Below, one piece after another: positions 1 through 64,000 of a stretch of DNA of 64,000 nt. Each line of letters starts with the position of its first letter. The first letter of the stretch is position 1. The notes under the pieces were generated by a model. It did not search any database and was not told where the DNA came from. It saw nothing but the letters and a program-made list of their open reading frames with translations. Source of the stretch: Agromyces atrinae (GTDB lineage: Bacteria > Actinomycetota > Actinomycetes > Actinomycetales > Microbacteriaceae); assembly GCF_013407835.1 (NCBI RefSeq), contig NZ_JACCBI010000001.1:1240001-1304000 (forward strand), read 5' to 3'. Made by a program: the position numbers and the translations under genes.

Positions 1-31
1 TCCGGGGTTCATTGGCGATCGGCACAAACAT
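1..31 (-). CDS. 5' end of a gene, probably mannose-6-phosphate isomerase (partial)
   Basis: Only ten codons are inside the window, reading MFVPIANEPR. A good Shine-Dalgarno (AGAAGGG, complementary strand, about 7 bases upstream) supports a real start. The sequence resembles the N-terminus of class I mannose-6-phosphate isomerases of actinobacteria, which begin M-hydrophobic-P-I-x-N-x-P-R before a YAWGS motif. That enzyme interconverts fructose-6-phosphate and mannose-6-phosphate and would suit the glycan locus alongside. The name rests on ten residues and is tentative; the start itself is firmer. Confidence 0.4.
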   Translation of the reverse strand, partial: MFVPIANEPR

Positions 32-60
32 GTCGGGCCCTTCTCTCGGCGCTTTGGTCC

Positions 61-66
61 AAACTA
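61..66 (-). promoter_or_regulatory. Putative -10 box for the leftward gene
   Basis: TAGTTT on the minus strand fits the actinobacterial TANNNT -10 pattern and would leave a leader of roughly 23 bases before the ATG at 31. No convincing -35 was seen. Confidence 0.3.
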
Positions 67-79
67 CCAACCGGGTTGG
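67..79. promoter_or_regulatory. Putative operator palindrome between divergent promoters
   Basis: CCAAC-CGG-GTTGG is an inverted repeat with perfect 5-base arms. It overlaps the -35 of the rightward promoter and abuts the -10 of the leftward one, so a bound repressor could block both. Short ACCAAC/GTTGG palindromes are typical of TetR-family sites near acyl-CoA genes; no regulator gene is visible here. Confidence 0.35.
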
Positions 80-104
80 GTCGCTCCGTGCACGGGCCTA
101 GGCT
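76..104 (+). promoter_or_regulatory. Putative promoter of the acyl-CoA dehydrogenase gene
   Basis: A -35-like TTGGGT (76-81) and a -10 TAGGCT (99-104) are separated by 17 bases. The start codon at 140 follows after a leader of about 28 bases carrying the ribosome-binding sequence GGAG (131-134). Confidence 0.45.
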
Positions 105-139
105 GACGGCATCCGACCCACGATTGCACTGGAGCAACC

Positions 140-1318
140 ATGACCTTCGAGCCCCTGGCGAGCGACTTCTACGCGTACGAGAACCAGCTGACCGATGTCG
201 AGAAGGAGTCGATCGCCGAGCTGCGCGCGTGGCTCGAGGCGGACGTCGCCCCGGTCGTCAACGACTACTGGGAGCGCGCGGAGTTCCCGATGCAGGTCAT
301 CGAACCGCTCGCTCGGCTCGGAGTGCTCTCGCACGGCTGGGAGGAGACCCGCCGGTTCGAGAACTCGGCCGTCTTCCGCGGTTTCGTCGCGCTCGAGCTC
401 GCCCGGGTGGATGCCGGTGTGGCGACCTTCGTCGGAGTGCAGAACGGTCTCGCGACCGGGTCGATCGCGGTGTGCGGCTCGGCCGAGCAGCGCGCGGAGT
501 GGATACCGAAGCTCGCGAGCGGCGAGATCATCGGCGCCTTCGGCCTCACGGAGCCGCTGTCGGGGTCGGATTCGGCGCAGGGCCTCCGCACGATCGCGAC
601 GCGCGACGGCGACGACTGGATCCTGAACGGCGAGAAGCGCTGGATCGGCAACGCCACCTTCTCGGACATCACGATCATCTGGGCGAAGGATGCCGACGAC
701 GGCCAGGTCATGGGCTTCATCGTGCCGACCTCGACGCCGGGGTACTCCGCGACGAAGATCGAGCGGAAGATCAGCCTGCGCACGGTGCAGAATGCCGATA
801 TCACGCTCACCGATGTACGCGTGCCCGAGTCGCACCGCCTGCAGAACGCCAACTCGTTCAAGGACACCGCGAAGGTGCTGCGCCTCACGCGCGCCGAGGT
901 CGCCTGGGCCGCCGTCGGCACGTCGATCGGCGCCTACGAGGCCGCCGTGCGCTACGCGACCGATCGCGTGCAGTTCGGCAAGCCGATCGCCTCGCACCAG
1001 CTCGTGCAGGACCTGCTCGTCAAGTGCCTCGGCAACATCACGGCGTCGATCGGCATGGTCGTGCGCGTCTCCGAGATGCTCGACCGCGGCGAGCAGCGCG
1101 ACGAGCACTCGGCCCTCGCGAAGGCCTACGCCACCTCGCGCATGCGTGAGACGGTCGCGTGGTCGCGCGAGGCCCTCGGCGGCAACGGCATCGTGCTCGA
1201 CTTCGACGCCGCTCGCTTCTTCGCCGACGCCGAGGCGCTCTACTCGTACGAGGGCACGCGCGAGATGAACACCCTCATCGTCGGGCGCTCGGTCACGGGC
1301 AAGGCGGCGTTCGTCTAG
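140..1318 (+). CDS. Acyl-CoA dehydrogenase, glutaryl-CoA dehydrogenase-like
   Basis: A 392-residue flavoprotein of the acyl-CoA dehydrogenase family, which oxidises acyl-CoA thioesters to enoyl-CoA in the cytoplasm and passes electrons to ETF. The C-terminal YEGTREMNTLIVGR block (from residue 370) matches the glutaryl-CoA dehydrogenase subgroup, whose catalytic base is the Glu of YEGT (E371 here). The FAD-binding FGLTEP...GSD segment is present near residues 135-144. Length is normal for the family, and the ATG is preceded by GGAG at 5-base spacing. It stands alone as a transcript, with its own promoter and a candidate operator upstream. Substrate is not certain: glutaryl-CoA is best guess, another short-chain acyl-CoA is possible. 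A CoA-transferase that often accompanies such genes lies at the far right end of the window. Confidence 0.9.
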   Translation: MTFEPLASDFYAYENQLTDVEKESIAELRAWLEADVAPVVNDYWERAEFPMQVIEPLARLGVLSHGWEETRRFENSAVFRGFVALELARVDAGVATFVGVQNGLATGSIAVCGSAEQRAEWIPKLASGEIIGAFGLTEPLSGSDSAQGLRTIATRDGDDWILNGEKRWIGNATFSDITIIWAKDADDGQVMGFIVPTSTPGYSATKIERKISLRTVQNADITLTDVRVPESHRLQNANSFKDTAKVLRLTRAEVAWAAVGTSIGAYEAAVRYATDRVQFGKPIASHQLVQDLLVKCLGNITASIGMVVRVSEMLDRGEQRDEHSALAKAYATSRMRETVAWSREALGGNGIVLDFDAARFFADAEALYSYEGTREMNTLIVGRSVTGKAAFV

Positions 1319-1365
1319 GACGGCCATGCCGGGGAGCACGGGCGTCATGGCGGGAGGCGATCGTG

Positions 1366-1371
1366 TAATGT
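1366..1371 (+). promoter_or_regulatory. Possible -10 box upstream of the acyltransferase gene
   Basis: TAATGT is the best TANNNT box in the 162-base gap 1319-1480, but it would leave a leader of about 100 bases. The gap holds nothing else I could recognise. Confidence 0.25.
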
Positions 1372-1480
1372 CAGCGCGTCGGAACTGCGGCCCATCGGAG
1401 TCGCGGTAGGGGTGTGATCGTCCGGTCGAGTCAGGAGACGGAGTGTTCAGGGGTGGGCCTGCGCTGAGGACGGTCGACAC

Positions 1481-3562
1481 GTGACCGCGACGTCGCTCGA
1501 TGCGCCTTCCGTCAGCACAGCGCCCTCGGCATCGGGCTTTCGGCCCGAGATCCAAGCTCTTCGCGCGCTCGCCGTCATGGCCGTGCTCGTGTTCCACCTG
1601 TGGCCGTTGCGCCTCACCGGTGGCTTCGTCGGCGTCGACGTCTTCTTCGTCATCTCCGGCTACCTGATCACGTCGCATCTTCTCGGGGAATCCACTCGCA
1701 CCGGGAGCATCCGACTCGGTCGGTTCTGGGCCAGGCGAGCGAAACGCCTCCTCCCGTCATCCCTCCTGGTCCTCGCAGTGACCGCACTCGCGATCCTCGC
1801 TTTCGTGCCCGCGGGCCGGTGGCAGCAGTTCCTGTCCGAGATCGCAGCCTCCACTCTGTACGTGCAGAACTGGCTGCTCGCGGCGAACAGCGTCGACTAC
1901 CTCGCGGCGACGGGCAACATACCGTCTCCCGTCCAGCACTTCTGGACGCTCTCAGTCGAGGAGCAGTTCTATGTGATGATGCCGATCGTGATGCTCGGCG
2001 CCTGCCTCGTCGCCACGCGCACTCGATCGCGCACGCAGACGGCCATCCTCATCGCGCTGGCGTCCGTCACGGCGCTGAGCTTCGGCTACAGCCTGTGGAT
2101 CACGGCGACGGCGGCGCCGCTCTCGTACTTCTCGACCTTCTCTCGGGCCTGGGAGTTCGGCGTGGGCGCTCTCGTCGCATTCGCGCCCGCACTCAGCCGC
2201 GGACCGGCACGCCACGTCCTCACGATCGTCGGCGTGACTGCGATCATCGCATCGGTCGCGCTGTTCGACGCGCAGACCCCGTTTCCCGGTGCGATGGCGG
2301 CGGTGCCGGTGATCGGCACCGCGCTCTGCATCTGGGGCGGCCGACGGACGCTGCTCGAGAGGATCGGCTCGATCCGCCCCGTTGCGTTCATCGGCGCCGT
2401 GTCGTACGCGATCTATCTGTGGCACTGGCCCCTCATCGTGCTGGTGCCCTACGTGACAGGCCACGAACTCACGACGCTCGAGAAGGTCGCGATCCTGATC
2501 GCATCGATCGTCGTAGCGGGAGCATCCACGCGATTCGTCGAGGACCCCGTGCGATTCGATCGACGTCTACTCGGAGGTCAGCGCCGGCCGCGGACGGTCG
2601 CACTCTGGTCCGTCATCGGGATGGCCGTCGTCCTCTCGCTGGCGATTCCGCCCATGCTCATCTCGTCGGGTCAGGCGTCGGCAGCCTCCGCCGAGAACGA
2701 GCGGCTTCAGGCAAACGCAGAGTGCCTCGGCGCAGCGGTCGCGGTCACGGGCTGCGACGTCGACGAGGAGCTTCGGGACGTGCTTCTGCCGAGCGCCGCC
2801 GACCTGCTCACCGACGACGTCAACCGTTCCGAGTGCTGGTCGACGCGCGGCGACGGCACCCTGCGGGTCTGTCCGCTCGGACCGACGACGGGCTACGACA
2901 AGCACATCCTCGCGGTCGGCGACTCGCACAACAACACGCTCCTCGAGGCGTACGAGACGATCGCGGAAGAGTTGAACTGGCGCATCGATGTCGCCGGGCG
3001 CATCGGGTGCTACTGGACCGACGCCGAACTGGTCTTCAGCACCGACGAACTGACGGCTGAATGCGAACAGTGGCGTGGAGAAGTCCGGCAGCACATCGCC
3101 GCGTCGACCGACCTCGACGCCGTGCTCGTGACGAACGCCCGCCGCACCCCGGACGGCGAGGTCCGACCCGCGAACGGCGAGTCCGTCGAGCAGGCGACGT
3201 CCGACGGACTAATCGCCGCGTGGTCGACACTGCCGGAAGATGTGCCTGTGCTCGGCCTCGTCGACAACCCCCTGATGAGCAGGGAAGTGATCACCTGCGT
3301 CGAGCGAGAAGGACTCGCGGCGGCTGACGCGTGCACCGTGCCGCGAGCGGATGCGTTGCCGGGCGACGCGATGCGCACGGCAGTCGAAGCCGACGACAAC
3401 GCTCGGCTCATCGACCTGACCGACATCCATTGCGAGCCGGATGTCTGTCGCCCCGTCATCGGCAACGTCATCGTGTATCGGGATCCGGGTCACCTGACGG
3501 CGACCTACGCCGCGACCCTCGCGCCCTTCCTCGGTGAGAGACTCGTGGCCGCGCTCGACTAG
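1481..3562 (+). CDS. Membrane acyltransferase with C-terminal SGNH domain (OafA-like)
   Basis: A 693-residue protein that probably transfers O-acyl (often acetyl) groups onto a surface glycan. The N-terminal half (about residues 15-400) is an acyltransferase-3 domain: it opens with FRPEIQALRALAV, continues with FVGVDVFFVISGYLI, and has about ten membrane segments. The last membrane segment is near residues 385-400. The C-terminal extracytoplasmic part (about 410-693) carries an SGNH esterase/transferase signature, GDSH at 480-483 and D668-x-x-H671 as the catalytic Asp/His pair. This two-domain layout is that of OafA/OatA enzymes, where the membrane domain brings the acyl group across and the SGNH domain places it. 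The GTG start is supported by GAGGA (1466-1470). The acceptor is unknown. Confidence 0.9.
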   Translation: MTATSLDAPSVSTAPSASGFRPEIQALRALAVMAVLVFHLWPLRLTGGFVGVDVFFVISGYLITSHLLGESTRTGSIRLGRFWARRAKRLLPSSLLVLAVTALAILAFVPAGRWQQFLSEIAASTLYVQNWLLAANSVDYLAATGNIPSPVQHFWTLSVEEQFYVMMPIVMLGACLVATRTRSRTQTAILIALASVTALSFGYSLWITATAAPLSYFSTFSRAWEFGVGALVAFAPALSRGPARHVLTIVGVTAIIASVALFDAQTPFPGAMAAVPVIGTALCIWGGRRTLLERIGSIRPVAFIGAVSYAIYLWHWPLIVLVPYVTGHELTTLEKVAILIASIVVAGASTRFVEDPVRFDRRLLGGQRRPRTVALWSVIGMAVVLSLAIPPMLISSGQASAASAENERLQANAECLGAAVAVTGCDVDEELRDVLLPSAADLLTDDVNRSECWSTRGDGTLRVCPLGPTTGYDKHILAVGDSHNNTLLEAYETIAEELNWRIDVAGRIGCYWTDAELVFSTDELTAECEQWRGEVRQHIAASTDLDAVLVTNARRTPDGEVRPANGESVEQATSDGLIAAWSTLPEDVPVLGLVDNPLMSREVITCVEREGLAAADACTVPRADALPGDAMRTAVEADDNARLIDLTDIHCEPDVCRPVIGNVIVYRDPGHLTATYAATLAPFLGERLVAALD

Positions 3563-3563
3563 C

Positions 3564-3621
3564 GGTGTTGACCGACGCGAGGGCTGCACCCCCGAAGCGC
3601 TCGACGCGCACGGTCGTCACC
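3564..3621. terminator. Imperfect stem-loop between convergent genes
   Basis: Bases 3564-3574 pair with 3611-3621 at ten of eleven positions (one wobble, one mismatch), enclosing a G+C-rich loop. It lies between two convergent genes. There is no T-run, so termination is only suggested. Confidence 0.25.
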
Positions 3622-3649
3622 GGACAGATGCGGTGAGGAGTGAGACGGA

Positions 3650-6600
3650 CTACGCCGGGTTCACCTCGGCACCGCTCTGGGCACGTCGCTTCTCCATGAT
3701 GGCGTCGACGTGTGCAATGAGCTTCTGGGAGCGCGCGACGAAGGAGTGCTCCTGACGAATCCGCTCCGCTGAGCGGGCGAGGACCTCGTCGGACGGACGG
3801 TGGTCGGAGTCGATCAGCACGTCGCGGAGCGATTCTCGATCGCTGACCATCGTCACGGCATCGCCGAAGATCTCGCCGATCCCTTCGACGACGTCGCTCA
3901 CGACCCAGGTTCCGGTCGCCACCGCATCGAAGAGACGGTTGGAGATGAAGCCCTCGGCAGCCATCTCGGTCCAGTGGTCGTTGAGGACCACGCGCGACGA
4001 CGCGTAGTGCGCGCCGACCTCGGCAGCGGAGAGCGACTCTCCCCGGATCTGCTCGTCGTCGACGAGGCCCTGCCAACCTGGTCCGTAGATGCTGAGATCG
4101 GCTCCGATGTCGCTCGCCCATCGCACGATGGGCCGGTAGACCTTGCGTGTCGCTCCAACGAAGAGCACTTCGGCCGAATCGACCTCGCCCTTTCGCGAGG
4201 GAGCGAATCGGCTCGTGTTCGTCGCCTGGAGCAGCGGCAGCACCTCGCGGCCGAATCGGCGTGTGGCGCGCTCCGCCCAGGGCTCGCTCGCCGCGAAGAC
4301 GACGTCGAAGGACTGGATCTCGTCCGCGGTGACGAGTTCGGGGTGACTGATGATCCAGAGCACGTTGACGGCGCCCGGCTGAGGAGCTACCCGATCGAGT
4401 CCACGGAGGACGACGACGACATCGTCGAGGTGGGCGCTCTCGCGCGCGACGGCCTCGCGCCGATCGACGACGGCGCGGTGACCCTGTGAACGCAGCGCTT
4501 CCGCCAGGTCATCGGCGAACATCGTGTCGCCCCAATGGTCTCCTCGTGCTCCCGCCGGCGCTGCGGTCTTGATCGCCCAGCGCACGGTCGGGTCGGACTG
4601 ATCTCGGACGACGAGGGGCTTTCCGACCCGCGCGAGCGCGTGAGTCAGGTCCTCGCGGGCGTCGTAACCACGCATCTCCGCACCGATCGCGCGATAGAGC
4701 TCGACATCGGGCTCCGGAAGGTGCGCCCCGTGTTCGCGCAGCAGACGAGCGGCACCGAGCTGATCGACCTTGCGCTCCCAGCGGTAGGTCGTCTGCACAC
4801 GCAGACGAGCTGCCGTCACCACACCGACACGTCGTCCGAGGTCGCCGAGACGGAGGCAGAGGTCGACGTCGCCGAATCCATCGCCGTAGAGCACGTCGAA
4901 GCCGCGAACCTCAGCGAAGTCCGAGGCCCGCACGAGCATCGCTCGCCACGTCACGGCGCGGGTCGGGCGAGGGAGCGCGACCTGGTCAGCATCCTCTACC
5001 GGATGACCGCGCAGGGTGCTCCACGGCAGGACGTACGCGCCACCGAAGGCGAGGCCGGCAGATTCGATGGCCCCGTCGACGCCGACGATGAGCGGCTGCA
5101 CGGCGGCGAGCGACGCGTCGCCCTCGAGCGTCGCGGCGAGGGTCGAGATCCACTCCGTCGAACCAGAGACGCCGAGGTCCAGGAAACAGACGAACTCGCC
5201 GGTCGTCTGACCGAAGACGAAGTTCGCCTCGAGCGGATGACTGTGTCGACGTTGCAGATGGACGAGGTGCACACGGGGGTTGCCGGTGAACGCGGCCACG
5301 AGGGTCGATGCCGCAGAGCGGGTGACACCGCTCGAGACGACGAAGACCTCGAGATCGGCGTCCGCGTTGGATTCGAACACGTCGGCGACGGCCTCGATCG
5401 CTCGCCAGGCGTCTCCGTTCGACCGGACGATGACGCTCGTCCGGCCAGGCACGCGTGACGGGACGGCCTCGCGCACCGCATCCCAGTCGCAGAAGTACTT
5501 CTCGAGGACGGCCTTCTCCCACGCGCCAGACTCCGTGGTGCTGATACGGGCCTCGGTCCCGACGGCGTCGTCGTAGTGGACACCGACGTAGGGCAGGAAT
5601 CGAGGCGTCGAGTGAAGACTCAGCCGGAGCGCCAGGTCGTAGTCGACCCATCGGCGGATGCTCTCGTCGAAACCACCGACGGCGGTGAGCAGCGAGCGAC
5701 GCGTGACGAGAGCGTTCAGGTCGACCGAGTTTCCGGCCTGCAGCAGCTGGTCGTGGCCGCTGACCTGGGCGCCCTGGTACAGGATCCGTGAGCTGCCGAC
5801 GTGGCGAAGGATGGCGGTGTGCACGACGTCGTCGTTCTCCTGCGTCATCCACCGGACGGCGACCTCGAGGATCTCCGGCGCCCAGACGTTGTCGGAGTCG
5901 AGGAACGCGACGAACTCACCGGTCGCATTCGCGATGCCGAGGTTGCGCGCAGCCGAGACCCCGGACGGCGGCTGGGTGAGGATGCGGATGCGGGAATCGG
6001 CCTCGGCCCACTCTCGGAGCACGGTCGGCGTCTCGTCGACCGATCCATCGTCGACGATCAGGAGTTCCCAGTTCGGGTACGACTGCAGCACGACCGACCG
6101 CACGGACTCGTCGAGTCGGTGCGCGCGGTCGCGAGCGGGCATGATGATCGACACGAGCGGCTGCTCGGTGATCCCACCGAATCTCGTGTCCTTTCCCCGG
6201 AGTTCCTCCAGGAACACGGCGGAGCGTTCGACGTCTTCAGCCGTCGCCGGCCGGAGGCGCGGCACCGCGTAGGCGCGCGAGGCCGTGTACCGGCGTGACT
6301 CCTCGAGGAGAGCGGAGCGGACGGCTCCCCACCGGGCGTCGCCGATGACGCTCTCAACGAGAGGAGAGACGGGAAGGATCGTGTCGGTCCGAGCACGTCG
6401 CCCGAAGCTCTGCAATGCCTGCAACGGCGTGCGGACGCTCGGATCGGTCTCCTGTGCGAATCGCTTCGAATCGAACACCGGCCCGAGCTCCACCATGCCG
6501 ATGGTCTCGTCGAAGATCACGCTCGTGATCGCCGAGCCCTTGCGTCCCGACACTCTCCGATACCACTCGTCGTCGAGGAGCGGGTTCGGCATGAGACCGA

Positions 6601-6883
6601 AGTGCACGCCTTCCGCGACGTAGTGCCGAGCTGCGTCGGCCATGTTGGCGAAGGTCCGCCCGGCCTGTGTGCCGTAGAACTCCGTATCGATGATGCCGCT
6701 CGACCAGAGCGCATACGCCGTCTGGCGGGCACGCAGCGCTGCTGCGGCGGTCGGCCATCGGCCGAGGTTGGTCGTCAGTCGTTCGATTCCGTCGCGCACG
6801 GCGGGCTTGAACTTGTCGGGCAGTCCCCGTCGGACGGCGGCGCGCGCACGTGCGGCCACACTCGACGTGTCCGGGCTATTCAT
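3650..6883 (-). CDS. Three-domain glycosyltransferase (GT2 + degenerate GT2 + GT-B)
   Basis: A 1077-residue protein. Residues 1-235 are an N-terminal region of unknown role. Residues 242-440 form a GT-A (family 2) domain, with PLVSIIMPARDRAHRLDES and a DSD metal/nucleotide motif at 329-331. Residues 482-735 form a second family-2-like domain, but where DxD should stand it reads FLDLGV (567-572), so it may be inactive or structural. Residues 765-1060 resemble the CgeB/YkvP GT-B group (SIYGPGW at 931-937; FISNRLFDAVATGTWVVSD at 979-997). Multi-domain proteins of this kind build or decorate surface polysaccharides at the inner membrane face; I see no clear membrane segment. It lies 57 bases downstream of another glycosyltransferase gene and probably shares its mRNA. 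Donor and acceptor sugars cannot be told from sequence. Confidence 0.85.
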   Translation of the reverse strand: MNSPDTSSVAARARAAVRRGLPDKFKPAVRDGIERLTTNLGRWPTAAAALRARQTAYALWSSGIIDTEFYGTQAGRTFANMADAARHYVAEGVHFGLMPNPLLDDEWYRRVSGRKGSAITSVIFDETIGMVELGPVFDSKRFAQETDPSVRTPLQALQSFGRRARTDTILPVSPLVESVIGDARWGAVRSALLEESRRYTASRAYAVPRLRPATAEDVERSAVFLEELRGKDTRFGGITEQPLVSIIMPARDRAHRLDESVRSVVLQSYPNWELLIVDDGSVDETPTVLREWAEADSRIRILTQPPSGVSAARNLGIANATGEFVAFLDSDNVWAPEILEVAVRWMTQENDDVVHTAILRHVGSSRILYQGAQVSGHDQLLQAGNSVDLNALVTRRSLLTAVGGFDESIRRWVDYDLALRLSLHSTPRFLPYVGVHYDDAVGTEARISTTESGAWEKAVLEKYFCDWDAVREAVPSRVPGRTSVIVRSNGDAWRAIEAVADVFESNADADLEVFVVSSGVTRSAASTLVAAFTGNPRVHLVHLQRRHSHPLEANFVFGQTTGEFVCFLDLGVSGSTEWISTLAATLEGDASLAAVQPLIVGVDGAIESAGLAFGGAYVLPWSTLRGHPVEDADQVALPRPTRAVTWRAMLVRASDFAEVRGFDVLYGDGFGDVDLCLRLGDLGRRVGVVTAARLRVQTTYRWERKVDQLGAARLLREHGAHLPEPDVELYRAIGAEMRGYDAREDLTHALARVGKPLVVRDQSDPTVRWAIKTAAPAGARGDHWGDTMFADDLAEALRSQGHRAVVDRREAVARESAHLDDVVVVLRGLDRVAPQPGAVNVLWIISHPELVTADEIQSFDVVFAASEPWAERATRRFGREVLPLLQATNTSRFAPSRKGEVDSAEVLFVGATRKVYRPIVRWASDIGADLSIYGPGWQGLVDDEQIRGESLSAAEVGAHYASSRVVLNDHWTEMAAEGFISNRLFDAVATGTWVVSDVVEGIGEIFGDAVTMVSDRESLRDVLIDSDHRPSDEVLARSAERIRQEHSFVARSQKLIAHVDAIMEKRRAQSGAEVNPA

Positions 6884-6940
6884 ACGTCTTCCCGTCTGTG
6901 GCGGAGTCGTCGGGCTGCTGGGCGTCGGTCGGAGCGGCGC

Positions 6941-7996
6941 TCATCGTTCGCGCCCGACGATCGCTCGAATCCAGGATCGCGAATCCGAGAGGAGACGTTC
7001 GCTCTCGACGTATCGTGTCGCCACGGCGCGCGCGGAGTCGACGGCGTCGCGGTTGCGTGCGACGTCCCAGAGCGCAGACTTCCACTCGTCCGTGGACGCG
7101 GCCAGCGTGATTCCGTTGGACGCGTGCGGTGCATAGGGACCGAAGGCCGATGCGATCGTCGGCAGCCCGAGCATCGTGTATTCGAGGAACTTGAGGTCGC
7201 TCTTCTGCGCGTTGAACTCGGTGCTCTCGAGCGGCGCGACCGCGACGTCCCAGCGGTGGCGGTTGTCGAGCAGCCACGGGACGAACTCCGGGTAGTTGCC
7301 ACGACCGGCCGGGATGTCGAGACGTTCGAACCAGCGGGCGTTGCGTTCGGCGACACCGATCGTCTCGAGAGCTACAGGTGCCTCGTGATCGACGAGGGAC
7401 TCGAACACCGGGCGCAGGAGGTCGAGGTCGCCGCCGTGGGTCCAGCTGCCCATGTAGACCGCGCGGATCTCGCGCCCCCGCGGTGCGACCTCCGCAGCGG
7501 GTCGCGGCCGCGTCCACAGCTCGGGATCGACGACGTTCGGTACGAGGACGACGGAGCGATTGAATGTGCGCACCGATGCGGCGAGCGGTTCGGTGCTCAC
7601 GAGGATGGAGTCGGCATGGCGTACGAATCGCTTGAGCGTCTCGAGACGGACGTGATCGTAGCCCTGGGCGAGAAGGCGATCGACGGCGGGTTCCGTCAGC
7701 AGGTCATCGTCGAGGTCGAGCACGAGGCGCGTCTTCGTCCGGCGAAGCGCCTTCAGGAAGGGGTAGGCGAGGAGCGGCTCGACGGCGTCGCGCTGCACGA
7801 GCACGGCATCGAAATCGCCCTGAGAGCCGTGTCTGTTGAATTCGTCGACATCGAGCTGGATGACCCAGGCGTCACCATCACGCAGCGCCTTTCGTGCTCG
7901 TCGGACGATTCGGACGTGCGCGGAGCCCGGGTGCAGACCATCTTTTCCGTGGACGACGTAGGCGATGCGTGGGAGTCTTCGGCGAGGTCGAGTCAT
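6941..7996 (-). CDS. Glycosyltransferase, GT-B fold (family 1/4-like)
   Basis: A 351-residue protein with the layout of a short GT-B glycosyltransferase. The N-terminal half is variable (LDLDDDLL near residue 92). The C-terminal half has AVYMGSWTHGGDLDLL (about 186-201) and the donor-site block KSDLKFLEYTMLGLPTIAS (about 268-286), where the Glu of KFLEY corresponds to the EX7E-type glutamate. It is expected to transfer a sugar from a nucleotide donor onto a lipid-linked or surface glycan. The ATG is preceded by AGGAAACG, with a TAGGGT box at 8026-8031 about 30 bases upstream. It begins the pair with the 1077-residue enzyme downstream. Confidence 0.8.
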   Translation of the reverse strand: MTRPRRRLPRIAYVVHGKDGLHPGSAHVRIVRRARKALRDGDAWVIQLDVDEFNRHGSQGDFDAVLVQRDAVEPLLAYPFLKALRRTKTRLVLDLDDDLLTEPAVDRLLAQGYDHVRLETLKRFVRHADSILVSTEPLAASVRTFNRSVVLVPNVVDPELWTRPRPAAEVAPRGREIRAVYMGSWTHGGDLDLLRPVFESLVDHEAPVALETIGVAERNARWFERLDIPAGRGNYPEFVPWLLDNRHRWDVAVAPLESTEFNAQKSDLKFLEYTMLGLPTIASAFGPYAPHASNGITLAASTDEWKSALWDVARNRDAVDSARAVATRYVESERLLSDSRSWIRAIVGRER

Positions 7997-8025
7997 CGTT
8001 TCCTGTAAGCGTTAAAGTCGGATCG

Positions 8026-8031
8026 ACCCTA
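8026..8031 (-). promoter_or_regulatory. Putative -10 box of the two-gene glycosyltransferase unit
   Basis: TAGGGT on the minus strand, about 30 bases before the ATG at 7996. A copy of the dispersed 10-mer GCGTCATCCG lies just upstream at 8061-8070. Confidence 0.35.
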
Positions 8032-8074
8032 GCATCGCTTGGACGCTTGACCCGAAGCGGGCGTCATCCGCGAC

Positions 8075-9304
8075 TCAGAGGGCGACCCCGAACGCCCGCA
8101 GCTCACGCGGCGCAGCGCGGAAGCACTCGAGCGGCACGGCCGCCGACTCGTCTCCCCAGAACGGGAGCGCGATGTGGGCGACGCCGGCGACGTCGATGAG
8201 GGCGTGGTCGAGGATGCGGAGGCCGCCGCGGCGCACGTACTCGAGTGCACGGTCACGGTCGCCCTCGAGGATCAACGCGTAGAGCACCTTGAACTCCGCC
8301 GGAACGTCGAGCCAGATCTCGTCGTCGAACGGCGCGGGCACGCTCGCCGCGAGCTCCTCACGCAGCACGTGCCACGCGGCATCGTCGAGATCGGTCACGG
8401 TCGACGCCGTGATGGCGAAGTCGTTCGAGAGGTACTGCACGAGGCGCGCGCGCACGACCGCAGGCGATGCCTCGACACGGTAGATGTCGAGCACGCGCCG
8501 CGCCGTCGCGAACCGGTCGCGCAGGCTCCCGAGGGCGCGGTACTGCTGCGTCATCGACGAGCCGTCGTCGCGGATGCGCCAGACGACCGTGGGCCGGTGC
8601 AGCACGTCGAACGTCGCGGCGCGGGCGAAGGCGTGGGCCGTGACGATCTGGTCCTGGTAGTGACCGGCCTCGGGGAACGAGAGGCCGGCGCCCTCCCAGA
8701 ACGCCCGTCGATAGACCTTCGACCACTGCACGGCGTTGACCATGGCCTCCGGCCACTCGGCGAGCGTCACCCCACGCCGGTCTGCGGCGTGGGCGTCGAG
8801 CACCCAGAAGGCCGGCGTAGTGCGCTTTGCGCCCTCCAACCGCTCGTAGCTCGCGACGGCGAAGTCGGAGCCCGATGCGCGGAGGGAGGCGAGAGCATCG
8901 CGATAGGCCCCGGCGAGCAGCACGTCGTCACCGTCGAGGAAGGTGACGAACTCTCCGCGCGCTTCGGCGAGCGCGAGGTTCCGCGCGGCGTTCGGCCCGC
9001 GCGACTCGGTGCGCGTGATGACGCGCACGCGCGGGTCGCGGCGGTGCCAGCGTTCGAGAATCGCGGGCGTCGCATCCGTCGAGGCGTCGTCGATGACGAT
9101 GACGTCGAGCCGATCGTGGTCCTGGCCGAGCACCGAACGGAGGCAGGCATCGAGGTACGGTGCCACGTTGTGCACCGGGATGACGACGGAGACGACACCC
9201 TCGCCGCCGATGTTCCCTCGGCGAGCGCGGAGCCGGCCCCGCAGCGCGCGAGCGCGCACGAGCGCGGGCCCCGCCCATCGCCGCGCGACATCGAGAATCG
9301 CCAT
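8075..9304 (-). CDS. Family 2 glycosyltransferase (WcaA-like)
   Basis: A 409-residue protein. A GT-A domain begins at about residue 38 (VVSVVIPVHNVAPYLDAC) and has the nucleotide-binding DDASTDAT (about 77-84) and the metal-binding DGDD (about 124-127). The remaining 200 residues are the acceptor-side and helical region common in teichoic-acid and capsule GT2 enzymes. No membrane segment is evident, so it should work on lipid-linked intermediates at the inner face. AAGGACGGGC before the ATG serves as ribosome-binding site. It is divergent from the CDP-ribitol synthase-like gene, sharing the intergenic region 9305-9430, which hints at use in the same polymer; that is inference. Confidence 0.85.
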   Translation of the reverse strand: MAILDVARRWAGPALVRARALRGRLRARRGNIGGEGVVSVVIPVHNVAPYLDACLRSVLGQDHDRLDVIVIDDASTDATPAILERWHRRDPRVRVITRTESRGPNAARNLALAEARGEFVTFLDGDDVLLAGAYRDALASLRASGSDFAVASYERLEGAKRTTPAFWVLDAHAADRRGVTLAEWPEAMVNAVQWSKVYRRAFWEGAGLSFPEAGHYQDQIVTAHAFARAATFDVLHRPTVVWRIRDDGSSMTQQYRALGSLRDRFATARRVLDIYRVEASPAVVRARLVQYLSNDFAITASTVTDLDDAAWHVLREELAASVPAPFDDEIWLDVPAEFKVLYALILEGDRDRALEYVRRGGLRILDHALIDVAGVAHIALPFWGDESAAVPLECFRAAPRELRAFGVAL

Positions 9305-9377
9305 GCCCGTCCTTCGTCATCGCGGCGTGATCTCCCCGCCGCTCCTCGACCCTAGTCGCCGCGCGAGGCTCGTCCAG

Positions 9378-9383
9378 TAGACT
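9378..9383 (+). promoter_or_regulatory. Putative -10 box of the CDP-ribitol synthase-like gene
   Basis: TAGACT, followed by a leader of about 40 bases with a strong ribosome-binding sequence (CGGAGG, 9415-9420). A minus-strand TAGGGT near 9350 could serve the divergent glycosyltransferase gene. Confidence 0.4.
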
Positions 9384-9430
9384 TCCCGGGTTGCCGGATT
9401 CCACTGGACGGCAGCGGAGGGGGACGACAC

Positions 9431-10828
9431 GTGAGCAGCGGACGACAGCGGAACATCGCGGTCGTCCTCGCCGGCGGCGTCGGAACCCGCGTCGGTCTCG
9501 GCATCCCGAAGCAGCTCATCCGGATCGCCGGTAAGGCGATCGTCGAGCACACCATCGAGGTGCTGAGCGCCCACGAGCGCATCGACGAGGTCATCGTCAT
9601 GATGAACGCCGAGACGATCCACGAGCTCGACTACCTGAAGCTCGATCCTCGGTTCGAGAAGCTCACGGCCATCCTGCCGGGCGGTGCGACGCGCAACGAC
9701 ACCACCGAGCTCGCTCTCGCGGCTCTGCCCACCGAGGGCGACGAGTCGATCACCGTGCTGCTGCACGACGCCGTTCGCCCCTTCATCGACGAGCGCATCA
9801 TCAGCGACTGCATCGACGCGCTCGACACCTATGACGCGGTCGACACGGCGATCCCCTCGGCCGACACGATCATCGAGGTCGATTCCGATCGCCTCATCAC
9901 CGGCATCCCCCCACGGGCGGCGCTTCGCCGCGGCCAGACCCCGCAGGCGTTCCGCCTTCCCGTCATCCGCCGCGCCTACGCGCTCGCCCGCCAGGACCCC
10001 CAGTTCTCGGCGACGGATGACTGCGGCGTCGTCTTCACGTATCTGCCCGACGTCCCGATCTACGTAGTTGACGGTACGCCCGAGAACATGAAGATCACCG
10101 AGCCGCTCGACATCCACATCGCCGACAAGCTCTTCCAGCTGCAGTCGGCCGAGCTCGCGGGCACCGACGCCACTCCCCTGCCCGATCTGACCGGTTCGAA
10201 CATCGTCGTCTTCGGCGGGAGCTCGGGGATCGGCGCAAGCGTCGCCGAACTCGCGCGTGCGGCGGGCGCGACCGTGCACGTGTTCAGCCGCAGCGCGACC
10301 GGAACGGATGTCACGAAGCGGAAGGCCATCCGCGCGGCTCTCGAACTCGCCGAGCGCGACGGGCCGATCGACCACATCGTCGTGACGGCCGGGCTGCTCT
10401 CGCGTTCACCGCTCGCCGACGCCGACCCCGCCGAGCTCCGCAAGATGCTCGAGGTCAACCTCATGGCCCCCGTGAAGATCTCCCAGGAGGCCTACCCCGC
10501 GTTGCACCGCTCCGGCGGCAACCTCGTCTTCTTCACGTCGAGCTCCTACACGCGGGGCCGCGCGTCGTACAGCATGTACTCGGCGACGAAGGCCGCCGTG
10601 GTGAACCTCACGCAGGCACTCGCCGACGAGTGGGGCGACGACGGCATCCGCGTGAACTGCATCAACCCCGAGCGCACGGAGACCCCGATGAGGCAGAAGG
10701 CCTTCGGCGACGAGCCGAGCGACACCCTGCTGGCGGCGAGCAGTGTGGCGCGGGCGACGCTCCGCGTGCTCGACAGCCCCGTCACGGGTCAGGTCATCGA
10801 CGTGCGGCGCGATCACCGCGCCGGCTGA
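9431..10828 (+). CDS. Bifunctional cytidylyltransferase / short-chain reductase (CDP-ribitol synthase-like)
   Basis: A 465-residue fusion. Residues 8-240 are an IspD/TarI-type cytidylyltransferase, with VVLAGGVGTRVG (11-22), PKQL (26-29) and a DAVRP loop (113-117). Residues 253-465 are a short-chain dehydrogenase with NAD(P) motif GGSSGIG (262-268) and catalytic Y383-x-x-x-K387 preceded by Ser 370-372. The architecture is that of Haemophilus Bcs1, which reduces ribulose-5-phosphate to ribitol-5-phosphate and makes CDP-ribitol; human ISPD has the same layout with a degenerate second domain. Here both sites look intact. IspD of isoprenoid synthesis is a single domain, so that role is unlikely. 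GTG start with a strong ribosome-binding site. Its stop abuts the stop of the next, convergent gene. A LicD-family gene, a possible user of CDP-ribitol, lies 0.2 kb away. Confidence 0.85.
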   Translation: MSSGRQRNIAVVLAGGVGTRVGLGIPKQLIRIAGKAIVEHTIEVLSAHERIDEVIVMMNAETIHELDYLKLDPRFEKLTAILPGGATRNDTTELALAALPTEGDESITVLLHDAVRPFIDERIISDCIDALDTYDAVDTAIPSADTIIEVDSDRLITGIPPRAALRRGQTPQAFRLPVIRRAYALARQDPQFSATDDCGVVFTYLPDVPIYVVDGTPENMKITEPLDIHIADKLFQLQSAELAGTDATPLPDLTGSNIVVFGGSSGIGASVAELARAAGATVHVFSRSATGTDVTKRKAIRAALELAERDGPIDHIVVTAGLLSRSPLADADPAELRKMLEVNLMAPVKISQEAYPALHRSGGNLVFFTSSSYTRGRASYSMYSATKAAVVNLTQALADEWGDDGIRVNCINPERTETPMRQKAFGDEPSDTLLAASSVARATLRVLDSPVTGQVIDVRRDHRAG

Positions 10829-11038
10829 TCAGCTGTCGCGGCTGAGGCGGTCGACGACGAGGTCGTAGATCTCGGCGATGCGCTGCGAATCGCGACGCAG
10901 TTCGTCGATCTCGCGACGCAACTGCTCGTTCTCGCGGCTGAGCCGGCGCACCTCCGTCGTCAGGCGCTGCCGCGAGTAGAGTCGCGTGTCCTTCGCCTCG
11001 GAGATCTTGCGGCTGATGCCGTCGAGGGGCTTCGTCAT
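10829..11038 (-). CDS. Small coiled-coil protein (69 residues), function unknown
   Basis: A charged, almost fully helical protein. Residues 20-65 show heptad spacing of Leu/Val/Ile (LTTEVRRLSRENEQLRREI), predicting a parallel coiled coil. No signal peptide or membrane segment. Its ATG overlaps the stop of the upstream LicD-methyltransferase gene by four bases (ATGA), so the two are translationally coupled and the small protein is probably a scaffold or oligomerisation partner of a glycan enzyme. Small coiled-coil proteins of this kind recur beside glycosyltransferase genes in actinobacteria. I cannot assign a function. Confidence 0.7.
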   Translation of the reverse strand: MTKPLDGISRKISEAKDTRLYSRQRLTTEVRRLSRENEQLRREIDELRRDSQRIAEIYDLVVDRLSRDS

Positions 11039-12630
11039 CGATTCGGCCCTTCGTGTTCGTCGGTGTTCGTCGCGGTATCGCTCCGGCGCAGGAGCACGGT
11101 CGCCATGGTGCGCGTTCCGTGCAGGTCGCGCACCGGGGCGGCGGCGATCAGTTCACAGACTATCCCGAAGCGCGCGGCCTCTTCTTCGACCCAGTCGAGG
11201 GGCAGGTGCCACGACGACGGGTCCTCGTGGCGCAGCCAGCGCGCCTCGTCGGTCGGGAACGACGCCCAGGCGAAGCCGCCGTGACGCAGCGCCTGTCGCA
11301 GCAGGAGGAAGATGTTGGCCCGGCCGTCGAGGCCGATGCTGTGCAGCACGTTCGACAGCAGCAGGTGAACCGGCGCACCGGCGGCGAACGACCGCACGTC
11401 GACGGCGAGGTCGAGCACGTCGCGTCGATCGACGAAGTTGATGCGCCGGTAGTCGACCCGTCCTCCCGCGAGACGAGCGCGGTGCAGGGCCGCGCCGCTG
11501 AAGTCCGCCGCGATCACGTGGTGGCCCCGGGCCGCGAGCTCGCGACTGATCTCGCCCCGCCCGCACCCGAGGTCGACGACGACGGATGACGCGGGCAGAC
11601 GTGCCGCGAGCCCCTCGGCGTCAGCGGTGACGGGAGCGACGATCTCGCCCGATTCGACGGCGTCGTCCCAGAAGGTGCGGAACTGGTCGAAGACCCCGAA
11701 CCAGTTCTCGAATCGGCGGGTCGTCGCGCGCGGAACGTGGAAGTGGAAGGCGGGGTCGGGCTCGCGCCATGAGGCGCCGTAGCAGAGCGCGAGCCATGCG
11801 GCGGGGTTCGCGACGGAGGGGAAGGCGGTGCCGGCGATGTCGACCTCGCCGAACGGGAAGATGTCGCTCTCGGCGAGCATGCCTCTCATCGCGAACGGCT
11901 GGTTGTAGACGCCGTCCTTGTGGAAGCCCGTGAAGATGTCGACGTAGTGGCTGAGGGTTCCGTCGTCGGAGTGAAAAGGGACCTGCACATGAGCCGTGCT
12001 GTGCCGGATCGGCGCGTAGCCCGCCGCCTCGAGGTCGCGGCAGAGGGCGTAGCAGTGCACGGCGAGGTCGGCGGGAGAATCGGCATCGAGGTGCACGGCG
12101 AGATCGAAGTCGTCGTCGTGCGGCAGGAGGTCACCCGACCGGATGGCACCGAGCAGGCTCCCGCTCGTGACGACGACGGCCCAGCCCGCGGCCTGCAGGA
12201 CGTCGACGATGCTCCGCCCGTCGGCGATCAGTCGGTCGTGCACGCTCGAATCGCTCGCCGAACGGGCGAGTCTGCCCCACTTCGTGAGCATCAGCGGCTC
12301 GCCGCGATCGTTGACGAGTGAGATCGGTTCGTCGAGGGCGCCGATCTGCACGGCACCCGATGCGATGACGTCATCGCCGTCGCTGCGCCGCACGCCGAGC
12401 TCACCGCTCCCGACGAGCCGCTCGGCGAGCGGACGGGGCCACGCGAGATAGCTCGTCCCGTTGCGGCGAGGCGTGGGCGCGTAGGTCGACCAGATGCGGC
12501 GGCCGTCGAGCAGAATGTCGATGGAATCGCCCGGCTCGATGAGGGTGCTCGCGAACGTCACTCCGGAATGATCGGCCGCAATCGATCCGATCGGGAGGCG
12601 TCCGGCCCCCTTCGTTCGGAGTGCTGGCAT
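11035..12630 (-). CDS. LicD-family phosphotransferase fused to a SAM methyltransferase
   Basis: A 531-residue fusion. Residues 1-105 look like a beta-rich N-terminal domain. Residues 130-290 are LicD-like, with GSLLGAIRSG (157-166) and HDDDFDLAV (171-179) matching the conserved nucleotidyltransferase-fold core in which Asp residues bind metal. LicD relatives transfer phosphocholine, and the related fukutin/FKRP transfer ribitol-5-phosphate from CDP-ribitol. Residues 345-531 are a Rossmann methyltransferase (VVDLGCGRGE, 351-360). The neighbour at 9431 should make a CDP-alditol, so this enzyme may add ribitol-phosphate and methylate the glycan or alditol; that is inference. A TAGGCT box ends 6 bases before the ATG, overlapping the upstream gene's stop, and there is no ribosome-binding site, which suggests a leaderless internal promoter. 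Confidence 0.8.
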   Translation of the reverse strand: MPALRTKGAGRLPIGSIAADHSGVTFASTLIEPGDSIDILLDGRRIWSTYAPTPRRNGTSYLAWPRPLAERLVGSGELGVRRSDGDDVIASGAVQIGALDEPISLVNDRGEPLMLTKWGRLARSASDSSVHDRLIADGRSIVDVLQAAGWAVVVTSGSLLGAIRSGDLLPHDDDFDLAVHLDADSPADLAVHCYALCRDLEAAGYAPIRHSTAHVQVPFHSDDGTLSHYVDIFTGFHKDGVYNQPFAMRGMLAESDIFPFGEVDIAGTAFPSVANPAAWLALCYGASWREPDPAFHFHVPRATTRRFENWFGVFDQFRTFWDDAVESGEIVAPVTADAEGLAARLPASSVVVDLGCGRGEISRELAARGHHVIAADFSGAALHRARLAGGRVDYRRINFVDRRDVLDLAVDVRSFAAGAPVHLLLSNVLHSIGLDGRANIFLLLRQALRHGGFAWASFPTDEARWLRHEDPSSWHLPLDWVEEEAARFGIVCELIAAAPVRDLHGTRTMATVLLRRSDTATNTDEHEGPNR

Positions 12631-12636
12631 GCGACC

Positions 12637-12642
12637 AGCCTA
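12637..12642 (-). promoter_or_regulatory. Putative leaderless-type -10 box
   Basis: TAGGCT ends 6 bases before the ATG at 12630 and overlaps the stop codon of the upstream methyltransferase gene. Spacing fits a transcript starting at the A of the start codon. Confidence 0.4.
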
Positions 12643-13287
12643 TGCGGAGACGACGGAAGGGGCTTTCCGCGCGACGACCTCGAACTGGTTGAACGTGAAG
12701 ACGTGGCCGATCGGGCGCGGGAACGGGAACGAGTAGTCGCGCTCGATCTCGAGGTCGAAGCGCTCGCAGACATCCCGCAGTCCCTGGGAGTCGACGAAGT
12801 GCACGTGCGTCGGGTCCGAGCGGTAGCCCGCCTCCTGCGGCGTGATGAAGCACACCCGCCCGCCGGGCTTGAGGAACGGAAGGTAGAGGGAGACGAGGTC
12901 GAAGCCCTCGTCACGACCCATGTGCTCGAGCACGTGGGCGAAGAGGAGGGAGTCGAAGCTCTCGGGCACGGCGTGCTCGGACGCGAGGAAGCCCTCGATC
13001 GTGTAGGCCGTGAGGCCGCGCGAGCGTGCGACGGCGATCGATTCGGCGTTGTGGTCGACGCCGACGCCGCCCTCGAGGTTCAAGAGGTTGCGCCCGAGCC
13101 CGCACCCGACGTCAAGCGTGTGACCGAGGTCGAGCCGCTTCAGATCCCAACGGTAGGGCGCCTGGACGTCGAGGTTCTTCCGGAGCCAGCCCCGCTTCTC
13201 GTGGGCGAGCAACCGATCGGTGTACCCCGCCCCTTCGGTCGAGCGCAGCTCGCGCTCGGCTCGGTCGGCATCATCGCGGGTTCCCAT
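12640..13287 (-). CDS. Class I SAM-dependent methyltransferase
   Basis: A 215-residue protein with a standard methyltransferase core: motif I LDVGCGLGRNLLNL (about 57-70), acidic motif II GVDHN (about 75-79), and FAHVLEHMG (about 116-124), the FxxVLEH motif of the UbiE/methyltransferase-11 group. It probably methylates a sugar, alditol or lipid-linked intermediate, as it sits directly before the LicD-methyltransferase fusion. The first 45 residues are helical and may bind the acceptor. A TATCGT box (13294-13299) lies 6 bases before the ATG, so the mRNA may be leaderless. The substrate is unknown. Confidence 0.85.
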   Translation of the reverse strand: MGTRDDADRAERELRSTEGAGYTDRLLAHEKRGWLRKNLDVQAPYRWDLKRLDLGHTLDVGCGLGRNLLNLEGGVGVDHNAESIAVARSRGLTAYTIEGFLASEHAVPESFDSLLFAHVLEHMGRDEGFDLVSLYLPFLKPGGRVCFITPQEAGYRSDPTHVHFVDSQGLRDVCERFDLEIERDYSFPFPRPIGHVFTFNQFEVVARKAPSVVSA

Positions 13288-13337
13288 GACTCGACGATAT
13301 CAACGAGTCGACAGGGTGAGCGCGCTAGCCTGGCTTC
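13288..13337. promoter_or_regulatory. Compact divergent leaderless promoters
   Basis: This 50-base gap carries TATCGT on the minus strand (13294-13299) and TAGCCT on the plus strand (13326-13331). Each ends 6 bases before its ATG (13287 and 13338). Neither gene has a ribosome-binding sequence, so both should give leaderless mRNAs. No TTGACA-like -35 is evident. Confidence 0.45.
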
Positions 13338-14642
13338 ATGACACCTGCGCACCGACGCCTCGCCGTGCGCGCGTTCTCGGTCCTCCTCTTCTTCACGGTG
13401 CTCGCCGGACAGTTCTGGCGCAACCTGCTCGGGTGGTGGGGGTTCGGGGTCATCGCCGGGCTGCTGACCATCGGCGCGGTCGTCCTGCTCGTCCGCGAGA
13501 AGCCGGAGTGGTCGTGGCGGCGCTCCCCCAAGGGCGTGGCCGCGTTCCTCATCGTCGCCGCGCTGTCGATCGCGTGGTCGCACTACCCGGCCGCGAGCGC
13601 ACTCGGAGTGGGCCTGACGGTCGCCACCACCATCGCCGCGGTCTTCGTCGGACTGTGCCTCAGCTGGGCCGAGTTCCTCCGCGCACTCGGCAACGCCCTG
13701 CGGTGGATCCTCGGGCTCTCGCTCCTCTTCGAACTCGGCGTGGCACTCGTCGTGCGCGGGCCGCTCCTGCCGAACTTCGTCTCGTACGAGGGCGAGAAGA
13801 TCCCCATGGCGTTCTACTGGTCGCGGGGGCTCCTCTTCGACGGCGGACCGATCGAGGGGATCGTCGCGAGTCGGAACCTCCTCGGCTTCATCGCCCTGCT
13901 CGCCCTCATCGTGTTCGGCATCCAGCTCGCTGCGAAGACCGTGCAGCGTCGGTGGGGCATCACCTGGCTCGTGATCGCCGCCGTGAGCTTCGTGCTCACG
14001 CGTTCGGCGACCGTGACACTGGCGGCGGTCGTCGTGCTCGCGGCGCTCGGGTTCGCCCTGTGGGCGCGTCACCGCGGCCCCCGGCGTCGGGGCGTCGTCT
14101 ATCTGACCGCGGGTGCGGCCCTCGTGGCATCCATCGCCGCACTGACCCTCGGCTGGAACCTCCTGCTCTCGATCTTCGGCAAGAGCGACGACCTGACCGG
14201 CCGATTCGACATCTGGGCGGCCGTCAGCGGGCTCGCTTCCGAGCGGCCCCTCGCCGGGTGGGGCTGGATCGGCTACTGGGCCCCCTGGGTCGATCCGTTC
14301 GACTCGCTCGCCGAGCGGAAGGGCGTCCTCTACCTCCAGGCTCACAACGCTTGGCTCGACGTCTGGTTCCAGCTCGGAATCATCGGACTCGTCGTCTTCG
14401 CCGCGATCGTCATCCCCGCCCTCTGGCGCTCCTGGTTCCTGGCGGTCGACACCGCCTACGACGGCCGCGGGGCGGCATTGCCGCCGCGCGCGAGCGCCCT
14501 GCTCCCCCTCCTCGTCCTCGCCGCGCTCATCGCCCAGAGCCTCGCCGAGAGCCGCATCCTCGTCGAGGGCGGCTGGGTGCTCCTCGTCGCCGTCGCGTTC
14601 CTCACGAAGCGACGGCAGCTGAGCGGAGAGGCGATGCCCTAG
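13338..14642 (+). CDS. O-antigen ligase/polymerase (Wzy/WaaL superfamily) membrane protein
   Basis: A 434-residue protein with about ten to twelve membrane segments. The large periplasm-side loop and C-terminal signature are those of the Wzy_C/O-antigen-ligase family: SRNLLGFIALLALIVFG (about 176-192), TGRFDIWAAV (about 288-297) and HNAWLDVWFQLGIIGLVVF (about 337-355). Such proteins polymerise undecaprenyl-linked repeat units or ligate them to an acceptor outside the membrane. A similar protein follows after 4 bases, so the pair is co-transcribed; one may be polymerase and the other ligase. Translation probably starts on a leaderless mRNA. Confidence 0.85.
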   Translation: MTPAHRRLAVRAFSVLLFFTVLAGQFWRNLLGWWGFGVIAGLLTIGAVVLLVREKPEWSWRRSPKGVAAFLIVAALSIAWSHYPAASALGVGLTVATTIAAVFVGLCLSWAEFLRALGNALRWILGLSLLFELGVALVVRGPLLPNFVSYEGEKIPMAFYWSRGLLFDGGPIEGIVASRNLLGFIALLALIVFGIQLAAKTVQRRWGITWLVIAAVSFVLTRSATVTLAAVVVLAALGFALWARHRGPRRRGVVYLTAGAALVASIAALTLGWNLLLSIFGKSDDLTGRFDIWAAVSGLASERPLAGWGWIGYWAPWVDPFDSLAERKGVLYLQAHNAWLDVWFQLGIIGLVVFAAIVIPALWRSWFLAVDTAYDGRGAALPPRASALLPLLVLAALIAQSLAESRILVEGGWVLLVAVAFLTKRRQLSGEAMP

Positions 14643-14646
14643 ACGC

Positions 14647-15942
14647 ATGAGCGATCGGTCTCCCCTCCGCCTGCCCGGCGCCCTCCTCGAACTCCTCGAA
14701 TCGGCGCGCTTCACACACGTGCTGACCGTCGTCGCCATCGGTGTCGCGTTCTCGACTCACCTGATCCGCGGCCTCGCGGGCTGGCCGGCGCTCATCGCGA
14801 TCGTGAGCGGACTCGTCGTGCTCGCGGCCGCGCAAATGTGGCTGCGGCGCGACCAGCTCGAGTGGTCCGGAGCCCTGCCGATCTCGGTCGTGCTCTTCGC
14901 GGGGTGGGCAGCGCTGTCGGTCTTCTGGTCGGAGACGACCTTCATCTCGGCGGGCCGCATCGGCTACCTCCTGGCCTTCGGCGCGCTCGGCTTCTTCATC
15001 GCCGTCACCCGCGACACCATCCAGATCGTGCGGCCCGTCGGCGACGTGCTCCGCCTGCTCCTCCTGCTCTCGATCGTGCTCGAGATCGTCTCGGGTCTGC
15101 TCATCGATCAGCCGATCCCGTTCCTCGGCATCGAGGGCGACCTCGCCACCCTCGGCCCGCTGCAGGGCGTCTTCGGCACCCGCAACGAACTCGGCTTCGC
15201 CGCGCTCATCGCCCTCATCACGTTCTCGATCGAGACGGCGACGCGCTCGATCCCGCGGCCGCTCGGCCGGGCATCCCTCGTCCTCGCCGCCGCCCTGCTG
15301 CTGCTGTCGCGCTCCCCCGTCGCGATCGGCATCGTCGCGATCGTCGCGGTGGCCGCACTCGCGCTCTTCGGAATCCGCCGCGTTCCCGCGGCGTCCCGCT
15401 GGATCGCCCAGGTCTCGCTCCTCAGCGTCATCCTCGTCGGCGGCCTCATCGCGTGGCTCGCGCGGGCACGAGTGATCGACCTGCTGAACGCGGGCAGCGA
15501 GTTCGAGGTGCGCCTGCAGCTGTGGCAGACGATGGACCGCTTCGCCCCGCCCGACCCGCTGCTCGGCTGGGGCTTCGTCGGCACGTGGCCGACGTCGGTT
15601 CCGTACATGCTCATCGACATCGCGACGGGGCGCGCGAACGCGACGGGCCTGAACGCCTTCGTCGACGTCACCTACCAGCTCGGCTACGTCGGAGTGGTCG
15701 GCTTCGTGGTTCTCGTCGGTCTCGCCCTCGTGCGCTCGTGGCTGCTCGCCTCGACCAAACGCAGCATCGTCTACGTGTGGACCGCCCTCGTCCTCGTCGC
15801 CCTCGCGACGGTGTCGCTCCTCGAGAGCACGACGATCTTCGACCTCGGGTGGATGCTGCTCGTCATCTGCGCGATCAAGGCCTCGCGAGACATGAGCTGG
15901 CGCGACGCCCTGCGCGTGCCGCCGCCCGCTCCGCGCGCCTGA
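14647..15942 (+). CDS. Second O-antigen ligase/polymerase (Wzy/WaaL superfamily) protein
   Basis: A 431-residue polytopic membrane protein paralogous in layout to the one just upstream: GTRNELGFAALIALITFS (about 177-194), EVRLQLWQTMDRF (about 286-298) and a C-terminal NAFVDVTYQLGYVGVVGF block. The Asn-x-Asp-x5-G pattern replaces the HNxWL of its neighbour. It is expected to act on lipid-linked glycans at the outer membrane face. With two flippases in the locus, two such enzymes would fit two separate repeat-unit polymers, or a polymerase plus ligase pair for one polymer. ATG chosen because upstream sequence is occupied by the preceding stop. Confidence 0.85.
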   Translation: MSDRSPLRLPGALLELLESARFTHVLTVVAIGVAFSTHLIRGLAGWPALIAIVSGLVVLAAAQMWLRRDQLEWSGALPISVVLFAGWAALSVFWSETTFISAGRIGYLLAFGALGFFIAVTRDTIQIVRPVGDVLRLLLLLSIVLEIVSGLLIDQPIPFLGIEGDLATLGPLQGVFGTRNELGFAALIALITFSIETATRSIPRPLGRASLVLAAALLLLSRSPVAIGIVAIVAVAALALFGIRRVPAASRWIAQVSLLSVILVGGLIAWLARARVIDLLNAGSEFEVRLQLWQTMDRFAPPDPLLGWGFVGTWPTSVPYMLIDIATGRANATGLNAFVDVTYQLGYVGVVGFVVLVGLALVRSWLLASTKRSIVYVWTALVLVALATVSLLESTTIFDLGWMLLVICAIKASRDMSWRDALRVPPPAPRA

Positions 15943-15970
15943 GGGGCGACCCAGGGCCTCGGGGCGACCC
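15943..15970 (+). repeat. Short direct repeat in an intergenic gap
   Basis: The 10-mer GGGGCGACCC occurs at 15943-15952 and 15961-15970 between two tandem genes. The role is unknown; it may be a simple duplication. Confidence 0.4.
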
Positions 15971-15994
15971 GGCTCTCAGGGGCGCTGTGGCACG

Positions 15995-16900
15995 ATGAGA
16001 CACGTGCACCTCGACATCATGATGCCCTTCTACGGTCGGTTCGATCATCTGCGCACAGCCGTCGAGAGCGTGGTGGCGCAGACGGATGACCGGTGGCGCC
16101 TCACCGTCGTCGATGACGTCTACCCCGACCTCGAGCCCGGTGCCTGGGTCGAGGCGATCGACGACGAGCGCGTCACCTACCTCCGCAACTCCACGAACCT
16201 CGGCCCGAGCGGCAACTTCCAGCACTCCGCCGATCTCGCCGAATCGACCCACGTCGTCATCATGGGCTGCGACGACGCCCTGCGCCCCGACTTCGTCGCA
16301 CACGTGCTGGGTCTCATCGAGCGATTCCCCGACATCGCCGTCATCCAGCCCGGAGTCGAGGTCATCGACGACAACGGCGCCGTGCACGTGCCGCTCGCCG
16401 ACCGCACGAAGGCGATCTTCCGACCCGGCGGTTCGCGCCGCTCGCACATCGTGGCCGGCGAAGACCTCGCCGCGAGCCTCGTGCGCGCGACCTGGACCTA
16501 CTTCCCGTCGCTCGTGTGGCGCGTCGACGCCCTCCGCCGCCACTCGTTCCGCACCGACCTCGGCATCGTGCAGGACCTGCCGATGCTCCTCGACATCGCC
16601 CTCGACGGCGGCTCGTTCCTCATCGACCCCGTGACGGTCTTCCAGTACCGACGCCACGGCGAGAGCGTCTCTCAGGCCAACCACGACGGGACGAAGTTCG
16701 CCGAGGAGCGGACGGTCTACGGCGAGTACGAGGCGGCCTTCCGGGCCGTGGGATGGACTCGCGCGGCGCGCGCCGCGCGCACGCGGCTCACATCGCGGCT
16801 GCACGCCGGTCGCGACCTCGCGGGCGGATTCCGCTCGTCGACGCCCGAAGCCCGGCGCGCTCTCGCGCAGCACACGTTCGGTTTCCCGCCCCGCCCGTGA
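15995..16900 (+). CDS. Family 2 glycosyltransferase
   Basis: A 301-residue GT-A enzyme. It begins almost at once with the catalytic fold (HLDIMMPFYGRFDHLRTAVE), has VVDDVYPD (about 37-44) and the metal-binding GCDDALRPD (about 89-97), and ends in a basic, Arg-rich C-terminal tail typical of peripheral membrane association. It probably adds one sugar to a lipid-linked intermediate. The ATG at 15995 has only a distant AGGGGCG upstream; an in-frame GTG at 16004 is the alternative. It is convergent with glfT2 and both stops flank a strong hairpin. Confidence 0.85.
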   Translation: MRHVHLDIMMPFYGRFDHLRTAVESVVAQTDDRWRLTVVDDVYPDLEPGAWVEAIDDERVTYLRNSTNLGPSGNFQHSADLAESTHVVIMGCDDALRPDFVAHVLGLIERFPDIAVIQPGVEVIDDNGAVHVPLADRTKAIFRPGGSRRSHIVAGEDLAASLVRATWTYFPSLVWRVDALRRHSFRTDLGIVQDLPMLLDIALDGGSFLIDPVTVFQYRRHGESVSQANHDGTKFAEERTVYGEYEAAFRAVGWTRAARAARTRLTSRLHAGRDLAGGFRSSTPEARRALAQHTFGFPPRP

Positions 16901-16913
16901 CCGGCACGGGCGG
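16891..16913. terminator. Bidirectional hairpin at convergent gene ends
   Basis: CCGCCCGTG (16891-16899) pairs perfectly with CACGGGCGG (16905-16913) around a 5-base loop. It covers the stop codon of the rightward gene and lies just past the stop of leftward glfT2. No T-run follows, as is common for actinobacterial terminators. Confidence 0.5.
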
Positions 16914-16924
16914 AGCGGAACCGA

Positions 16925-21423
<4,499 letters not shown>

Positions 21424-21427
<4 letters not shown>

Positions 21428-22665
21428 GAGAGGAGCTCGGAGTAGAGCTCGAGGAGCGATTCGCGGAACTGGCCGAAGCCGAAGTTCTCGGAGGCCCACT
21501 GCTGCGCCCGGTCGACGGCGACCTCGTCGGGGCTGAGGAGAGCCGCGGTGACCGCCGCGGCGAAACCGGGCACGTCGTTGTGCACGCCCGCGTACAGGTC
21601 GGGGCTGCCGACGCCTTCTGCTCCGACGGCGGTCGAGACGATGGGCACGCCGCGGAGCATGGCGTCGATCGTCTTGAACTTGACCCCGGCCCCCGTGAAG
21701 ATCGGCGAGACGAAGACGGCCGCATCCGCGTAGTACGGCTCGAGCGAGTCGACGTATCCCGTGAGTTCGACGTCGGAGAGAGCCGCGACGCGGTCGCTCA
21801 GGTGCTTCGGCGGCTGCGCGCCCGCGATGACGAATCGGGCACCGGGCACGCGCGAGCGTACCGTCGGCCAGACCTCGGCGAGGAACCACAGCACGCCCTC
21901 GTAGTTGTCGGGGCGGTTCATGGCACCCGTGAAGAGCACGACCGGAGCGGCCGCACGATGCGGCGCGGTGTCGAGCTCGGGGCCGCCGAGGCCCGGCCGC
22001 ACGACGTGCACGTTCGCGGCGGGTTGGATGTCGCGGGCGATCGACGCGTCCTTCTCGCTGAAGACGACCACGAGGTCGACGGCACCGAGCGACTGGCGCT
22101 CGCGCTTCCGGCTCAGCTCCGCCGCGGCCGAATAGGCGAGGCGCGTCGCGGGGTTCTTCCGCCCCGTCGCGAGGCGCGACCAGCGCTGCGTGATGAGGTC
22201 GTGGGCGACGATGACGGTCTTCATGCGCGGCAGGCGTTCACGCACGAACGGCGCGAGGCTCGCGGTCTCCGACCACTGGAACTCGACGACGCCCGCGTTC
22301 TCGATGTGGCCGACCCACGTGTCATCCGTCATGAACTCGTTCTGCACGCTGCGGTTCAGCGCACTCCCCCGCAGCACCGAGTCGATGTCGGCGGCGAGCT
22401 TGAAGCGGCCGTGACGGAACGGACCCGTGCCCGAGATGAGCTCAGCGCGCGCGACGGAGTCGGGAAGCGCGTTCATGGCGTCACGGTTGTCCTGCGTCGA
22501 CGGCGCGTAGGCGTCGACGTCGAAACGCTCGGCGAGTGCCGCGTAGTGCTGCAGTGCGTACTGCCCTCCCGCGTGGGGGATTCCGGCGTACGGGATATAC
22601 TTCGTCAGGCTCGCGACTCGCGGGCGCGCTGGGGAATCGGCGGCGTATCCGCTGGGGTCCTGCAT
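21424..22665 (-). CDS. Glycosyltransferase, GT4-like (GT-B fold)
   Basis: A 413-residue GT-B enzyme. The N-terminal half contains TKYIPYAGIPHAGGQYALQ (about 20-38), a Gly-rich acceptor-domain start. The C-terminal half has VVLFTGAMNRPDNYEGVLWF (about 240-259) and the donor-site block FTGAGVKFKTIDAMLRGVPI (about 323-342), which resembles the retaining GT4 EX7E region, although the first Glu is replaced by Lys in KFKT. It should add a sugar to a lipid-linked oligosaccharide before flipping by the overlapping flippase downstream. A TAGGCT box (22672-22677) ends 6 bases before the ATG, so the mRNA is probably leaderless. Confidence 0.85.
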
Positions 22666-22671
22666 GGCTTC

Positions 22672-22677
22672 AGCCTA
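22672..22677 (-). promoter_or_regulatory. Putative leaderless-type -10 box
   Basis: TAGGCT on the minus strand ends 6 bases before the ATG at 22665. The gene lacks a nearby ribosome-binding sequence. Confidence 0.45.
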
Positions 22678-22759
22678 GGTCACCCTCCCCCGCCGGGGCT
22701 TCGCGCCCCGCGGACCCGCACGACGAGAGCACCGCACCCGCTCGGTGCGTGAGGACATC

Positions 22760-23620
22760 ATGACGGCCTACACCGCACTGATCATCGCCTACAAGCGCGA
22801 CGACCTCATCCGCGATGTGCTCGCCGCTCTCGCTCTGCAGACCGTGCCGCCGTCGCGCATCGTCATCGTCGACAACGGCGGCGAACTCGGCGATGCGGCG
22901 CTCGGCGGCGACCGCCCCGAGTGCCCGATCGACGTCGTACCGCGCCCCGACAACCCCGGCTACGCCGCGGCCGTCAACGAGGCGCGTCCGTTCGTCCGGG
23001 CCGATGGTGCGACGCGGCTCCTCGTGCTCACGCACGACGCCGACTTCGAGCCCGAGCTCGCCGAGACGCTGCTCGAGATACTCGACGGCGACGACACGAT
23101 CGGTGCCGCCGGCCCCGTGCTGCACCGCGCGTCGAACCGCGACCGGCTATTCTCGGCCGGCGGTCGGCTCTCTCGCGGCGGTCGTGCGAGCCACGTCGTC
23201 GATGCGCCCGCCTCGGGCACGACCCCCGCCGTCGACTGGCTCGACGGCGCCATCGTGCTCTATTCGGTCGACGCGCTCGACGAGATCGAGTGGCTCGACG
23301 AGCGCTACTTCCTCTACTTCGAAGACGTCGACACGAGTTGGCGCCTGCGCCGCGCGGGTTATGCGTCGGTCGTGAGCGGCGACACTCTCGCCTATCAGGA
23401 CCCGGGTGCCCACCCGACCTACCTCGGCATCCGCAACATGACGCTCTTCGCCGAGCGGTCGGGCATCGGCTCGGTGCCGAACGCCCTCGCCGTGGCTCGA
23501 CGCGTCGCCGAGGAGAGCGCCGTCGCGATCCTCGACCGACGCCGGCCGCCGCTCCGTGACGCGTGGCGCGGCTGGCGCGACGGGCGCCGCGGGCTCTCGG
23601 GCAAGCCGCCCGTCCGCTAG
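22760..23620 (+). CDS. Family 2 glycosyltransferase, rhamnosyltransferase-like
   Basis: A 286-residue GT-A enzyme resembling the WbbL/RfbF group. It has TALIIAYKRDDLIRDVLAAL at the start, IVIVDNGG, the DNPGYAAAVNEA loop, HDADFEPE in the place of DDD, and ERYFLYFEDVDTSWRLRRAG, the FF/YxEDxDxxxR motif of that group. Likely role: transfer of L-rhamnose or a related sugar to a lipid-linked chain, using dTDP-rhamnose made by the rml genes 4 kb away (inference). The ATG at 22760 is preferred over the in-frame GTG at 22745 because GAGGA lies just upstream of it. Its stop overlaps that of the convergent DUF2304 gene. Confidence 0.85.
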   Translation: MTAYTALIIAYKRDDLIRDVLAALALQTVPPSRIVIVDNGGELGDAALGGDRPECPIDVVPRPDNPGYAAAVNEARPFVRADGATRLLVLTHDADFEPELAETLLEILDGDDTIGAAGPVLHRASNRDRLFSAGGRLSRGGRASHVVDAPASGTTPAVDWLDGAIVLYSVDALDEIEWLDERYFLYFEDVDTSWRLRRAGYASVVSGDTLAYQDPGAHPTYLGIRNMTLFAERSGIGSVPNALAVARRVAEESAVAILDRRRPPLRDAWRGWRDGRRGLSGKPPVR

Positions 23621-24030
23621 AGCGCGTCGGGCCGAGCCGTCGGAGGTTCGTTCCGACCGTCATCCGTCGAGCGCCCCTCGAGCGCGTCGAGACGCTCCGA
23701 GAGCCGCTGGATCTCGGCGCGCGCGATCGCGGACTCCTCAGCGGAGCGCCGGATCTCGTCCTCAGCCTGCGACAGCTCCCACGAGTGGTGCAGGGCGACG
23801 GCGAGGAGCAGCACGATGGCCGCCGAGAACAGCAGGTTCGCCGGCACCTGCACGCCGAGGAAGTCGGTGAGGGCGAGGAGCAGCTGCGGCCAGAGGCCGA
23901 GCACGAGCACCGCGAGACCGATGATGAGCCACAGGGCCGCGTACTTTTCGCGGAGGCGCCGCGCGAGCAGCATCCAGATGACGAAGATCAGGATGACGGC
24001 GGCGAGGATGATGCCGAAAGCGACGATCAT
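23617..24030 (-). CDS. DUF2304 membrane protein (module A)
   Basis: A 137-residue protein with three membrane segments (about residues 2-21, 29-49, 63-84), then a cytoplasmic coiled coil (EDEIRRSAEESAIARAEI, about 90-107) and a polar tail. The arrangement fits DUF2304, small membrane proteins usually encoded beside DPM1-like family 2 glycosyltransferases and thought to anchor or assist them. Its ATG overlaps the stop of such a glycosyltransferase by four bases. A second DUF2304 gene with the same partner occurs at 48604. Biochemical function is not known. Confidence 0.8.
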   Translation of the reverse strand: MIVAFGIILAAVILIFVIWMLLARRLREKYAALWLIIGLAVLVLGLWPQLLLALTDFLGVQVPANLLFSAAIVLLLAVALHHSWELSQAEDEIRRSAEESAIARAEIQRLSERLDALEGRSTDDGRNEPPTARPDAL

Positions 24031-24755
24031 GCGGCGACCGCCTTCCGCGACGGGCGACGCATGATCGCGAGAGTGAGGGCCACGACGGAGCGCAGCAGGT
24101 AGATCGCGGCGCCGACCGGGCTCTGGCTCGGCGTTCCGTGCACGCGCGGGCGCATCGCGACGGGCACCTGCGTGACCGTGAGGCCCGCGTGGCACGCCGC
24201 CACGAGCGAGTCGAGCGTGTCGCCGAGGTACTCGGCCGGGTAGTAGCGCACGTACTGCGCGACGGCGCGCTCGTTGGCCGCGCGGAATCCGCTCGTGACG
24301 TCGGTGAGGGTCGTGCCCGCGACGCGGGAGACGACCTTCGCGAGCACGATCATCGCCCAGCGGCGGGGTCCGCGCACGGTGTAGTCACCGACGTCGGCGA
24401 AGCGCGCACCGATCGAGATGTCGGCGCGCTCGAGTCCTTCGAGCACGCGATCGATGTCGGACGGGTTGTGCTGACCGTCGGCGTCGACCTGGATGACGCG
24501 CGTGTAGCCGTGACGCTGCGCGTAGGTGAAGCCCGTGCGCATCGCTCCGCCGACACCGAGGTTGAACGGCAGCTGCAGCACGATCGCACCGGCCTGACGG
24601 GCGACCTCGGCCGTGTCATCCGTCGACCCGTCGTCGATGACGGCGATGTCGTACAGCGGGTTGCCGGAGCGGATCTCGCGCACGGTTCCGCCGACGCTTC
24701 GGGCCTCGTTCCACGCGGGAACGATGATCAGGACGCGGTCGGACGGCTCACTCAT
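24027..24755 (-). CDS. DPM1-like family 2 glycosyltransferase (module A)
   Basis: A 242-residue GT-A enzyme resembling dolichyl/polyprenyl-phosphate sugar synthases: VLIIVPAWNEARSVGGTV, VIDDGSTDDTAEVA, LPFNLGVGGAMRTGF and QVDADGQHNPSDID, the last holding the DAD motif. This group moves a sugar from a nucleotide to polyprenyl phosphate at the inner face; there is no C-terminal membrane pair, which the DUF2304 partner may supply. A TAGGAT box (24765-24770) lies 9 bases before the ATG at 24755, favouring that start over the in-frame GTG at 24761 (3 bases from the box). Downstream gene overlaps by four bases; upstream is the large DUF6541-like membrane protein, the possible user of the polyprenyl-sugar. 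Confidence 0.85.
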   Translation of the reverse strand: MSEPSDRVLIIVPAWNEARSVGGTVREIRSGNPLYDIAVIDDGSTDDTAEVARQAGAIVLQLPFNLGVGGAMRTGFTYAQRHGYTRVIQVDADGQHNPSDIDRVLEGLERADISIGARFADVGDYTVRGPRRWAMIVLAKVVSRVAGTTLTDVTSGFRAANERAVAQYVRYYPAEYLGDTLDSLVAACHAGLTVTQVPVAMRPRVHGTPSQSPVGAAIYLLRSVVALTLAIMRRPSRKAVAA

Positions 24756-24764
24756 ACTCACCGA

Positions 24765-24770
24765 ATCCTA
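24765..24770 (-). promoter_or_regulatory. Putative leaderless-type -10 box inside the module
   Basis: TAGGAT on the minus strand overlaps the stop codon of the upstream DUF6541-like gene and lies 9 bases before the ATG at 24755. It may give the downstream pair its own transcript. Confidence 0.35.
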
Positions 24771-26741
24771 GCCACACGCGACGATCTCGAAGAGGCGAGC
24801 CGCGCCCTGCTCGTCGACGAGACGCACGGCGTCGGAGTTCTCGAGGTCGGTCAAGCCGGGGAAGACGTGCTCGCCGGGGTGCACCTCGCGGCCGCCGAAG
24901 TCGAGCACGAATCCGACGTCGAGATCGTCGACGGCGGAGCAGACGGCGCTGCCGGGCGTCGCCTCGCCGAGCTCGTCGTTGATGAGCTCGAGGTCGTCGC
25001 TGATCTCCATGAGGGTGTGCGGCATGAGCACGGGGCGACCCGTGATGGCGAAGGCGAGCGACGACCCCGTCCACGGACTGCCCGCGATGGCGATGCCCTC
25101 GGGCACGTGCTCGTCGAGGCGATCGAGGAGCGCGAATTCGTCGGTCGAGAGGAGCGCAGAGTCGGGGGTGACCGCGAACACGCGGCTCGCCCACTCGACG
25201 GCACGAGGCACGGGCCCGGCCTGGAGTGCGGCGACGGCGCCCACGACGACGACACCGCCGAGCGCGGCCTTCGCCCAGCGCGGCGCGGCGTCGAGGGTGC
25301 GGCGCACGGCCGCGCGGTTCGCGAGCCACGTCGCCGTGCACGCGATGCCGAATGCCCCGAGCGGCACCATGACGATCGGCAGGAGCGCCGCGAGGCGCGG
25401 GATGTTGTTGTACCAGGTGCCCGTGAAGAGGTCGCGGAGCGACGGGATCGAGAGCGCGGCGACGTTGACGAAGAGGTACGCGGCCACGAGGTACATGCCG
25501 ACGGCGACGATCGCACCGGGCGTTCGCACGATGAACGCCCACACGATTCCGACGATGACGAGGATCGCGGCGAGCACGGCGGGGATCGCGTACCAGGTCG
25601 AGCCGAGGAGCACCTGCTGCGCGGCATCCGCGATCGTCGTGACGGGCGGCCACCCGCGCGCCTCACCCGGCGGGCGCAGCACGCGGAGGGCGACGAATCC
25701 GACGCCGCCGTAAGCGAGGAAGAGTGCGACGACGAGAACGCGGCCTCCCGCCGATGCCGCGGCGCGCCAGCGCTGGACGGCGAAGGCGATCACCATCGGC
25801 AGGCTGAGCGCGAGCCAGCTCACGAACGCCGTGGGGTGCGCGATCGCGAGCCCGGGGAGGATGCCGAGGAGCGCGACGACCCACCAGACACGGGCGACAC
25901 CGAGCGTGCTCGTGCGATCGAGGCCGAGGGCGGCGAGCGTCACCGCGAGGGCGGCCGGCACGAGGGCAAGACCGAGCTGGTACGGGTAGAGCACCCCGTA
26001 GTCCATGAGGAGGAACGGGAACGTCGGGAGCGAGGCCGCGAGCAGACCGGCGAAGAGCACGAGCACGCGCGAATCGAGGCGGGCGCGCGCGGCGGCGAAG
26101 AGCGAACGCGTGAGCAGCAGGATGCCGAGCGGCCAGATGACCGCCGAGATGACGAGCGTGAACGCGTTGACGGCTGCCGGGATGCTCGCACCCGAGAGCT
26201 GCACGATGAGGGCGACGGATGCGTGCCACGCGGCCGGGTAGAACCCGAGGCTGCCTCCGGGGTTCGTCATTCGGCCGATGTCGAGCGACGAGGCGTCGCC
26301 CGTCTCGAGCATGAAGCGCACGGCGTTCAGGTGGAAGATGTTGTCGAAGGTCTGCGAGATGTTGCCCGGATCACCGATGATCTGAGCGAAGCGCACCGTG
26401 ATGATGAGGGCGGCGAGGATGACGCCGGTCAGCAGCCATCCGTCGAAGCGACGCCGCTCGGTCGGCGCGGGCGCACCGAACCGGCGCTCGACGAGGAAGC
26501 GCGCACCGCGCAGCACCGCGGCGAGCACGATCGTCACGACGACGACCGGCAGGATCGACCAGCCGATACCCGCGAAGCCCGCGACGACAGCGGTGCCGGC
26601 GATCACGGTGACGGCGAATGCCGGTGCGACCGCGATCGCCCAGAAGCCGCGCAGCCCGAGAGCCCACGAGAGCACGAGCCCGACGACGCCGAGCACGGCG
26701 ATCCCCGTCAGGGCTGCGAAGGCGAGTCCCACCCAATCCAC
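24768..26741 (-). CDS. DUF6541-like polytopic membrane protein, predicted GT-C glycosyltransferase (module A)
   Basis: A 657-residue protein with about 12-14 membrane segments and a soluble C-terminal part (about 510-657) that should lie outside the cell. After the third membrane segment is a loop SQTFDNIFHLN (129-139) followed by GFYPAAWH (166-173). An acidic residue in FD-x-x-x-H followed by a YPxxWH motif resembles the first external loop of GT-C enzymes (PMT, ArnT, mycobacterial arabinosyl/mannosyltransferases), where the Asp is catalytic. It resembles the DUF6541 group, which is uncharacterised. GTG start with AAAGGG about 9 bases upstream. A paralog at 48964 sits beside a second DPM1-like/DUF2304 pair, so the module is conserved. 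GT-C activity is my inference. Confidence 0.75.
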   Translation of the reverse strand: MDWVGLAFAALTGIAVLGVVGLVLSWALGLRGFWAIAVAPAFAVTVIAGTAVVAGFAGIGWSILPVVVVTIVLAAVLRGARFLVERRFGAPAPTERRRFDGWLLTGVILAALIITVRFAQIIGDPGNISQTFDNIFHLNAVRFMLETGDASSLDIGRMTNPGGSLGFYPAAWHASVALIVQLSGASIPAAVNAFTLVISAVIWPLGILLLTRSLFAAARARLDSRVLVLFAGLLAASLPTFPFLLMDYGVLYPYQLGLALVPAALAVTLAALGLDRTSTLGVARVWWVVALLGILPGLAIAHPTAFVSWLALSLPMVIAFAVQRWRAAASAGGRVLVVALFLAYGGVGFVALRVLRPPGEARGWPPVTTIADAAQQVLLGSTWYAIPAVLAAILVIVGIVWAFIVRTPGAIVAVGMYLVAAYLFVNVAALSIPSLRDLFTGTWYNNIPRLAALLPIVMVPLGAFGIACTATWLANRAAVRRTLDAAPRWAKAALGGVVVVGAVAALQAGPVPRAVEWASRVFAVTPDSALLSTDEFALLDRLDEHVPEGIAIAGSPWTGSSLAFAITGRPVLMPHTLMEISDDLELINDELGEATPGSAVCSAVDDLDVGFVLDFGGREVHPGEHVFPGLTDLENSDAVRLVDEQGAARLFEIVACG

Positions 26742-26786
26742 GAAGCGACCCTTTCACCGCGTCGGTCCCGAAGCGGCCGACGACCC

Positions 26787-26792
26787 AGGATA
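26787..26792 (-). promoter_or_regulatory. Putative -10 box of module A
   Basis: TATCCT on the minus strand, about 45 bases before the GTG at 26741. It lies just past the hairpin that follows rmlA. Confidence 0.35.
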
Positions 26793-26796
26793 ACGA

Positions 26797-26816
26797 GCGT
26801 TCCCCTGGGAGAACGC
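26797..26816 (-). terminator. Hairpin after rmlC-rmlA
   Basis: GCGTTC (26797-26802) pairs with GAACGC (26811-26816) around an 8-base loop, 29 bases past the rmlA stop. No T-run follows. It separates the rhamnose genes from the next promoter. Confidence 0.4.
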
Positions 26817-26844
26817 AGCAACACCCCGGCAGCGGCGTCAGCCG

Positions 26845-27708
26845 TCAGGAGTCGAGGAGCTGCTCCAGGTAAGTGCCGTAGCCGCTCTTGACGAGCGGGC
26901 GGGCGAGTTCGCGGAGCTCGGCGTCGTCGATCCAGCCGGCGCGCCAGGCGATCTCTTCGATGCAGCCGATCTTGAAGCCCTGGCGCTCCTCGATGACGCG
27001 CACGTAGTCGCCGGCCTGCATCATCGACGTGAACGTTCCCGTGTCGAGCCACGCCGTGCCGCGGTCGAGCACCTGGACGCTCAAGCGCCCCTCGTGCAGG
27101 TAGCGCTCGTTGACGGTCGAGATCTCGAGCTCGCCGCGTGCGCTCGGTTCGATCGTCTTCGCGATCTCGACGACCGTGTTGTCGTAGAAGTAGAGACCCG
27201 GCACGGCGTAGTTGCTCTTCGGCACGACGGGCTTCTCTTCGATCGAGAGCACGGTGCCGTCGTCGTCGAACTCGACGACGCCGTAGTCGCGCGGGTTCGC
27301 CACGTGGTACGCGAAGATGCGCGCGCCGTCGATGTCGGTGTTCGTGCGGAGCGCGGTGCCGAGGCCCGCGCCGTGGAAGATGTTGTCGCCGAGCACGAGG
27401 GCGACCGACTCGTCGCCGATGAATTCCTCGCCGATGATGAAGGCCTGCGCGAGGCCGTCGGGCGACGGCTGCTCGGCGTACTCGAGACGGATGCCGAGCT
27501 GCGAGCCGTCACCGAGCAGGGCGCGGAACTGCGCGTTGTACTCAGGCGTCGTGATGATGAGGATCTCGTTGATGCCCGCCATCATGAGCGTCGAGAGCGG
27601 GTAGTAGATCATGGGCTTGTCGAAGATCGGCATGAGCTGCTTCGAGATGCCCTTGGTGATCGGCCACAGGCGCGTGCCCGATCCGCCGGCGAGGATGATT
27701 CCGCGCAT
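26845..27708 (-). CDS. rmlA: Glucose-1-phosphate thymidylyltransferase
   Basis: A 287-residue enzyme making dTDP-glucose from dTTP and glucose-1-phosphate, first step to dTDP-L-rhamnose. Nucleotide motif GGSGTRLWP (8-16), [18 protein letters not shown] (about 21-38), the [11 protein letters not shown] segment (about 103-113) and [20 protein letters not shown] (about 157-176) are all intact. Length matches short-form RmlA. It follows rmlC on the same strand after 3 bases, so they form one mRNA divergent from rmlB-rmlD. Confidence 0.97.
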
Positions 27709-27711
27709 GGG

Positions 27712-28323
27712 TCAGAGTCCCTTCGTCGCGATGCTCGCGTAGTGATCGCGGGCGGCTTCCCACGTCGGCAGGAGACCCGACTCGAGCGCCTCGGCGAGCG
27801 TCGGAGCCTCGGCGTCCTTCGGCGAGAGGAGCGCCTCCCCCGCCTCGGCGGGGATGCGCAGGCCGATCTCGGGGTCGAGCGGGTTGATGCCGTGCTCGCG
27901 CTCGGGGCGGAACACGTCGGAGCAGAGGTACGTCACGGTCGCGTCATCCGTCAGCGCGACGAAGGCGTGGCCGATGCCCTCGCCCACGTAGATGGCGCGG
28001 CGGTCGACGTCGTCGAGCAGGACCGAGTCCCACTTCCCGAACGTCGGCGAGCCGACGCGGATGTCGATCGCGAAGTCGAGCACGGCGCCGTGGGCGGCCA
28101 TGACGTACTTGGCCTGTCCGCCGGGGAGATCGGCGAAGTGGATGCCGCGGAGCACCCCGCGCTTCGAGACCGAGAGATTCGCCTGCTTGAGGTCGAGGGC
28201 GTGGCCGACGACGTCTTCGAGGGCGTCGAATCGGTACCACTCGGCGAAGAGGCCTCGGTCGTCGCCGAACTGCTTCGGCGTGATCTCGTAGGCGTCGGGT
28301 ACGGAGAGTTCGCGAATCTGCAC
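27712..28323 (-). CDS. rmlC: dTDP-4-dehydrorhamnose 3,5-epimerase
   Basis: A 203-residue cupin epimerase acting on dTDP-4-keto-6-deoxyglucose. The motif RGVLRGIHFADLPGGQAK holds the active-site His, and VLDFAIDIRVGSPTFGKW and VGEGIGHAFVALTDDA are typical of the family. The GTG start at 28323 lies 7 bases downstream of a TAGGCT box, so translation may begin on a leaderless mRNA. It is first gene of the leftward rmlC-rmlA unit. Confidence 0.95.
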   Translation of the reverse strand: MQIRELSVPDAYEITPKQFGDDRGLFAEWYRFDALEDVVGHALDLKQANLSVSKRGVLRGIHFADLPGGQAKYVMAAHGAVLDFAIDIRVGSPTFGKWDSVLLDDVDRRAIYVGEGIGHAFVALTDDATVTYLCSDVFRPEREHGINPLDPEIGLRIPAEAGEALLSPKDAEAPTLAEALESGLLPTWEAARDHYASIATKGL

Positions 28324-29411
<1,088 letters not shown>

Positions 29412-29415
29412 CGCC

Positions 29416-30267
29416 ATGCGTTTCCTCATCACCGGAGCCGGTGGAATGCTCGGGCGCGATCTCCAGACCGCGCTCGCGGGCCGCGACGTGACGGCAGCGA
29501 CGCGTGCCGACCTCGACATCACCGATGAGGCTGCGGTCATCGCCGCCGTCGCCGGTCACGACGTCGTCATCAACGCGGCGGCCTACACGGCCGTCGACGA
29601 CGCCGAGACCGACGAAGACGCCGCCTACGCGCTCAACGCGCTCGGCCCGCGGAACCTCGCGCGCGGTGCGGCAGCCGCCGGGGCGCGTCTCGTGCAGATC
29701 TCGACCGACTACGTCTTCGACGGACGCGGCACGAGCCCGTACGCCGAGGATGCCGCGCGAGCACCGATCTCGGCCTACGGGCGCACCAAGGCGGCGGGCG
29801 AGGAGTTCGTGAGCGAGCTGCTGCCGGACGCCTCGTACATCGTGCGCACGGCCTGGCTCTACGGCGAGCACGGCAACAACTTCGCCCGCACGATGCGCAC
29901 GCTCGCCGCTAACCGCGACACGTGGTCGGTCGTCGACGACCAGCGCGGTCAGCCGACATGGACGGTCGACCTCGCCGACGCCGTCATCCGTCTCGTCGAT
30001 GCCGACGCACCGGCGGGCATCTACCACGGCACCTCGTCGGGCGAGACGACGTGGTTCGGCTTCGCGCGGGCCATCCTCGAGACCGCGGGTCTCGACCCCG
30101 AACGCATCACACCGACCGACAGCTCGGCGTTCCAGCGCCCCGCTCCCCGACCCGACTACTCGGTTCTCGCACACGACACGTGGGCGGCAGCGGGTCTCTC
30201 GCCGATCCGCGATTGGCGTGAGGCGCTCGACGTCGCCGCCGCGCGCGGCATCATCGACCCTCGATGA
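29416..30267 (+). CDS. rmlD: dTDP-4-dehydrorhamnose reductase
   Basis: A 283-residue SDR making dTDP-L-rhamnose, last step of the pathway. It has the N-terminal NAD(P) motif GAGGMLGRDL (about 7-16), DVVINAAAYTAVDDAE (about 50-65), QISTDYVFDGRGTSPY (about 94-109), the catalytic YGRTKAAGE and RTAWLYGEHG (about 138-147). It overlaps the start of the downstream flippase by four bases, which links rhamnose supply to export of a rhamnose-containing unit. Confidence 0.96.
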   Translation: MRFLITGAGGMLGRDLQTALAGRDVTAATRADLDITDEAAVIAAVAGHDVVINAAAYTAVDDAETDEDAAYALNALGPRNLARGAAAAGARLVQISTDYVFDGRGTSPYAEDAARAPISAYGRTKAAGEEFVSELLPDASYIVRTAWLYGEHGNNFARTMRTLAANRDTWSVVDDQRGQPTWTVDLADAVIRLVDADAPAGIYHGTSSGETTWFGFARAILETAGLDPERITPTDSSAFQRPAPRPDYSVLAHDTWAAAGLSPIRDWREALDVAAARGIIDPR

Positions 30268-31526
30268 GGTCGGCCGGCCTGCTGAAAGCGACGAGCGCCT
30301 ACGGGCTCTCGGTCGTCGTCAGCGGCGTCGTCAGCATCGCGGTCATCCCTGCGGTCATCATCGCCGCCGGGGAGACGGCGTGGGTCACAATCGCCGTGTC
30401 GCAGGCCGTCGCGGGCTTCGCGTTCGTGCTCGCCGTCTTCGGGTGGGGCGTCACCGGTCCGACAGACGTCGCGTCGCGCGGCTCCGTCGAGCGCGGGCGC
30501 TACTTCTTCGAGTCGCTCCTCAGCCGCACGTGGCTGAGCCTCATCATCGTGCCGATCTCGATCCCGCTCTCGATCATCCTCTCGCGGGGCGACCCCCTGC
30601 TCGCCGGCCTGACCACCGCGAGCGGCATCCTCGTCGCCCTCGGCGCCGGCTGGTTCTTCGTCGGCGAGAAGAGCCCGATCCGATTCCTCGTGCTCGACAC
30701 GGCGCCGCGCATCATCGGCACGGTCGTGGGAGCGGGAGTGCTGCTCGCGACGGGCGATGCCCGCTGGTTCGCCGGCATCCAGCTCGCGGGCGTCGTCGCC
30801 GCGGCGATCATCTCGAGCGCGAGCATCCTCCGCCGCTACCGCTCGTGGTCGTTCACGGCCTCGCCGATGCGTGCGCTCCGGAACCTCCGCGGTCAGGCCG
30901 CTCCCGTCACGATGGCCGCGACGACGTCGCTCTACGTCAACGTGCCGATCGTCATCGTGCAGCTCTTCCTGCCGAGCGCGACCGCCGTCTACGCGCTCGC
31001 GGAGCGCATCGTGCGCCTCTCGCTCTACGCGACCCGACCCGTCGTGCAGATCGCACAGGGCTACGTGCCCGCGCCCGAGCACCTCGACCTCGTCGCACGC
31101 GCCAAGCGCGTCACCCTCATCGGCCTCGTGCTCGGCGGCGCAGGCGGACTCGCCTTCGCGGTGCTCGGCCCGTGGGTCGGAACAATCCTCTCGGGCGGTG
31201 CCATCGACCTCGGCTCGGCGCTCGCGATCGCGATGGGCGCGAACCTCGCGGCCCTCCTCGCGTCACAGCTCACGGGCTTCGCGTGCCTCACGGCATTCGG
31301 ACTCGCGCGCGAGCTCGCGCGGTCGACGATCGTCGGCGCCATCGTCGGCACCGTGCTCATGATCCCGCTGACGTTCGCCTTCGGCGTCGTGGGCCTTGCC
31401 TGGGGTCTCGCGATCTCGGAGCTCGCCGTGCTCGCGGTGCAGCTCGTCGCCCTGCGTCGCGCGTTCGCCGCTCCCCCGCCGGAGAAGCCTGCGGAGCCCG
31501 TCGAGCCCGTGCTTCCGCCGGAGTAG
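30264..31526 (+). CDS. Second Wzx-type polysaccharide flippase
   Basis: A 420-residue MOP-superfamily membrane protein with about 12 predicted helices and a Pro/Glu-rich C-terminal tail (about 400-420). Shared landmarks with the flippase at 20171 are GWGVTGPTDVAS (about 69-80) and GAGWFFVGEKSPIRFLVLD (about 128-146). The ATG overlaps the rmlD stop (ATGA), so a rhamnose-containing lipid-linked unit is its likely cargo. Two flippases in one locus imply two separate repeat-unit glycans; that is inference. Confidence 0.85.
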   Translation: MRSAGLLKATSAYGLSVVVSGVVSIAVIPAVIIAAGETAWVTIAVSQAVAGFAFVLAVFGWGVTGPTDVASRGSVERGRYFFESLLSRTWLSLIIVPISIPLSIILSRGDPLLAGLTTASGILVALGAGWFFVGEKSPIRFLVLDTAPRIIGTVVGAGVLLATGDARWFAGIQLAGVVAAAIISSASILRRYRSWSFTASPMRALRNLRGQAAPVTMAATTSLYVNVPIVIVQLFLPSATAVYALAERIVRLSLYATRPVVQIAQGYVPAPEHLDLVARAKRVTLIGLVLGGAGGLAFAVLGPWVGTILSGGAIDLGSALAIAMGANLAALLASQLTGFACLTAFGLARELARSTIVGAIVGTVLMIPLTFAFGVVGLAWGLAISELAVLAVQLVALRRAFAAPPPEKPAEPVEPVLPPE

Positions 31527-31616
31527 TCGCTACGACACGATCGTCGGGAAGGCGGGCGTCGCGACACGGATTTGATCGATCACCGACGACGGCGCCGAGA
31601 TCCTGACGGCTCGAAC

Positions 31617-32924
31617 CTAGGCGGCGTGCACTCCCCCGCCACCGATGACGAGCCTCGGCACACCCGACCAGAGGGCGGGATCGGTCGCGTTGCGGCCGTC
31701 GACGAGCAGCCGGATGCCGGGGAGGTCGGCCGGCACGAGCGCACGGTACTCGGCGTGGTCGGCCTGGAGGATGGCGATGTCGATCGCGTCACCTCGCGTG
31801 TAGGGCTCCCAGCCGAAGCCGCGGATCTCGTCGTCGGAGTAGAGCGGGTCGTGCACGAGCACGTCGGCGCCGCGCTCGCGGAGGGCGTCGACCGTCGCGA
31901 AGACGCCCGAGAACGCCGTCTCCTTGACGCCGCCGCGGTACGCCGCGCCGAGGACCACGGTGCGCACGCCGGTGAGGTCGCCGTAGAGGCGTGCGGCCTC
32001 GGCGACGGTGCGCTCGGGCATCGACGCGTTCAGCAGTCGTGCGGTGCGCACGATGTCGGCCTCACGGTCGGTCGCGAGGTAGAGGCGCGGGTAGACGGGG
32101 ATGCAGTGGCCGCCGACGGCGATGCCGGGCCGGTGGATGTGGCTGTAGGGCTGCGAGTTGCACGCCTCGATGACGTCGTAGACGTCGACTCCGACCTGCT
32201 CGGCGAAGAGCGCGAACTGGTTCGCGAGCCCGATGTTGACGTCGCGGTACGTCGTCTCGGCGAGCTTGGCCATCTCGGCCGCCTCGGCCGAGCCCAGGTC
32301 CCAGACCCCGTTCGGTCGAGGCAGATCGTCGCGCTCATCGAACTGCAATACGGCCTCGTAGAACTCGCGTGCGGCGTTCGCACCGGCGGCGTCGAGACCG
32401 CCGACGAGCTTCGGGTACTTGCGGAGGTCGGCGAAGACACGGCCCGTGAGCACTCGCTCCGGAGAGAAGACGAGGTGGAAATCGGTGCCTTCGACGAGAC
32501 CCGATCCGGCTTCGATCATGGGCTTCCAGCGCGTGCGCGTCGTGCCGACGGGCAGCGTCGTCTCGTACGAGACGAGCGTGCCGGGCGTCAGGTGCTCGGC
32601 GAGAGAGCGGGTCGCCTCGTCCATCCAGCCGAAGTCGGGTTCCCACGAGGCGTTGTCGACGAAGAGCGGCACGACCACGACGACCGCATCGGCGCCGGGA
32701 ACGGCGTCGGCGTAGTCGGTCGTCGCGCGAAGGCGACCGGTCGGCACGAGAGCCGAGAGCTTGTCCTGGAGTCCTGCCTCACCGGGGAACGGCTCCTGAC
32801 CGGCGTTCACGAGTTCGACGAGTTTCGCGTTGACGTCGACTCCGACGACCTCGTGACCACTGTCGGCGAACTGAACGGCGAGGGGGAGCCCGATCTTTCC
32901 CAGGGCGATGACTGCGATACGCAC
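31617..32924 (-). CDS. UDP-sugar 6-dehydrogenase (WecC/WbpA family)
   Basis: A 435-residue NAD-dependent enzyme that oxidises C6 of a UDP-N-acetylhexosamine twice to the uronic acid. N-terminal Rossmann motif ALGKIGLPLA (7-16), the AEMAKLAETTYRDVNIGLAN helix (216-235) with the conserved Glu-Lys, catalytic Cys274 in GIAVGGHCIPVYP (267-279), and a C-terminal UDP-binding domain. The usual GLGYVGLP start is altered to ALGKIGLP. With the epimerase at 35262 and the three genes at 45125-47821 it could supply UDP-2,3-diacetamido-2,3-dideoxy-uronic acid; otherwise UDP-ManNAcA. GTG start, 6 bases downstream of TAGACT (32931-32936), leaderless type. Confidence 0.88.
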   Translation of the reverse strand: MRIAVIALGKIGLPLAVQFADSGHEVVGVDVNAKLVELVNAGQEPFPGEAGLQDKLSALVPTGRLRATTDYADAVPGADAVVVVVPLFVDNASWEPDFGWMDEATRSLAEHLTPGTLVSYETTLPVGTTRTRWKPMIEAGSGLVEGTDFHLVFSPERVLTGRVFADLRKYPKLVGGLDAAGANAAREFYEAVLQFDERDDLPRPNGVWDLGSAEAAEMAKLAETTYRDVNIGLANQFALFAEQVGVDVYDVIEACNSQPYSHIHRPGIAVGGHCIPVYPRLYLATDREADIVRTARLLNASMPERTVAEAARLYGDLTGVRTVVLGAAYRGGVKETAFSGVFATVDALRERGADVLVHDPLYSDDEIRGFGWEPYTRGDAIDIAILQADHAEYRALVPADLPGIRLLVDGRNATDPALWSGVPRLVIGGGGVHAA

Positions 32925-32930
32925 CGGCCA

Positions 32931-33000
32931 AGTCTACGTGCGGGCGCACACCCACCGGCCCGCGGCGCCTCCCGCGTCATCCGGGTGGCCGATGTAGACT
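32931..33000. promoter_or_regulatory. Divergent leaderless-type promoters
   Basis: The same hexamer TAGACT occurs on each strand: minus at 32931-32936, 6 bases before the dehydrogenase GTG (32924), and plus at 32995-33000, 8 bases before the acyltransferase GTG (33009). A copy of GCGTCATCCG lies between them (32974-32983). Confidence 0.5.
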
Positions 33001-33008
33001 CAGCGGCC

Positions 33009-34160
33009 GTGACGGAACAGCCAGGGGTGGGCCACGCGACGAGGCTCGACTCCATCACCGGACTCCGGTGGTGGGCCGCATTCGTGGTCTTCGGCTACCA
33101 CATGCTCGTCTTCGCGCCGCTCCCGGCGTCGGCCGCGAGCCTGCTGCAGTTCGGTCACTTCGGCGTGACGTTCTTCTTCGTGCTCTCGGGCTTCGTGCTC
33201 ACGTGGTCGATGCGACCCGGCACGACGAAGGCCACTTTCTACTGGCGACGGTTCGCCCGCATCTACCCGCTGAGCCTCGTCACGCTCCTGCTCGCCATCC
33301 CCGTCTTCTACAGCTTCCACCCCGATCCGGCGGACTGGTGGGTGAAGCCCGTGAGCATCGGTATCCTCCTGCTCTCGGTCGTGCTCCTGCAGGGCTGGTC
33401 GCGTGATCCGGCGATCCTGTTCTCCGGCAACCCGGCGGCGTGGACCCTCACCGTCGAGATGTTCTTCTACGCGGTGCACCCGTTCATCGCACCCGTCGTC
33501 GCCCGCTTCTCGAAGCGCGGCGCGCTGTGGGCTGCGGGAGGCGTCATCGCCTTCGCCGTGCTCACCCGCATCGCGACCCTGCTCGCGCCGACTGGCTGGA
33601 TCGCCGGGCTCCCCTGGCCGATCCTCCGGCTCAACGAGTTCGTGCTCGGCATCTGCATCGCGTGGGCGTTCCGTCTCGGCTGGCGCCCCAAGCTCCATCC
33701 CGTCATCCCGCTCGTCGGCCTGCTCGTCTACTTCCTCGTCGTCGCCGACACCCCGGGCATCGACGCCATCGACCAGCCCCTCGAGGTCGTCATCACGCCC
33801 TACGCGAGCGAGGTCGTGACGGTGCTCTGCGCAGCCCTCATCATCGCGACGGCGTCGCGCGAGCTCCGAGGACGCGCGGGCTGGACGGCCTCGAAGCCGC
33901 TCGTCGCGCTCGGCGAGTGGTCGTTCGCGTTCTACCTCGTGCACGCGACGATCATCTACGTCGCGCTCGAGGTCTTCGGACTGCAGCCGGCCCGATGGGC
34001 GAACCTTGCGTGGTTCGCCGTGCTGCTCGTGGTCGCGACGGCCGCCGCGGCGGCACTGCACCTCGGCGTCGAGAAGCCCCTCGAGACGCGCCTGCGCCGG
34101 TGGCAGCAGGCGAAGTCGTCGGCGCGGGCCGAGAAGAAGAGCGCTGCCGTCGGCGGATGA
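33009..34160 (+). CDS. Acyltransferase family 3 membrane protein
   Basis: A 383-residue polytopic protein with about ten membrane segments and no SGNH domain. The signature RLDSITGLRWWAAFVVFGYH (about 11-30) carries the conserved Arg and His, and FGVTFFFVLSGFVLTWS and YWRRFARIYPL follow. It probably O-acylates a glycan precursor or lipid-linked sugar. The GTG start at 33009 is chosen because the fold begins at once and a TAGACT box lies 8 bases upstream; a much longer in-frame reading to the left is antisense to the dehydrogenase gene and not credible. Ends with a Lys/Arg-rich tail. Confidence 0.87.
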   Translation: MTEQPGVGHATRLDSITGLRWWAAFVVFGYHMLVFAPLPASAASLLQFGHFGVTFFFVLSGFVLTWSMRPGTTKATFYWRRFARIYPLSLVTLLLAIPVFYSFHPDPADWWVKPVSIGILLLSVVLLQGWSRDPAILFSGNPAAWTLTVEMFFYAVHPFIAPVVARFSKRGALWAAGGVIAFAVLTRIATLLAPTGWIAGLPWPILRLNEFVLGICIAWAFRLGWRPKLHPVIPLVGLLVYFLVVADTPGIDAIDQPLEVVITPYASEVVTVLCAALIIATASRELRGRAGWTASKPLVALGEWSFAFYLVHATIIYVALEVFGLQPARWANLAWFAVLLVVATAAAAALHLGVEKPLETRLRRWQQAKSSARAEKKSAAVGG

Positions 34161-34182
34161 CGCGAGCTCACGCCGCGCTCGC

Positions 34183-35265
34183 TCAGCGTGACGCGTGGTG
34201 CGCCGCCCAGTACCCGAGCCGGGTGCGGAGCCGCGCGGGCGGTTCGTAGAGCCAGGCGAAGTTCCAGCGCCGGGAGGCGTCGTAAAGAGCCGCACTCGCG
34301 GCGACGGCCGCGATGACGACGACAGGGATGACGAGCACTCCTGTCACGGTGTTGCCGATCGAGGGCGCGAACCCTGCGCGTCGCGACGACTCGGCGATGA
34401 CCGCGACGAGCTCGAAGAGGAACGCGTGGCCGACGTAGATCGGCAGGGTGCGCGCCGCGAGATAGCGGCCGACGCGCACGACGCTCGGCGAGCGCGACGC
34501 CCACGCGCTCAGGAGGATCGCAGCGATGATGCCGACGATGCTCACGAGCGCCGTCGTGAGCGCGAGCACGCCGACGGTGCGTTGAACGGCGATGAGGCCT
34601 CCGAAACCGGCCACAGCGACGAACGCCGCCCAGCGCGGCCACGCGGCGATGCGCTCGAGCACGGGGCGCGCGAAGCAGCCGACGAGGAACCAGAACGTGA
34701 AGGTGAACCACCGGTCGACGTTGACGCCGAGGATCGTCGGCAGGGCCCCGAGGAGCGGCTCGAGCACCGTGCGCGGGCTGAACGCGAGGAGCGCCGCCGC
34801 CACGAGGGTCGTGAGCGGCAGTCGCCGGGTGAGCTTCGCGATGACGAGCGCGACGATGAGCGCCGGCAGATACCAGTAGTGCGCGCCCGCGAAGAAGAGC
34901 GTCGATACGGCGAGCGGCAGGATCGCGAGCGGGTCGTCGTACGACGCACGCAGCATCCAGAAGGGCATGACGAGGAGCGTCCAGACGAAGAACGGCCAGA
35001 GCAGGGCGAGGAAGCGCGTCACCGTGAGAGTGCGCCACGGCCGCTCGAGCGCGCTCACCGCGAGGAGCCCGGAGACGAGGAAGAAGAGCGGGATGCGCAC
35101 GGGGATGAGCGAGATGCTCACGTCGTTCCAGAGACGGACGACCGCGCCCTGCGAGCCGGGGAGCAGCGCGTCGAGGAACCAGTCCGTCGTGTGGAACAGC
35201 ACGATGAGGACGATCGCCGCCGCTTTGGCGATGTCGATCCAGTCGAGCCGCGTCGACGCCGTCAT
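34183..35265 (-). CDS. Acyltransferase family 3 membrane protein
   Basis: A 360-residue polytopic protein opening with RLDWIDIAKAAAIVLIVLFH (about 6-25), the family-3 acyltransferase signature, then RIPLFFLVSGLLAVSALER and about nine further membrane segments. It differs from the acyltransferase encoded convergently at 33009 and is nearer to the YcfT/WcaK-type stand-alone group. Likely adds an O-acetyl group to a surface glycan. Its ATG overlaps the stop of the 2-epimerase gene by four bases (ATGA), which fixes the start and ties it to the diamino-uronic acid genes. Confidence 0.85.
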   Translation of the reverse strand: MTASTRLDWIDIAKAAAIVLIVLFHTTDWFLDALLPGSQGAVVRLWNDVSISLIPVRIPLFFLVSGLLAVSALERPWRTLTVTRFLALLWPFFVWTLLVMPFWMLRASYDDPLAILPLAVSTLFFAGAHYWYLPALIVALVIAKLTRRLPLTTLVAAALLAFSPRTVLEPLLGALPTILGVNVDRWFTFTFWFLVGCFARPVLERIAAWPRWAAFVAVAGFGGLIAVQRTVGVLALTTALVSIVGIIAAILLSAWASRSPSVVRVGRYLAARTLPIYVGHAFLFELVAVIAESSRRAGFAPSIGNTVTGVLVIPVVVIAAVAASAALYDASRRWNFAWLYEPPARLRTRLGYWAAHHASR

Positions 35266-36329
35266 CGGTGGTGCTCGAGCAGGGCCTCGATCACCCGGCC
35301 CGCGGCGTGGCCGTCGCCGTACGGCGCCGCATCGGTCGGCGCGGGCTGCGAGCGGGCGACCGCGGCCTCGATCTCGTCGGGCTCGGAGGCGAGCACGTTC
35401 CAGCCGAGTTCGACGGTCTCGACCCATTCGGTCTCGGTACGGACGGTCGTGCAGGGCACACGCAGCAGGAACGCCTCCTTCTGGAGGCCGCCCGAGTCGG
35501 TGATGACGCCGCGGGACGCGAGGGTCGCCGCGATGAGGTCGGGGTACGCGAGCGGCGTGTGACTCACGAGCGACCCCTGGTCGAGCGAGAGACCGTGTTC
35601 GGCGGCCTTCGCGACGAGTCGCGGGTGCGCGAGCAAGACGACGGGGTGCGGCTGGGCCGCGAGAGCGGCGAGGATACCGGCGAGACGCGCCGGGTCGTCG
35701 GTATTCTCCGCGCGGTGGATCGTCGCGACGTGGAACGCGCCCGCCTCGAGCGAGAGCTCGTCGAGCAGCACGGACGGAGTGGTTCCGACTCGATCTCGGA
35801 TCTCGAAGAGCACGTCGGTCATGACGTCGCCGACGAGCACCGTGCGATCGGCGAGGCCCTCCGCCGCGAGGTGTCCGCGCGCGACTTCGGTGGGTGCGAG
35901 GAGCAGGTCGGCGGCATGATCGGTCAGCACGCGGTTGTGCTCCTCGGGCATCCGTCGGTTGAACGACCGGAGACCCGCCTCGAGGTGCGCGACGGGGAGG
36001 TGCAGTTTCACCGCGCTCACGGCCGCGGCGAGCGTCGAGTTCGTGTCGCCGTAGACGAGCACCCAGTCGGGGCGGTCGTCGGTCATGACGGCGTCGAGCG
36101 AAGCGAGCATCGCGCCCGTCTGGGCTCCGTGCGAACCGGAGCCCACGCCGAGGTGCACATCGGGGGCGGCGATGCCGAGATCGGCGAAGAAGACATCGGA
36201 GAGGATGGGGTCGTAGTGCTGACCGGTGTGCACGATGGTGTGCTCGACCCCGGCTCGTGCGGCGGCTTTCGCGACCGGTCCCAGCTTGACGAACTGCGGG
36301 CGGGCGCCCACGACACTCATGACTCTCAC
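35262..36329 (-). CDS. UDP-N-acetylglucosamine 2-epimerase family (WecB/WbpI-like)
   Basis: A 355-residue non-hydrolysing 2-epimerase. Motifs: VVGARPQFVKLGPV, HTGQHYD, GSHGAQTGAML, VYGDTNSTLAAAVSAVKLHL and HLEAGLRSFNRRMPEEHNR. Near the C-terminus it reads TETEWVETVELGWNVL; the TEWVE form is usual in epimerases of UDP-2,3-diacetamido-uronic acid (WbpI/WlbD), whereas WecB has TERPE. So the product is more likely UDP-ManNAc3NAcA than UDP-ManNAc, in agreement with the aminotransferase set at 45-48 kb. GTG start with TAGACT (36338-36343) 8 bases upstream, a leaderless arrangement. Confidence 0.88.
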   Translation of the reverse strand: MRVMSVVGARPQFVKLGPVAKAAARAGVEHTIVHTGQHYDPILSDVFFADLGIAAPDVHLGVGSGSHGAQTGAMLASLDAVMTDDRPDWVLVYGDTNSTLAAAVSAVKLHLPVAHLEAGLRSFNRRMPEEHNRVLTDHAADLLLAPTEVARGHLAAEGLADRTVLVGDVMTDVLFEIRDRVGTTPSVLLDELSLEAGAFHVATIHRAENTDDPARLAGILAALAAQPHPVVLLAHPRLVAKAAEHGLSLDQGSLVSHTPLAYPDLIAATLASRGVITDSGGLQKEAFLLRVPCTTVRTETEWVETVELGWNVLASEPDEIEAAVARSQPAPTDAAPYGDGHAAGRVIEALLEHHR

Positions 36330-36337
36330 GGGTATCG

Positions 36338-36343
36338 AGTCTA
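36338..36343 (-). promoter_or_regulatory. Putative leaderless-type -10 box of the epimerase gene
   Basis: TAGACT on the minus strand ends 8 bases before the GTG at 36329. Confidence 0.45.
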
Positions 36344-36409
36344 AGCGGGCACGAGCGGGCGGCCACGCGGGGTAGCGTGGAACGAGTCCCTGACGAAGGC
36401 GGTGCGCAC

Positions 36410-37480
36410 GTGCGACAACTCCCCGAGGTCGACGTGGTCATCGCCGTTCACGACGAGGCACGCCCCATCGAGCGGGCCACGGCATCCGCGCTCCGCAACG
36501 CCCGGAACGTGCGCGTCACGGTCGTTGCCCACGGCATCGACGAGGCCTCCGTCGCGGGCCGTTTGGGCACGCTCGCCGACGACGAGCGCGTGCGCATCCT
36601 CGAACTGCGCGACGGCATCGCGAGCCCCGCGGGGCCCTTCAACCTCGGGCTCGACGAGGCGACGGGCAGGTTCACCTCCGTACTCGGCTCCGACGACGAA
36701 CTCGAGGCGGGAGCGATCGACTCGTGGCTCGCACTCGCCGACCGTGCGAGTGCCGACGCCGTCATCGCACGGCTCCGCCATGCGGGAGGCCGCGCCGTCC
36801 CCACTCCCCCGGCCAGGCCGCTGCGCTCGCGCCACCTGCACCCCGTGCGGGACCGGCTCGCCTACCGGAGCGCCCCGCTCGGGCTCGTCTCCCGCGAGCA
36901 CTTCGGCGACGTCCGCTTCGCGGTCGGCCTGCCGAGCGGTGAAGACCTGCCCTACGTCACTCGCGTCTGGTACTCGGGGCGACCCGTCGCCTACGACCGT
37001 CGTGGCCCCGCCTACCTCATCCACGGCGGCGCGGGCCGCGTGACCCAGACCGCCCGCGCCATCGCAGCCGAGTTCGCGGCCGTCGACTCCGTGCTCTCCG
37101 ACCCCGCATTCGCGGGGCTGCCGCGCGCGCAGCGCGAGTCGCTCGTCGTGAAGCTCGTGCGCGTGCAGCTCTTCGGGGCGGTGTCGAACCGCTCCTCGAC
37201 CGATTCCTGGACGATCGAGGAGCGCGGCGCGCTCGCGGCGGCCGCCGCTCGCCTCCTGGCCACGGCACCCGGTGCCGAGCGTGTGCTGTCGCGCGCCGAT
37301 CGGGCTCTTCTCGACGCGATCCTCGACGGCGGCGTGCCGACGCCACGGCTCATCGACCTCTCCCATCGGCGCCGGAGGAGGGTGTCGTTCGACGCTCTCG
37401 TGCCGCGCGACCTGAGCCGCGTGCTCTCGGTCGACGGACCGCTGCGTTTCTCTGCGGCATCCGCTCTCGCCCTGCGCTGA
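36410..37480 (+). CDS. Family 2 glycosyltransferase, paralog 1 of 2
   Basis: A 356-residue GT-A protein with VDVVIAVHDEARPIERAT at the start, VTVVAHG, DGIASPAGPFNLGLDEATG and the metal motif GSDDELEAGAIDSW. About 200 further residues carry PSGEDLPYVTRVW and a helical C-terminus. It resembles the protein encoded at 39920 over its whole length (VTVVAHG, DGIPSPAGPF, GSDDLLADGAVDAW), so the pair arose by duplication. GTG at 36410 is chosen over the upstream in-frame start at 36377 because AAGGCGG precedes it. A TAGCGT box at about 36373 may drive it. Donor unknown. Confidence 0.8.
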   Translation: MRQLPEVDVVIAVHDEARPIERATASALRNARNVRVTVVAHGIDEASVAGRLGTLADDERVRILELRDGIASPAGPFNLGLDEATGRFTSVLGSDDELEAGAIDSWLALADRASADAVIARLRHAGGRAVPTPPARPLRSRHLHPVRDRLAYRSAPLGLVSREHFGDVRFAVGLPSGEDLPYVTRVWYSGRPVAYDRRGPAYLIHGGAGRVTQTARAIAAEFAAVDSVLSDPAFAGLPRAQRESLVVKLVRVQLFGAVSNRSSTDSWTIEERGALAAAAARLLATAPGAERVLSRADRALLDAILDGGVPTPRLIDLSHRRRRRVSFDALVPRDLSRVLSVDGPLRFSAASALALR

Positions 37481-37496
37481 CGGCGCAGGCCTCGAC

Positions 37497-38684
37497 TCAC
37501 GGAGCGAGCAGGAACCTGTCTTCGAGCACCCGGCGCGACAACTCGCCGTCGTGCGCGGCGCGCACGAAGCCGGGCCCGGCGGCGGCGCGATCGCGATACA
37601 CGTCGCGGCGGGCGACGACGTCGCGCAGCACGGCCTCGAGATCGGCGATCGTCGCCTGGACGATGGGGAGCTCATGACCCGTCGTCTCGAGCACGGCGGC
37701 GCGGGCCTCGTCGCTCACGTGCGAGATGACGAGTCGGCCCGCCGCCATCGCCTCGCACGCCGCGACGCCGTAGTCGCCGAGGCGGAACTGGTCGAGCACG
37801 ATGTCGGCGTCGCCGAAGATCGCGGGCATGGCGTCGTGCGCGACGCCCGAGACCGTCGAGTACTCGATGACGCCCTCGTCGTGGAGCGCGGTGAGCAGCG
37901 GGGTGATCTCGGCCGTTCCCTTCACGAGCGGGTTCGACGGCACGTGCACGACGCGCGGTCGCTCGCGCTCGAGCACGGATGTCTCCTGACGCCACGTGTC
38001 GGGGTCGATCACGACGGGCACGAGTCGCGCGCGCGGAACGTCGAGGAGGAGTCCCGGCGTCGAGACGAACACCGGTGCACCGAGCTCGTCGAGCACCCGC
38101 AGGTTGCCGAGCACGATCTCTTCGAGGGCGGCGACGGGAACCCAGTCGTCATTGTGGAACGGCGACCACGGGTCGGCGGCGGCGTGGCGCGACGGCAGAC
38201 GGATGTCGGAGCCGTGGCACATCATCGCGAGGCGCACTCCCGCACGCTCGACGGCCTGCGCCTGAGCGAGCACGGAACCGCCGTCGAGGCTGCCGAGCGG
38301 CGCCATCTCGGCCTCGATCATCATGTGCGTGAACCGCTCGGTGATCGCGCGGAACTGCGCGCGCTGCCAGCGGCGCGAGTGCGCGGCGATCCGACCGGAG
38401 ACCGGATAGTCGACGGGGTACGCGAACGGATTGATCGAGTCGTAGACCATGTTCATCGCCGCGATGTCGGGGTTCTTCTCGACCGCGCGGGCCCAGCGGA
38501 AGCCCTGCCCCGCGTAGTTCGCCGGGGCGATGTAGAGGCGGATGGGCCGATCGGCAGGAACGGGAGGCGGCGGGAGCCGCTCGCCCTTGGCACGGGCGAC
38601 CGCGACCGACAACGGGTCCTGGAGGAACGAGGGCAGTCGACGCCAGACGTCGATGGCGGTGGGCAGCTTCACGACTCGATCCAT
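37497..38684 (-). CDS. GT-B glycosyltransferase-like protein, paralog A of three
   Basis: A 395-residue protein of a family with two other members here (38669 and 51018). Shared landmarks are LYIAPANYAGQGFRWARA (about 49-66), HGSDIRLPSRH (about 157-167), FVSTPGLLLDVPRA and, in the donor domain, VLDQFRLGDYGVAACEAMAA (about 297-316), where a Glu sits as in GT4 donor sites. The order of these blocks fits a GT-B glycosyltransferase, loosely like CgeB/YkvP; I cannot name a characterised homolog. It overlaps the end of paralog B by 16 bases and is the last gene of a leftward run starting with the ABC exporter. Confidence 0.7.
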   Translation of the reverse strand: MDRVVKLPTAIDVWRRLPSFLQDPLSVAVARAKGERLPPPPVPADRPIRLYIAPANYAGQGFRWARAVEKNPDIAAMNMVYDSINPFAYPVDYPVSGRIAAHSRRWQRAQFRAITERFTHMMIEAEMAPLGSLDGGSVLAQAQAVERAGVRLAMMCHGSDIRLPSRHAAADPWSPFHNDDWVPVAALEEIVLGNLRVLDELGAPVFVSTPGLLLDVPRARLVPVVIDPDTWRQETSVLERERPRVVHVPSNPLVKGTAEITPLLTALHDEGVIEYSTVSGVAHDAMPAIFGDADIVLDQFRLGDYGVAACEAMAAGRLVISHVSDEARAAVLETTGHELPIVQATIADLEAVLRDVVARRDVYRDRAAAGPGFVRAAHDGELSRRVLEDRFLLAP

Positions 38685-39907
38685 CCGTCGAGGAGCACGC
38701 GCGCGCTCCGACGCCCGTCGTGCACGGCTTCGGCGAACGCGACGCCCTCGCGACCGAGGCGCGCGCGCCGTTCGGGGTCGGCGGCGAGCTCACGCAGCAC
38801 GTCGCCGACGGTGTCGGGCGTCGCCTCGACGATCGGTACGGCGAACCCCGTGGCCTCGCTCACGGAGCGGCGCACGGACTCGAGCACGTGGCCGACGACG
38901 ACGCGGCCCGCCGCCATGGCTTCGACGGCGGCGACCCCGTACGACCCGAGACGGAACTGATCGAGCACGATGTCGGCCGAGCGATACAGCTCGGGCATCT
39001 GCCGGGCGGCGACCCCCGAGACGGTGCGGTAGTCGAGGAGCCCCTCGGCCTCGAGCCCGCGCACCGGGCGCTCGATGAGGGCCGTGCCCTTGACGGCCGA
39101 CTTGCTCGGCACATGAACGACGAGCGGCCGCGCGTTCTCGGGCTCGGCGTCGACTTGCCACACCGCGCCGTCGACGACGACGGGGCACCACTGCGCGTAC
39201 GGCACGTCGAGGAGCAGGTCGGGCGTCGACACGAACGTCGGGCGATCCAGCCGGTCGAGGAGGGCGCGGTTACGTGAGGCATCCCGCTCGAACTTCGTGT
39301 TGTACGAGTCGGCGTCGGCGTAGGGCGACCACGGCGTGAGCCCGACGTGCCGGCTCGGAAGACGGATGTCGGTGCCGTGGCAGAGGAACGCGACCGAGAG
39401 GCCGCGCCTCTCGAGCTCGGCCGTCTCGCGTTCGACGTCGCGCGAGAAGAGCCGCCCGAACAGTGCGCGCTCGGCCTCGACGAGCACATGGCTGAAGCGG
39501 CCCACCGCTTCGAGCTCCGCCTCCTGCCACTCGCGCGAGCGCGTGTAGACGGGAACGGGAACGATCGTGTCGGCCGGGAAGTCGAATCCCCCGGGCACGT
39601 CGACGGCCATGTTGCGCGCTCCGACATCGGCGTCGGACGCGTCGAGCGCGGCCGCCCACAGCCGCCCCTGCGCCGCGTAGTTGGTCGGGCCGATGTACAC
39701 GCGGGCTGCGGTCGCCGGCGCCGCCGTCGGCGGGGGGATGTCGCTCGCGTCGAAGCCTCCGAGCGATCGCGCCGCGAGGCGACCGAGGAGCCCGTCGGGG
39801 TGATCGGCGATGTGATCGATCGTCCGGTTCACGAACCGCGGCAGCCGGGTGCGGTCGCGGAGGAGCCCGTCGACGAGTCGGCGCGGGGCGGAGAGGAGGC
39901 GGCTCAT
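38669..39907 (-). CDS. GT-B glycosyltransferase-like protein, paralog B of three
   Basis: A 412-residue protein aligned with paralog A along its length: VYIGPTNYAAQGRLWAAALD, HGTDIRLPSRH, FVSTPDLLLDVPYAQWCPVV and DIVLDQFRLGSYGVAAVEAM. The N-terminal 60 residues differ and are basic (RLVDGLLRDRTRLPRFVNR), perhaps for membrane contact. It lies 12 bases downstream of a family 2 glycosyltransferase gene; the gap is largely the dispersed 10-mer GCGTCATCCG (39909-39918). Function as a sugar transferase is inferred from fold-like blocks and context. Confidence 0.7.
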   Translation of the reverse strand: MSRLLSAPRRLVDGLLRDRTRLPRFVNRTIDHIADHPDGLLGRLAARSLGGFDASDIPPPTAAPATAARVYIGPTNYAAQGRLWAAALDASDADVGARNMAVDVPGGFDFPADTIVPVPVYTRSREWQEAELEAVGRFSHVLVEAERALFGRLFSRDVERETAELERRGLSVAFLCHGTDIRLPSRHVGLTPWSPYADADSYNTKFERDASRNRALLDRLDRPTFVSTPDLLLDVPYAQWCPVVVDGAVWQVDAEPENARPLVVHVPSKSAVKGTALIERPVRGLEAEGLLDYRTVSGVAARQMPELYRSADIVLDQFRLGSYGVAAVEAMAAGRVVVGHVLESVRRSVSEATGFAVPIVEATPDTVGDVLRELAADPERRARLGREGVAFAEAVHDGRRSARVLLDGWIES

Positions 39908-39919
39908 CGCGTCATCCGT

Positions 39920-40990
39920 TCACCAGGGGGCGCGGACGCGGAGCTCGCGTCGCAGCATCGAATCGCGACGCAGGTTGTCGGCGGGGCGAGGGGTCAGCAG
40001 GCGCTCGACGCGCGACGCCGCGCGGATGCGCACGACGGCGGCACGGAGCGCGTCGGCATCGCCGCTCGACACCGCGTGGGCGATCTCCGTCTCGGTACGC
40101 GAGAGCGAGCGTTCGGCGTGCGGCGCGATCGAGCGCAGCCACGCACCGACCGCGGCAGCAGCAGTGGCATCGCTCTCGCCGAGCACGCCCGGCTCGGCAC
40201 GCACCACGATCGACGGCACGAGGTTCAGGCGCCAGAGCTTGACGGCGATCGCCTCACGCCGCTTCGCGGGCAGTGCGCCGACCCAGCGCTTCTCTGAGAG
40301 CAGGCGGAGCGCCTCGAGCTCGTCGGCGAGAGGACGGGGGGCGAACGTCACGCGCTCGGGTGCGTCGGCGCCGATGAGGTACGCCGGCAGACGTCGGCCG
40401 TCGTCGATCCGCCCACCCGCGTTCAGAAGCGCGAGCCCGAGCTCGATGTCCTCACCCGTCGAGAGGCCGGGCGTGAGCGCGATGCCCGTCGCCTCGAGAT
40501 ACGAGCGACGGATGACGCCGAGGGGCGCCGCACGATAATTCAGCCGATCATGCACGGGATCGAGGCCTCGTGCGCGGAACGGCCGCGCGAGCGGGTCGCG
40601 CCACACGGCGCCGTCGTGGTTCTCGAGGCGGGCGATGAGGTAGGCGGTCTTCGCACGCTGCACGTGCGAGACCCATGCGTCGACGGCTCCGTCGGCGAGG
40701 AGGTCGTCGGAGCCCATGATCGAGACGAACGGCGCCTCGGCGATCGCGAGGCCGTGCATGAACGGGCCGGCGGGAGACGGGATGCCGTCGGCGAAGGGCA
40801 CGACGCGCAGGCGACCGTCGCCCGCGAAGCGCGCGAACTGCTCGGCGAACTCCTCGGGATCGCGGCCGTGGGCGACGACGGTGACGCGCACCCGCGCGTC
40901 GCGGGCGGCGAGGACGGAGGCGACAGCACGGTCGACGCGGCGACGGGGATCATGGGCCGCGACGACGACGTCGAGGTCGATCGCACTCAC
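39920..40990 (-). CDS. Family 2 glycosyltransferase, paralog 2 of 2
   Basis: A 356-residue GT-A protein closely patterned on the one at 36410: LDVVVAAHDPRRRVDRAVAS, VTVVAHGRD, FADGIPSPAGPFMHGL, IMGSDDLLADGAVDAWV and STGEDIELGLALLNAGG. The SDD motif is intact. The C-terminal 130 residues are helical and Arg-rich. Its ATG overlaps the stop of the ABC exporter gene by four bases, suggesting the exporter, this enzyme and the two GT-B paralogs are made together. Confidence 0.8.
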   Translation of the reverse strand: MSAIDLDVVVAAHDPRRRVDRAVASVLAARDARVRVTVVAHGRDPEEFAEQFARFAGDGRLRVVPFADGIPSPAGPFMHGLAIAEAPFVSIMGSDDLLADGAVDAWVSHVQRAKTAYLIARLENHDGAVWRDPLARPFRARGLDPVHDRLNYRAAPLGVIRRSYLEATGIALTPGLSTGEDIELGLALLNAGGRIDDGRRLPAYLIGADAPERVTFAPRPLADELEALRLLSEKRWVGALPAKRREAIAVKLWRLNLVPSIVVRAEPGVLGESDATAAAAVGAWLRSIAPHAERSLSRTETEIAHAVSSGDADALRAAVVRIRAASRVERLLTPRPADNLRRDSMLRRELRVRAPW

Positions 40991-42792
40991 GCGATCCGCC
41001 CCTCCGGTCCGCGCGCGAGGCCGGCGAGAGCGACCTGCTCGCCGAAGGCGGGCAGCGTCTCGGCGAGACGGTAGAACGTGTCGAGACCCTGCACCTGGCC
41101 GTCGGCGAGGTAGCAGATACGGTCGTAGTCCTTGACGGTCGAGAGGCGGTGCGCGACCGAGATGACGGTCGTCTCGCCGTGGAGTCCCCGGATCGCGCGC
41201 GTCACGCCGTCTTCCGTCTTCGTGTCGAGCGAGCTCGTCGCTTCGTCGAGCACGAGCACGAGAGGGTCGACGTAGAGGGCGCGGGCGATGCCGAGGCGCT
41301 GCTGCTGGCCGCCCGAGAGGGCGACGCCGCGCTCACCGATGCGCGTGTGGATACCGGCATCCCGCTCGGCGACGAGGCCCGAGAGCTGCGCCATCTCGAG
41401 GGCGCGCACGACCCGCTCCTCGTCGAAGTCGTGGTCCCACGTGAGGGCGACGTTCTGCGCGATGCTCGCATCGAAGAGCGCGACGCGCTGCGGAACGTAG
41501 CCGACCCGTCCGCGCCACTGGTTGATGACGTCGGTGAGGGGCAGACCGTCGATCGCGAGGCGACCGCCCGTCGGCGTGCTGAGACCGAGCAGCAGGTCGA
41601 TGAGGGTCGACTTGCCCGCGCCCGAGGGGCCGACGATTCCGAGCGAGCTTCCGAAGGGGATGTCGATGTCGACGCCGTCGAGCACGTCGGCCTGCGACTT
41701 CGGGTAGCGGAAGCGCACCGATTCGAGACGCAGGAGCGTCGGTTCGGCGGGCAGCTCCTGCACGTCGCGGCTCGTGTCGTTGGCGGCGACGTCGCGCTCG
41801 GTGCGCGTGATGTCGCCGATGACGTCCTGGGCGCTCGGCAGCGTCGCCGTCGCCTGGATGATGCCGCCCTGCACGCCGTTGATGGCGGGGATCAGACGGA
41901 AGCCCGTGGTCGCGAAGAGCGCGACCGAGACGATCGCCTCCTCCGGACCGGAGATGAGGAGGCCGGCGCCGCCGATGAGGAGGAAGCCGCCGACGAGCGC
42001 GGCTTCGAACGTGTACTTCGGGATGATGCCGAGGAACGAGGCATTCGCTCGCGCACGGACGGCGCGCTTCCGCTCCTCCGTGACGACGCCCGCGACCTGC
42101 TCGAGCTTGTTGCGGAGCGTGATCTCCTTGAGCGCCTCGACCATCTCGGTCATGAAGATCGCGACGCGGTAGCTCGCGTCGCGATTGACGCGACCCGCGA
42201 GGAGCGCGCGCTTCGTGACGACCTGGTTGACGATGATCGCGATGATGCCGAGGTAGACGAGCGCGATGACCGCGGTGAGCGGCTGGGCGACGACGAGCAC
42301 GGCGAGGATGAGGACGAAGGTCAGGACGTTGCCGGGCACGAGGGCGAGCGGCAGCAGGAAGCCCATGATGGTGTTCGCGATGCCGCCGTCGGCGATGCGC
42401 GTGACCTCGGCGACGGTGCGCTTCGAGCGCTCCTCCCACGACGAGCGCACGTACGCGTGGAACATGCGCTGACCGATCTGCAGTTCGTACCGGGCGAAGC
42501 GACGCGTCGCGATCCAGTGCAGGAAGACCGAGAGCGCGCTCTTCACGATGATGAGGATGCACGCGACGAGGATGAGGAGCGGGGCCGCGGATGACGGCAG
42601 CGAGCCGATCACGGGGATCGCGAAGCTCGACCCGGTCACGATCGCGCTGATGACGACGGCGAGGAGCGCCATCGCGGCGACGTCGATGAGGGTGAGCGCG
42701 CTCGTCATACCGATGTAGACGAGGAAGAAGCGACGCGCCCCCGCAGGGAGGAGAGGCAGGAGTTCGCGGAGGGTCGACCAGAGGAGCTTCAT
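40987..42792 (-). CDS. ABC exporter, fused permease-ATPase (PglK/MsbA-like)
   Basis: A 601-residue half-transporter. The permease domain (about 20-310) has six membrane helices, and the ATPase domain (about 353-590) has Walker A GPSGAGKST (388-396), signature LSGGQQQR (492-499) and Walker B VLVLDEATSSLD (512-523). This is the type IV exporter fold, which as a homodimer moves lipids or lipid-linked oligosaccharides (MsbA, PglK). Surrounded by glycosyltransferase genes, it may be a third route for glycan export. ATG at 42792 is taken because TAGGGT lies 8 bases upstream (leaderless); an in-frame ATG 18 bases further upstream would fall in the promoter. Confidence 0.88.
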   Translation of the reverse strand: MKLLWSTLRELLPLLPAGARRFFLVYIGMTSALTLIDVAAMALLAVVISAIVTGSSFAIPVIGSLPSSAAPLLILVACILIIVKSALSVFLHWIATRRFARYELQIGQRMFHAYVRSSWEERSKRTVAEVTRIADGGIANTIMGFLLPLALVPGNVLTFVLILAVLVVAQPLTAVIALVYLGIIAIIVNQVVTKRALLAGRVNRDASYRVAIFMTEMVEALKEITLRNKLEQVAGVVTEERKRAVRARANASFLGIIPKYTFEAALVGGFLLIGGAGLLISGPEEAIVSVALFATTGFRLIPAINGVQGGIIQATATLPSAQDVIGDITRTERDVAANDTSRDVQELPAEPTLLRLESVRFRYPKSQADVLDGVDIDIPFGSSLGIVGPSGAGKSTLIDLLLGLSTPTGGRLAIDGLPLTDVINQWRGRVGYVPQRVALFDASIAQNVALTWDHDFDEERVVRALEMAQLSGLVAERDAGIHTRIGERGVALSGGQQQRLGIARALYVDPLVLVLDEATSSLDTKTEDGVTRAIRGLHGETTVISVAHRLSTVKDYDRICYLADGQVQGLDTFYRLAETLPAFGEQVALAGLARGPEGRIA

Positions 42793-42800
42793 CGGGTGCG

Positions 42801-42806
42801 ACCCTA
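42801..42806 (-). promoter_or_regulatory. Putative leaderless-type -10 box of the ABC exporter run
   Basis: TAGGGT on the minus strand ends 8 bases before the ATG at 42792. Confidence 0.45.
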
Positions 42807-42840
42807 CCACCCGGCTGATCGGAGCTCGCCGTGCACCGTC

Positions 42841-43959
42841 TCAGCCCGCCAGACGGGCGATCGCCGCTTCCCAGATGCGCACCTGGGATTCGGCAGAGAG
42901 GTCGTGCGCGTGCTCGTCGGCGGCGCGCTTCCAGCCCTCGACCTGCGATCGGTCGATCGACTCGAGTGCGCGAGCGAAGTCTTCGGCATCGAATCCGTCG
43001 GCGACGATGCCCACTTCGTTCGCCGTCACGACGTTCGCCATCTCGGGTGTCGGGCCGATGATGACGCCGAGACGTGCCTGCACGTAGTCGAAGAGCTTGT
43101 TCGGCAGCGCCCAGCGGTTGTTGAAGTTGGTCGGCGGCAGCAGGTGCACGCCGACGTCGTAGCGCCGGAGCGTGTCGGAGAGGTCGCTGTAGGGAACGGG
43201 GTCGTTGACCCGCACACGCCCCTCGGTCGCCTGCGCACGCGCCTTCAGCTCGTCGAGGTACGCCGGCTGGTTGGCCGTGAGGTACAGGTCGAGTGTCACG
43301 TCGGCGTCGGCGGACGCGACACCGTCGATGAGCACCTCGAGGCGGCGGTCGCCCATGGCCGCACCCGAGTGCACGAGCGCGATCGGTTCGCTCACGGGCG
43401 TCGGCGAGGCGTCGACGTAGGGCGCAGCGTTCGTGACGACCTCGGCCCGGAAGCCGAAGTTGCGTTCGTACTCGTCGGCGATGCCCTCGCCCACCGTGGT
43501 CCACGACGCGGCGTGGGCGACGTACTCGGAGCACTGCCACTCGACGAACGGCGTGACCTTGTCGCGCCAGCCCTGCCAGTCCTCGTGGAGGAGCGGCGAG
43601 TACTCGTGGAGATCGGCGTGCACGCCGCGCGTCGGCTTCGTCTGGAGTGCGACCGGCACCGCCTCGACGTCGTTCGCGAGCACGATGTCCCACGTGCGGC
43701 GACGAAGCGCCCGCTTCACCCACTTGACCGACCACAGCGACCAGTACGCGCGCTTGTAGCGCTTCTTCGTGATGAGCCCGTCGTGCAGCACGTTGTGCAG
43801 GATGTCGTCGGGGATGCGGATGTGCTCGGCGACACCCTCCGGCGCCGGACCGTAGCCGCACGTCGTGACCGTGTAGCGGTCGCGGAAGGCCTCGACCTGC
43901 TTGAGCACTCGCGCGTCACTCGCGATGGGCGAGAACGAGAGGATGAGAAGGGAGGTCAT
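42841..43959 (-). CDS. Glycosyltransferase, GT4-like
   Basis: A 372-residue GT-B enzyme: LLILSFSPIASDARVLKQVE (4-23), which is a common GT4 N-terminus, NDVEAVPVALQTK, ALVHSGAAMGDRRLEVLIDG and, in the donor site, NNRWALPNKLFDYVQARLGV (the PxKxFEYxxA-type block, with Asp in place of Glu) followed by GIVADGFDAEDFA. It should act at the cytoplasmic face on a lipid-linked chain. GGAGCCC precedes the ATG at 43959, which overlaps the stop of the upstream glycosyltransferase by four bases. Confidence 0.85.
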   Translation of the reverse strand: MTSLLILSFSPIASDARVLKQVEAFRDRYTVTTCGYGPAPEGVAEHIRIPDDILHNVLHDGLITKKRYKRAYWSLWSVKWVKRALRRRTWDIVLANDVEAVPVALQTKPTRGVHADLHEYSPLLHEDWQGWRDKVTPFVEWQCSEYVAHAASWTTVGEGIADEYERNFGFRAEVVTNAAPYVDASPTPVSEPIALVHSGAAMGDRRLEVLIDGVASADADVTLDLYLTANQPAYLDELKARAQATEGRVRVNDPVPYSDLSDTLRRYDVGVHLLPPTNFNNRWALPNKLFDYVQARLGVIIGPTPEMANVVTANEVGIVADGFDAEDFARALESIDRSQVEGWKRAADEHAHDLSAESQVRIWEAAIARLAG

Positions 43960-45122
43960 CGTGGGCTCCGTTTCTTCTGCAGCGCGGCCGTCTCGACGAC
44001 GTCGGCACCTCGGCGCCCGACGGCGGCGAGATCGACCTCCTCGGCCGCCCACGCGGAGAGCGTCGCGCGGCTGTCGGCGGTGGGCGGGTTCTCGATCGCG
44101 CGCAGCATGGCCGCCGCGACGGATGAGCGGTCGTACGCGACGGCTTCGCCCGCGCCGCTGCGCTCGACGAAGTCGATCGCGGGGCCCACACCCGTGAAGA
44201 CGGCGGGAACGCCGCGCGCCGCCGCCGCGTAGAGCTTCGTGGGGAAGGCGAAGTCGTATCCGCGCCCGGGGCGCACGCTCGCGAGCGCGGCCGTCGCGCG
44301 GTCGAGCACCGCACCGAGCTCGTCGAGCGGAAGGCGCGGGCGGAACGTGACGCTGCCGGCGGGGAGCTTCTCGGCGAGCGCCGTGAGCTCCGGCCACTCC
44401 GACCCATGACCGATGAAGACGAGGCGGGCGTCGGGTCGCGACTGCAGCACGTCGGCGAAGGCCTCGACGAAGATCGTCGCGCCGTGCACCTCCGACGCGG
44501 TGCCCGTGTAGACGAGGAGAGGCGCACCCGCGTCATCCGTCGACGTGCCCCGACCGGCGGCGAGAGCCGTGACGTCGACGCCGTTGCCGATCGTCGCGAC
44601 GTTCTTCCTGACACCCCAGGCGGCCAGGCGGCGCGTGACCGACTCGGAGACGCTCAGCACGGCCGTCGCGTGCGCCATCGAGCCGCGTTCGACGCGGCGC
44701 ACCGCACCGAGCACCCACGCGGGCGCGTCGGTGTTGGCCGCGGCATCCGACCAGATGTCGGCGGCGTAGTAGACGTAGGGCCGGCCGAGCAGCGTGGCGA
44801 CGACGCGCACGACGAATCCCGTCGTGGGCGGCGGCTCGGTGACGTAGACGTCCTGCTTCCGCCCGAGCAGCAGACGGAAGAACACGGGCACGTCGAAGCT
44901 CAGATAGTTGACGTAGCCGCGCACGTAGCCGTCGCGGTCGCGGAGGACCGGCCAGCGCTTGACGTGCGCTCCCCCGTCGTCGCGCCGCAGCCGCGGGACC
45001 CGCGTCGTGAGCACGCGCACCTCGTGACCGCGCTCGACGAGGGCGTCGACGAGAGCCCGCAGACGGAACGAGGCCGCCGCCGGCTCGGGGGTGTAGATGC
45101 GACTGACGAGCGTGACCCGCAC
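43956..45122 (-). CDS. Glycosyltransferase, GT4 family
   Basis: A 388-residue GT4-type GT-B enzyme resembling WbuB/WcaI: VTLVSRIYTPEPAAASFRLR (3-22), VYVTEPPPTTGFVVRVVA, YYAADIWSDAA, GNGVDV and LLVYTGTASEVHGATIFVEA, then FAFPTKLYAAAARGVPAVFT at the donor site. WbuB-type enzymes often add an N-acetyl-amino sugar early in repeat-unit assembly. The GTG at 45122 lies 2 bases past the stop of the oxidoreductase gene; longer in-frame readings are antisense artefacts. It belongs to the leftward run from 47821 to 42841. Confidence 0.85.
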   Translation of the reverse strand: MRVTLVSRIYTPEPAAASFRLRALVDALVERGHEVRVLTTRVPRLRRDDGGAHVKRWPVLRDRDGYVRGYVNYLSFDVPVFFRLLLGRKQDVYVTEPPPTTGFVVRVVATLLGRPYVYYAADIWSDAAANTDAPAWVLGAVRRVERGSMAHATAVLSVSESVTRRLAAWGVRKNVATIGNGVDVTALAAGRGTSTDDAGAPLLVYTGTASEVHGATIFVEAFADVLQSRPDARLVFIGHGSEWPELTALAEKLPAGSVTFRPRLPLDELGAVLDRATAALASVRPGRGYDFAFPTKLYAAAARGVPAVFTGVGPAIDFVERSGAGEAVAYDRSSVAAAMLRAIENPPTADSRATLSAWAAEEVDLAAVGRRGADVVETAALQKKRSPR

Positions 45123-45124
45123 GG

Positions 45125-46111
45125 TCAGAGGCTCACGGACGTTCCGGTGCGTGCCGAGTCGAGGGCCGCCTCGACGACGGTGAGCGTGCGGAGGCCCTGT
45201 TCGAACGTGACGAGGTCGTTCTTCTCGCCGAGCACGGCATCGCGGAACACTTCGTGCTCGACGCGCAGCGGCTCGCGCTTCGCGAACGAGAACCGGGTGA
45301 CGTCGCCCTCGGAGACCCCGCGGAACGACGAGACCGATTCCCACTCGAGCGGGATCGTGCCGTTCGCGTAGAACGTGAGGTCGCCCGTCGCGGTGTCGGC
45401 GACGAACGCGCCGCGCTCGCCCGTTACGACCGTGACCCGCTCCTTCATGGGGCTCAGCCAGTTGACGAGGTGGTTGACGATCACGCCGCTCTCGAGACGA
45501 CCCGTCACGGCGATCATGTCTTCGTGGCTGCGGCCGCTCTTGAACGTCGTCTGCGCGAAGACCGAGGCGTAGTCGCTCTGCGCGACCCACGCGGTGAGGT
45601 CGATGTCGTGCGACGCGAGGTCTTTCGCGACGCCGACGTCGGCGATGCGCGTCGGGAAGCCGCTCTGGCGACGGGTGGCAATCTGGTAGACGTCGCCCAG
45701 GTCGCCCTCGGCGAGTCGGCGACGGAGCTCCTGCAGTGCGGGGTTGAAGCGTTCGACGTGGCCGACGGCACCCACGAGCCCGCGGTCGGCGAAGGCACGC
45801 GTCATCCGCTTGCCCGCCTCGATCGAGTGCGCGATGGGCTTCTCGACGAGCGCGTGCACGCCCGCCTCGGCGAGAGTGAGCGCGGCCTTCTCGTGGAACT
45901 GGGTCGGAACCGCGACGACGACCATGTCGACGCCCTCGGCGATGAGCGCATCGAGGTCGGGGAGCACGGTGAGCGGGCCGGCGACGCCGTGCGGGTCACC
46001 GCCCGGGTCGGCGATCGCGACGAGCTCGACGCCCTCGACCTCGCGCAGCACGCGAGCGTGGTGGCGACCCATCATGCCGACGCCGAGGAGCCCGGCCCGC
46101 AGCGCGGCCAT
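45125..46111 (-). CDS. Gfo/Idh/MocA oxidoreductase (WbpB/WlbA-like)
   Basis: A 328-residue NAD-dependent dehydrogenase: Rossmann motif GLLGVGMMGRHHARVLREVE (7-26), VEKPIAHSIEAGKRM with the catalytic Lys of EKP, and GAVGHVERFNPA. The family includes WbpB/WlbA, which oxidise C3 of UDP-GlcNAc-uronic acid to the 3-keto sugar. Next to an aminotransferase and an N-acetyltransferase it very probably has that role. One-base overlap (TGATG) with the aminotransferase gene indicates tight coupling. NAD recycling through 2-oxoglutarate, known for WbpB, cannot be judged from sequence. Confidence 0.87.
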   Translation of the reverse strand: MAALRAGLLGVGMMGRHHARVLREVEGVELVAIADPGGDPHGVAGPLTVLPDLDALIAEGVDMVVVAVPTQFHEKAALTLAEAGVHALVEKPIAHSIEAGKRMTRAFADRGLVGAVGHVERFNPALQELRRRLAEGDLGDVYQIATRRQSGFPTRIADVGVAKDLASHDIDLTAWVAQSDYASVFAQTTFKSGRSHEDMIAVTGRLESGVIVNHLVNWLSPMKERVTVVTGERGAFVADTATGDLTFYANGTIPLEWESVSSFRGVSEGDVTRFSFAKREPLRVEHEVFRDAVLGEKNDLVTFEQGLRTLTVVEAALDSARTGTSVSL

Positions 46112-47220
46112 CAGGCGCCCGCCCCGGCGAGAGCGTTGACGGCGGCGACGATGCGGTCGAGGTCGCCCGCGCTGAGGGACGGGTGCACGGGGAGCGAGAC
46201 GACCTCGCGCGCGGCGCGCTCGGTCTCGGGCAGGTCGAGGCCCGGCGCGAAGTGGGTGAGCGACGGGAGACGGTGGTTCGGGATCGGGTAGTAGACGCCG
46301 CTGCCGATCGCGTACTCGTTGCGGAGCGCGGCGACGAAGCCGTCACGGTCGTCGGCGACGCGGATCGTGTACTGGTGGTAGACGTGACGCGCGCCCTGCT
46401 GCACGGGCGGAACGGTGACGCCCTCGAGGTTCGCGTCGAGGAAGGCGGCGTTCTCGCGGCGCGTCTCGGTCCAGGCGTCGACCTTGGTGAGCTGCACGCG
46501 GCCGATCGCGGCGTGGATGTCGGTCATGCGAGCGTTGAACCCGACGACCTCGTTCTCGTACTGCTTCTCCATGCCCTGGTTGCGGAGGAGGCGGACCGCG
46601 CGCGCGATGTCGGCGCCGTCGCAGACGACCATGCCGCCCTCGCCGCTCGTCATGTTCTTCGTCGGGTAGAGGCTGAACATCGCGAACCGGCCGAAGGTGC
46701 CGACGCGGCGACCGTCGATCTCGGCGCCGTGGGCCTGGGCCGCGTCCTCGAAGAGATGGATGCCGTGGCGCTCGGCGATCGCGGCGAGCTCGACGACCCG
46801 CGCGGGGTGACCGTAGAGGTGCACGGGCATGATGCCGCGCGTGCGCTCGGTGATCGCCGCCTCGACGGCGACGGGGTCGAGGCCGAAGTGGTCGGGCTCG
46901 ATGTCGACGAAGACGGGGGTCGCACCCGTGAGGGCGACCGAGTTGCCCGTCGCGGCGAACGTGAACGACGGCACGATGACCTCGTCGCCCGGGCCGATGC
47001 CCGCCGCGAGGAGACCGAGGTGGAGCCCCGACGTGCCCGAGTTGACGGCGACCGAGGTGCGACCCGAGACGAGCGCGTCGGCGAACTCGGTCTCGAACGC
47101 GGCGACCTCGGGGCCCTGCGCGACCATGCCCGAGCGCATGACCCGGTCGACGGCGAGACGCTCGTCGTCGCCGATGATGGGCTTCGCGGCCGGAATGAAC
47201 TCTGCAGATGACTCAGTCAT
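46111..47220 (-). CDS. DegT/DnrJ/EryC1 aminotransferase (WbpE-like)
   Basis: A 369-residue PLP enzyme: FIPAAKPIIGDDERLAVDRV (8-27), VAVNSGTSGLHLGLLAAGIG, PSFTFAATGNSVALTGATPV, FEDAAQAHGAEIDG and the Schiff-base Lys in SLYPTKNMTSGEGG. It should aminate the 3-keto-uronic acid nucleotide made by the neighbour at 45125 to the 3-amino sugar, with glutamate as donor. ATG overlaps the end of the acetyltransferase gene by 8 bases. Sugar-aminotransferases of this family have many substrates; the operon mates favour WbpE function. Confidence 0.9.
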   Translation of the reverse strand: MTESSAEFIPAAKPIIGDDERLAVDRVMRSGMVAQGPEVAAFETEFADALVSGRTSVAVNSGTSGLHLGLLAAGIGPGDEVIVPSFTFAATGNSVALTGATPVFVDIEPDHFGLDPVAVEAAITERTRGIMPVHLYGHPARVVELAAIAERHGIHLFEDAAQAHGAEIDGRRVGTFGRFAMFSLYPTKNMTSGEGGMVVCDGADIARAVRLLRNQGMEKQYENEVVGFNARMTDIHAAIGRVQLTKVDAWTETRRENAAFLDANLEGVTVPPVQQGARHVYHQYTIRVADDRDGFVAALRNEYAIGSGVYYPIPNHRLPSLTHFAPGLDLPETERAAREVVSLPVHPSLSAGDLDRIVAAVNALAGAGA

Positions 47221-47821
47221 CGATGGCCTCCTCGAGAATGCCGTCGGTTTCGGTGTAGCGGTCGCCGGTGGCCGGGCACATCCAGCCGCCGTCGACGAGT
47301 TCGAGCGGGTGGCCGGCCTTGCCGACCCAGCCGATGCGGCGTGCGGGCACGCCGGCGACGAGGGCGAAGGCCGGGACGTCCTTCGTGACGACGGCGCCCG
47401 CAGCTACCGTCGCCCAGGCGCCGATGCGTGCGGGGGCGATGCAGACGGCTCGTGCGCCGATCGATGCGCCGTCGCCGATCTCGACGCCGACCGGCTTCCA
47501 GTCGTGCGCGCTCTTCTGCGAGCCGTCGGGGTTGATCGCGCGGGGGTAGGTGTCGTTCGTGAGCACGACCGCCGGGCCGATGAAGACGCCGTGGCCGAGC
47601 ACGGCGGGCTCGTAGACGAGCGCGAGGTTCTGCACCTTGCAGTTGTCGCCGAGCACGACGCCCGTGCCGATGTAGGCGCTCCGCCCGACGATGCAGTTCT
47701 CGCCGAGTCGCGCGCCTTCGCGCACCTGGGCGAGGTGCCAGATGGATGACCCGGCGCCGATGATCGCCTCGGGCGAGACGTCTGCGGAGTCCAGGATCCT
47801 CACGGACGGAATCTCTGTCAC
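47213..47821 (-). CDS. Hexapeptide-repeat N-acetyltransferase (WbpD-like)
   Basis: A 202-residue left-handed beta-helix acetyltransferase. Hexapeptide repeats run from about residue 16 to 145 (IGAGSSIWHLAQVREGARLG, IGTGVVLGDNCKVQNLA, IGDGASIGARAVCIAPARIG). This layout is that of WbpD/WlbB, which N-acetylate the 3-amino group with acetyl-CoA. GTG start with AGGAGC about 9 bases upstream. It heads the leftward acetyltransferase-aminotransferase-oxidoreductase set, preceded by a TAGTCT box at 47864-47869. Confidence 0.88.
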   Translation of the reverse strand: MTEIPSVRILDSADVSPEAIIGAGSSIWHLAQVREGARLGENCIVGRSAYIGTGVVLGDNCKVQNLALVYEPAVLGHGVFIGPAVVLTNDTYPRAINPDGSQKSAHDWKPVGVEIGDGASIGARAVCIAPARIGAWATVAAGAVVTKDVPAFALVAGVPARRIGWVGKAGHPLELVDGGWMCPATGDRYTETDGILEEAIDD

Positions 47822-47863
47822 TGCACAGCTCCTGAGGTGTTCGGGGCGGGGGCGCCACCCTCC

Positions 47864-47886
47864 AGACTACCGGCTTCTGCAAGAAT
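47864..47886. promoter_or_regulatory. Divergent promoter region
   Basis: Minus strand: TAGTCT at 47864-47869 for the acetyltransferase gene. Plus strand: AAGAAT at 47881-47886 preceded by TGC (an extended -10 pattern), 7 bases before the ATG at 47894, again leaderless in type. Confidence 0.35.
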
Positions 47887-47893
47887 GGCCCGT

Positions 47894-48604
47894 ATGCAGG
47901 TACCGCACCACGGGGCGACCCCGGAACCCCGGCGGCACGCCGACGACACCTGGGTCGTCGTACCCCTCTACAACGAAGAGGCCGTGATCGCGGGCGTCGT
48001 GCTCGACCTGTTCGAGTCGTTCGACCACGTCGTGTGCATCGACGACGGCTCGACCGACGCGAGCGCCGAGGTCGCCCGTGCAGCCGGGGCCCGCGTGCTC
48101 CAGCACCCCATCAACCTCGGTCAGGGCGCGGCCCTCCAGACGGGCATCTCGTACGCGAGCCGGCAGCCCGGTGCGCGCTACCTCGTCACGTTCGACGCCG
48201 ACGGTCAGCACCGCGTCGCCGATGCCCTCGAGATGATCGACGCCGCGGAGGCGGGCGGCTACGCCATCGTCTTCGGCTCCCGCTTCCTCGACGACCGCAC
48301 GAACCCGGGATGGCTGAAGCGCGTCATCCTCAAGACGGCCGTGCGCGTCACGAACATGACGACGGGCCTCCGCCTCACCGATGCGCACAACGGCCTCCGC
48401 GTCATCCGCGTCGATGCCGCGCGCCTCATCGAGCTCGAGCAGGACCGCATGGCGCACGCGACCGAGATCGTCCTGAAGCTCGGGCGCACGGGGCTGCCGT
48501 GGACGGAGCACCCCGTCGAACTGCTCTACACCGACTACTCGAAGGCGAAGGGGCAGTCCGTGCTCAACTCCGTGAACATCCTCGTCGATCTGCTGGTGCG
48601 CTGA
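47894..48604 (+). CDS. DPM1-like family 2 glycosyltransferase (module B)
   Basis: A 236-residue GT-A enzyme: TWVVVPLYNEEAVIAGVVLD, CIDDGSTDASAEVA, PINLGQGAALQTGISYA and TFDADGQHRVADALEMID with the DAD metal motif, followed by FGSRFL and MTTGLRLTDAHNGLRVI. This is the polyprenyl-phosphate sugar synthase pattern, like the protein at 24027. ATG at 47894 fits the possible leaderless promoter; another in-frame ATG at 47885 is the alternative. Its stop overlaps the start of a DUF2304 gene (TGATG), exactly as in module A. Confidence 0.85.
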   Translation: MQVPHHGATPEPRRHADDTWVVVPLYNEEAVIAGVVLDLFESFDHVVCIDDGSTDASAEVARAAGARVLQHPINLGQGAALQTGISYASRQPGARYLVTFDADGQHRVADALEMIDAAEAGGYAIVFGSRFLDDRTNPGWLKRVILKTAVRVTNMTTGLRLTDAHNGLRVIRVDAARLIELEQDRMAHATEIVLKLGRTGLPWTEHPVELLYTDYSKAKGQSVLNSVNILVDLLVR

Positions 48605-48960
48605 TGTGGATCCAGATCCTTCTCGTCGCCGGCGTCCTCGTCGTCGGCATCTTCCTCGCCCGCCCCACGGGCGGTGACAGCCACCTCGCCCTGCGTCGCC
48701 TCTTCATGTTCGCGTTCGTCGTCGTCGCGATCGTGTCGATCCTCTTCCCGCAGTGGCTCAGCTGGGTCGCGAACCTCGTCGGCGTCGGCCGCGGAACCGA
48801 CCTCCTGCTGTACGCGCTCGTGCTCGCGTTCCTCGTGTTCGTCGCGACGACGTGGCGACGCAACGTCGCGGTCAACCGCCGCCTCACGAAGCTCGCTCGC
48901 GAACTCACCCTCGCCCGCGCGGCCCTCGACGACGAAGCGGCCGAGCGACGCTCGGAGTAG
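48604..48960 (+). CDS. DUF2304 membrane protein (module B)
   Basis: A 118-residue protein with three membrane segments (about residues 2-20, 31-52, 65-83) and a cytoplasmic helical tail (VNRRLTKLARELTLARAALD). Same size, topology and partner as the DUF2304 protein at 23617. It is probably the membrane anchor of the preceding DPM1-like transferase; no biochemical role is known. One-base overlap with the upstream gene. Its stop lies 3 bases from the convergent DUF6541-like gene. Confidence 0.8.
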   Translation: MWIQILLVAGVLVVGIFLARPTGGDSHLALRRLFMFAFVVVAIVSILFPQWLSWVANLVGVGRGTDLLLYALVLAFLVFVATTWRRNVAVNRRLTKLARELTLARAALDDEAAERRSE

Positions 48961-48963
48961 CTC

Positions 48964-50925
48964 TCAGTCGCAGCCGGTGATCGCGTAGAGCGCGGCGTCG
49001 CCCTCGCGGTCGACCTCGGTGAACCCTTCGGCATCCGCGAAGCCCGAGAGGCCCTCGAAACCGGCGGTCGGGTTGAGCCAGAGGATGCCGGAGACGTCGC
49101 GCACCCGCTCGCCGAAGTCGAGCACCCAACGCGCGTCGACGTCGCGCACGGCGTCGCACACGATGGGGTCGTCGGCGAGGTCGACGAGACCCGAGTTCAC
49201 GGTCTGCGCCGCTGTGCCCCGCACGACGTTGAAGTGCGGGTTCAGCACCCTCTGCCCGTCGAGCGCGTAGAGGAGGCTCGTTCCCGTCCACGGGTTGCCG
49301 ACGACGACGCCCTCGCCGTTCGTCGAGTCCCGCACCCGTTCGAGGAGCGCGCGTTCGTCGATCGAGATGATGGGCGCATCGTCGGTGAGGGCGAAGGCCG
49401 TGCGCAGGTCGAGCGTCGCGGCACGCACGGGCAGGATGCTCGCGGCGGCGATGAGCACGAGGGCGAGCGCCCCGGCGACGAGACGCACGCGATCGCGGCC
49501 CGCGTCGGCCGCCGGACGGGCGCGGTCGAGCAGTCGGATCGCACCGCTCCACAGCGCGACGGCGCCGACCACGGCGACCGGCAACGACGCGATCGCGAAC
49601 ACGACGGCGAGACGCGGCGGGTCCTTGTAGAAGAGACCGAGCAGGATGTCGCGGGCGAGAGGTGACGAGATCGCCTCGGCGACGAAGAAGAGCCCCGCGG
49701 CGAACAGCCACACGACGGCGAGCCAGATCCGCCGCGGACGGCGGAAGCACACGACGAGGCCGACGACGACGAGGACCGCGACGATGATCGCCGGCGGCAG
49801 GTCTTCGCGGGTCTGCAGGAGGAGCTCGACGAGGCCGCGACGCGGTCCGACGCGCGGCCCCCACGGGGCGCTCGACCCGAATCGGCCGATGACGACCCAG
49901 GCGGCCGCGAAACCGACGACGAGCACCACGGCACCGACGGCGAGCAGCACGCGTCGGCCGATCGAGCCGTCGCGCGCGAGGTCGAATCCGCGGCCGAGGA
50001 GCGGCACGAGCAGGAAGGCCGCGGCGACGAATGCGAGGGCCGGCTGAGCGAGCGCCATCGCCGCGAACGCCGCGACGAGGAGCAGGATGCGCGTGATCGC
50101 CGGAGCGCCGTACGGGTCTCCTCGGCCGAGCAGCGAGAGGCCGACGGCGAGGGCGACGGGGAGCAGGAGCGCCGCGAGGAAGTACGGGTAGAGGACACCG
50201 AAGGTGAGGGGCAGGAGCGGGAACGACGGCAGTGCTGCGGCGAGCACGGCGCCGCTCCACGTCGCCGCCCGTCCGCGACCGGCGACCGCTCGCGCGAGGA
50301 GGAGGGCCGCGCCGGGCCAGACGATCGCGGCGAGCACGATCGTCGTCGCGTTCGTCGCCACCGGGATGCTCGCACCGGTCGCGAGGACGACGACCGATAC
50401 GACGTCGTGCCACGCGGCGGGATAGATGCCGCTCGCGCCGATGACGCCCGTGAGGGAGAACGACGATGCGTCACCGGTGTCGAGGATGAAGCGGATGCCG
50501 TTCAGGTGGAACGCGTTGTCGAACGTCTGCGAGAGCGCGTCGGGCGAACCGAGCCCGATGACGACGGAAGTCGCGACGAGAGCGGACGCGAGCGCCCACG
50601 CGGGCAGCACCGTACGCACTCCCCCGCCGGGTTCGGCGACCGCAGCCGCGGGGGCGGCACGCCGCACGACGAGGCGGCCGATCCCGAAGCAGACGAGTGC
50701 CGAGGCCAGGAGCGCCGCACCGATGGTCGCGAGCGACCAGCCGATGCCGAGTGCGCCGAGCACGACGGCGAACCCGCCGTAGAACGCGACGGAGACGGCG
50801 GGAGCCGCGGCGACGAGAAGGAAGCCGCGCGCGGCCAGGAGGCGGAGTAGGAGGAGGCCGGGCCCCGCGATCACGATGATCGCGACGAGGACGACCGGGA
50901 TCATCCCGAACCACGACGCGCCCAC
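48964..50925 (-). CDS. DUF6541-like polytopic membrane protein, predicted GT-C glycosyltransferase (module B)
   Basis: A 653-residue paralog of the protein at 24768, with about 12-14 membrane segments and a soluble C-terminal part of about 140 residues (about 510-653). The same external loop is conserved: SQTFDNAFHLN (132-142), TGDASS (150-155) and IYPAAWH (167-173). Conservation of the Asp of TFDN, of the His three residues on and of YPAAWH between two otherwise divergent paralogs marks this loop as the probable active site, as in GT-C transferases. GTG start with GAGG about 7 bases upstream. It is convergent with, not downstream of, its DPM1-like/DUF2304 partners, so the module is kept by proximity and not by one mRNA. 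Confidence 0.75.
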   Translation of the reverse strand: MGASWFGMIPVVLVAIIVIAGPGLLLLRLLAARGFLLVAAAPAVSVAFYGGFAVVLGALGIGWSLATIGAALLASALVCFGIGRLVVRRAAPAAAVAEPGGGVRTVLPAWALASALVATSVVIGLGSPDALSQTFDNAFHLNGIRFILDTGDASSFSLTGVIGASGIYPAAWHDVVSVVVLATGASIPVATNATTIVLAAIVWPGAALLLARAVAGRGRAATWSGAVLAAALPSFPLLPLTFGVLYPYFLAALLLPVALAVGLSLLGRGDPYGAPAITRILLLVAAFAAMALAQPALAFVAAAFLLVPLLGRGFDLARDGSIGRRVLLAVGAVVLVVGFAAAWVVIGRFGSSAPWGPRVGPRRGLVELLLQTREDLPPAIIVAVLVVVGLVVCFRRPRRIWLAVVWLFAAGLFFVAEAISSPLARDILLGLFYKDPPRLAVVFAIASLPVAVVGAVALWSGAIRLLDRARPAADAGRDRVRLVAGALALVLIAAASILPVRAATLDLRTAFALTDDAPIISIDERALLERVRDSTNGEGVVVGNPWTGTSLLYALDGQRVLNPHFNVVRGTAAQTVNSGLVDLADDPIVCDAVRDVDARWVLDFGERVRDVSGILWLNPTAGFEGLSGFADAEGFTEVDREGDAALYAITGCD

Positions 50926-51017
50926 GTGTACCTCTTCCGATGCTCGTGCGCGACGTCGACGTCACTCGCCGGGCCGCGCGGTGCCACGACTCTCCAGCGT
51001 AGCCGCAGACTCGGTCG

Positions 51018-52238
51018 CTACCCGTTCGCGCTTTCGTCGGCGACGCCGAGGAACGGCGCGAGCACGCCGGCCGACCGTCGCCCGTCGTGCACGGCGCGGA
51101 CGAATGCGGGGCCGCTCTCGGCGATCGCCCGGTAGTGCTCGCGGCGCTCGCGGATGTCGTTCAGCACGGCGACGAGCGTGCCGGGCGTCGCCTCGACGAC
51201 GGGCACCTCGAGCCCGGTGGCAGCCCGCACGTGATCACGCACCTGCTCGTGCACGTGCGCGACGACGAGTCGGCCCGCCGCCAGGGCCTCGACCGCGGCG
51301 ACGGAGTACGTCCCGATGCGGAACTGCTCGACGAGGATGTCGGAGGCGTGCACGATCGCGGGCATCTCGGCCGAGGGCATGCGGGGGACCCGCCGGTAGT
51401 CGATGCGGCCAGACTCCGTCTCGTCGATGAGCGCGGGCTCGACGAGGTCGGAGCCCTTGAGGAAGGAACTCGTCGGGGCATGGATGACGACCGGCACGTC
51501 GCGCTCGAGCACCGGGGCGTCGCTCGCCCAGCGATCGGGATCGACGACGACGGGGAGCCACGTCGCCGCGGGCCAGTCCTCGAGCAGATCGGGCGTCGAG
51601 ACGAAGACCGGGGCATCGGCGTTCGCGAGGATCGCGCGGTGGGCCACAGCCTGCTGCTCGAGGGTGGCGACGAGCGGATCGGCGTCGTGGAAGGGCGACC
51701 AGCGGTCGATGTCGCGGTGCCGGCTCGGCAGGCGGAGGTCGCTGCCGTGCGAGACGAAGGCCACGCTCACGCCGCGCGCGCGGAGAGCGGCGACCTCGCG
51801 TGCGACATCCGTGTCGAAGAGAGGCCCGAAGATCGGCCGTTCGGCCTCGACGAGCACGTGGGTGAACTCGCGCGACACCCGTTCGAAGTGCTGACGCTGC
51901 CACCGCGTCGAGTTCGCGAAGACCGCGACGGGCACATCGAGATCGGCGGGGAAGGCGAAGCCGTCGGGGCCGGAGTACTGCGTGTTCACCGCGCCGACGC
52001 CGTCGAGGCGCGACGCCGCGCGCGCCCACGCGTGAGCCTGCGCCGCGAAGTTCACCGGGGCGATGTACAGGCGGACACGACCCGCGGGAACGGGAGGCAT
52101 GCCGGGCACGTCGGTGTTCGTGAACCCGAAGCGGCGAGGGGCGACAGCGACCGCCCAGCGCTCCGGCAAGACGGCGAACGCGCCGCCGATCACCCGATCG
52201 GCGGCGCGACTCGCGCGACGTCTGAGACCGCTCAGCAC
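51018..52238 (-). CDS. GT-B glycosyltransferase-like protein, paralog C of three
   Basis: A 406-residue member of the family seen at 37497 and 38669: LYIAPVNFAAQAHAWARAAS (about 57-76), HGSDLRLPSRHRDIDRWSPF (about 165-184), FVSTPDLLEDWPAATWLPVV and DILVEQFRIGTYSVAAVEAL. It is the most divergent of the three, with VEQFRI for LDQFRL. The N-terminal 50 residues are basic and may contact the membrane. GTG start at 52238 overlaps the end of the cell-wall-binding protein gene by 7 bases. Sugar specificity unknown. Confidence 0.7.
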   Translation of the reverse strand: MLSGLRRRASRAADRVIGGAFAVLPERWAVAVAPRRFGFTNTDVPGMPPVPAGRVRLYIAPVNFAAQAHAWARAASRLDGVGAVNTQYSGPDGFAFPADLDVPVAVFANSTRWQRQHFERVSREFTHVLVEAERPIFGPLFDTDVAREVAALRARGVSVAFVSHGSDLRLPSRHRDIDRWSPFHDADPLVATLEQQAVAHRAILANADAPVFVSTPDLLEDWPAATWLPVVVDPDRWASDAPVLERDVPVVIHAPTSSFLKGSDLVEPALIDETESGRIDYRRVPRMPSAEMPAIVHASDILVEQFRIGTYSVAAVEALAAGRLVVAHVHEQVRDHVRAATGLEVPVVEATPGTLVAVLNDIRERREHYRAIAESGPAFVRAVHDGRRSAGVLAPFLGVADESANG

Positions 52239-54211
52239 ACGGTCGTGAAGGCGACGCGGTCGTTCAGGACCGCGGAACCTCCGAGGAGGCGCAGCGTCTT
52301 CACGTTGCTGCTCGTGATGTCACCGCGCACCTGGCTCGTCATGCACGACGGCCAGCTGAGGTAGAGCGGCGCCTTCGACTTGCCGGCGCCCGCGGCACCC
52401 GCGAGCGCGTCGGGGTAGTCCATGCCCGTGGCGACATACGCGGTGCCGACGTTGCCGAACGCATCCTTGTTGATCGCGACGCTCGTGAGGTAACGGTCCG
52501 CTCCCGAGAGGCGGGCCGTGCCGATGCCGGCGTTCGTGAGCGCCTGCTCGACACCGGTCGTCACGACACCCGCGCCTCCGGCGATCTTCGCCGAGCGGAT
52601 TCCGCGGTCGGTGAGCGCCTTCGTCGTCTGCGGGTCGAGCGAGTTGCCCGTTCCCGGAACGAGGAGGACGGGAACGCCCTTCGATCCGGCGGCGGCGCCC
52701 GCCGAGAGCGCGTCGGGGAAGTCGGCGCCCGTCGCGATGTACGCGCTCGAGACGCTCGGGAAGGCGTACTCGACGACCTTCCGTGACGTCTCGTAGCGGT
52801 CCTCGCCGGCGATGCGGGTGACGGGTGCGTAGGAGGCGACCTGGTTCGCGACGGTCTCGCTCACCGCACCGGTTCCTCCGACGATGACGATGCGTTTGGG
52901 CTTCAGGCGAGCGAGCTCGGCGATCGTGGCCGACGGCGTGCCGCCCGGGTTCACGAGGAGGAGCGGCCCGCCCTGCTTGACGGCGGCGGGTGCCGCCGAG
53001 AGCGCGTCGGGGAAGTCTCCGCCGGAGGCGATGTAGACGACGGGGATACCGGAGGCGCCGTACGTCGCGCGCGAGATCGCCGCAGCGGTCTCGTAGCGCG
53101 AGTCGCCCGACAATCGCTCGATCGGCAGGAACGTCGTGAGTCGCGGGTCGCCGAACCAGTCGGTGTAGAAGACCCAGAAGTTGCGGTTGCCGTAGGCGCC
53201 GCAGCGGTCACCGGTTCCGTAGAGGTTCGCGAGAGCCGACGCGTTCGGCTGATACGGCGTGTAGTAGTAGAGCGCCGCGGTCGCGCGGTTCTCCACGACG
53301 ACGTTCGACGAACCGCAGCTCGCGTCGGGGCTGAACCGGATGGGGTTCGACTGGCCGATCTTGATCGACGTGAAGGAACCGCCCGGGTTGCTGTACCAGG
53401 TCAGCTGGCGGCCGGCCGCGAAGATCTGGTTGAAGAACCCGTAGTACGTCGAGTCGCAGACCGACGTGTCGGGGCAGCCGTAGCCCATGGCCTTCCGCAG
53501 GTCGCTCTCGCTCACGCTCGAACGCGTGATGAGCGTCTGCTCCTTCTGGAGCGTGACGAGGATGACCTTGGCGCTCAGGTTGCACGCGCGCTGCACCTTG
53601 TAGATGATGCGTGCGGCCGACTCGCCCGCCGCACCCTGGTAGGTACTGCACGTGCCGAAGCTCCACGTGCGGGTCGGCGTGTCGACGCGCAGGTTCTTGA
53701 GACACAGCGGGCCGTTGCACGATGCGCCCTGCACCTCGAGGAAGCGCTGGATCTCGGCCTCGGTCATCGCCGAGCCGTTGTAGAAGTTGAAGTCGCTGAT
53801 GATGTTGCCGGGGCGGAAGTTCGACGCGACGGCGCGCTTCGTGAAGTCGAGCCATCCGTTGAGCGCGGCGAACGACTCGCTCGGCACATACGTCGGGAAG
53901 TCGTACTCGTCCTCGGCGGGCGCGGGCGCTTCCGTCGGCTCCGGCACCGCGGTCGGCTCGGGAGCCTCCGTCGGTTCGGGCTCCTCGCTCGGAACGGGTG
54001 CCTCGGTCGGCTGCTCGGTCGGAACCGGCTCCTCCGTCGGCGCGGGAACCTCGGTCGGTTCCGGTAGTTCCGTGGGTTCAGGAGTCGGCGTCGCGGTCTC
54101 GCCGGACTCGATCACTCCCCCGGTGGGTTCGGGCTCAGCGGCCCAGGCGGGCGATGACATCAACGTCACCGCGAGCAAGCCGGAAGCGATTCCAGCGATC
54201 AAACGTTTCAT
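52232..54211 (-). CDS. Exported protein with PEPT linker, lysozyme-like region and three cell-wall-binding repeats
   Basis: A 659-residue secreted protein. Residues 1-24 are a signal peptide (cleavage after AWA). Residues 26-100 are a Pro/Glu/Thr repeat linker. Residues 110-357 form a domain with eight or more Cys and LQKEQTLITRSSVSE (221-235), reminiscent of glucosaminidase/lysozyme-like folds in actinobacterial wall proteins. Residues 362-659 hold three type-2 cell-wall-binding repeats (RLSGDSRYETAAAIS at 366-380, RIAGEDRYETSRKVV at 466-480, RLSGADRYLTSVAIN at 567-581), which in clostridial wall proteins bind anionic wall polymers. It could cleave wall material or bind the glycan made by this locus. 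GGGAGC precedes the ATG, with TAGTCT at 54237-54242. Catalysis is unproven. Confidence 0.82.
   Translation of the reverse strand: MKRLIAGIASGLLAVTLMSSPAWAAEPEPTGGVIESGETATPTPEPTELPEPTEVPAPTEEPVPTEQPTEAPVPSEEPEPTEAPEPTAVPEPTEAPAPAEDEYDFPTYVPSESFAALNGWLDFTKRAVASNFRPGNIISDFNFYNGSAMTEAEIQRFLEVQGASCNGPLCLKNLRVDTPTRTWSFGTCSTYQGAAGESAARIIYKVQRACNLSAKVILVTLQKEQTLITRSSVSESDLRKAMGYGCPDTSVCDSTYYGFFNQIFAAGRQLTWYSNPGGSFTSIKIGQSNPIRFSPDASCGSSNVVVENRATAALYYYTPYQPNASALANLYGTGDRCGAYGNRNFWVFYTDWFGDPRLTTFLPIERLSGDSRYETAAAISRATYGASGIPVVYIASGGDFPDALSAAPAAVKQGGPLLLVNPGGTPSATIAELARLKPKRIVIVGGTGAVSETVANQVASYAPVTRIAGEDRYETSRKVVEYAFPSVSSAYIATGADFPDALSAGAAAGSKGVPVLLVPGTGNSLDPQTTKALTDRGIRSAKIAGGAGVVTTGVEQALTNAGIGTARLSGADRYLTSVAINKDAFGNVGTAYVATGMDYPDALAGAAGAGKSKAPLYLSWPSCMTSQVRGDITSSNVKTLRLLGGSAVLNDRVAFTTVC
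53912..54136 (-). repeat. PEPT/PTE-coding repeat tract
   Basis: Codons 26-100 of the cell-wall-binding protein encode imperfect repeats of Pro-Glu-Pro-Thr-Glu, visible as recurring GGTCGG/CGTCGG units on the plus strand. Such tracts form extended spacers through the wall and can change length by slippage. Confidence 0.7.
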
Positions 54212-54236
54212 TGCACAAGCTCCCCGTGTTGCCACC

Positions 54237-54242
54237 AGACTA
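54237..54242 (-). promoter_or_regulatory. Putative -10 box of the cell-wall-binding protein gene
   Basis: TAGTCT on the minus strand, with a leader of about 20 bases carrying GGGAGC before the ATG. It lies in the 102-base gap 54212-54313. Confidence 0.35.
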
Positions 54243-54313
54243 TTCTGCGAACGCCGAATTCCGCACCCGATCATGGATTTCAGGCTCGAGAGAGTGCCGT
54301 CGACCGGCTCGGC

Positions 54314-55162
54314 TCACTGCGATTCGGTCGGTGCGAGCCCGCGACCGCCCGCGATGAACGTGCGGTAGGCGACCTTGCGGATCGGCTCGGGGATGAACCG
54401 GTAGACGCCGCGCACGACGATGTTCCGCACGTACTGACGCCTCGTCGTGAAGCCGATGCGGCGGAAGGCGCGCTGCAGTGCGCGCTCGCTCTTCCACTGC
54501 TCCCGCCCGCCGCGACGAGCGTAAGCGCCCGCCCCGACGCGATACATGACGAGGGGGTCGGCGACGTTGCCGACACGAGCACCCGCATGGATCATGCGGG
54601 CGAACAGCCAGTAGTCCTCCATCAGTCCGAGCGGCTCGTAGCCGCCGGCATGCTTCACCGCGCTTCGCCGGTAGACGACGGTGGGGTGACTGAACGGATC
54701 GTGGAAGCGCGCGTAGCTCACGATCTCGTGCTGCTCGGTGCGCGGCACGCGACGGCCGACGATCGAACCGACCTCGTCGAGGAACTCGTACATGCCCGTG
54801 CCGACGAGGTCGAGGCCGCTCTCGACGAGGGGTAGCTGCAACTCGAATCGGGAGGGCAGCGAGATGTCGTCGGCATCCATGCGCGCGACGATGTCGTGGC
54901 TGCAGAGTTCGAGGCCGATGCTCAGGGCGCGTGCGAGACCGATGTTCTCGGCGATGACGTGGTGGACGACGGGCACGGGGCTCGACGCGACGACGGAAGC
55001 CAGCGCATCGGCGAGCTCCGCCTCGACGGGGCCGTCCTGCACGAGCACGACCTCGTCGGGCCTCCGCGACTGCTCGCCGACGCTCGACGTGAACGCCTTC
55101 AGGAAGTGCGCGGCGTCGTCGGCACGGTAGACGGGCAGGAGGAGGGAGAACGACTCAGCCAC
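54314..55162 (-). CDS. Family 2 glycosyltransferase
   Basis: A 282-residue GT-A enzyme: FSLLLPVYRADDAAHFLKAF (5-24), VVLVQDGPVEAELADA, IGLARALSIGLELCSHDIVA and the metal motif RMDADDISLPSRFE. The ending FHDPFSHPTVVYRRS and LMEDYWLFARMI resembles WfgS/amylovoran-type GT2 enzymes. The GTG start at 55162 is fixed by the near-ideal GAGGGG upstream and overlaps the stop of the GlfT1-like gene by 8 bases; the in-frame reading further upstream is an antisense artefact. Coupling to the GlfT1-like gene suggests action on the same glycan. Confidence 0.85.
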   Translation of the reverse strand: MAESFSLLLPVYRADDAAHFLKAFTSSVGEQSRRPDEVVLVQDGPVEAELADALASVVASSPVPVVHHVIAENIGLARALSIGLELCSHDIVARMDADDISLPSRFELQLPLVESGLDLVGTGMYEFLDEVGSIVGRRVPRTEQHEIVSYARFHDPFSHPTVVYRRSAVKHAGGYEPLGLMEDYWLFARMIHAGARVGNVADPLVMYRVGAGAYARRGGREQWKSERALQRAFRRIGFTTRRQYVRNIVVRGVYRFIPEPIRKVAYRTFIAGGRGLAPTESQ

Positions 55163-56111
55163 GATCCCCCTCGACGGCCCGCACCGCATCGGTGACCGAG
55201 AGGCCGGCGAGCGAGAGCGAGTTCGGGCGCGGCCTCGTGCGCGTGCCGTCGCGGTAGCCGCGACGGAGCCCTCGGCGGAGGACCGCGCGATCGCTCGACC
55301 GCACGAACGTGAGTACCCAACGCCGCAGCGTCGATGCTCCGTAGAGCGCCTTCTCGGCGGGTGAGAGGGAGTCGGAGCGTCGCAGCATCCAGAGTTTGTT
55401 GCGGACCTCGTTGTAGAAGCGCTCCCCGGGGTCGGCGTCGGTCGAGGCGAGTGCCCTGGTCTTGTGCACGACGATGCTCGCGGGCACGTGCAGGCCGCGG
55501 CGGCCACGGAGCACGCGCGTCGAGTACTCGAAGTCGTCGTTCCAGATGAAGTAGTCGGCGATCGGCAGGCCGACCTCGCGCACGACGTCGGTGCGCACGA
55601 GCATCGAGACGAACGACGTGCTCCGCACCGCCATGCCTCCGCGGCGGGCTGCGGCCACGCGCTCGGCCTTCGAGACGAACGGCTTCTCGCGCGGCGTGTT
55701 CATGGGGTGCTCGGAGCCGTCGGTCCAGATCACGCGGGACCCGGCGGCGACGAACGACGTGTCGACGACGGCCGCGAGGAGCTTCTCGAGGGCGGTGGGC
55801 GTCGGCACGGTGTCGTCGTCCATGAGCCAGAGCCACTCGGGGGCGTCATCCGCCGGCATGTCGAGGGCCGCCGCCATGCCCGCCGCGAAACCGCCCGCAC
55901 CACCGGTGTTGCGCGAGAGCGACACGAGGCGCACGCCGTGGGCGCGCGCGACGTCCGCCGAGTCGTCGGACGACGCGTTGTCGACGACGACGACGTCGAG
56001 ACCCGGCGCCGTCTGCACCGCGAGCGCGTCGAGCACCTCGCCGAGGAGGTCGCGTCGGTTGTAGGCGACCACGACGGCGGTGACGCGAGGGAGGGGGTTC
56101 TGGCTCGACAT
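55155..56111 (-). CDS. GlfT1-like galactofuranosyltransferase
   Basis: A 318-residue GT-A enzyme of the WbbL/GlfT1 group: VTAVVVAYNRRDLLGEVLDA (10-29), VVVDNASSDDSADVA, SRNTGGAGGFAAGM (66-79), WLWLMDDDTVPTPTALEKLL with the metal triad DDD at 98-100, and IWNDDFEYSTRVLRGRRG (the WxDDxEY acceptor motif). In mycobacteria GlfT1 adds the first Galf residues to the rhamnose-bearing linker lipid and its gene lies between the Wzm and Wzt galactan-exporter genes; here it lies beside Wzt/Wzm homologs too. A rhamnosyltransferase role is the main alternative. Confidence 0.8.
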   Translation of the reverse strand: MSSQNPLPRVTAVVVAYNRRDLLGEVLDALAVQTAPGLDVVVVDNASSDDSADVARAHGVRLVSLSRNTGGAGGFAAGMAAALDMPADDAPEWLWLMDDDTVPTPTALEKLLAAVVDTSFVAAGSRVIWTDGSEHPMNTPREKPFVSKAERVAAARRGGMAVRSTSFVSMLVRTDVVREVGLPIADYFIWNDDFEYSTRVLRGRRGLHVPASIVVHKTRALASTDADPGERFYNEVRNKLWMLRRSDSLSPAEKALYGASTLRRWVLTFVRSSDRAVLRRGLRRGYRDGTRTRPRPNSLSLAGLSVTDAVRAVEGDRG

Positions 56112-56233
56112 GTACTTTCACAGGGGTGGCGGGGAACCCCTCTATCTTGCCGTGTCACCGCGCGAAGCACCGACTCCGACGCGGAGCGGGCGGTGACAGA
56201 ATGGAGGATGCGCGACAGACAGGAGGACGGCGG

Positions 56234-57310
56234 ATGACCACACTGCGCGTCGTCGTCGACTCCGTCCTCACCCCCGATTCGCCCGCGCTCGCGCGCTACA
56301 CGGCCGATCTCACGCGCGCGCTCATCGCGACCGCGCCCGACGGCTGCGATGTCGCCGGCATCGTCGCGGCGTCGACGGCGGCAGAGATCGCCTCGGTCGA
56401 GGAGCGCATCCCCGGTCTCGCCGATCTCTACCGCACGACGCTCCCCCGCCGCGAGGTCATGGCCGCGTGGCAGCTCGGTCTCGGCAGCTCGCCGGGCGGC
56501 GGCATGATCCACTCGCCGAGTCTCTTCGCCCCGTTCCGGAAGCACGATCGGGCGTCGGGTGATCAGGTCGTCGTCACCGTCCACGACCTCCTCGCCTGGA
56601 CCCGCACCGACCTCCTTCCCGCCACGGTCGTCGCCTGGCAGCGCGCGTCGCTCAAGCGTGCCCGCAAGCACGCCGACGCCTTCGTCGTGCCGACGCACGC
56701 CCTCGCGGAACAGCTCGACGACCTCGCGGGGGTCGGCAGTCGCATCCGCGTGATCCCGAGCGCCCCGCGCGATGGTCTCGCGGTCACGGATGACGGTGAC
56801 GAGCGCCGCGCACGGCTCGGTCTGCGCTCCGACTACGTCGCGGTGACCGGCCCCGTCGACGTCGTGCGCACGGCCCTCGACGCAGCCGAGCTCCGAGGCG
56901 TCGCGATCGTCGCACTCGATGCTCCGCAGCGCACCGCCGATGAGGCCGGCGACGAGACATCCGGTGCGACCGATCCCGGCCCGCTCGATGCGGCCGACCA
57001 CGCCGCCGTCCTCGCCGGAGCCCGCGCCTTCATCGCCGCCGACCGCGACGACCTCTCGGGAACGGCGCTCATCGAGGCCTTCGCGCTCGAGGTTCCGGTG
57101 CTCCACGCCGACACGGCGGCGCTCCTCGAGGTCGCGGGCGAAGCGGGTGCGGCCTTCGCCGACGCCGACTCGCTCGCCGCCCTGCTCTCCGCGGTCGTCG
57201 ACGACGCCGAGTTCACCGAACGGTTGCGGGTCGCCGGAGCAGATCGCGCGCGGGCGTTCTCGTGGCGCGAGACGGCGTGGCGGGTCTGGCAGTTGCACGC
57301 CGACCTCTGA
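56234..57310 (+). CDS. Glycosyltransferase, GT4/GT1-like
   Basis: A 358-residue GT-B enzyme: VVVDSVLTPDSPALARYTAD (5-24), IHSPSLFAPFRK, VVVTVHDLLAWTR, ASLKRARKHADAFVVPTHAL and, at the donor site, SGTALIEAFALEVPVLHADT, where the Glu of IEAF matches the EX7E motif of retaining enzymes. A Gly/Asp-rich stretch (about 233-250) is unusual in its middle. ATG at 56234 is chosen because AGGAGGA (56221-56227) lies just upstream; longer readings start inside the divergent promoter region. It is probably a mannosyl- or similar sugar transferase working on wall glycan lipids. Confidence 0.8.
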   Translation: MTTLRVVVDSVLTPDSPALARYTADLTRALIATAPDGCDVAGIVAASTAAEIASVEERIPGLADLYRTTLPRREVMAAWQLGLGSSPGGGMIHSPSLFAPFRKHDRASGDQVVVTVHDLLAWTRTDLLPATVVAWQRASLKRARKHADAFVVPTHALAEQLDDLAGVGSRIRVIPSAPRDGLAVTDDGDERRARLGLRSDYVAVTGPVDVVRTALDAAELRGVAIVALDAPQRTADEAGDETSGATDPGPLDAADHAAVLAGARAFIAADRDDLSGTALIEAFALEVPVLHADTAALLEVAGEAGAAFADADSLAALLSAVVDDAEFTERLRVAGADRARAFSWRETAWRVWQLHADL

Positions 57311-57324
57311 GGCACGAGCCTCAG
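57307..57324. terminator. Perfect hairpin spanning both stop codons of convergent genes
   Basis: CTGAGGC (57307-57313) pairs with GCCTCAG (57318-57324) around ACGA. The left arm contains the TGA of the rightward gene and the right arm the TGA of the leftward ATPase gene. It may end transcription both ways. Confidence 0.5.
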
Positions 57325-58067
57325 CGCTTGTTCATCGCCTCGATCGCCTCGTCGACCGGCCCGTCGAAGATGAGCTTGCCCTTCTTCAGGACGATGCCTC
57401 GCGTGCAGATCTCCTTGATCATCGACATGTTGTGACTCACGACGAGCATCGTCTTGCCCTGATCGGCGAGCTCGAGGATCTTCGTCTTGCACTTCTCGCG
57501 GAACGGGGCATCGCCGACCGAGAGGATCTCGTCGACGAGCAGGATGTCGAGCTCGACGTGGATCGCGACGGAGAACGCCAGGCGCAGGAACATGCCCGAG
57601 GAGTAGTGCTTGACCTCCTGGTCGATGAACTCGCCGATCTCGGAGAACGCGACGATCTCGTCGAAGCGCGCCTCGGTCTCGGCCCGGTTCATGCCGAGGA
57701 TCGCGGCGTTGAGGTAGACGTTCTCGCGACCCGAGAGATCGGGGTGGAAGCCCGCGCCGACCTCGATGAGACCCGCGAGTCGCCCGCGCGTGAGCACGCG
57801 GCCCGCGTCGGGTTCGAGCACGCCCGAGATGAGCTTCAGGAGCGTCGACTTGCCCGACCCGTTGAGGCCGAGGACGGCGACGGACTCGCCCTCGCCGACG
57901 TGGAACTCGACGCCGTCGAGCGCCTGGAACGTCGAGGAGCCCGACTTCTTGCGCTGCACCCACGCGACGAACGTCTCTTTGAGCGAGTGCGTGTGGCGGA
58001 GGAGGAAGTCCTTCCGGACGTCGTCGACGACGATGCTCGGCCGTGTTTCGACCACGTTCGCTCCCAT
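57321..58067 (-). CDS. Wzt-type ABC transporter ATPase for wall glycan export
   Basis: A 248-residue ATPase: Walker A GLNGSGKST (67-75), signature YSSGMFLRL (155-163, the SSGM form of polysaccharide exporters), Walker B DILLVDE (174-180) and the switch His in VVSHNMSMIKEICTRGIVL. This is the TagH/RfbE type; there is no C-terminal glycan-recognition domain, like the mycobacterial galactan exporter ATPase (Rv3781) and unlike long Wzt proteins. It pairs with the permease gene upstream (one-base overlap) and should energise export of finished chains linked to decaprenyl or undecaprenyl phosphate. Confidence 0.93.
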   Translation of the reverse strand: MGANVVETRPSIVVDDVRKDFLLRHTHSLKETFVAWVQRKKSGSSTFQALDGVEFHVGEGESVAVLGLNGSGKSTLLKLISGVLEPDAGRVLTRGRLAGLIEVGAGFHPDLSGRENVYLNAAILGMNRAETEARFDEIVAFSEIGEFIDQEVKHYSSGMFLRLAFSVAIHVELDILLVDEILSVGDAPFREKCKTKILELADQGKTMLVVSHNMSMIKEICTRGIVLKKGKLIFDGPVDEAIEAMNKR

Positions 58068-58927
58068 CAGAGGTCCTGCGCGAATCGACGCTCGAAGCGG
58101 CGGAACACGACCTGGCCGATGACGACCAGGGTGAGCGCGACGACGATGGACTGCAGCACGTAGCGGATGAAGTCGGGCGGAAGCTCGGCCGACCCCGAGA
58201 TCGTGGGCTCCCAGAACGCGAGGTGGAAGAGCTCGACGGCGGGAGCGAGCGGGTTCAGGAAGTAGATCTCGAGCGCCCAGCCCGGGAGGGCCGCTGCGAC
58301 CATCGTCCACGTGTAGAGCACGGGGGCGCTCCACGTCGAGAGCATGCGGATGATCTCGACGAAGCTCGCCGCATCGCGGAAGCGCACGTTGATCGCACCG
58401 AAGAACAGCCCGACGCCGAGGGCGACGAGCATCGTGATAGCGAGGGCGAGCAGGAAGGCGCCGAGCGCGGCGAAGCTCGGCACCCAGCCGATGAGGATGC
58501 AGACGACGAGCAGGATCGCGACCTGCGGCAGGAAGTGCACGAAGGCCACGATGATCGCCGAGATGGGGAAGAGCTCGCGCGGCAGGTAGATCTTCTTGAC
58601 GAGCGCGCGGTTGTCGACGATCGAGTTCGTCGCGTTGCCGAAGGCCTCGTTGAAGAGGTTGACGACGACGACGCCCGCGAAGAGGTACACGGGGAAGTTC
58701 TCGACGTTGCGGTGGATCTGGAGGATGATGCCCATCACCAGGTAGTAGACGAGGAACTGCGCCGCGGGCTTCACGTACGACCAGGTCCAGCCGAGCACCG
58801 AGTTGCGGTACCGCGTCGAGATGCCCTTCCGCACGAGCAGGCGCAGCAGGTAGTGCCACCGGAAGACATCGAGGATGCCGCGGCCGCGGCCCGGCGTCTG
58901 GAATCCGGTCAGGTCGAGGTCCGTCAT
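58067..58927 (-). CDS. Wzm-type ABC transporter permease for wall glycan export
   Basis: A 286-residue ABC-2 permease with six membrane helices. YRNSVLGWTWSYVKPAAQFL (about 41-60) is the conserved RYRxSxLGxxWxxxxP motif after the amphipathic N-terminal helix of TagG/Wzm proteins, and VKKIYLPRELFPISAIIVAF (about 108-127) is the next landmark. It forms the channel for the Wzt ATPase downstream. Its ATG overlaps the LCP gene stop by four bases. Proximity to GlfT1-like and LCP genes suggests galactofuranan as cargo. Confidence 0.93.
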   Translation of the reverse strand: MTDLDLTGFQTPGRGRGILDVFRWHYLLRLLVRKGISTRYRNSVLGWTWSYVKPAAQFLVYYLVMGIILQIHRNVENFPVYLFAGVVVVNLFNEAFGNATNSIVDNRALVKKIYLPRELFPISAIIVAFVHFLPQVAILLVVCILIGWVPSFAALGAFLLALAITMLVALGVGLFFGAINVRFRDAASFVEIIRMLSTWSAPVLYTWTMVAAALPGWALEIYFLNPLAPAVELFHLAFWEPTISGSAELPPDFIRYVLQSIVVALTLVVIGQVVFRRFERRFAQDL

Positions 58928-60300
58928 CCTTCGCCCTCGGTCGGTTCGGGCGTCGGCGGGTACACCGCGGGCTCGATGAGCGATCGGATGTAGTCCCAGT
59001 CGGGATCCATGGGATCGACGCCGTTGGCGGGAACGAGTTCGACGTTCGTGATGGGAAGCTCCTTGGTCTTCAGTGCGAGGTTGACGAAGTAGCCGAGCAT
59101 GCCCTGGGGCACGTCGGTCTTCACCACGTCGGCTCCCGCGTTCGCGACGTCCTGGAACTTCGTGAGGACGTTCGCGGGGGTGAACTGCCGGAGCACCGCC
59201 TCCTGCAGGATGCGCTGGCGAGCCATGCGCTCGTAGTCGCCGCCGGCGACTCCGTACCGCGCACGACCGTACCAGAGCGCGTAGTACCCGGTGAGGTGCT
59301 GCTGGCCGGGCTCGATCCAGCCGTCGACGCCGTCGTTGTTCTCGTCGCCGCCGATCGGGATGCGTGTCTCGACGTTGATGTCGACGCCGCCGAGCGCGTC
59401 GATGAGCGACTCGAAGCCGTACATGTCGATGAGCACGTAGTACTGGATGGTGAGGCCCGTGATGCCCTCGGCGGCATCGCGCATGCCCTCGATGCCGGGC
59501 TCGGAGCCCTCGGCGACGGCGTTCGGGTACATCTCGGGGCTCTTCAGCTCGACCTCGGTGTAGATCGAGTTGAGGAGGCACACGTCGACCTCGCATCCGT
59601 CGATCGCGCCGTAGCCCTCGGGGTAGACGGCGGCGAGCGGCGAGTCGGCGGGGAACGGCACGTCTTCGAGGTCGCGCGGCAGACCGATCATGACGGCCTG
59701 GCCCGTCTCGGCGTCGATCGACACGACCGACATGCTGTCGGGACGCATGCCCTCGCGGTCGGGCCCCGCGTCACCGCCGAGCAGGAGGATGTTGTACTTG
59801 CCGTCGACGGGAGGCTCGCTCGGACCGGCGACGAAGACGCTCGAGAGGAATCCGCTCGTCGTGATCGCGAGGTAGGACCCCCACACCGATCCGCCCGCGA
59901 GCAGGCCGACGACGCCGATCGAGAGCACGGCGAGCCAGCCGCGCGCTTTCGGCGCCGTCTTGACGAGCCGGATGAGCCGGAGCGTGTCGAGCGTCAGCAC
60001 GACCCAGAGCACCGCGTAGAAGAGCAGCACGAGGGCCGCGAGCCACAGGGTGATCGTCGTGCTCGCGAGCGTGTAGAGAACCGTGGGCCAGAGGATCGAG
60101 ACGACGATCGCGACGACGACGAGGGCCCACAGCACGAGGGTGGCACCGAGACCGAATCGGCCGAGCTTGCGGTCGCCCGCGAGCACCTGCACGGAACCCG
60201 GGATGAGCACGTTGAGGACGACGAGCCACCACGCTCGCCTCGTCATGACGGGACGCGACGAGGTGTCGGGGAAGCGGATCGGGCTGGCGGCGAGGCTCAT
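58924..60300 (-). CDS. LytR-CpsA-Psr (LCP) glycan ligase with four-helix N-terminal membrane domain
   Basis: A 458-residue protein. The LCP domain (about 165-450) has [20 protein letters not shown] (169-188), [20 protein letters not shown] (191-210, with the conserved Arg) and [12 protein letters not shown], all facing outside. LCP enzymes transfer lipid-linked glycans to peptidoglycan; Lcp1 does this for mycobacterial arabinogalactan. Instead of the usual single anchor the N-terminus has four membrane segments (about 22-41, 50-71, 79-105, 120-146). The C-terminal tail is Pro/Glu-rich. ATG overlaps the purE stop by four bases; the Wzm gene overlaps its own stop by four. So synthesis, export and attachment of one polymer appear coupled. 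Confidence 0.9.
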
Positions 60301-60803
60301 AGGGTCGAGTGGAGGCGGGCGTTCTTCTCCTCGACGACGACGGCGAGGTTCTCGGCATAGGCCGCGAGGCGGGCGGTGAGGTCGTCGTCGCTCGTGGCGA
60401 GGATCTTGACGGCGAGGAGACCGGCGTTCGTGGCGCCGCCGATCGAGACGGTCGCGACGGGCACGCCGGCGGGCATCTGCACGATGGAGAGCAGCGAGTC
60501 GAGACCGTCGAGCTTCGCGAGCGGCACGGGCACACCGATGACGGGCAGCGTCGTGACCGCGGCGAGCATTCCGGGGAGGTGCGCGGCACCGCCGGCACCG
60601 GCGACGATCACCCGGATGCCGCGGGCCGCGGCCTCACGGCCGTACGCGATCATCTTCTCGGGCGTCCGGTGCGCCGAGACGACCTCGACCTCGTGGTCGA
60701 TGCCGAATTCGTTGAGGAGGGTCGAGGCGTCCGACATGATGCGCCAGTCGGAGTCGCTGCCCATGACGACGCCGACGAGGGGCGTCCCGCTGTTCACTGC
60801 CAC
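60297..60803 (-). CDS. purE: N5-carboxyaminoimidazole ribonucleotide mutase
   Basis: A 168-residue class I PurE, which moves the carboxyl group of N5-CAIR to form CAIR in purine synthesis. Motifs [12 protein letters not shown] (about 13-24), [11 protein letters not shown] (about 44-54, catalytic His) and [14 protein letters not shown] (about 73-86) are intact. GTG at 60803 follows a TAGGAT box by 6 bases (leaderless type); a second GTG at 60797 is the alternative. It follows purK after 88 bases and is coupled to the LCP gene by a four-base overlap. Confidence 0.96.
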
Positions 60804-60809
60804 CCGATG

Positions 60810-60815
60810 ATCCTA
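60810..60815 (-). promoter_or_regulatory. Putative leaderless-type -10 box of purE and the export genes
   Basis: TAGGAT on the minus strand ends 6 bases before the GTG at 60803. If real, purE, LCP, Wzm and Wzt share this transcript. Confidence 0.45.
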
Positions 60816-60891
60816 AGAGTCCGTGCTGGGAAAAGGCCGCAGCGGTCGCCGCGGGTCGAGGAGTGCGAGCGCACCGACGGGGCGCGCCGCA

Positions 60892-62028
60892 TCAGTCCTG
60901 GAAGATGGCCGCGGTCGCGCGCGCCTCGTAGACGACATCGTCGAGGTCGTCGCCGCCGGCCGTCACGTGGCCGACCTTCCGGCCGGGACGCGGGTCCTTG
61001 CCGTAGTTGTGGACCTTGACCGTCGGGTGCGCCGCGAACGCAGCGTCGTAGCGGTCGGCGAGTGCGCCCTCGGCCGGCCCGCCGAGGATGTTGACCATGA
61101 CGGACCAGTCGTCGCGCGAGCCCGTGGCGCCGAGCGGAAGGTCGAGCACGGCACGCAGGTGCTGCTCGAACTGACCGGTGGTCGCGCCGTCCATCGACCA
61201 GTGGCCGCTGTTGTGCGGTCGCATGGCGAGTTCGTTGACGAGCAGGCGGTCGTCGGTCGTCTCGAAGAGCTCGACGGCGAGGACGCCCGTCACTCCGAGG
61301 CCGTCGGCGATCGTCAGGGCGATGTCGGCCGCGACATCGGCGAGCTTTCCCGCGGAGTGCGGCGCGGGAGCGATGACCTCGCTGCAGACACCGCCGACCT
61401 GCACGGTCTCGACGACGGGCCACGCGGCGATGTCGCCGCTCGGGCGACGGGCGACGAGCTGCGCCAGTTCACGACGGAACTCGACGAGCTCCTCGACGAG
61501 GAGCGCACCGCCACGACCGTCTTCGGCGAGCGCCGTGAACCACTCCGCGACCTCGCGGCCGTGGGCGACGACACGGACTCCCTTGCCGTCGTATCCGCCG
61601 CGCGGGGTCTTCACGACGGCACGGCCGCCGTGCTCGGCGATGAAGTCGTCGAGCTGCTCGATCGATTCGACGCGCGCCCAGTCGGGCACGGGGAGGCCGA
61701 GCTCGGAGAGCTTCTCGCGCATGAGCAGCTTGTCCTGCGCGTAGAGCAGGGCGTCGGGGCCCGGGTGCACGGGAACACCGCGGTCGACGAGTTCGCGGAG
61801 GATCTCCTGCGGCACGTGCTCGTGGTCGAACGTGATGACGTCGACGGTCTCGGCGAACGCTAGCACGGTCTCACGGTCGCGATAGTCGCCGACCTGCACC
61901 GCGGCGAGCGCCGCCGACATCCCCTCGCCCTCGGCGAGGACGCGGATCTCGAGGCCGAGTTCGACGGCCGCGGGGATCATCATCCTCGCGAGTTGACCTG
62001 CACCGATGACGCCGATGGTTCTGGGCAT
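60892..62028 (-). CDS. purK: N5-carboxyaminoimidazole ribonucleotide synthase
   Basis: A 378-residue ATP-grasp enzyme that carboxylates AIR with bicarbonate and ATP. N-terminal IGVIGAGQLARMMIPAAVEL (5-24), TFDHEHVP (about 69-76), the ATP-grasp loop KTPRGGYDGKGV (about 142-153) and VNELAMRPHNSGHWSMDG (about 268-285) are typical of PurK. ATG at 62028 has AGGGGAGA upstream; longer in-frame readings lack homology. It supplies the substrate of PurE encoded next. Confidence 0.96.
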   Translation of the reverse strand: MPRTIGVIGAGQLARMMIPAAVELGLEIRVLAEGEGMSAALAAVQVGDYRDRETVLAFAETVDVITFDHEHVPQEILRELVDRGVPVHPGPDALLYAQDKLLMREKLSELGLPVPDWARVESIEQLDDFIAEHGGRAVVKTPRGGYDGKGVRVVAHGREVAEWFTALAEDGRGGALLVEELVEFRRELAQLVARRPSGDIAAWPVVETVQVGGVCSEVIAPAPHSAGKLADVAADIALTIADGLGVTGVLAVELFETTDDRLLVNELAMRPHNSGHWSMDGATTGQFEQHLRAVLDLPLGATGSRDDWSVMVNILGGPAEGALADRYDAAFAAHPTVKVHNYGKDPRPGRKVGHVTAGGDDLDDVVYEARATAAIFQD

Positions 62029-62089
62029 GCTCTCCCCTGCTGTTCGTTCCGCCCACCATTGTCGCGCATACCGGGCGGCGGGGCGTACG

Positions 62090-63580
62090 TCAGCGCCCGA
62101 GGCGCCGGTAGCGCTGCAGCCGGGCATCGAGGCGCGCATCCGGGTTCTGCGTGCGGAGCGCCCCGATCGTGTGCTCGATGGCCCGGCCCATGCGTAGTGA
62201 GAACGCGAGCGGTTCGTCGGCGGCGTCGTCGTGCTCGGGAACGATCGCGTCGACGATGCCGTCGCGCAGCAGATCGGCGGCGCCGACGCCCTGCGACTCG
62301 GCCATCTCGGCGGCGTGGGCCGTGTCGCGGTGCACGATCGCGCTCGCCCCCTCGGGCGGGAGCGGCGAGAGCCACGCGTGGCGCGCGGCGATCGTCCGGT
62401 CGGCGGGCAGGAGCGCGAGCGCTCCCCCGCCGGTCCCCTCGCCGAGGAGGACCGAGAGGGTGACGCCGCGATGCATGACGAGCTGCGCGAGCGAACGCGC
62501 GATCTCGCCCGCGAGCCCACCCTCTTCGGCCTCGCGCGAGAGCGCGGCGCCCGGGGTGTCGATGATGCTCACGAGCGGCAGACCGAGTTCGTTCGAGAGC
62601 CGCATGCCGCGCCGGGCCTCGCGGAGGGCCGCGGGGCCGAGCGGCGCTTGTCGCCGCTGCACCTGGCGGTCCTGACCCATCACGACGCACGCCGCACCGC
62701 CGAAGCGGGCGAGGGCGAGCACGAGACCGGGGTCCTTCTCGCCCTGTCCGGTGCCGTTGAGGGGAAGGACGTCGGTCGCCGCATGCTTCAGGAGCGTGCG
62801 GATGCCGGGGCGGGATGCCCGCCGCGAGCGTTCGATCGACGGCCACACGGGGCCGGCGTCGCCCGTCCACCACTCCGGCGGGCTCGGATCGATCGCGGCG
62901 TCGCGTGCGCCGAGCACGTTGAGCACGCGCTCGACGACACCGGGCAGGTCGCGCGGGGCGAGCACCCCGTCGATGAGTCCGTGGCGGAAGAGGTTCTCGG
63001 CCGTCTGCACTCCGGAGGGGAACGGTTCGTCGTAGAGCGCCTCGTAGACGCGCGGGCCGAGGAAGCCGATGAGGGCGCCGGGTTCGGCGACCGTGACGTG
63101 GCCGAGCGAGCCCCACGAGGCGAGCACTCCCCCGGTCGTCGGATGACGGAGGTAGACGAGATAGGGAAGGCCGGCTGCCTTGTGCCGGGCGACGGCCGCG
63201 GCGATCGCGATCATCGAGACGAACGCGCGCGTTCCCTCCTGCATGCGGGTGCCGCCCGACGCCGGACCGGCGAGGAGCGGGAGGCCCTCGAGGGTCGCGC
63301 GCTCGATCGCCGCGACGAGGCGGTTCGCGGCAGCGAGACCGATCGACCCGGCGAGGAAGCGGAACTCGCACGCGACGAGCGCGACACGACGGCCCCGGAT
63401 GGTGCCCTCTCCCGTGATGACGGATTCGTCGACACCGCTCGACGCGCGGGCGGCCGCGAGATCGGCTGCATAGGCGGCATCCGTCGCGACATCCCGAGGG
63501 GTCGAGTCCCACGAGCGGAACGTGCCCGGATCGGCGAGGAGCTCGATGAGTTCGCGAGCCGAGATCCTCGGTGCCGTCAT
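62090..63580 (-). CDS. Single-chain acyl-CoA carboxylase carboxyltransferase (AccD/AccA fused form)
   Basis: A 496-residue carboxyltransferase. The N-terminal crotonase-like half (about 40-230) has ASGGTRMQEGTRAFVSMIAI (about 107-126), and the C-terminal half (about 240-480) has SIIDTPGAALSREAEEGGLA and GEGTGGGALALLPADRTIAA. There is no N-terminal zinc finger. Such proteins transfer carboxyl from biotin carrier to an acyl-CoA, giving malonyl-CoA or a branched analogue; no biotin subunit is visible nearby. ATG at 63580 is taken because it overlaps the stop of the upstream CoA-transferase gene by four bases and is preceded by GAAGG. Confidence 0.85.
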   Translation of the reverse strand: MTAPRISARELIELLADPGTFRSWDSTPRDVATDAAYAADLAAARASSGVDESVITGEGTIRGRRVALVACEFRFLAGSIGLAAANRLVAAIERATLEGLPLLAGPASGGTRMQEGTRAFVSMIAIAAAVARHKAAGLPYLVYLRHPTTGGVLASWGSLGHVTVAEPGALIGFLGPRVYEALYDEPFPSGVQTAENLFRHGLIDGVLAPRDLPGVVERVLNVLGARDAAIDPSPPEWWTGDAGPVWPSIERSRRASRPGIRTLLKHAATDVLPLNGTGQGEKDPGLVLALARFGGAACVVMGQDRQVQRRQAPLGPAALREARRGMRLSNELGLPLVSIIDTPGAALSREAEEGGLAGEIARSLAQLVMHRGVTLSVLLGEGTGGGALALLPADRTIAARHAWLSPLPPEGASAIVHRDTAHAAEMAESQGVGAADLLRDGIVDAIVPEHDDAADEPLAFSLRMGRAIEHTIGALRTQNPDARLDARLQRYRRLGR

Positions 63581-64000
63581 GCTGCCTTCTCTCCGAGCCA
63601 CGAGCGGATCGCCGCACCATCGCCGTCGAGGAGCGGCGGCGAGAGATGCGTCGTGCGGGTCGTCTCATACTCCCCTGCATCGTCGACGTCGAAGAACCGC
63701 AGGGGCATGCCGGGCAGACGGATGTCGCCGAGCACGGGGTGCTTCACGTCGATGAGGAGCTTCTGCGACGCGACCTGATCCCACGCGTACACCTCGTCGA
63801 GGGTGCGCACGCGACCCGCCGGGATGCCGCTCGCCGTGAGGTCGACGAGGAGATCGGCCGACGAGCGCTCGGCGAACGCCGCCTCGACGACCGCGATCGT
63901 GCGTTCACGGTTCGAGACCCGCTCGGCGTTCGTCGCGAGCCCCTCGGCGTCGGGGTCGAGGCCGAACGCGGCGCAGAACCGGCGCCACAGCGAATCGTTC
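63577..64000 (-). CDS. CaiB/BaiF (family III) CoA-transferase, C-terminal part
   Basis: The reading continues leftward from the window edge, so only the last 140 residues are seen. They contain NDSLWRRFCAAFGL, ATNAERVSNRERTI, GIPAGRVRTLDEVYAWDQV and HPVLGDIRLPGMPLRF, a typical family III CoA-transferase ending (ATNxxRVxNR, PxGxVxxxxEV). These enzymes move CoA between dicarboxylic or branched acids, and genes for them commonly accompany glutaryl-CoA-type dehydrogenases, like that at the left end of this window. The catalytic Asp lies outside. It is coupled to the carboxyltransferase gene. Confidence 0.88.
   Translation of the reverse strand, partial: NDSLWRRFCAAFGLDPDAEGLATNAERVSNRERTIAVVEAAFAERSSADLLVDLTASGIPAGRVRTLDEVYAWDQVASQKLLIDVKHPVLGDIRLPGMPLRFFDVDDAGEYETTRTTHLSPPLLDGDGAAIRSWLGEKAA

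Follow-up and report, generated by a model that had tools for sequence, protein, structure and literature searches.

The window analysed here is a stretch of 64,000 nucleotides from the soil-type bacterium Agromyces atrinae, in which a gene for a fused cytidylyltransferase-reductase lies beside one for a putative LicD-family protein. The locus raises the question of what these two proteins make together, and whether they represent, as an earlier note had claimed, a bacterial counterpart of the human fukutin/FKRP system. The features considered are listed in Table 1.

Table 1. Features of the locus (positions in the window)
Feature	Position	Strand	Basis or remark
Predicted CDP-ribitol/CDP-pentitol synthase, 465 aa	9431..10828	+	Pfam domains, tree, motifs
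TarI-type cytidylyltransferase domain of synthase	residues 9-233, nt 9455-10129	+	PF01128 IspD, 161.1 bits
SDR reductase domain of synthase	residues 257-425, nt 10199-10705	+	PF00106 adh_short, 120.2 bits
Coiled-coil ORF, 69 aa	10829..11038	-	coil model; weakly DUF6752-like, below family cut-off
LicD-methyltransferase fusion (LicD-MT), 531 aa	11035..12630	-	LicD domain + class I SAM methyltransferase
LicD-MT domains	N-terminal own ~1-115; LicD/nucleotidyltransferase-fold ~118-300; methyltransferase ~340-515	-	borders by eye, alignment
Putative metal-binding core DDDFD, LicD-MT residues 172-176	12103..12117	-	alignment with FKRP
Stand-alone class I SAM methyltransferase, 215 aa	12640..13287	-	directly upstream of LicD-MT, same strand
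GlfT2-type galactofuranosyltransferase	16925..18913	-	context
UDP-galactopyranose mutase	18910..20100	-	context; true start not fixed
ABC-type polysaccharide exporter ATPase	ORF 57321..58859	-	PF00005, 65.9 bits; start not fixed
Exporter membrane subunit	58223-58849		PF01061; overlapping ORF, start not fixed

The predicted fused synthase

The domain fusion predicted by the earlier note was recovered (PF01128 and PF00106), and the SDR part contains the YxxxK motif as YSATK at residues 383-387, together with a glycine-rich GGSSGIG at residue 262. The G+C content by codon position of this ORF and of the LicD-MT ORF has the pattern of real genes. When compared with PDB chains, the synthase scored 116-118 bits with four TarI chains and 99 bits or less with the 24 other distinct chains listed. 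Two of the four TarI chains, 3f1c and 2vsh, were deposited with names of MEP-pathway enzymes; we take them to be TarI, and they cluster with the other two, which were deposited as ribitol-5-phosphate enzymes (100/99). The chain 4cvh, presumably human ISPD, gave a lower score than TarI, namely 71.5 bits.

In the phylogenetic tree, 19 fused cytidylyltransferase domains join TarI and are separate from 13 rows of IspD type (97/91 and 100/97), with the caveat, raised as a treekit warning, that the long branches of stand-alone and IspD sequences were possibly joined falsely. The tree covers the synthases of 19 of the 23 genomes that have one, i.e. without L067 (truncated), G177, and L064 and L065 (missed by the gene caller); L093 was excluded as a long branch. 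The genome also encodes a separate MEP-pathway IspD (C1:3410737, 194 bits), and this second enzyme, together with the separate clade, rules out that the synthase is the MEP IspD. The curated NCBIfam models leave ribitol versus MEP undecided, both scores being below the cut-off (160.8 of 166 bits for the ribitol-5-phosphate enzyme, 169.2 of 181.3 for IspD). Since GQTPQ, the V in HDxVRP and the N before KIT are also found in stand-alone cytidylyltransferases, it is the tree and the scores that carry the assignment. They support placing the cytidylyltransferase in the TarI branch (teichoic acid), not with MEP-pathway IspD, and the 9431 protein is most likely the maker of an activated sugar alcohol.

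The LicD-methyltransferase fusion

The LicD core of the neighbouring protein (residues 153-179) matched PF04991 with 22.1 bits, slightly below the cut-off of 22.6 (23.8 bits in a six-frame search); two of seven LicD-MT proteins scanned exceeded this cut-off (26.4 and 28.1 bits) and five were below it. Residues 351-452 matched the methyltransferase family PF13649 (35.2 bits), and no kinase family was matched by Pfam in this protein. The conserved motifs are (i) HDDDFD from residue 171, (ii) DIFTGFH from 231 and (iii) the SAM-binding VDLGCGRG from 352. The nucleotidyltransferase-fold motifs hG[GS], [DE]h[DE]h and h[DE]h correspond to S156-G157-S158, D174-F-D176 and D231. The first of these is aligned to FKRP G344-G345-S346; its first position is not hydrophobic, and most relatives have GGT. 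In an alignment of 34 rows D231 is invariant, and G157, D172, D174 and D176 are nearly so.

Each protein search scored 8000 candidates. One listed 34 LicD-MT proteins, i.e. that of the window and 33 relatives with 30-44% identity, mostly annotated just as "methyltransferase"; a repeat with the alignment as query gave 31 proteins and added no new one. With the exception of a few short sequences, the relatives align across both the LicD and the methyltransferase parts, which excludes an accidental fusion and bears out the earlier description of the protein. A scan of the genome contigs for LicD-MT gave a single match, restricted to the methyltransferase part, which was discarded as spurious.

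The best PDB match of the LicD-MT profile is the catalytic core of human FKRP (E=2.5e-12, 49.3 bits); the chain terminator WbdD is also among the matches, far below. D172, D174, D176 and D231 align with FKRP D360, D362, D364 and D416, the four aspartates that FKRP requires. As judged by sequence, the match spans chain residues 281-436 (about 321-476 of the full-length protein), which lie C-terminal to the zinc-finger loop (288-318), and the profile matched no counterpart of this loop or of the stem. The comparison with fukutin/FKRP made in the earlier note therefore holds in part: the DDDFD core and the four aspartates point to a shared core chemistry, but membership of that family is not suggested by the missing loop and stem matches, nor by the ISPD score given above. 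LicD-MT looks able to attach this sugar alcohol to a cell-wall glycan and to methylate it.

The coiled-coil partner and conservation of the linkage

The third component of the system, overlooked in the earlier note, is a small coiled-coil ORF, whose start shares 4 bases with the end of the LicD-MT gene and whose stop abuts that of the convergent synthase gene. The coil model was found at or near all 26 LicD-MT copies of the family set (14 of which form its training set) and all 27 copies of the independent class set, which comprises copies above 360 bits outside the genus of the window and leaves out 9 lower matches. It was absent from nine control loci that have the synthase without LicD-MT, four of these regions being shortened by contig ends. 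The N-terminus of the coil protein carries a net positive charge in 13 of 14 sequences, and in 7 of the 14 it is amphipathic (p < 0.05). Several of these sequences are near-identical, and the properties are suggestive only.

The synthase and LicD-MT occur together in 13 of 299 genomes of the family, against 1.85 expected (P = 1e-10, a value that ignores shared ancestry). LicD-MT was counted as present in the 24 genomes with a copy above 400 bits; 86 passed the limit, 62 of them only at less than 57 bits. The two genes lie within 12 kb of each other in all 13 genomes and less than 400 bases apart in nine. Convergent in the window, they share a strand in G261 and G040, with 47-53 bases between them, and in a genome of another family (G584) the synthase, LicD-MT and coil genes overlap as an operon. 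The synthase match of G177 is partial (residues 34-296). One stop each in the synthase matches of G001, G148 and G177 and in the LicD-MT of G068 (read as X) was tolerated.

Glycan, polymerase and exporter context

The methyltransferase gene at 12640 is a probable operon mate of LicD-MT, and its cluster has members from three regions, including the window. The GlfT2-type enzyme suggests a galactofuranan as the wall glycan. Two Wzy_C matches adjoin the LicD-MT operon, one with 68.7 bits and the other below the cut-off (22.8 of 31.7). The exporter lies about 45 kb from LicD-MT; a Wzm-like cluster, so named from a Pfam scan of one member, is present in 7 of 24 family LicD-MT regions, none of the 9 control regions and 1 of 25 class-set regions.

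The lack of a TarL/TagF-type polymerase, remarked on earlier for the window, extends to the whole genome, where the single PF04464 match is weak (21.5 bits, or 22.7 with neighbours in frame) and about 1.08 Mb away. Four of the 13 genomes with both genes (G000, G079, G102 and G273) have no strong PF04464 protein, and in seven such a protein with more than 100 bits lies within 12 kb of the synthase.

The donor and other nucleotidyltransferases

The earlier note also missed that relatives of LicD-MT are found together with other nucleotidyltransferases as well. In 8 of the 24 family genomes no TarI-type gene adjoins LicD-MT, and none was matched in the fetched regions around 26 of the 27 class-set copies; 15 of 21 class-set genomes have a single PF01128 gene. 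CDP-ribitol thus cannot be the universal donor, and since LicD-MT without the fused synthase is often accompanied by other nucleotidyltransferases, the donor varies. TagD is above the cut-off in all eight family genomes that lack the TarI-type neighbour and in none of the 16 others, and the LicD-MT sequences split in the same way, with WRTPIP in the copies from the eight TagD genomes and the PDP form in the other 18 copies. The eight genomes form one clade, and this exact split may reflect one event. None of the 21 class-set genomes has TagD above the cut-off, although 14 have one match scoring 109-165 bits. At four loci of the class set, the gene directly upstream of LicD-MT encodes a PF01467 nucleotidyltransferase; the two checked score similarly as glycerol-3-phosphate cytidylyltransferase and as heptose adenylyltransferase. 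The LicD-MT copy of the stand-alone clade in G064 has the fused synthase, not the stand-alone gene, as its nearer neighbour.

In L061 the fused synthase is adjoined by a glycosyltransferase that matches TarS_linker with 29.3 bits (cut-off 27); its cluster has further members in L059, L063 and L073. Agromyces cerinus, which carries both genes (P0007 and P0044), is reportedly the source of a poly(arabitol phosphate) teichoic acid (Shashkov 1995); our literature search found no report of arabitol in A. cerinus, and "arabitol phosphate" was absent among the matches listed. Arabitol and ribitol are not distinguishable by sequence.

Discussion

In the CDP-ribitol synthase of Haemophilus influenzae (Acs1/Bcs1), the cytidylyltransferase is N-terminal and the reductase C-terminal. 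This fused enzyme is a known bacterial precedent, similar to the window synthase in domain make-up; the window enzyme belongs to an actinobacterial branch and is linked to LicD-MT. A bacterial LicD polyol-phosphate transferase is already known as well: Cps7C of Actinobacillus pleuropneumoniae is reported to act on polyol-phosphate acceptors, and the LicD enzyme Mf1 of Mycoplasma fermentans adds phosphocholine to a glycolipid. Both share with LicD-MT a LicD-type domain, an FKRP-like core and the kind of donor presumed here, a CDP compound, but the donors themselves differ, Cps7C has a TPR domain, and the available text mentions a methyltransferase domain for neither. Compared with FKRP/fukutin and ISPD, LicD-MT has the same nucleotidyltransferase-fold core with its aspartates, but it is fused to a methyltransferase, has a coil partner and presumably acts on a bacterial glycan, and its presumed donor enzyme includes a reductase and lies closer to TarI than to human ISPD. 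The TarI/TarJ and TarL/TagF pathway shares the TarI-type cytidylyltransferase, but here the reductase is a fused SDR and the genome lacks a strong PF04464 polymerase. Our literature search, judged by titles and abstract openings, found no LicD and methyltransferase system with ribitol or a coiled coil.

By analogy, the nearest model for a methyltransferase combined with phospho-transfer and a coil is WbdD of Escherichia coli O9a, a chain terminator with these three elements, which ORF6-O7 of Klebsiella O7, likewise a chain terminator, has as well. These proteins use a kinase and ATP, whereas LicD-MT has a LicD domain that presumably draws on a CDP donor, and its coil is short and in most cases encoded by its own gene (literature consulted: PMC11666461, PMC10918830, PMC11982090, PMC6965139, PMC3196553, PMC11231755 and PMC3482155).

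The families, residues and conserved linkage given above were computed; the substrates, order of steps and capping role are what we infer from them. As judged by family, tree and motifs, the SDR domain would reduce a pentulose phosphate, most likely D-ribulose-5-phosphate, and the TarI-type domain would attach CMP to the resulting pentitol phosphate, so that either CDP-ribitol or the epimeric CDP-arabitol is formed. The FKRP-like core and the linkage suggest that the LicD domain, with metal ions at its four aspartates, would transfer alditol-5-phosphate to the wall glycan. The fused methyltransferase would then methylate the added unit or its surroundings, and the coil protein may dimerise LicD-MT or tether it to the glycan-making complex. 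The combination would most resemble WbdD and similar capping or chain-terminating enzymes, the kinase being replaced by a LicD domain that depends on a CDP-alditol, and LicD-MT with its coil would perhaps end chains as WbdD does. We consider the chances evenly balanced that the CDP-alditol synthase, LicD-MT and the coil add and methylate an alditol phosphate in a manner resembling such capping. Points against it are the LicD scores around the PF04991 cut-off, the many LicD-MT copies without a TarI-type neighbour, the convergent genes of the window, the distance to the exporter when Wzy_C matches are close by, the shortness of the coil and the arrangement in G064.

Among the other readings, LicD-MT may place (methylated) alditol-phosphate side groups along a galactofuranan without ending the chain, the coil being only a dimerisation tag. 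Mf1 with its transfer of phosphocholine to a glycolipid speaks for this, as do the adjoining Wzy_C matches, since a Wzy pathway does not depend on a terminator of this kind; a fused methyltransferase and a coil that accompanies all copies examined, at or near them, however, exceed the needs of a decorating enzyme, and the coil proteins described in the available literature are terminators. We regard this reading as unlikely. Still less probable is that the LicD domain builds the backbone in place of TagF/TarL, as poly(alditol phosphate) or in alternation with a glycosyltransferase. Cps7C and the four genomes without a strong PF04464 protein speak for it, but such a protein near the synthase in seven of the 13 genomes means that LicD-MT is not simply a replacement, and a methyltransferase acting on the new end would stop extension.

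The two genes may also lie side by side in a large cluster for wall polysaccharide without being related, in which case LicD-MT would move another nucleotide-linked group, e.g. glycerol phosphate. Their convergence in the window, the TagD genomes with their WRTPIP form and the PF01467 genes upstream of LicD-MT are in line with this, but co-occurrence and adjacency across the family, the operon of G584 and the closely spaced same-strand pairs make it improbable. A CDP-arabitol donor, arising if the SDR attacks the opposite face of ribulose-5-phosphate or takes a different pentulose phosphate as substrate, is compatible with the capping scheme and somewhat unlikely: SDR stereochemistry is not readable from sequence and the teichoic acid reported for A. 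cerinus favours it, but the grouping with TarI and the TarS_linker neighbour point away from it.

A broader reading, less likely than not and put forward tentatively, is that the LicD domain, the methyltransferase and the coil together constitute a WbdD-like but new class of Gram-positive glycan terminator, with methylated ribitol- or arabitol-phosphate caps, a chain length set by the coil and a cap that varies with the lineage. The cap would then be supplied by (i) the fused TarI-SDR enzyme, (ii) a stand-alone IspD/TarI-like enzyme with a PF01370 reductase or (iii) an enzyme of the PF01467/TagD type. As the coil is conserved, deletion of a single gene could test the idea of capping. If true, it would reveal a way in which the wall glycans of Gram-positive bacteria can be capped and sized, assign a donor enzyme and a transferase to proteins mostly annotated just as "methyltransferase", and offer bacterial, easily assayed relatives of a human enzyme involved in muscular dystrophy.

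Organization of the locus

Both genes that an earlier note had placed here, encoding a fused TarI-type cytidylyltransferase-SDR reductase (the synthase) and a LicD-methyltransferase fusion (LicD-MT), were borne out by ORFs, domain matches and the G+C pattern. The gene content given there was nevertheless incomplete, as a small ORF encoding a 69-aa coiled-coil protein (the coil) had been overlooked. The window genome consists of one contig of 3.65 Mb.

Features of the Agromyces atrinae locus (positions within the window)
Feature	Position	Strand	Remarks
Synthase	9431-10828	+	Convergent with coil/LicD-MT genes, stop to stop
Coil ORF	10829-11038	-	Start within the LicD-MT stop (ATGA, 4-base overlap)
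LicD-MT	11035-12630	-	Follows the methyltransferase
Stand-alone methyltransferase	12640-13287	-	First in order
O-antigen ligase/polymerase-like tandem pair	13338-14642 and 14647-15942	+	Adjoin the LicD-MT operon
dTDP-rhamnose-type genes	26845-30267		Nucleotidyltransferase, 3,5-epimerase, 4,6-dehydratase-like, RmlD
ABC-2 polysaccharide exporter and LytR-CpsA-Psr ligase	57321-60300	-	

One protein of the tandem pair matches Wzy_C with 68.7 bits and the other with 22.8 bits, below the cut-off of 31.7; members of their protein cluster are found in 14 mapped regions, the window counted. The dTDP-rhamnose-type genes suggest that rhamnose may be a component of the wall glycan, and the exporter and LytR-CpsA-Psr region is the second half of the wall-glycan cluster.

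The synthase and possible users of its product

Residues 9-233 of the synthase match IspD/TarI and residues 257-425 a short-chain dehydrogenase (Pfam). The solved structures that score best with the synthase are four TarI chains (116-118 bits); the 24 other distinct chains listed reach at most 99, and 4cvh, which we take to be human ISPD, only 71.5. Two of the four (4jis and 6xhp) are deposited as ribitol-5-phosphate enzymes and two (3f1c and 2vsh) under MEP-enzyme names; we take the latter to be TarI as well, also because all four chains cluster (100/99). In a tree of 43 domains, the four TarI chains and two TarI-like rows form a group with the 19 fused domains (97/91); the 13 IspD-type rows (100/97) fall outside it, as do five stand-alone cytidylyltransferases (100/99). 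Structure scores and tree place the cytidylyltransferase domain of the synthase, an enzyme proposed to make CDP-ribitol, on the side of TarI and not of MEP IspD; a distinct IspD (194 bits) is encoded elsewhere in the genome. In the alignment rows shown, HDAVRP, GQTPQ, TDDC and NMKIT of the synthase correspond to HDAAR, V/MQTPQ, TDDA and mostly FKIT/FKVT of the IspD rows; the synthase motifs are non-diagnostic alone because stand-alone enzymes have some of them.

A fused CDP-ribitol synthase of H. influenzae has already been published (cited in PMC10918830). The protein analyzed here lies just below the reach of curated NCBIfam models. In a protein search 6758 of 8000 scored candidates passed; among the 120 matches listed, query coverage was 93-100%, and the named ones were mostly 'bifunctional cytidylyltransferase/SDR' or SDR proteins. 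The product may be CDP-arabitol and not CDP-ribitol, given that poly(arabitol phosphate) is reportedly found in Agromyces cerinus, a species that carries both synthase and LicD-MT.

Of the 13 genomes with both genes, seven encode a protein of the TagF/TarL polymerase family (PF04464) with more than 100 bits at most 12 kb from the synthase, and two (G040 and G261) encode one elsewhere; a strong match is absent from the other four (G000, G079, G102 and G273; best 21-30 bits). Where the synthase occurs without LicD-MT (10 genomes), a match lies within 10 kb in eight (32-43 bits, cut-off 22.1) and elsewhere in the genome in G029, and PF04464 gave no match in G177 (88% complete). This distribution points to LicD-MT as the only clear candidate user of the donor in the window genome.

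A weak PF04464-like protein of 431 aa is encoded in a fetched region (L007:1045-2340 (+); C1:165996 on the window contig), and many of the 34 genomes searched have ORFs of comparable length that match about as weakly. TarS_linker glycosyltransferases located near TarI/IspD-type cytidylyltransferases (L061:7190-9148 (-) and L080:9808-11337 (-)) are a hint that the genomes concerned may make glycosylated alditol-phosphate polymers.

LicD-MT and its coiled-coil partner

A profile built from 34 listed LicD-MT proteins, including the window's own, found FKRP as its top PDB match (49.3 bits, E = 2.5e-12, chain residues 281-436), followed by methyltransferases. D172, D174, D176 and D231 of LicD-MT align with FKRP D360, D362, D364 and D416, which are required, as judged by mutation (PMC6965139). 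The proposed likeness to FKRP thus stands for the catalytic core and the four aspartates, but does not extend to the zinc-finger loop and stem, which lie outside the profile match. The SAM motif of the methyltransferase is kept. One listed protein, P0021 of Agromyces intestinalis, holds the LicD-MT of G079 (same genus) letter for letter, with trimmed ends.

A coil model trained on 14 coil ORFs and run against all ORFs of at least 40 aa in 33 regions and the window gave 26 matches, one for each of 26 LicD-MT copies (14 training, 12 not), and none in nine control regions having the synthase without LicD-MT. In this family set, six coils lie within the LicD-MT ORF, 19 on the same strand no more than 201 bases from where the LicD-MT match ends, and one (G068) on the opposite strand, 1,552 bases away. 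Applied to 27 independent LicD-MT copies from a class-wide search, the model gave exactly 27 matches: one within the ORF, 18 on the same strand within 360 bases, one on the other strand within 144 bases, four downstream at 1.2-1.3 kb and three upstream. Their scores are weak (19-44 bits), so individual matches may be chance; the one-to-one placement is striking. Hydrophobic residues occupy 57-86% of the a/d positions in the best heptad register, which was picked as such, versus 17-36% elsewhere. The coil is fused to LicD-MT in 4 of the 34 listed proteins (P0018, P0021, P0030 and P0033).

Genomic linkage and the donor of LicD-MT

Among 299 family genomes, 24 contain LicD-MT above 400 bits (26 copies) and 23 the fused synthase (E <= 1e-60). 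Both occur in 13, versus 1.85 expected by a statistic that ignores shared ancestry, at distances of at most 400 bases in nine and at most 12 kb in all 13. At these limits, two of the six genomes of the window genus have both genes and four have neither. In G584, which belongs to a different family, the genes for synthase, LicD-MT and coil form a series with overlaps of 4 bases.

In three more genomes a stand-alone IspD/TarI-type gene adjoins LicD-MT (G068) or lies about 4 kb away (G199 and G244). Beside the stand-alone gene, G199, G244 and the loci of G064 and G212 encode a 260-aa reductase-like protein (PF01370 in three checked of the four); a cytidylyltransferase paired with such a reductase has been reported for CDP-glucitol/mannitol in C. 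jejuni (PMC10918830). G064 and G212 (regions L073, L077 and L080) each encode a pair of LicD-MT paralogues together with both kinds of cytidylyltransferase. The G212 paralogues are paired with these kinds by place and clade: one adjoins the fused synthase, and the other, which belongs to the G199/G244 clade, has the stand-alone gene about 4 kb away. G064 cannot separate the two pairings: both of its copies lie in one stretch, where the copy of the G199/G244 clade has the stand-alone gene 2.2 kb away and the fused synthase at 0.26 kb.

The remaining eight LicD-MT genomes have no TarI/IspD-type gene beside LicD-MT, and exactly these eight of the 24 contain TagD over the cut-off; two (G121 and G208) have a TarI-like gene elsewhere. 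Their LicD-MT copies form one clade (100/100) with WRTPIP, versus a PDP form in the other 18 copies, a clade marker that could have a bearing on the donor. A PF01467 nucleotidyltransferase lies directly upstream of LicD-MT at four loci of the class set (G343, G390, G421 and G449). For 26 of the 27 class-set copies the fetched region gave no match to a TarI/IspD-type gene, and TagD reached the cut-off in none of the 21 genomes. A second PF01128 gene is present somewhere in six of these genomes and absent from 15. Those of G361, G449, G507, G582 and G665 (160-165 bits, long frames of 508-802 aa) are perhaps further fused synthases; in G507 a divergent LicD-MT match (170 bits) is located some 1.7 kb from this gene.

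Given the varied nucleotidyltransferases near LicD-MT, the family is best seen as having a changeable nucleotide-linked donor, for which the fused synthase would be the obvious source in the window genome.

Predicted role of LicD-MT

WbdD transfers phosphate onto the chain end and methylates that phosphate, upon which growth stops (PMC3482155), and in pathways with an ABC exporter a coiled coil is described as a characteristic marker of terminators of this kind (PMC11231755). LicD-MT and the coil would provide the same set of functions, with the LicD domain in the place of the kinase. The ABC exporter and LytR-CpsA-Psr protein of the window, at 57-60 kb, are distant from LicD-MT; the Wzy_C protein adjoins it. 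LicD-MT may instead be a polymerase, since Cps7C is a LicD enzyme able to use polyol-phosphate donors and acceptors, or it may be a plain decorating enzyme, a role less favoured than termination. By analogy with WbdD, and with moderate confidence, we prefer to either of these a role in which LicD-MT and its coil would terminate the growth of a glycan chain.
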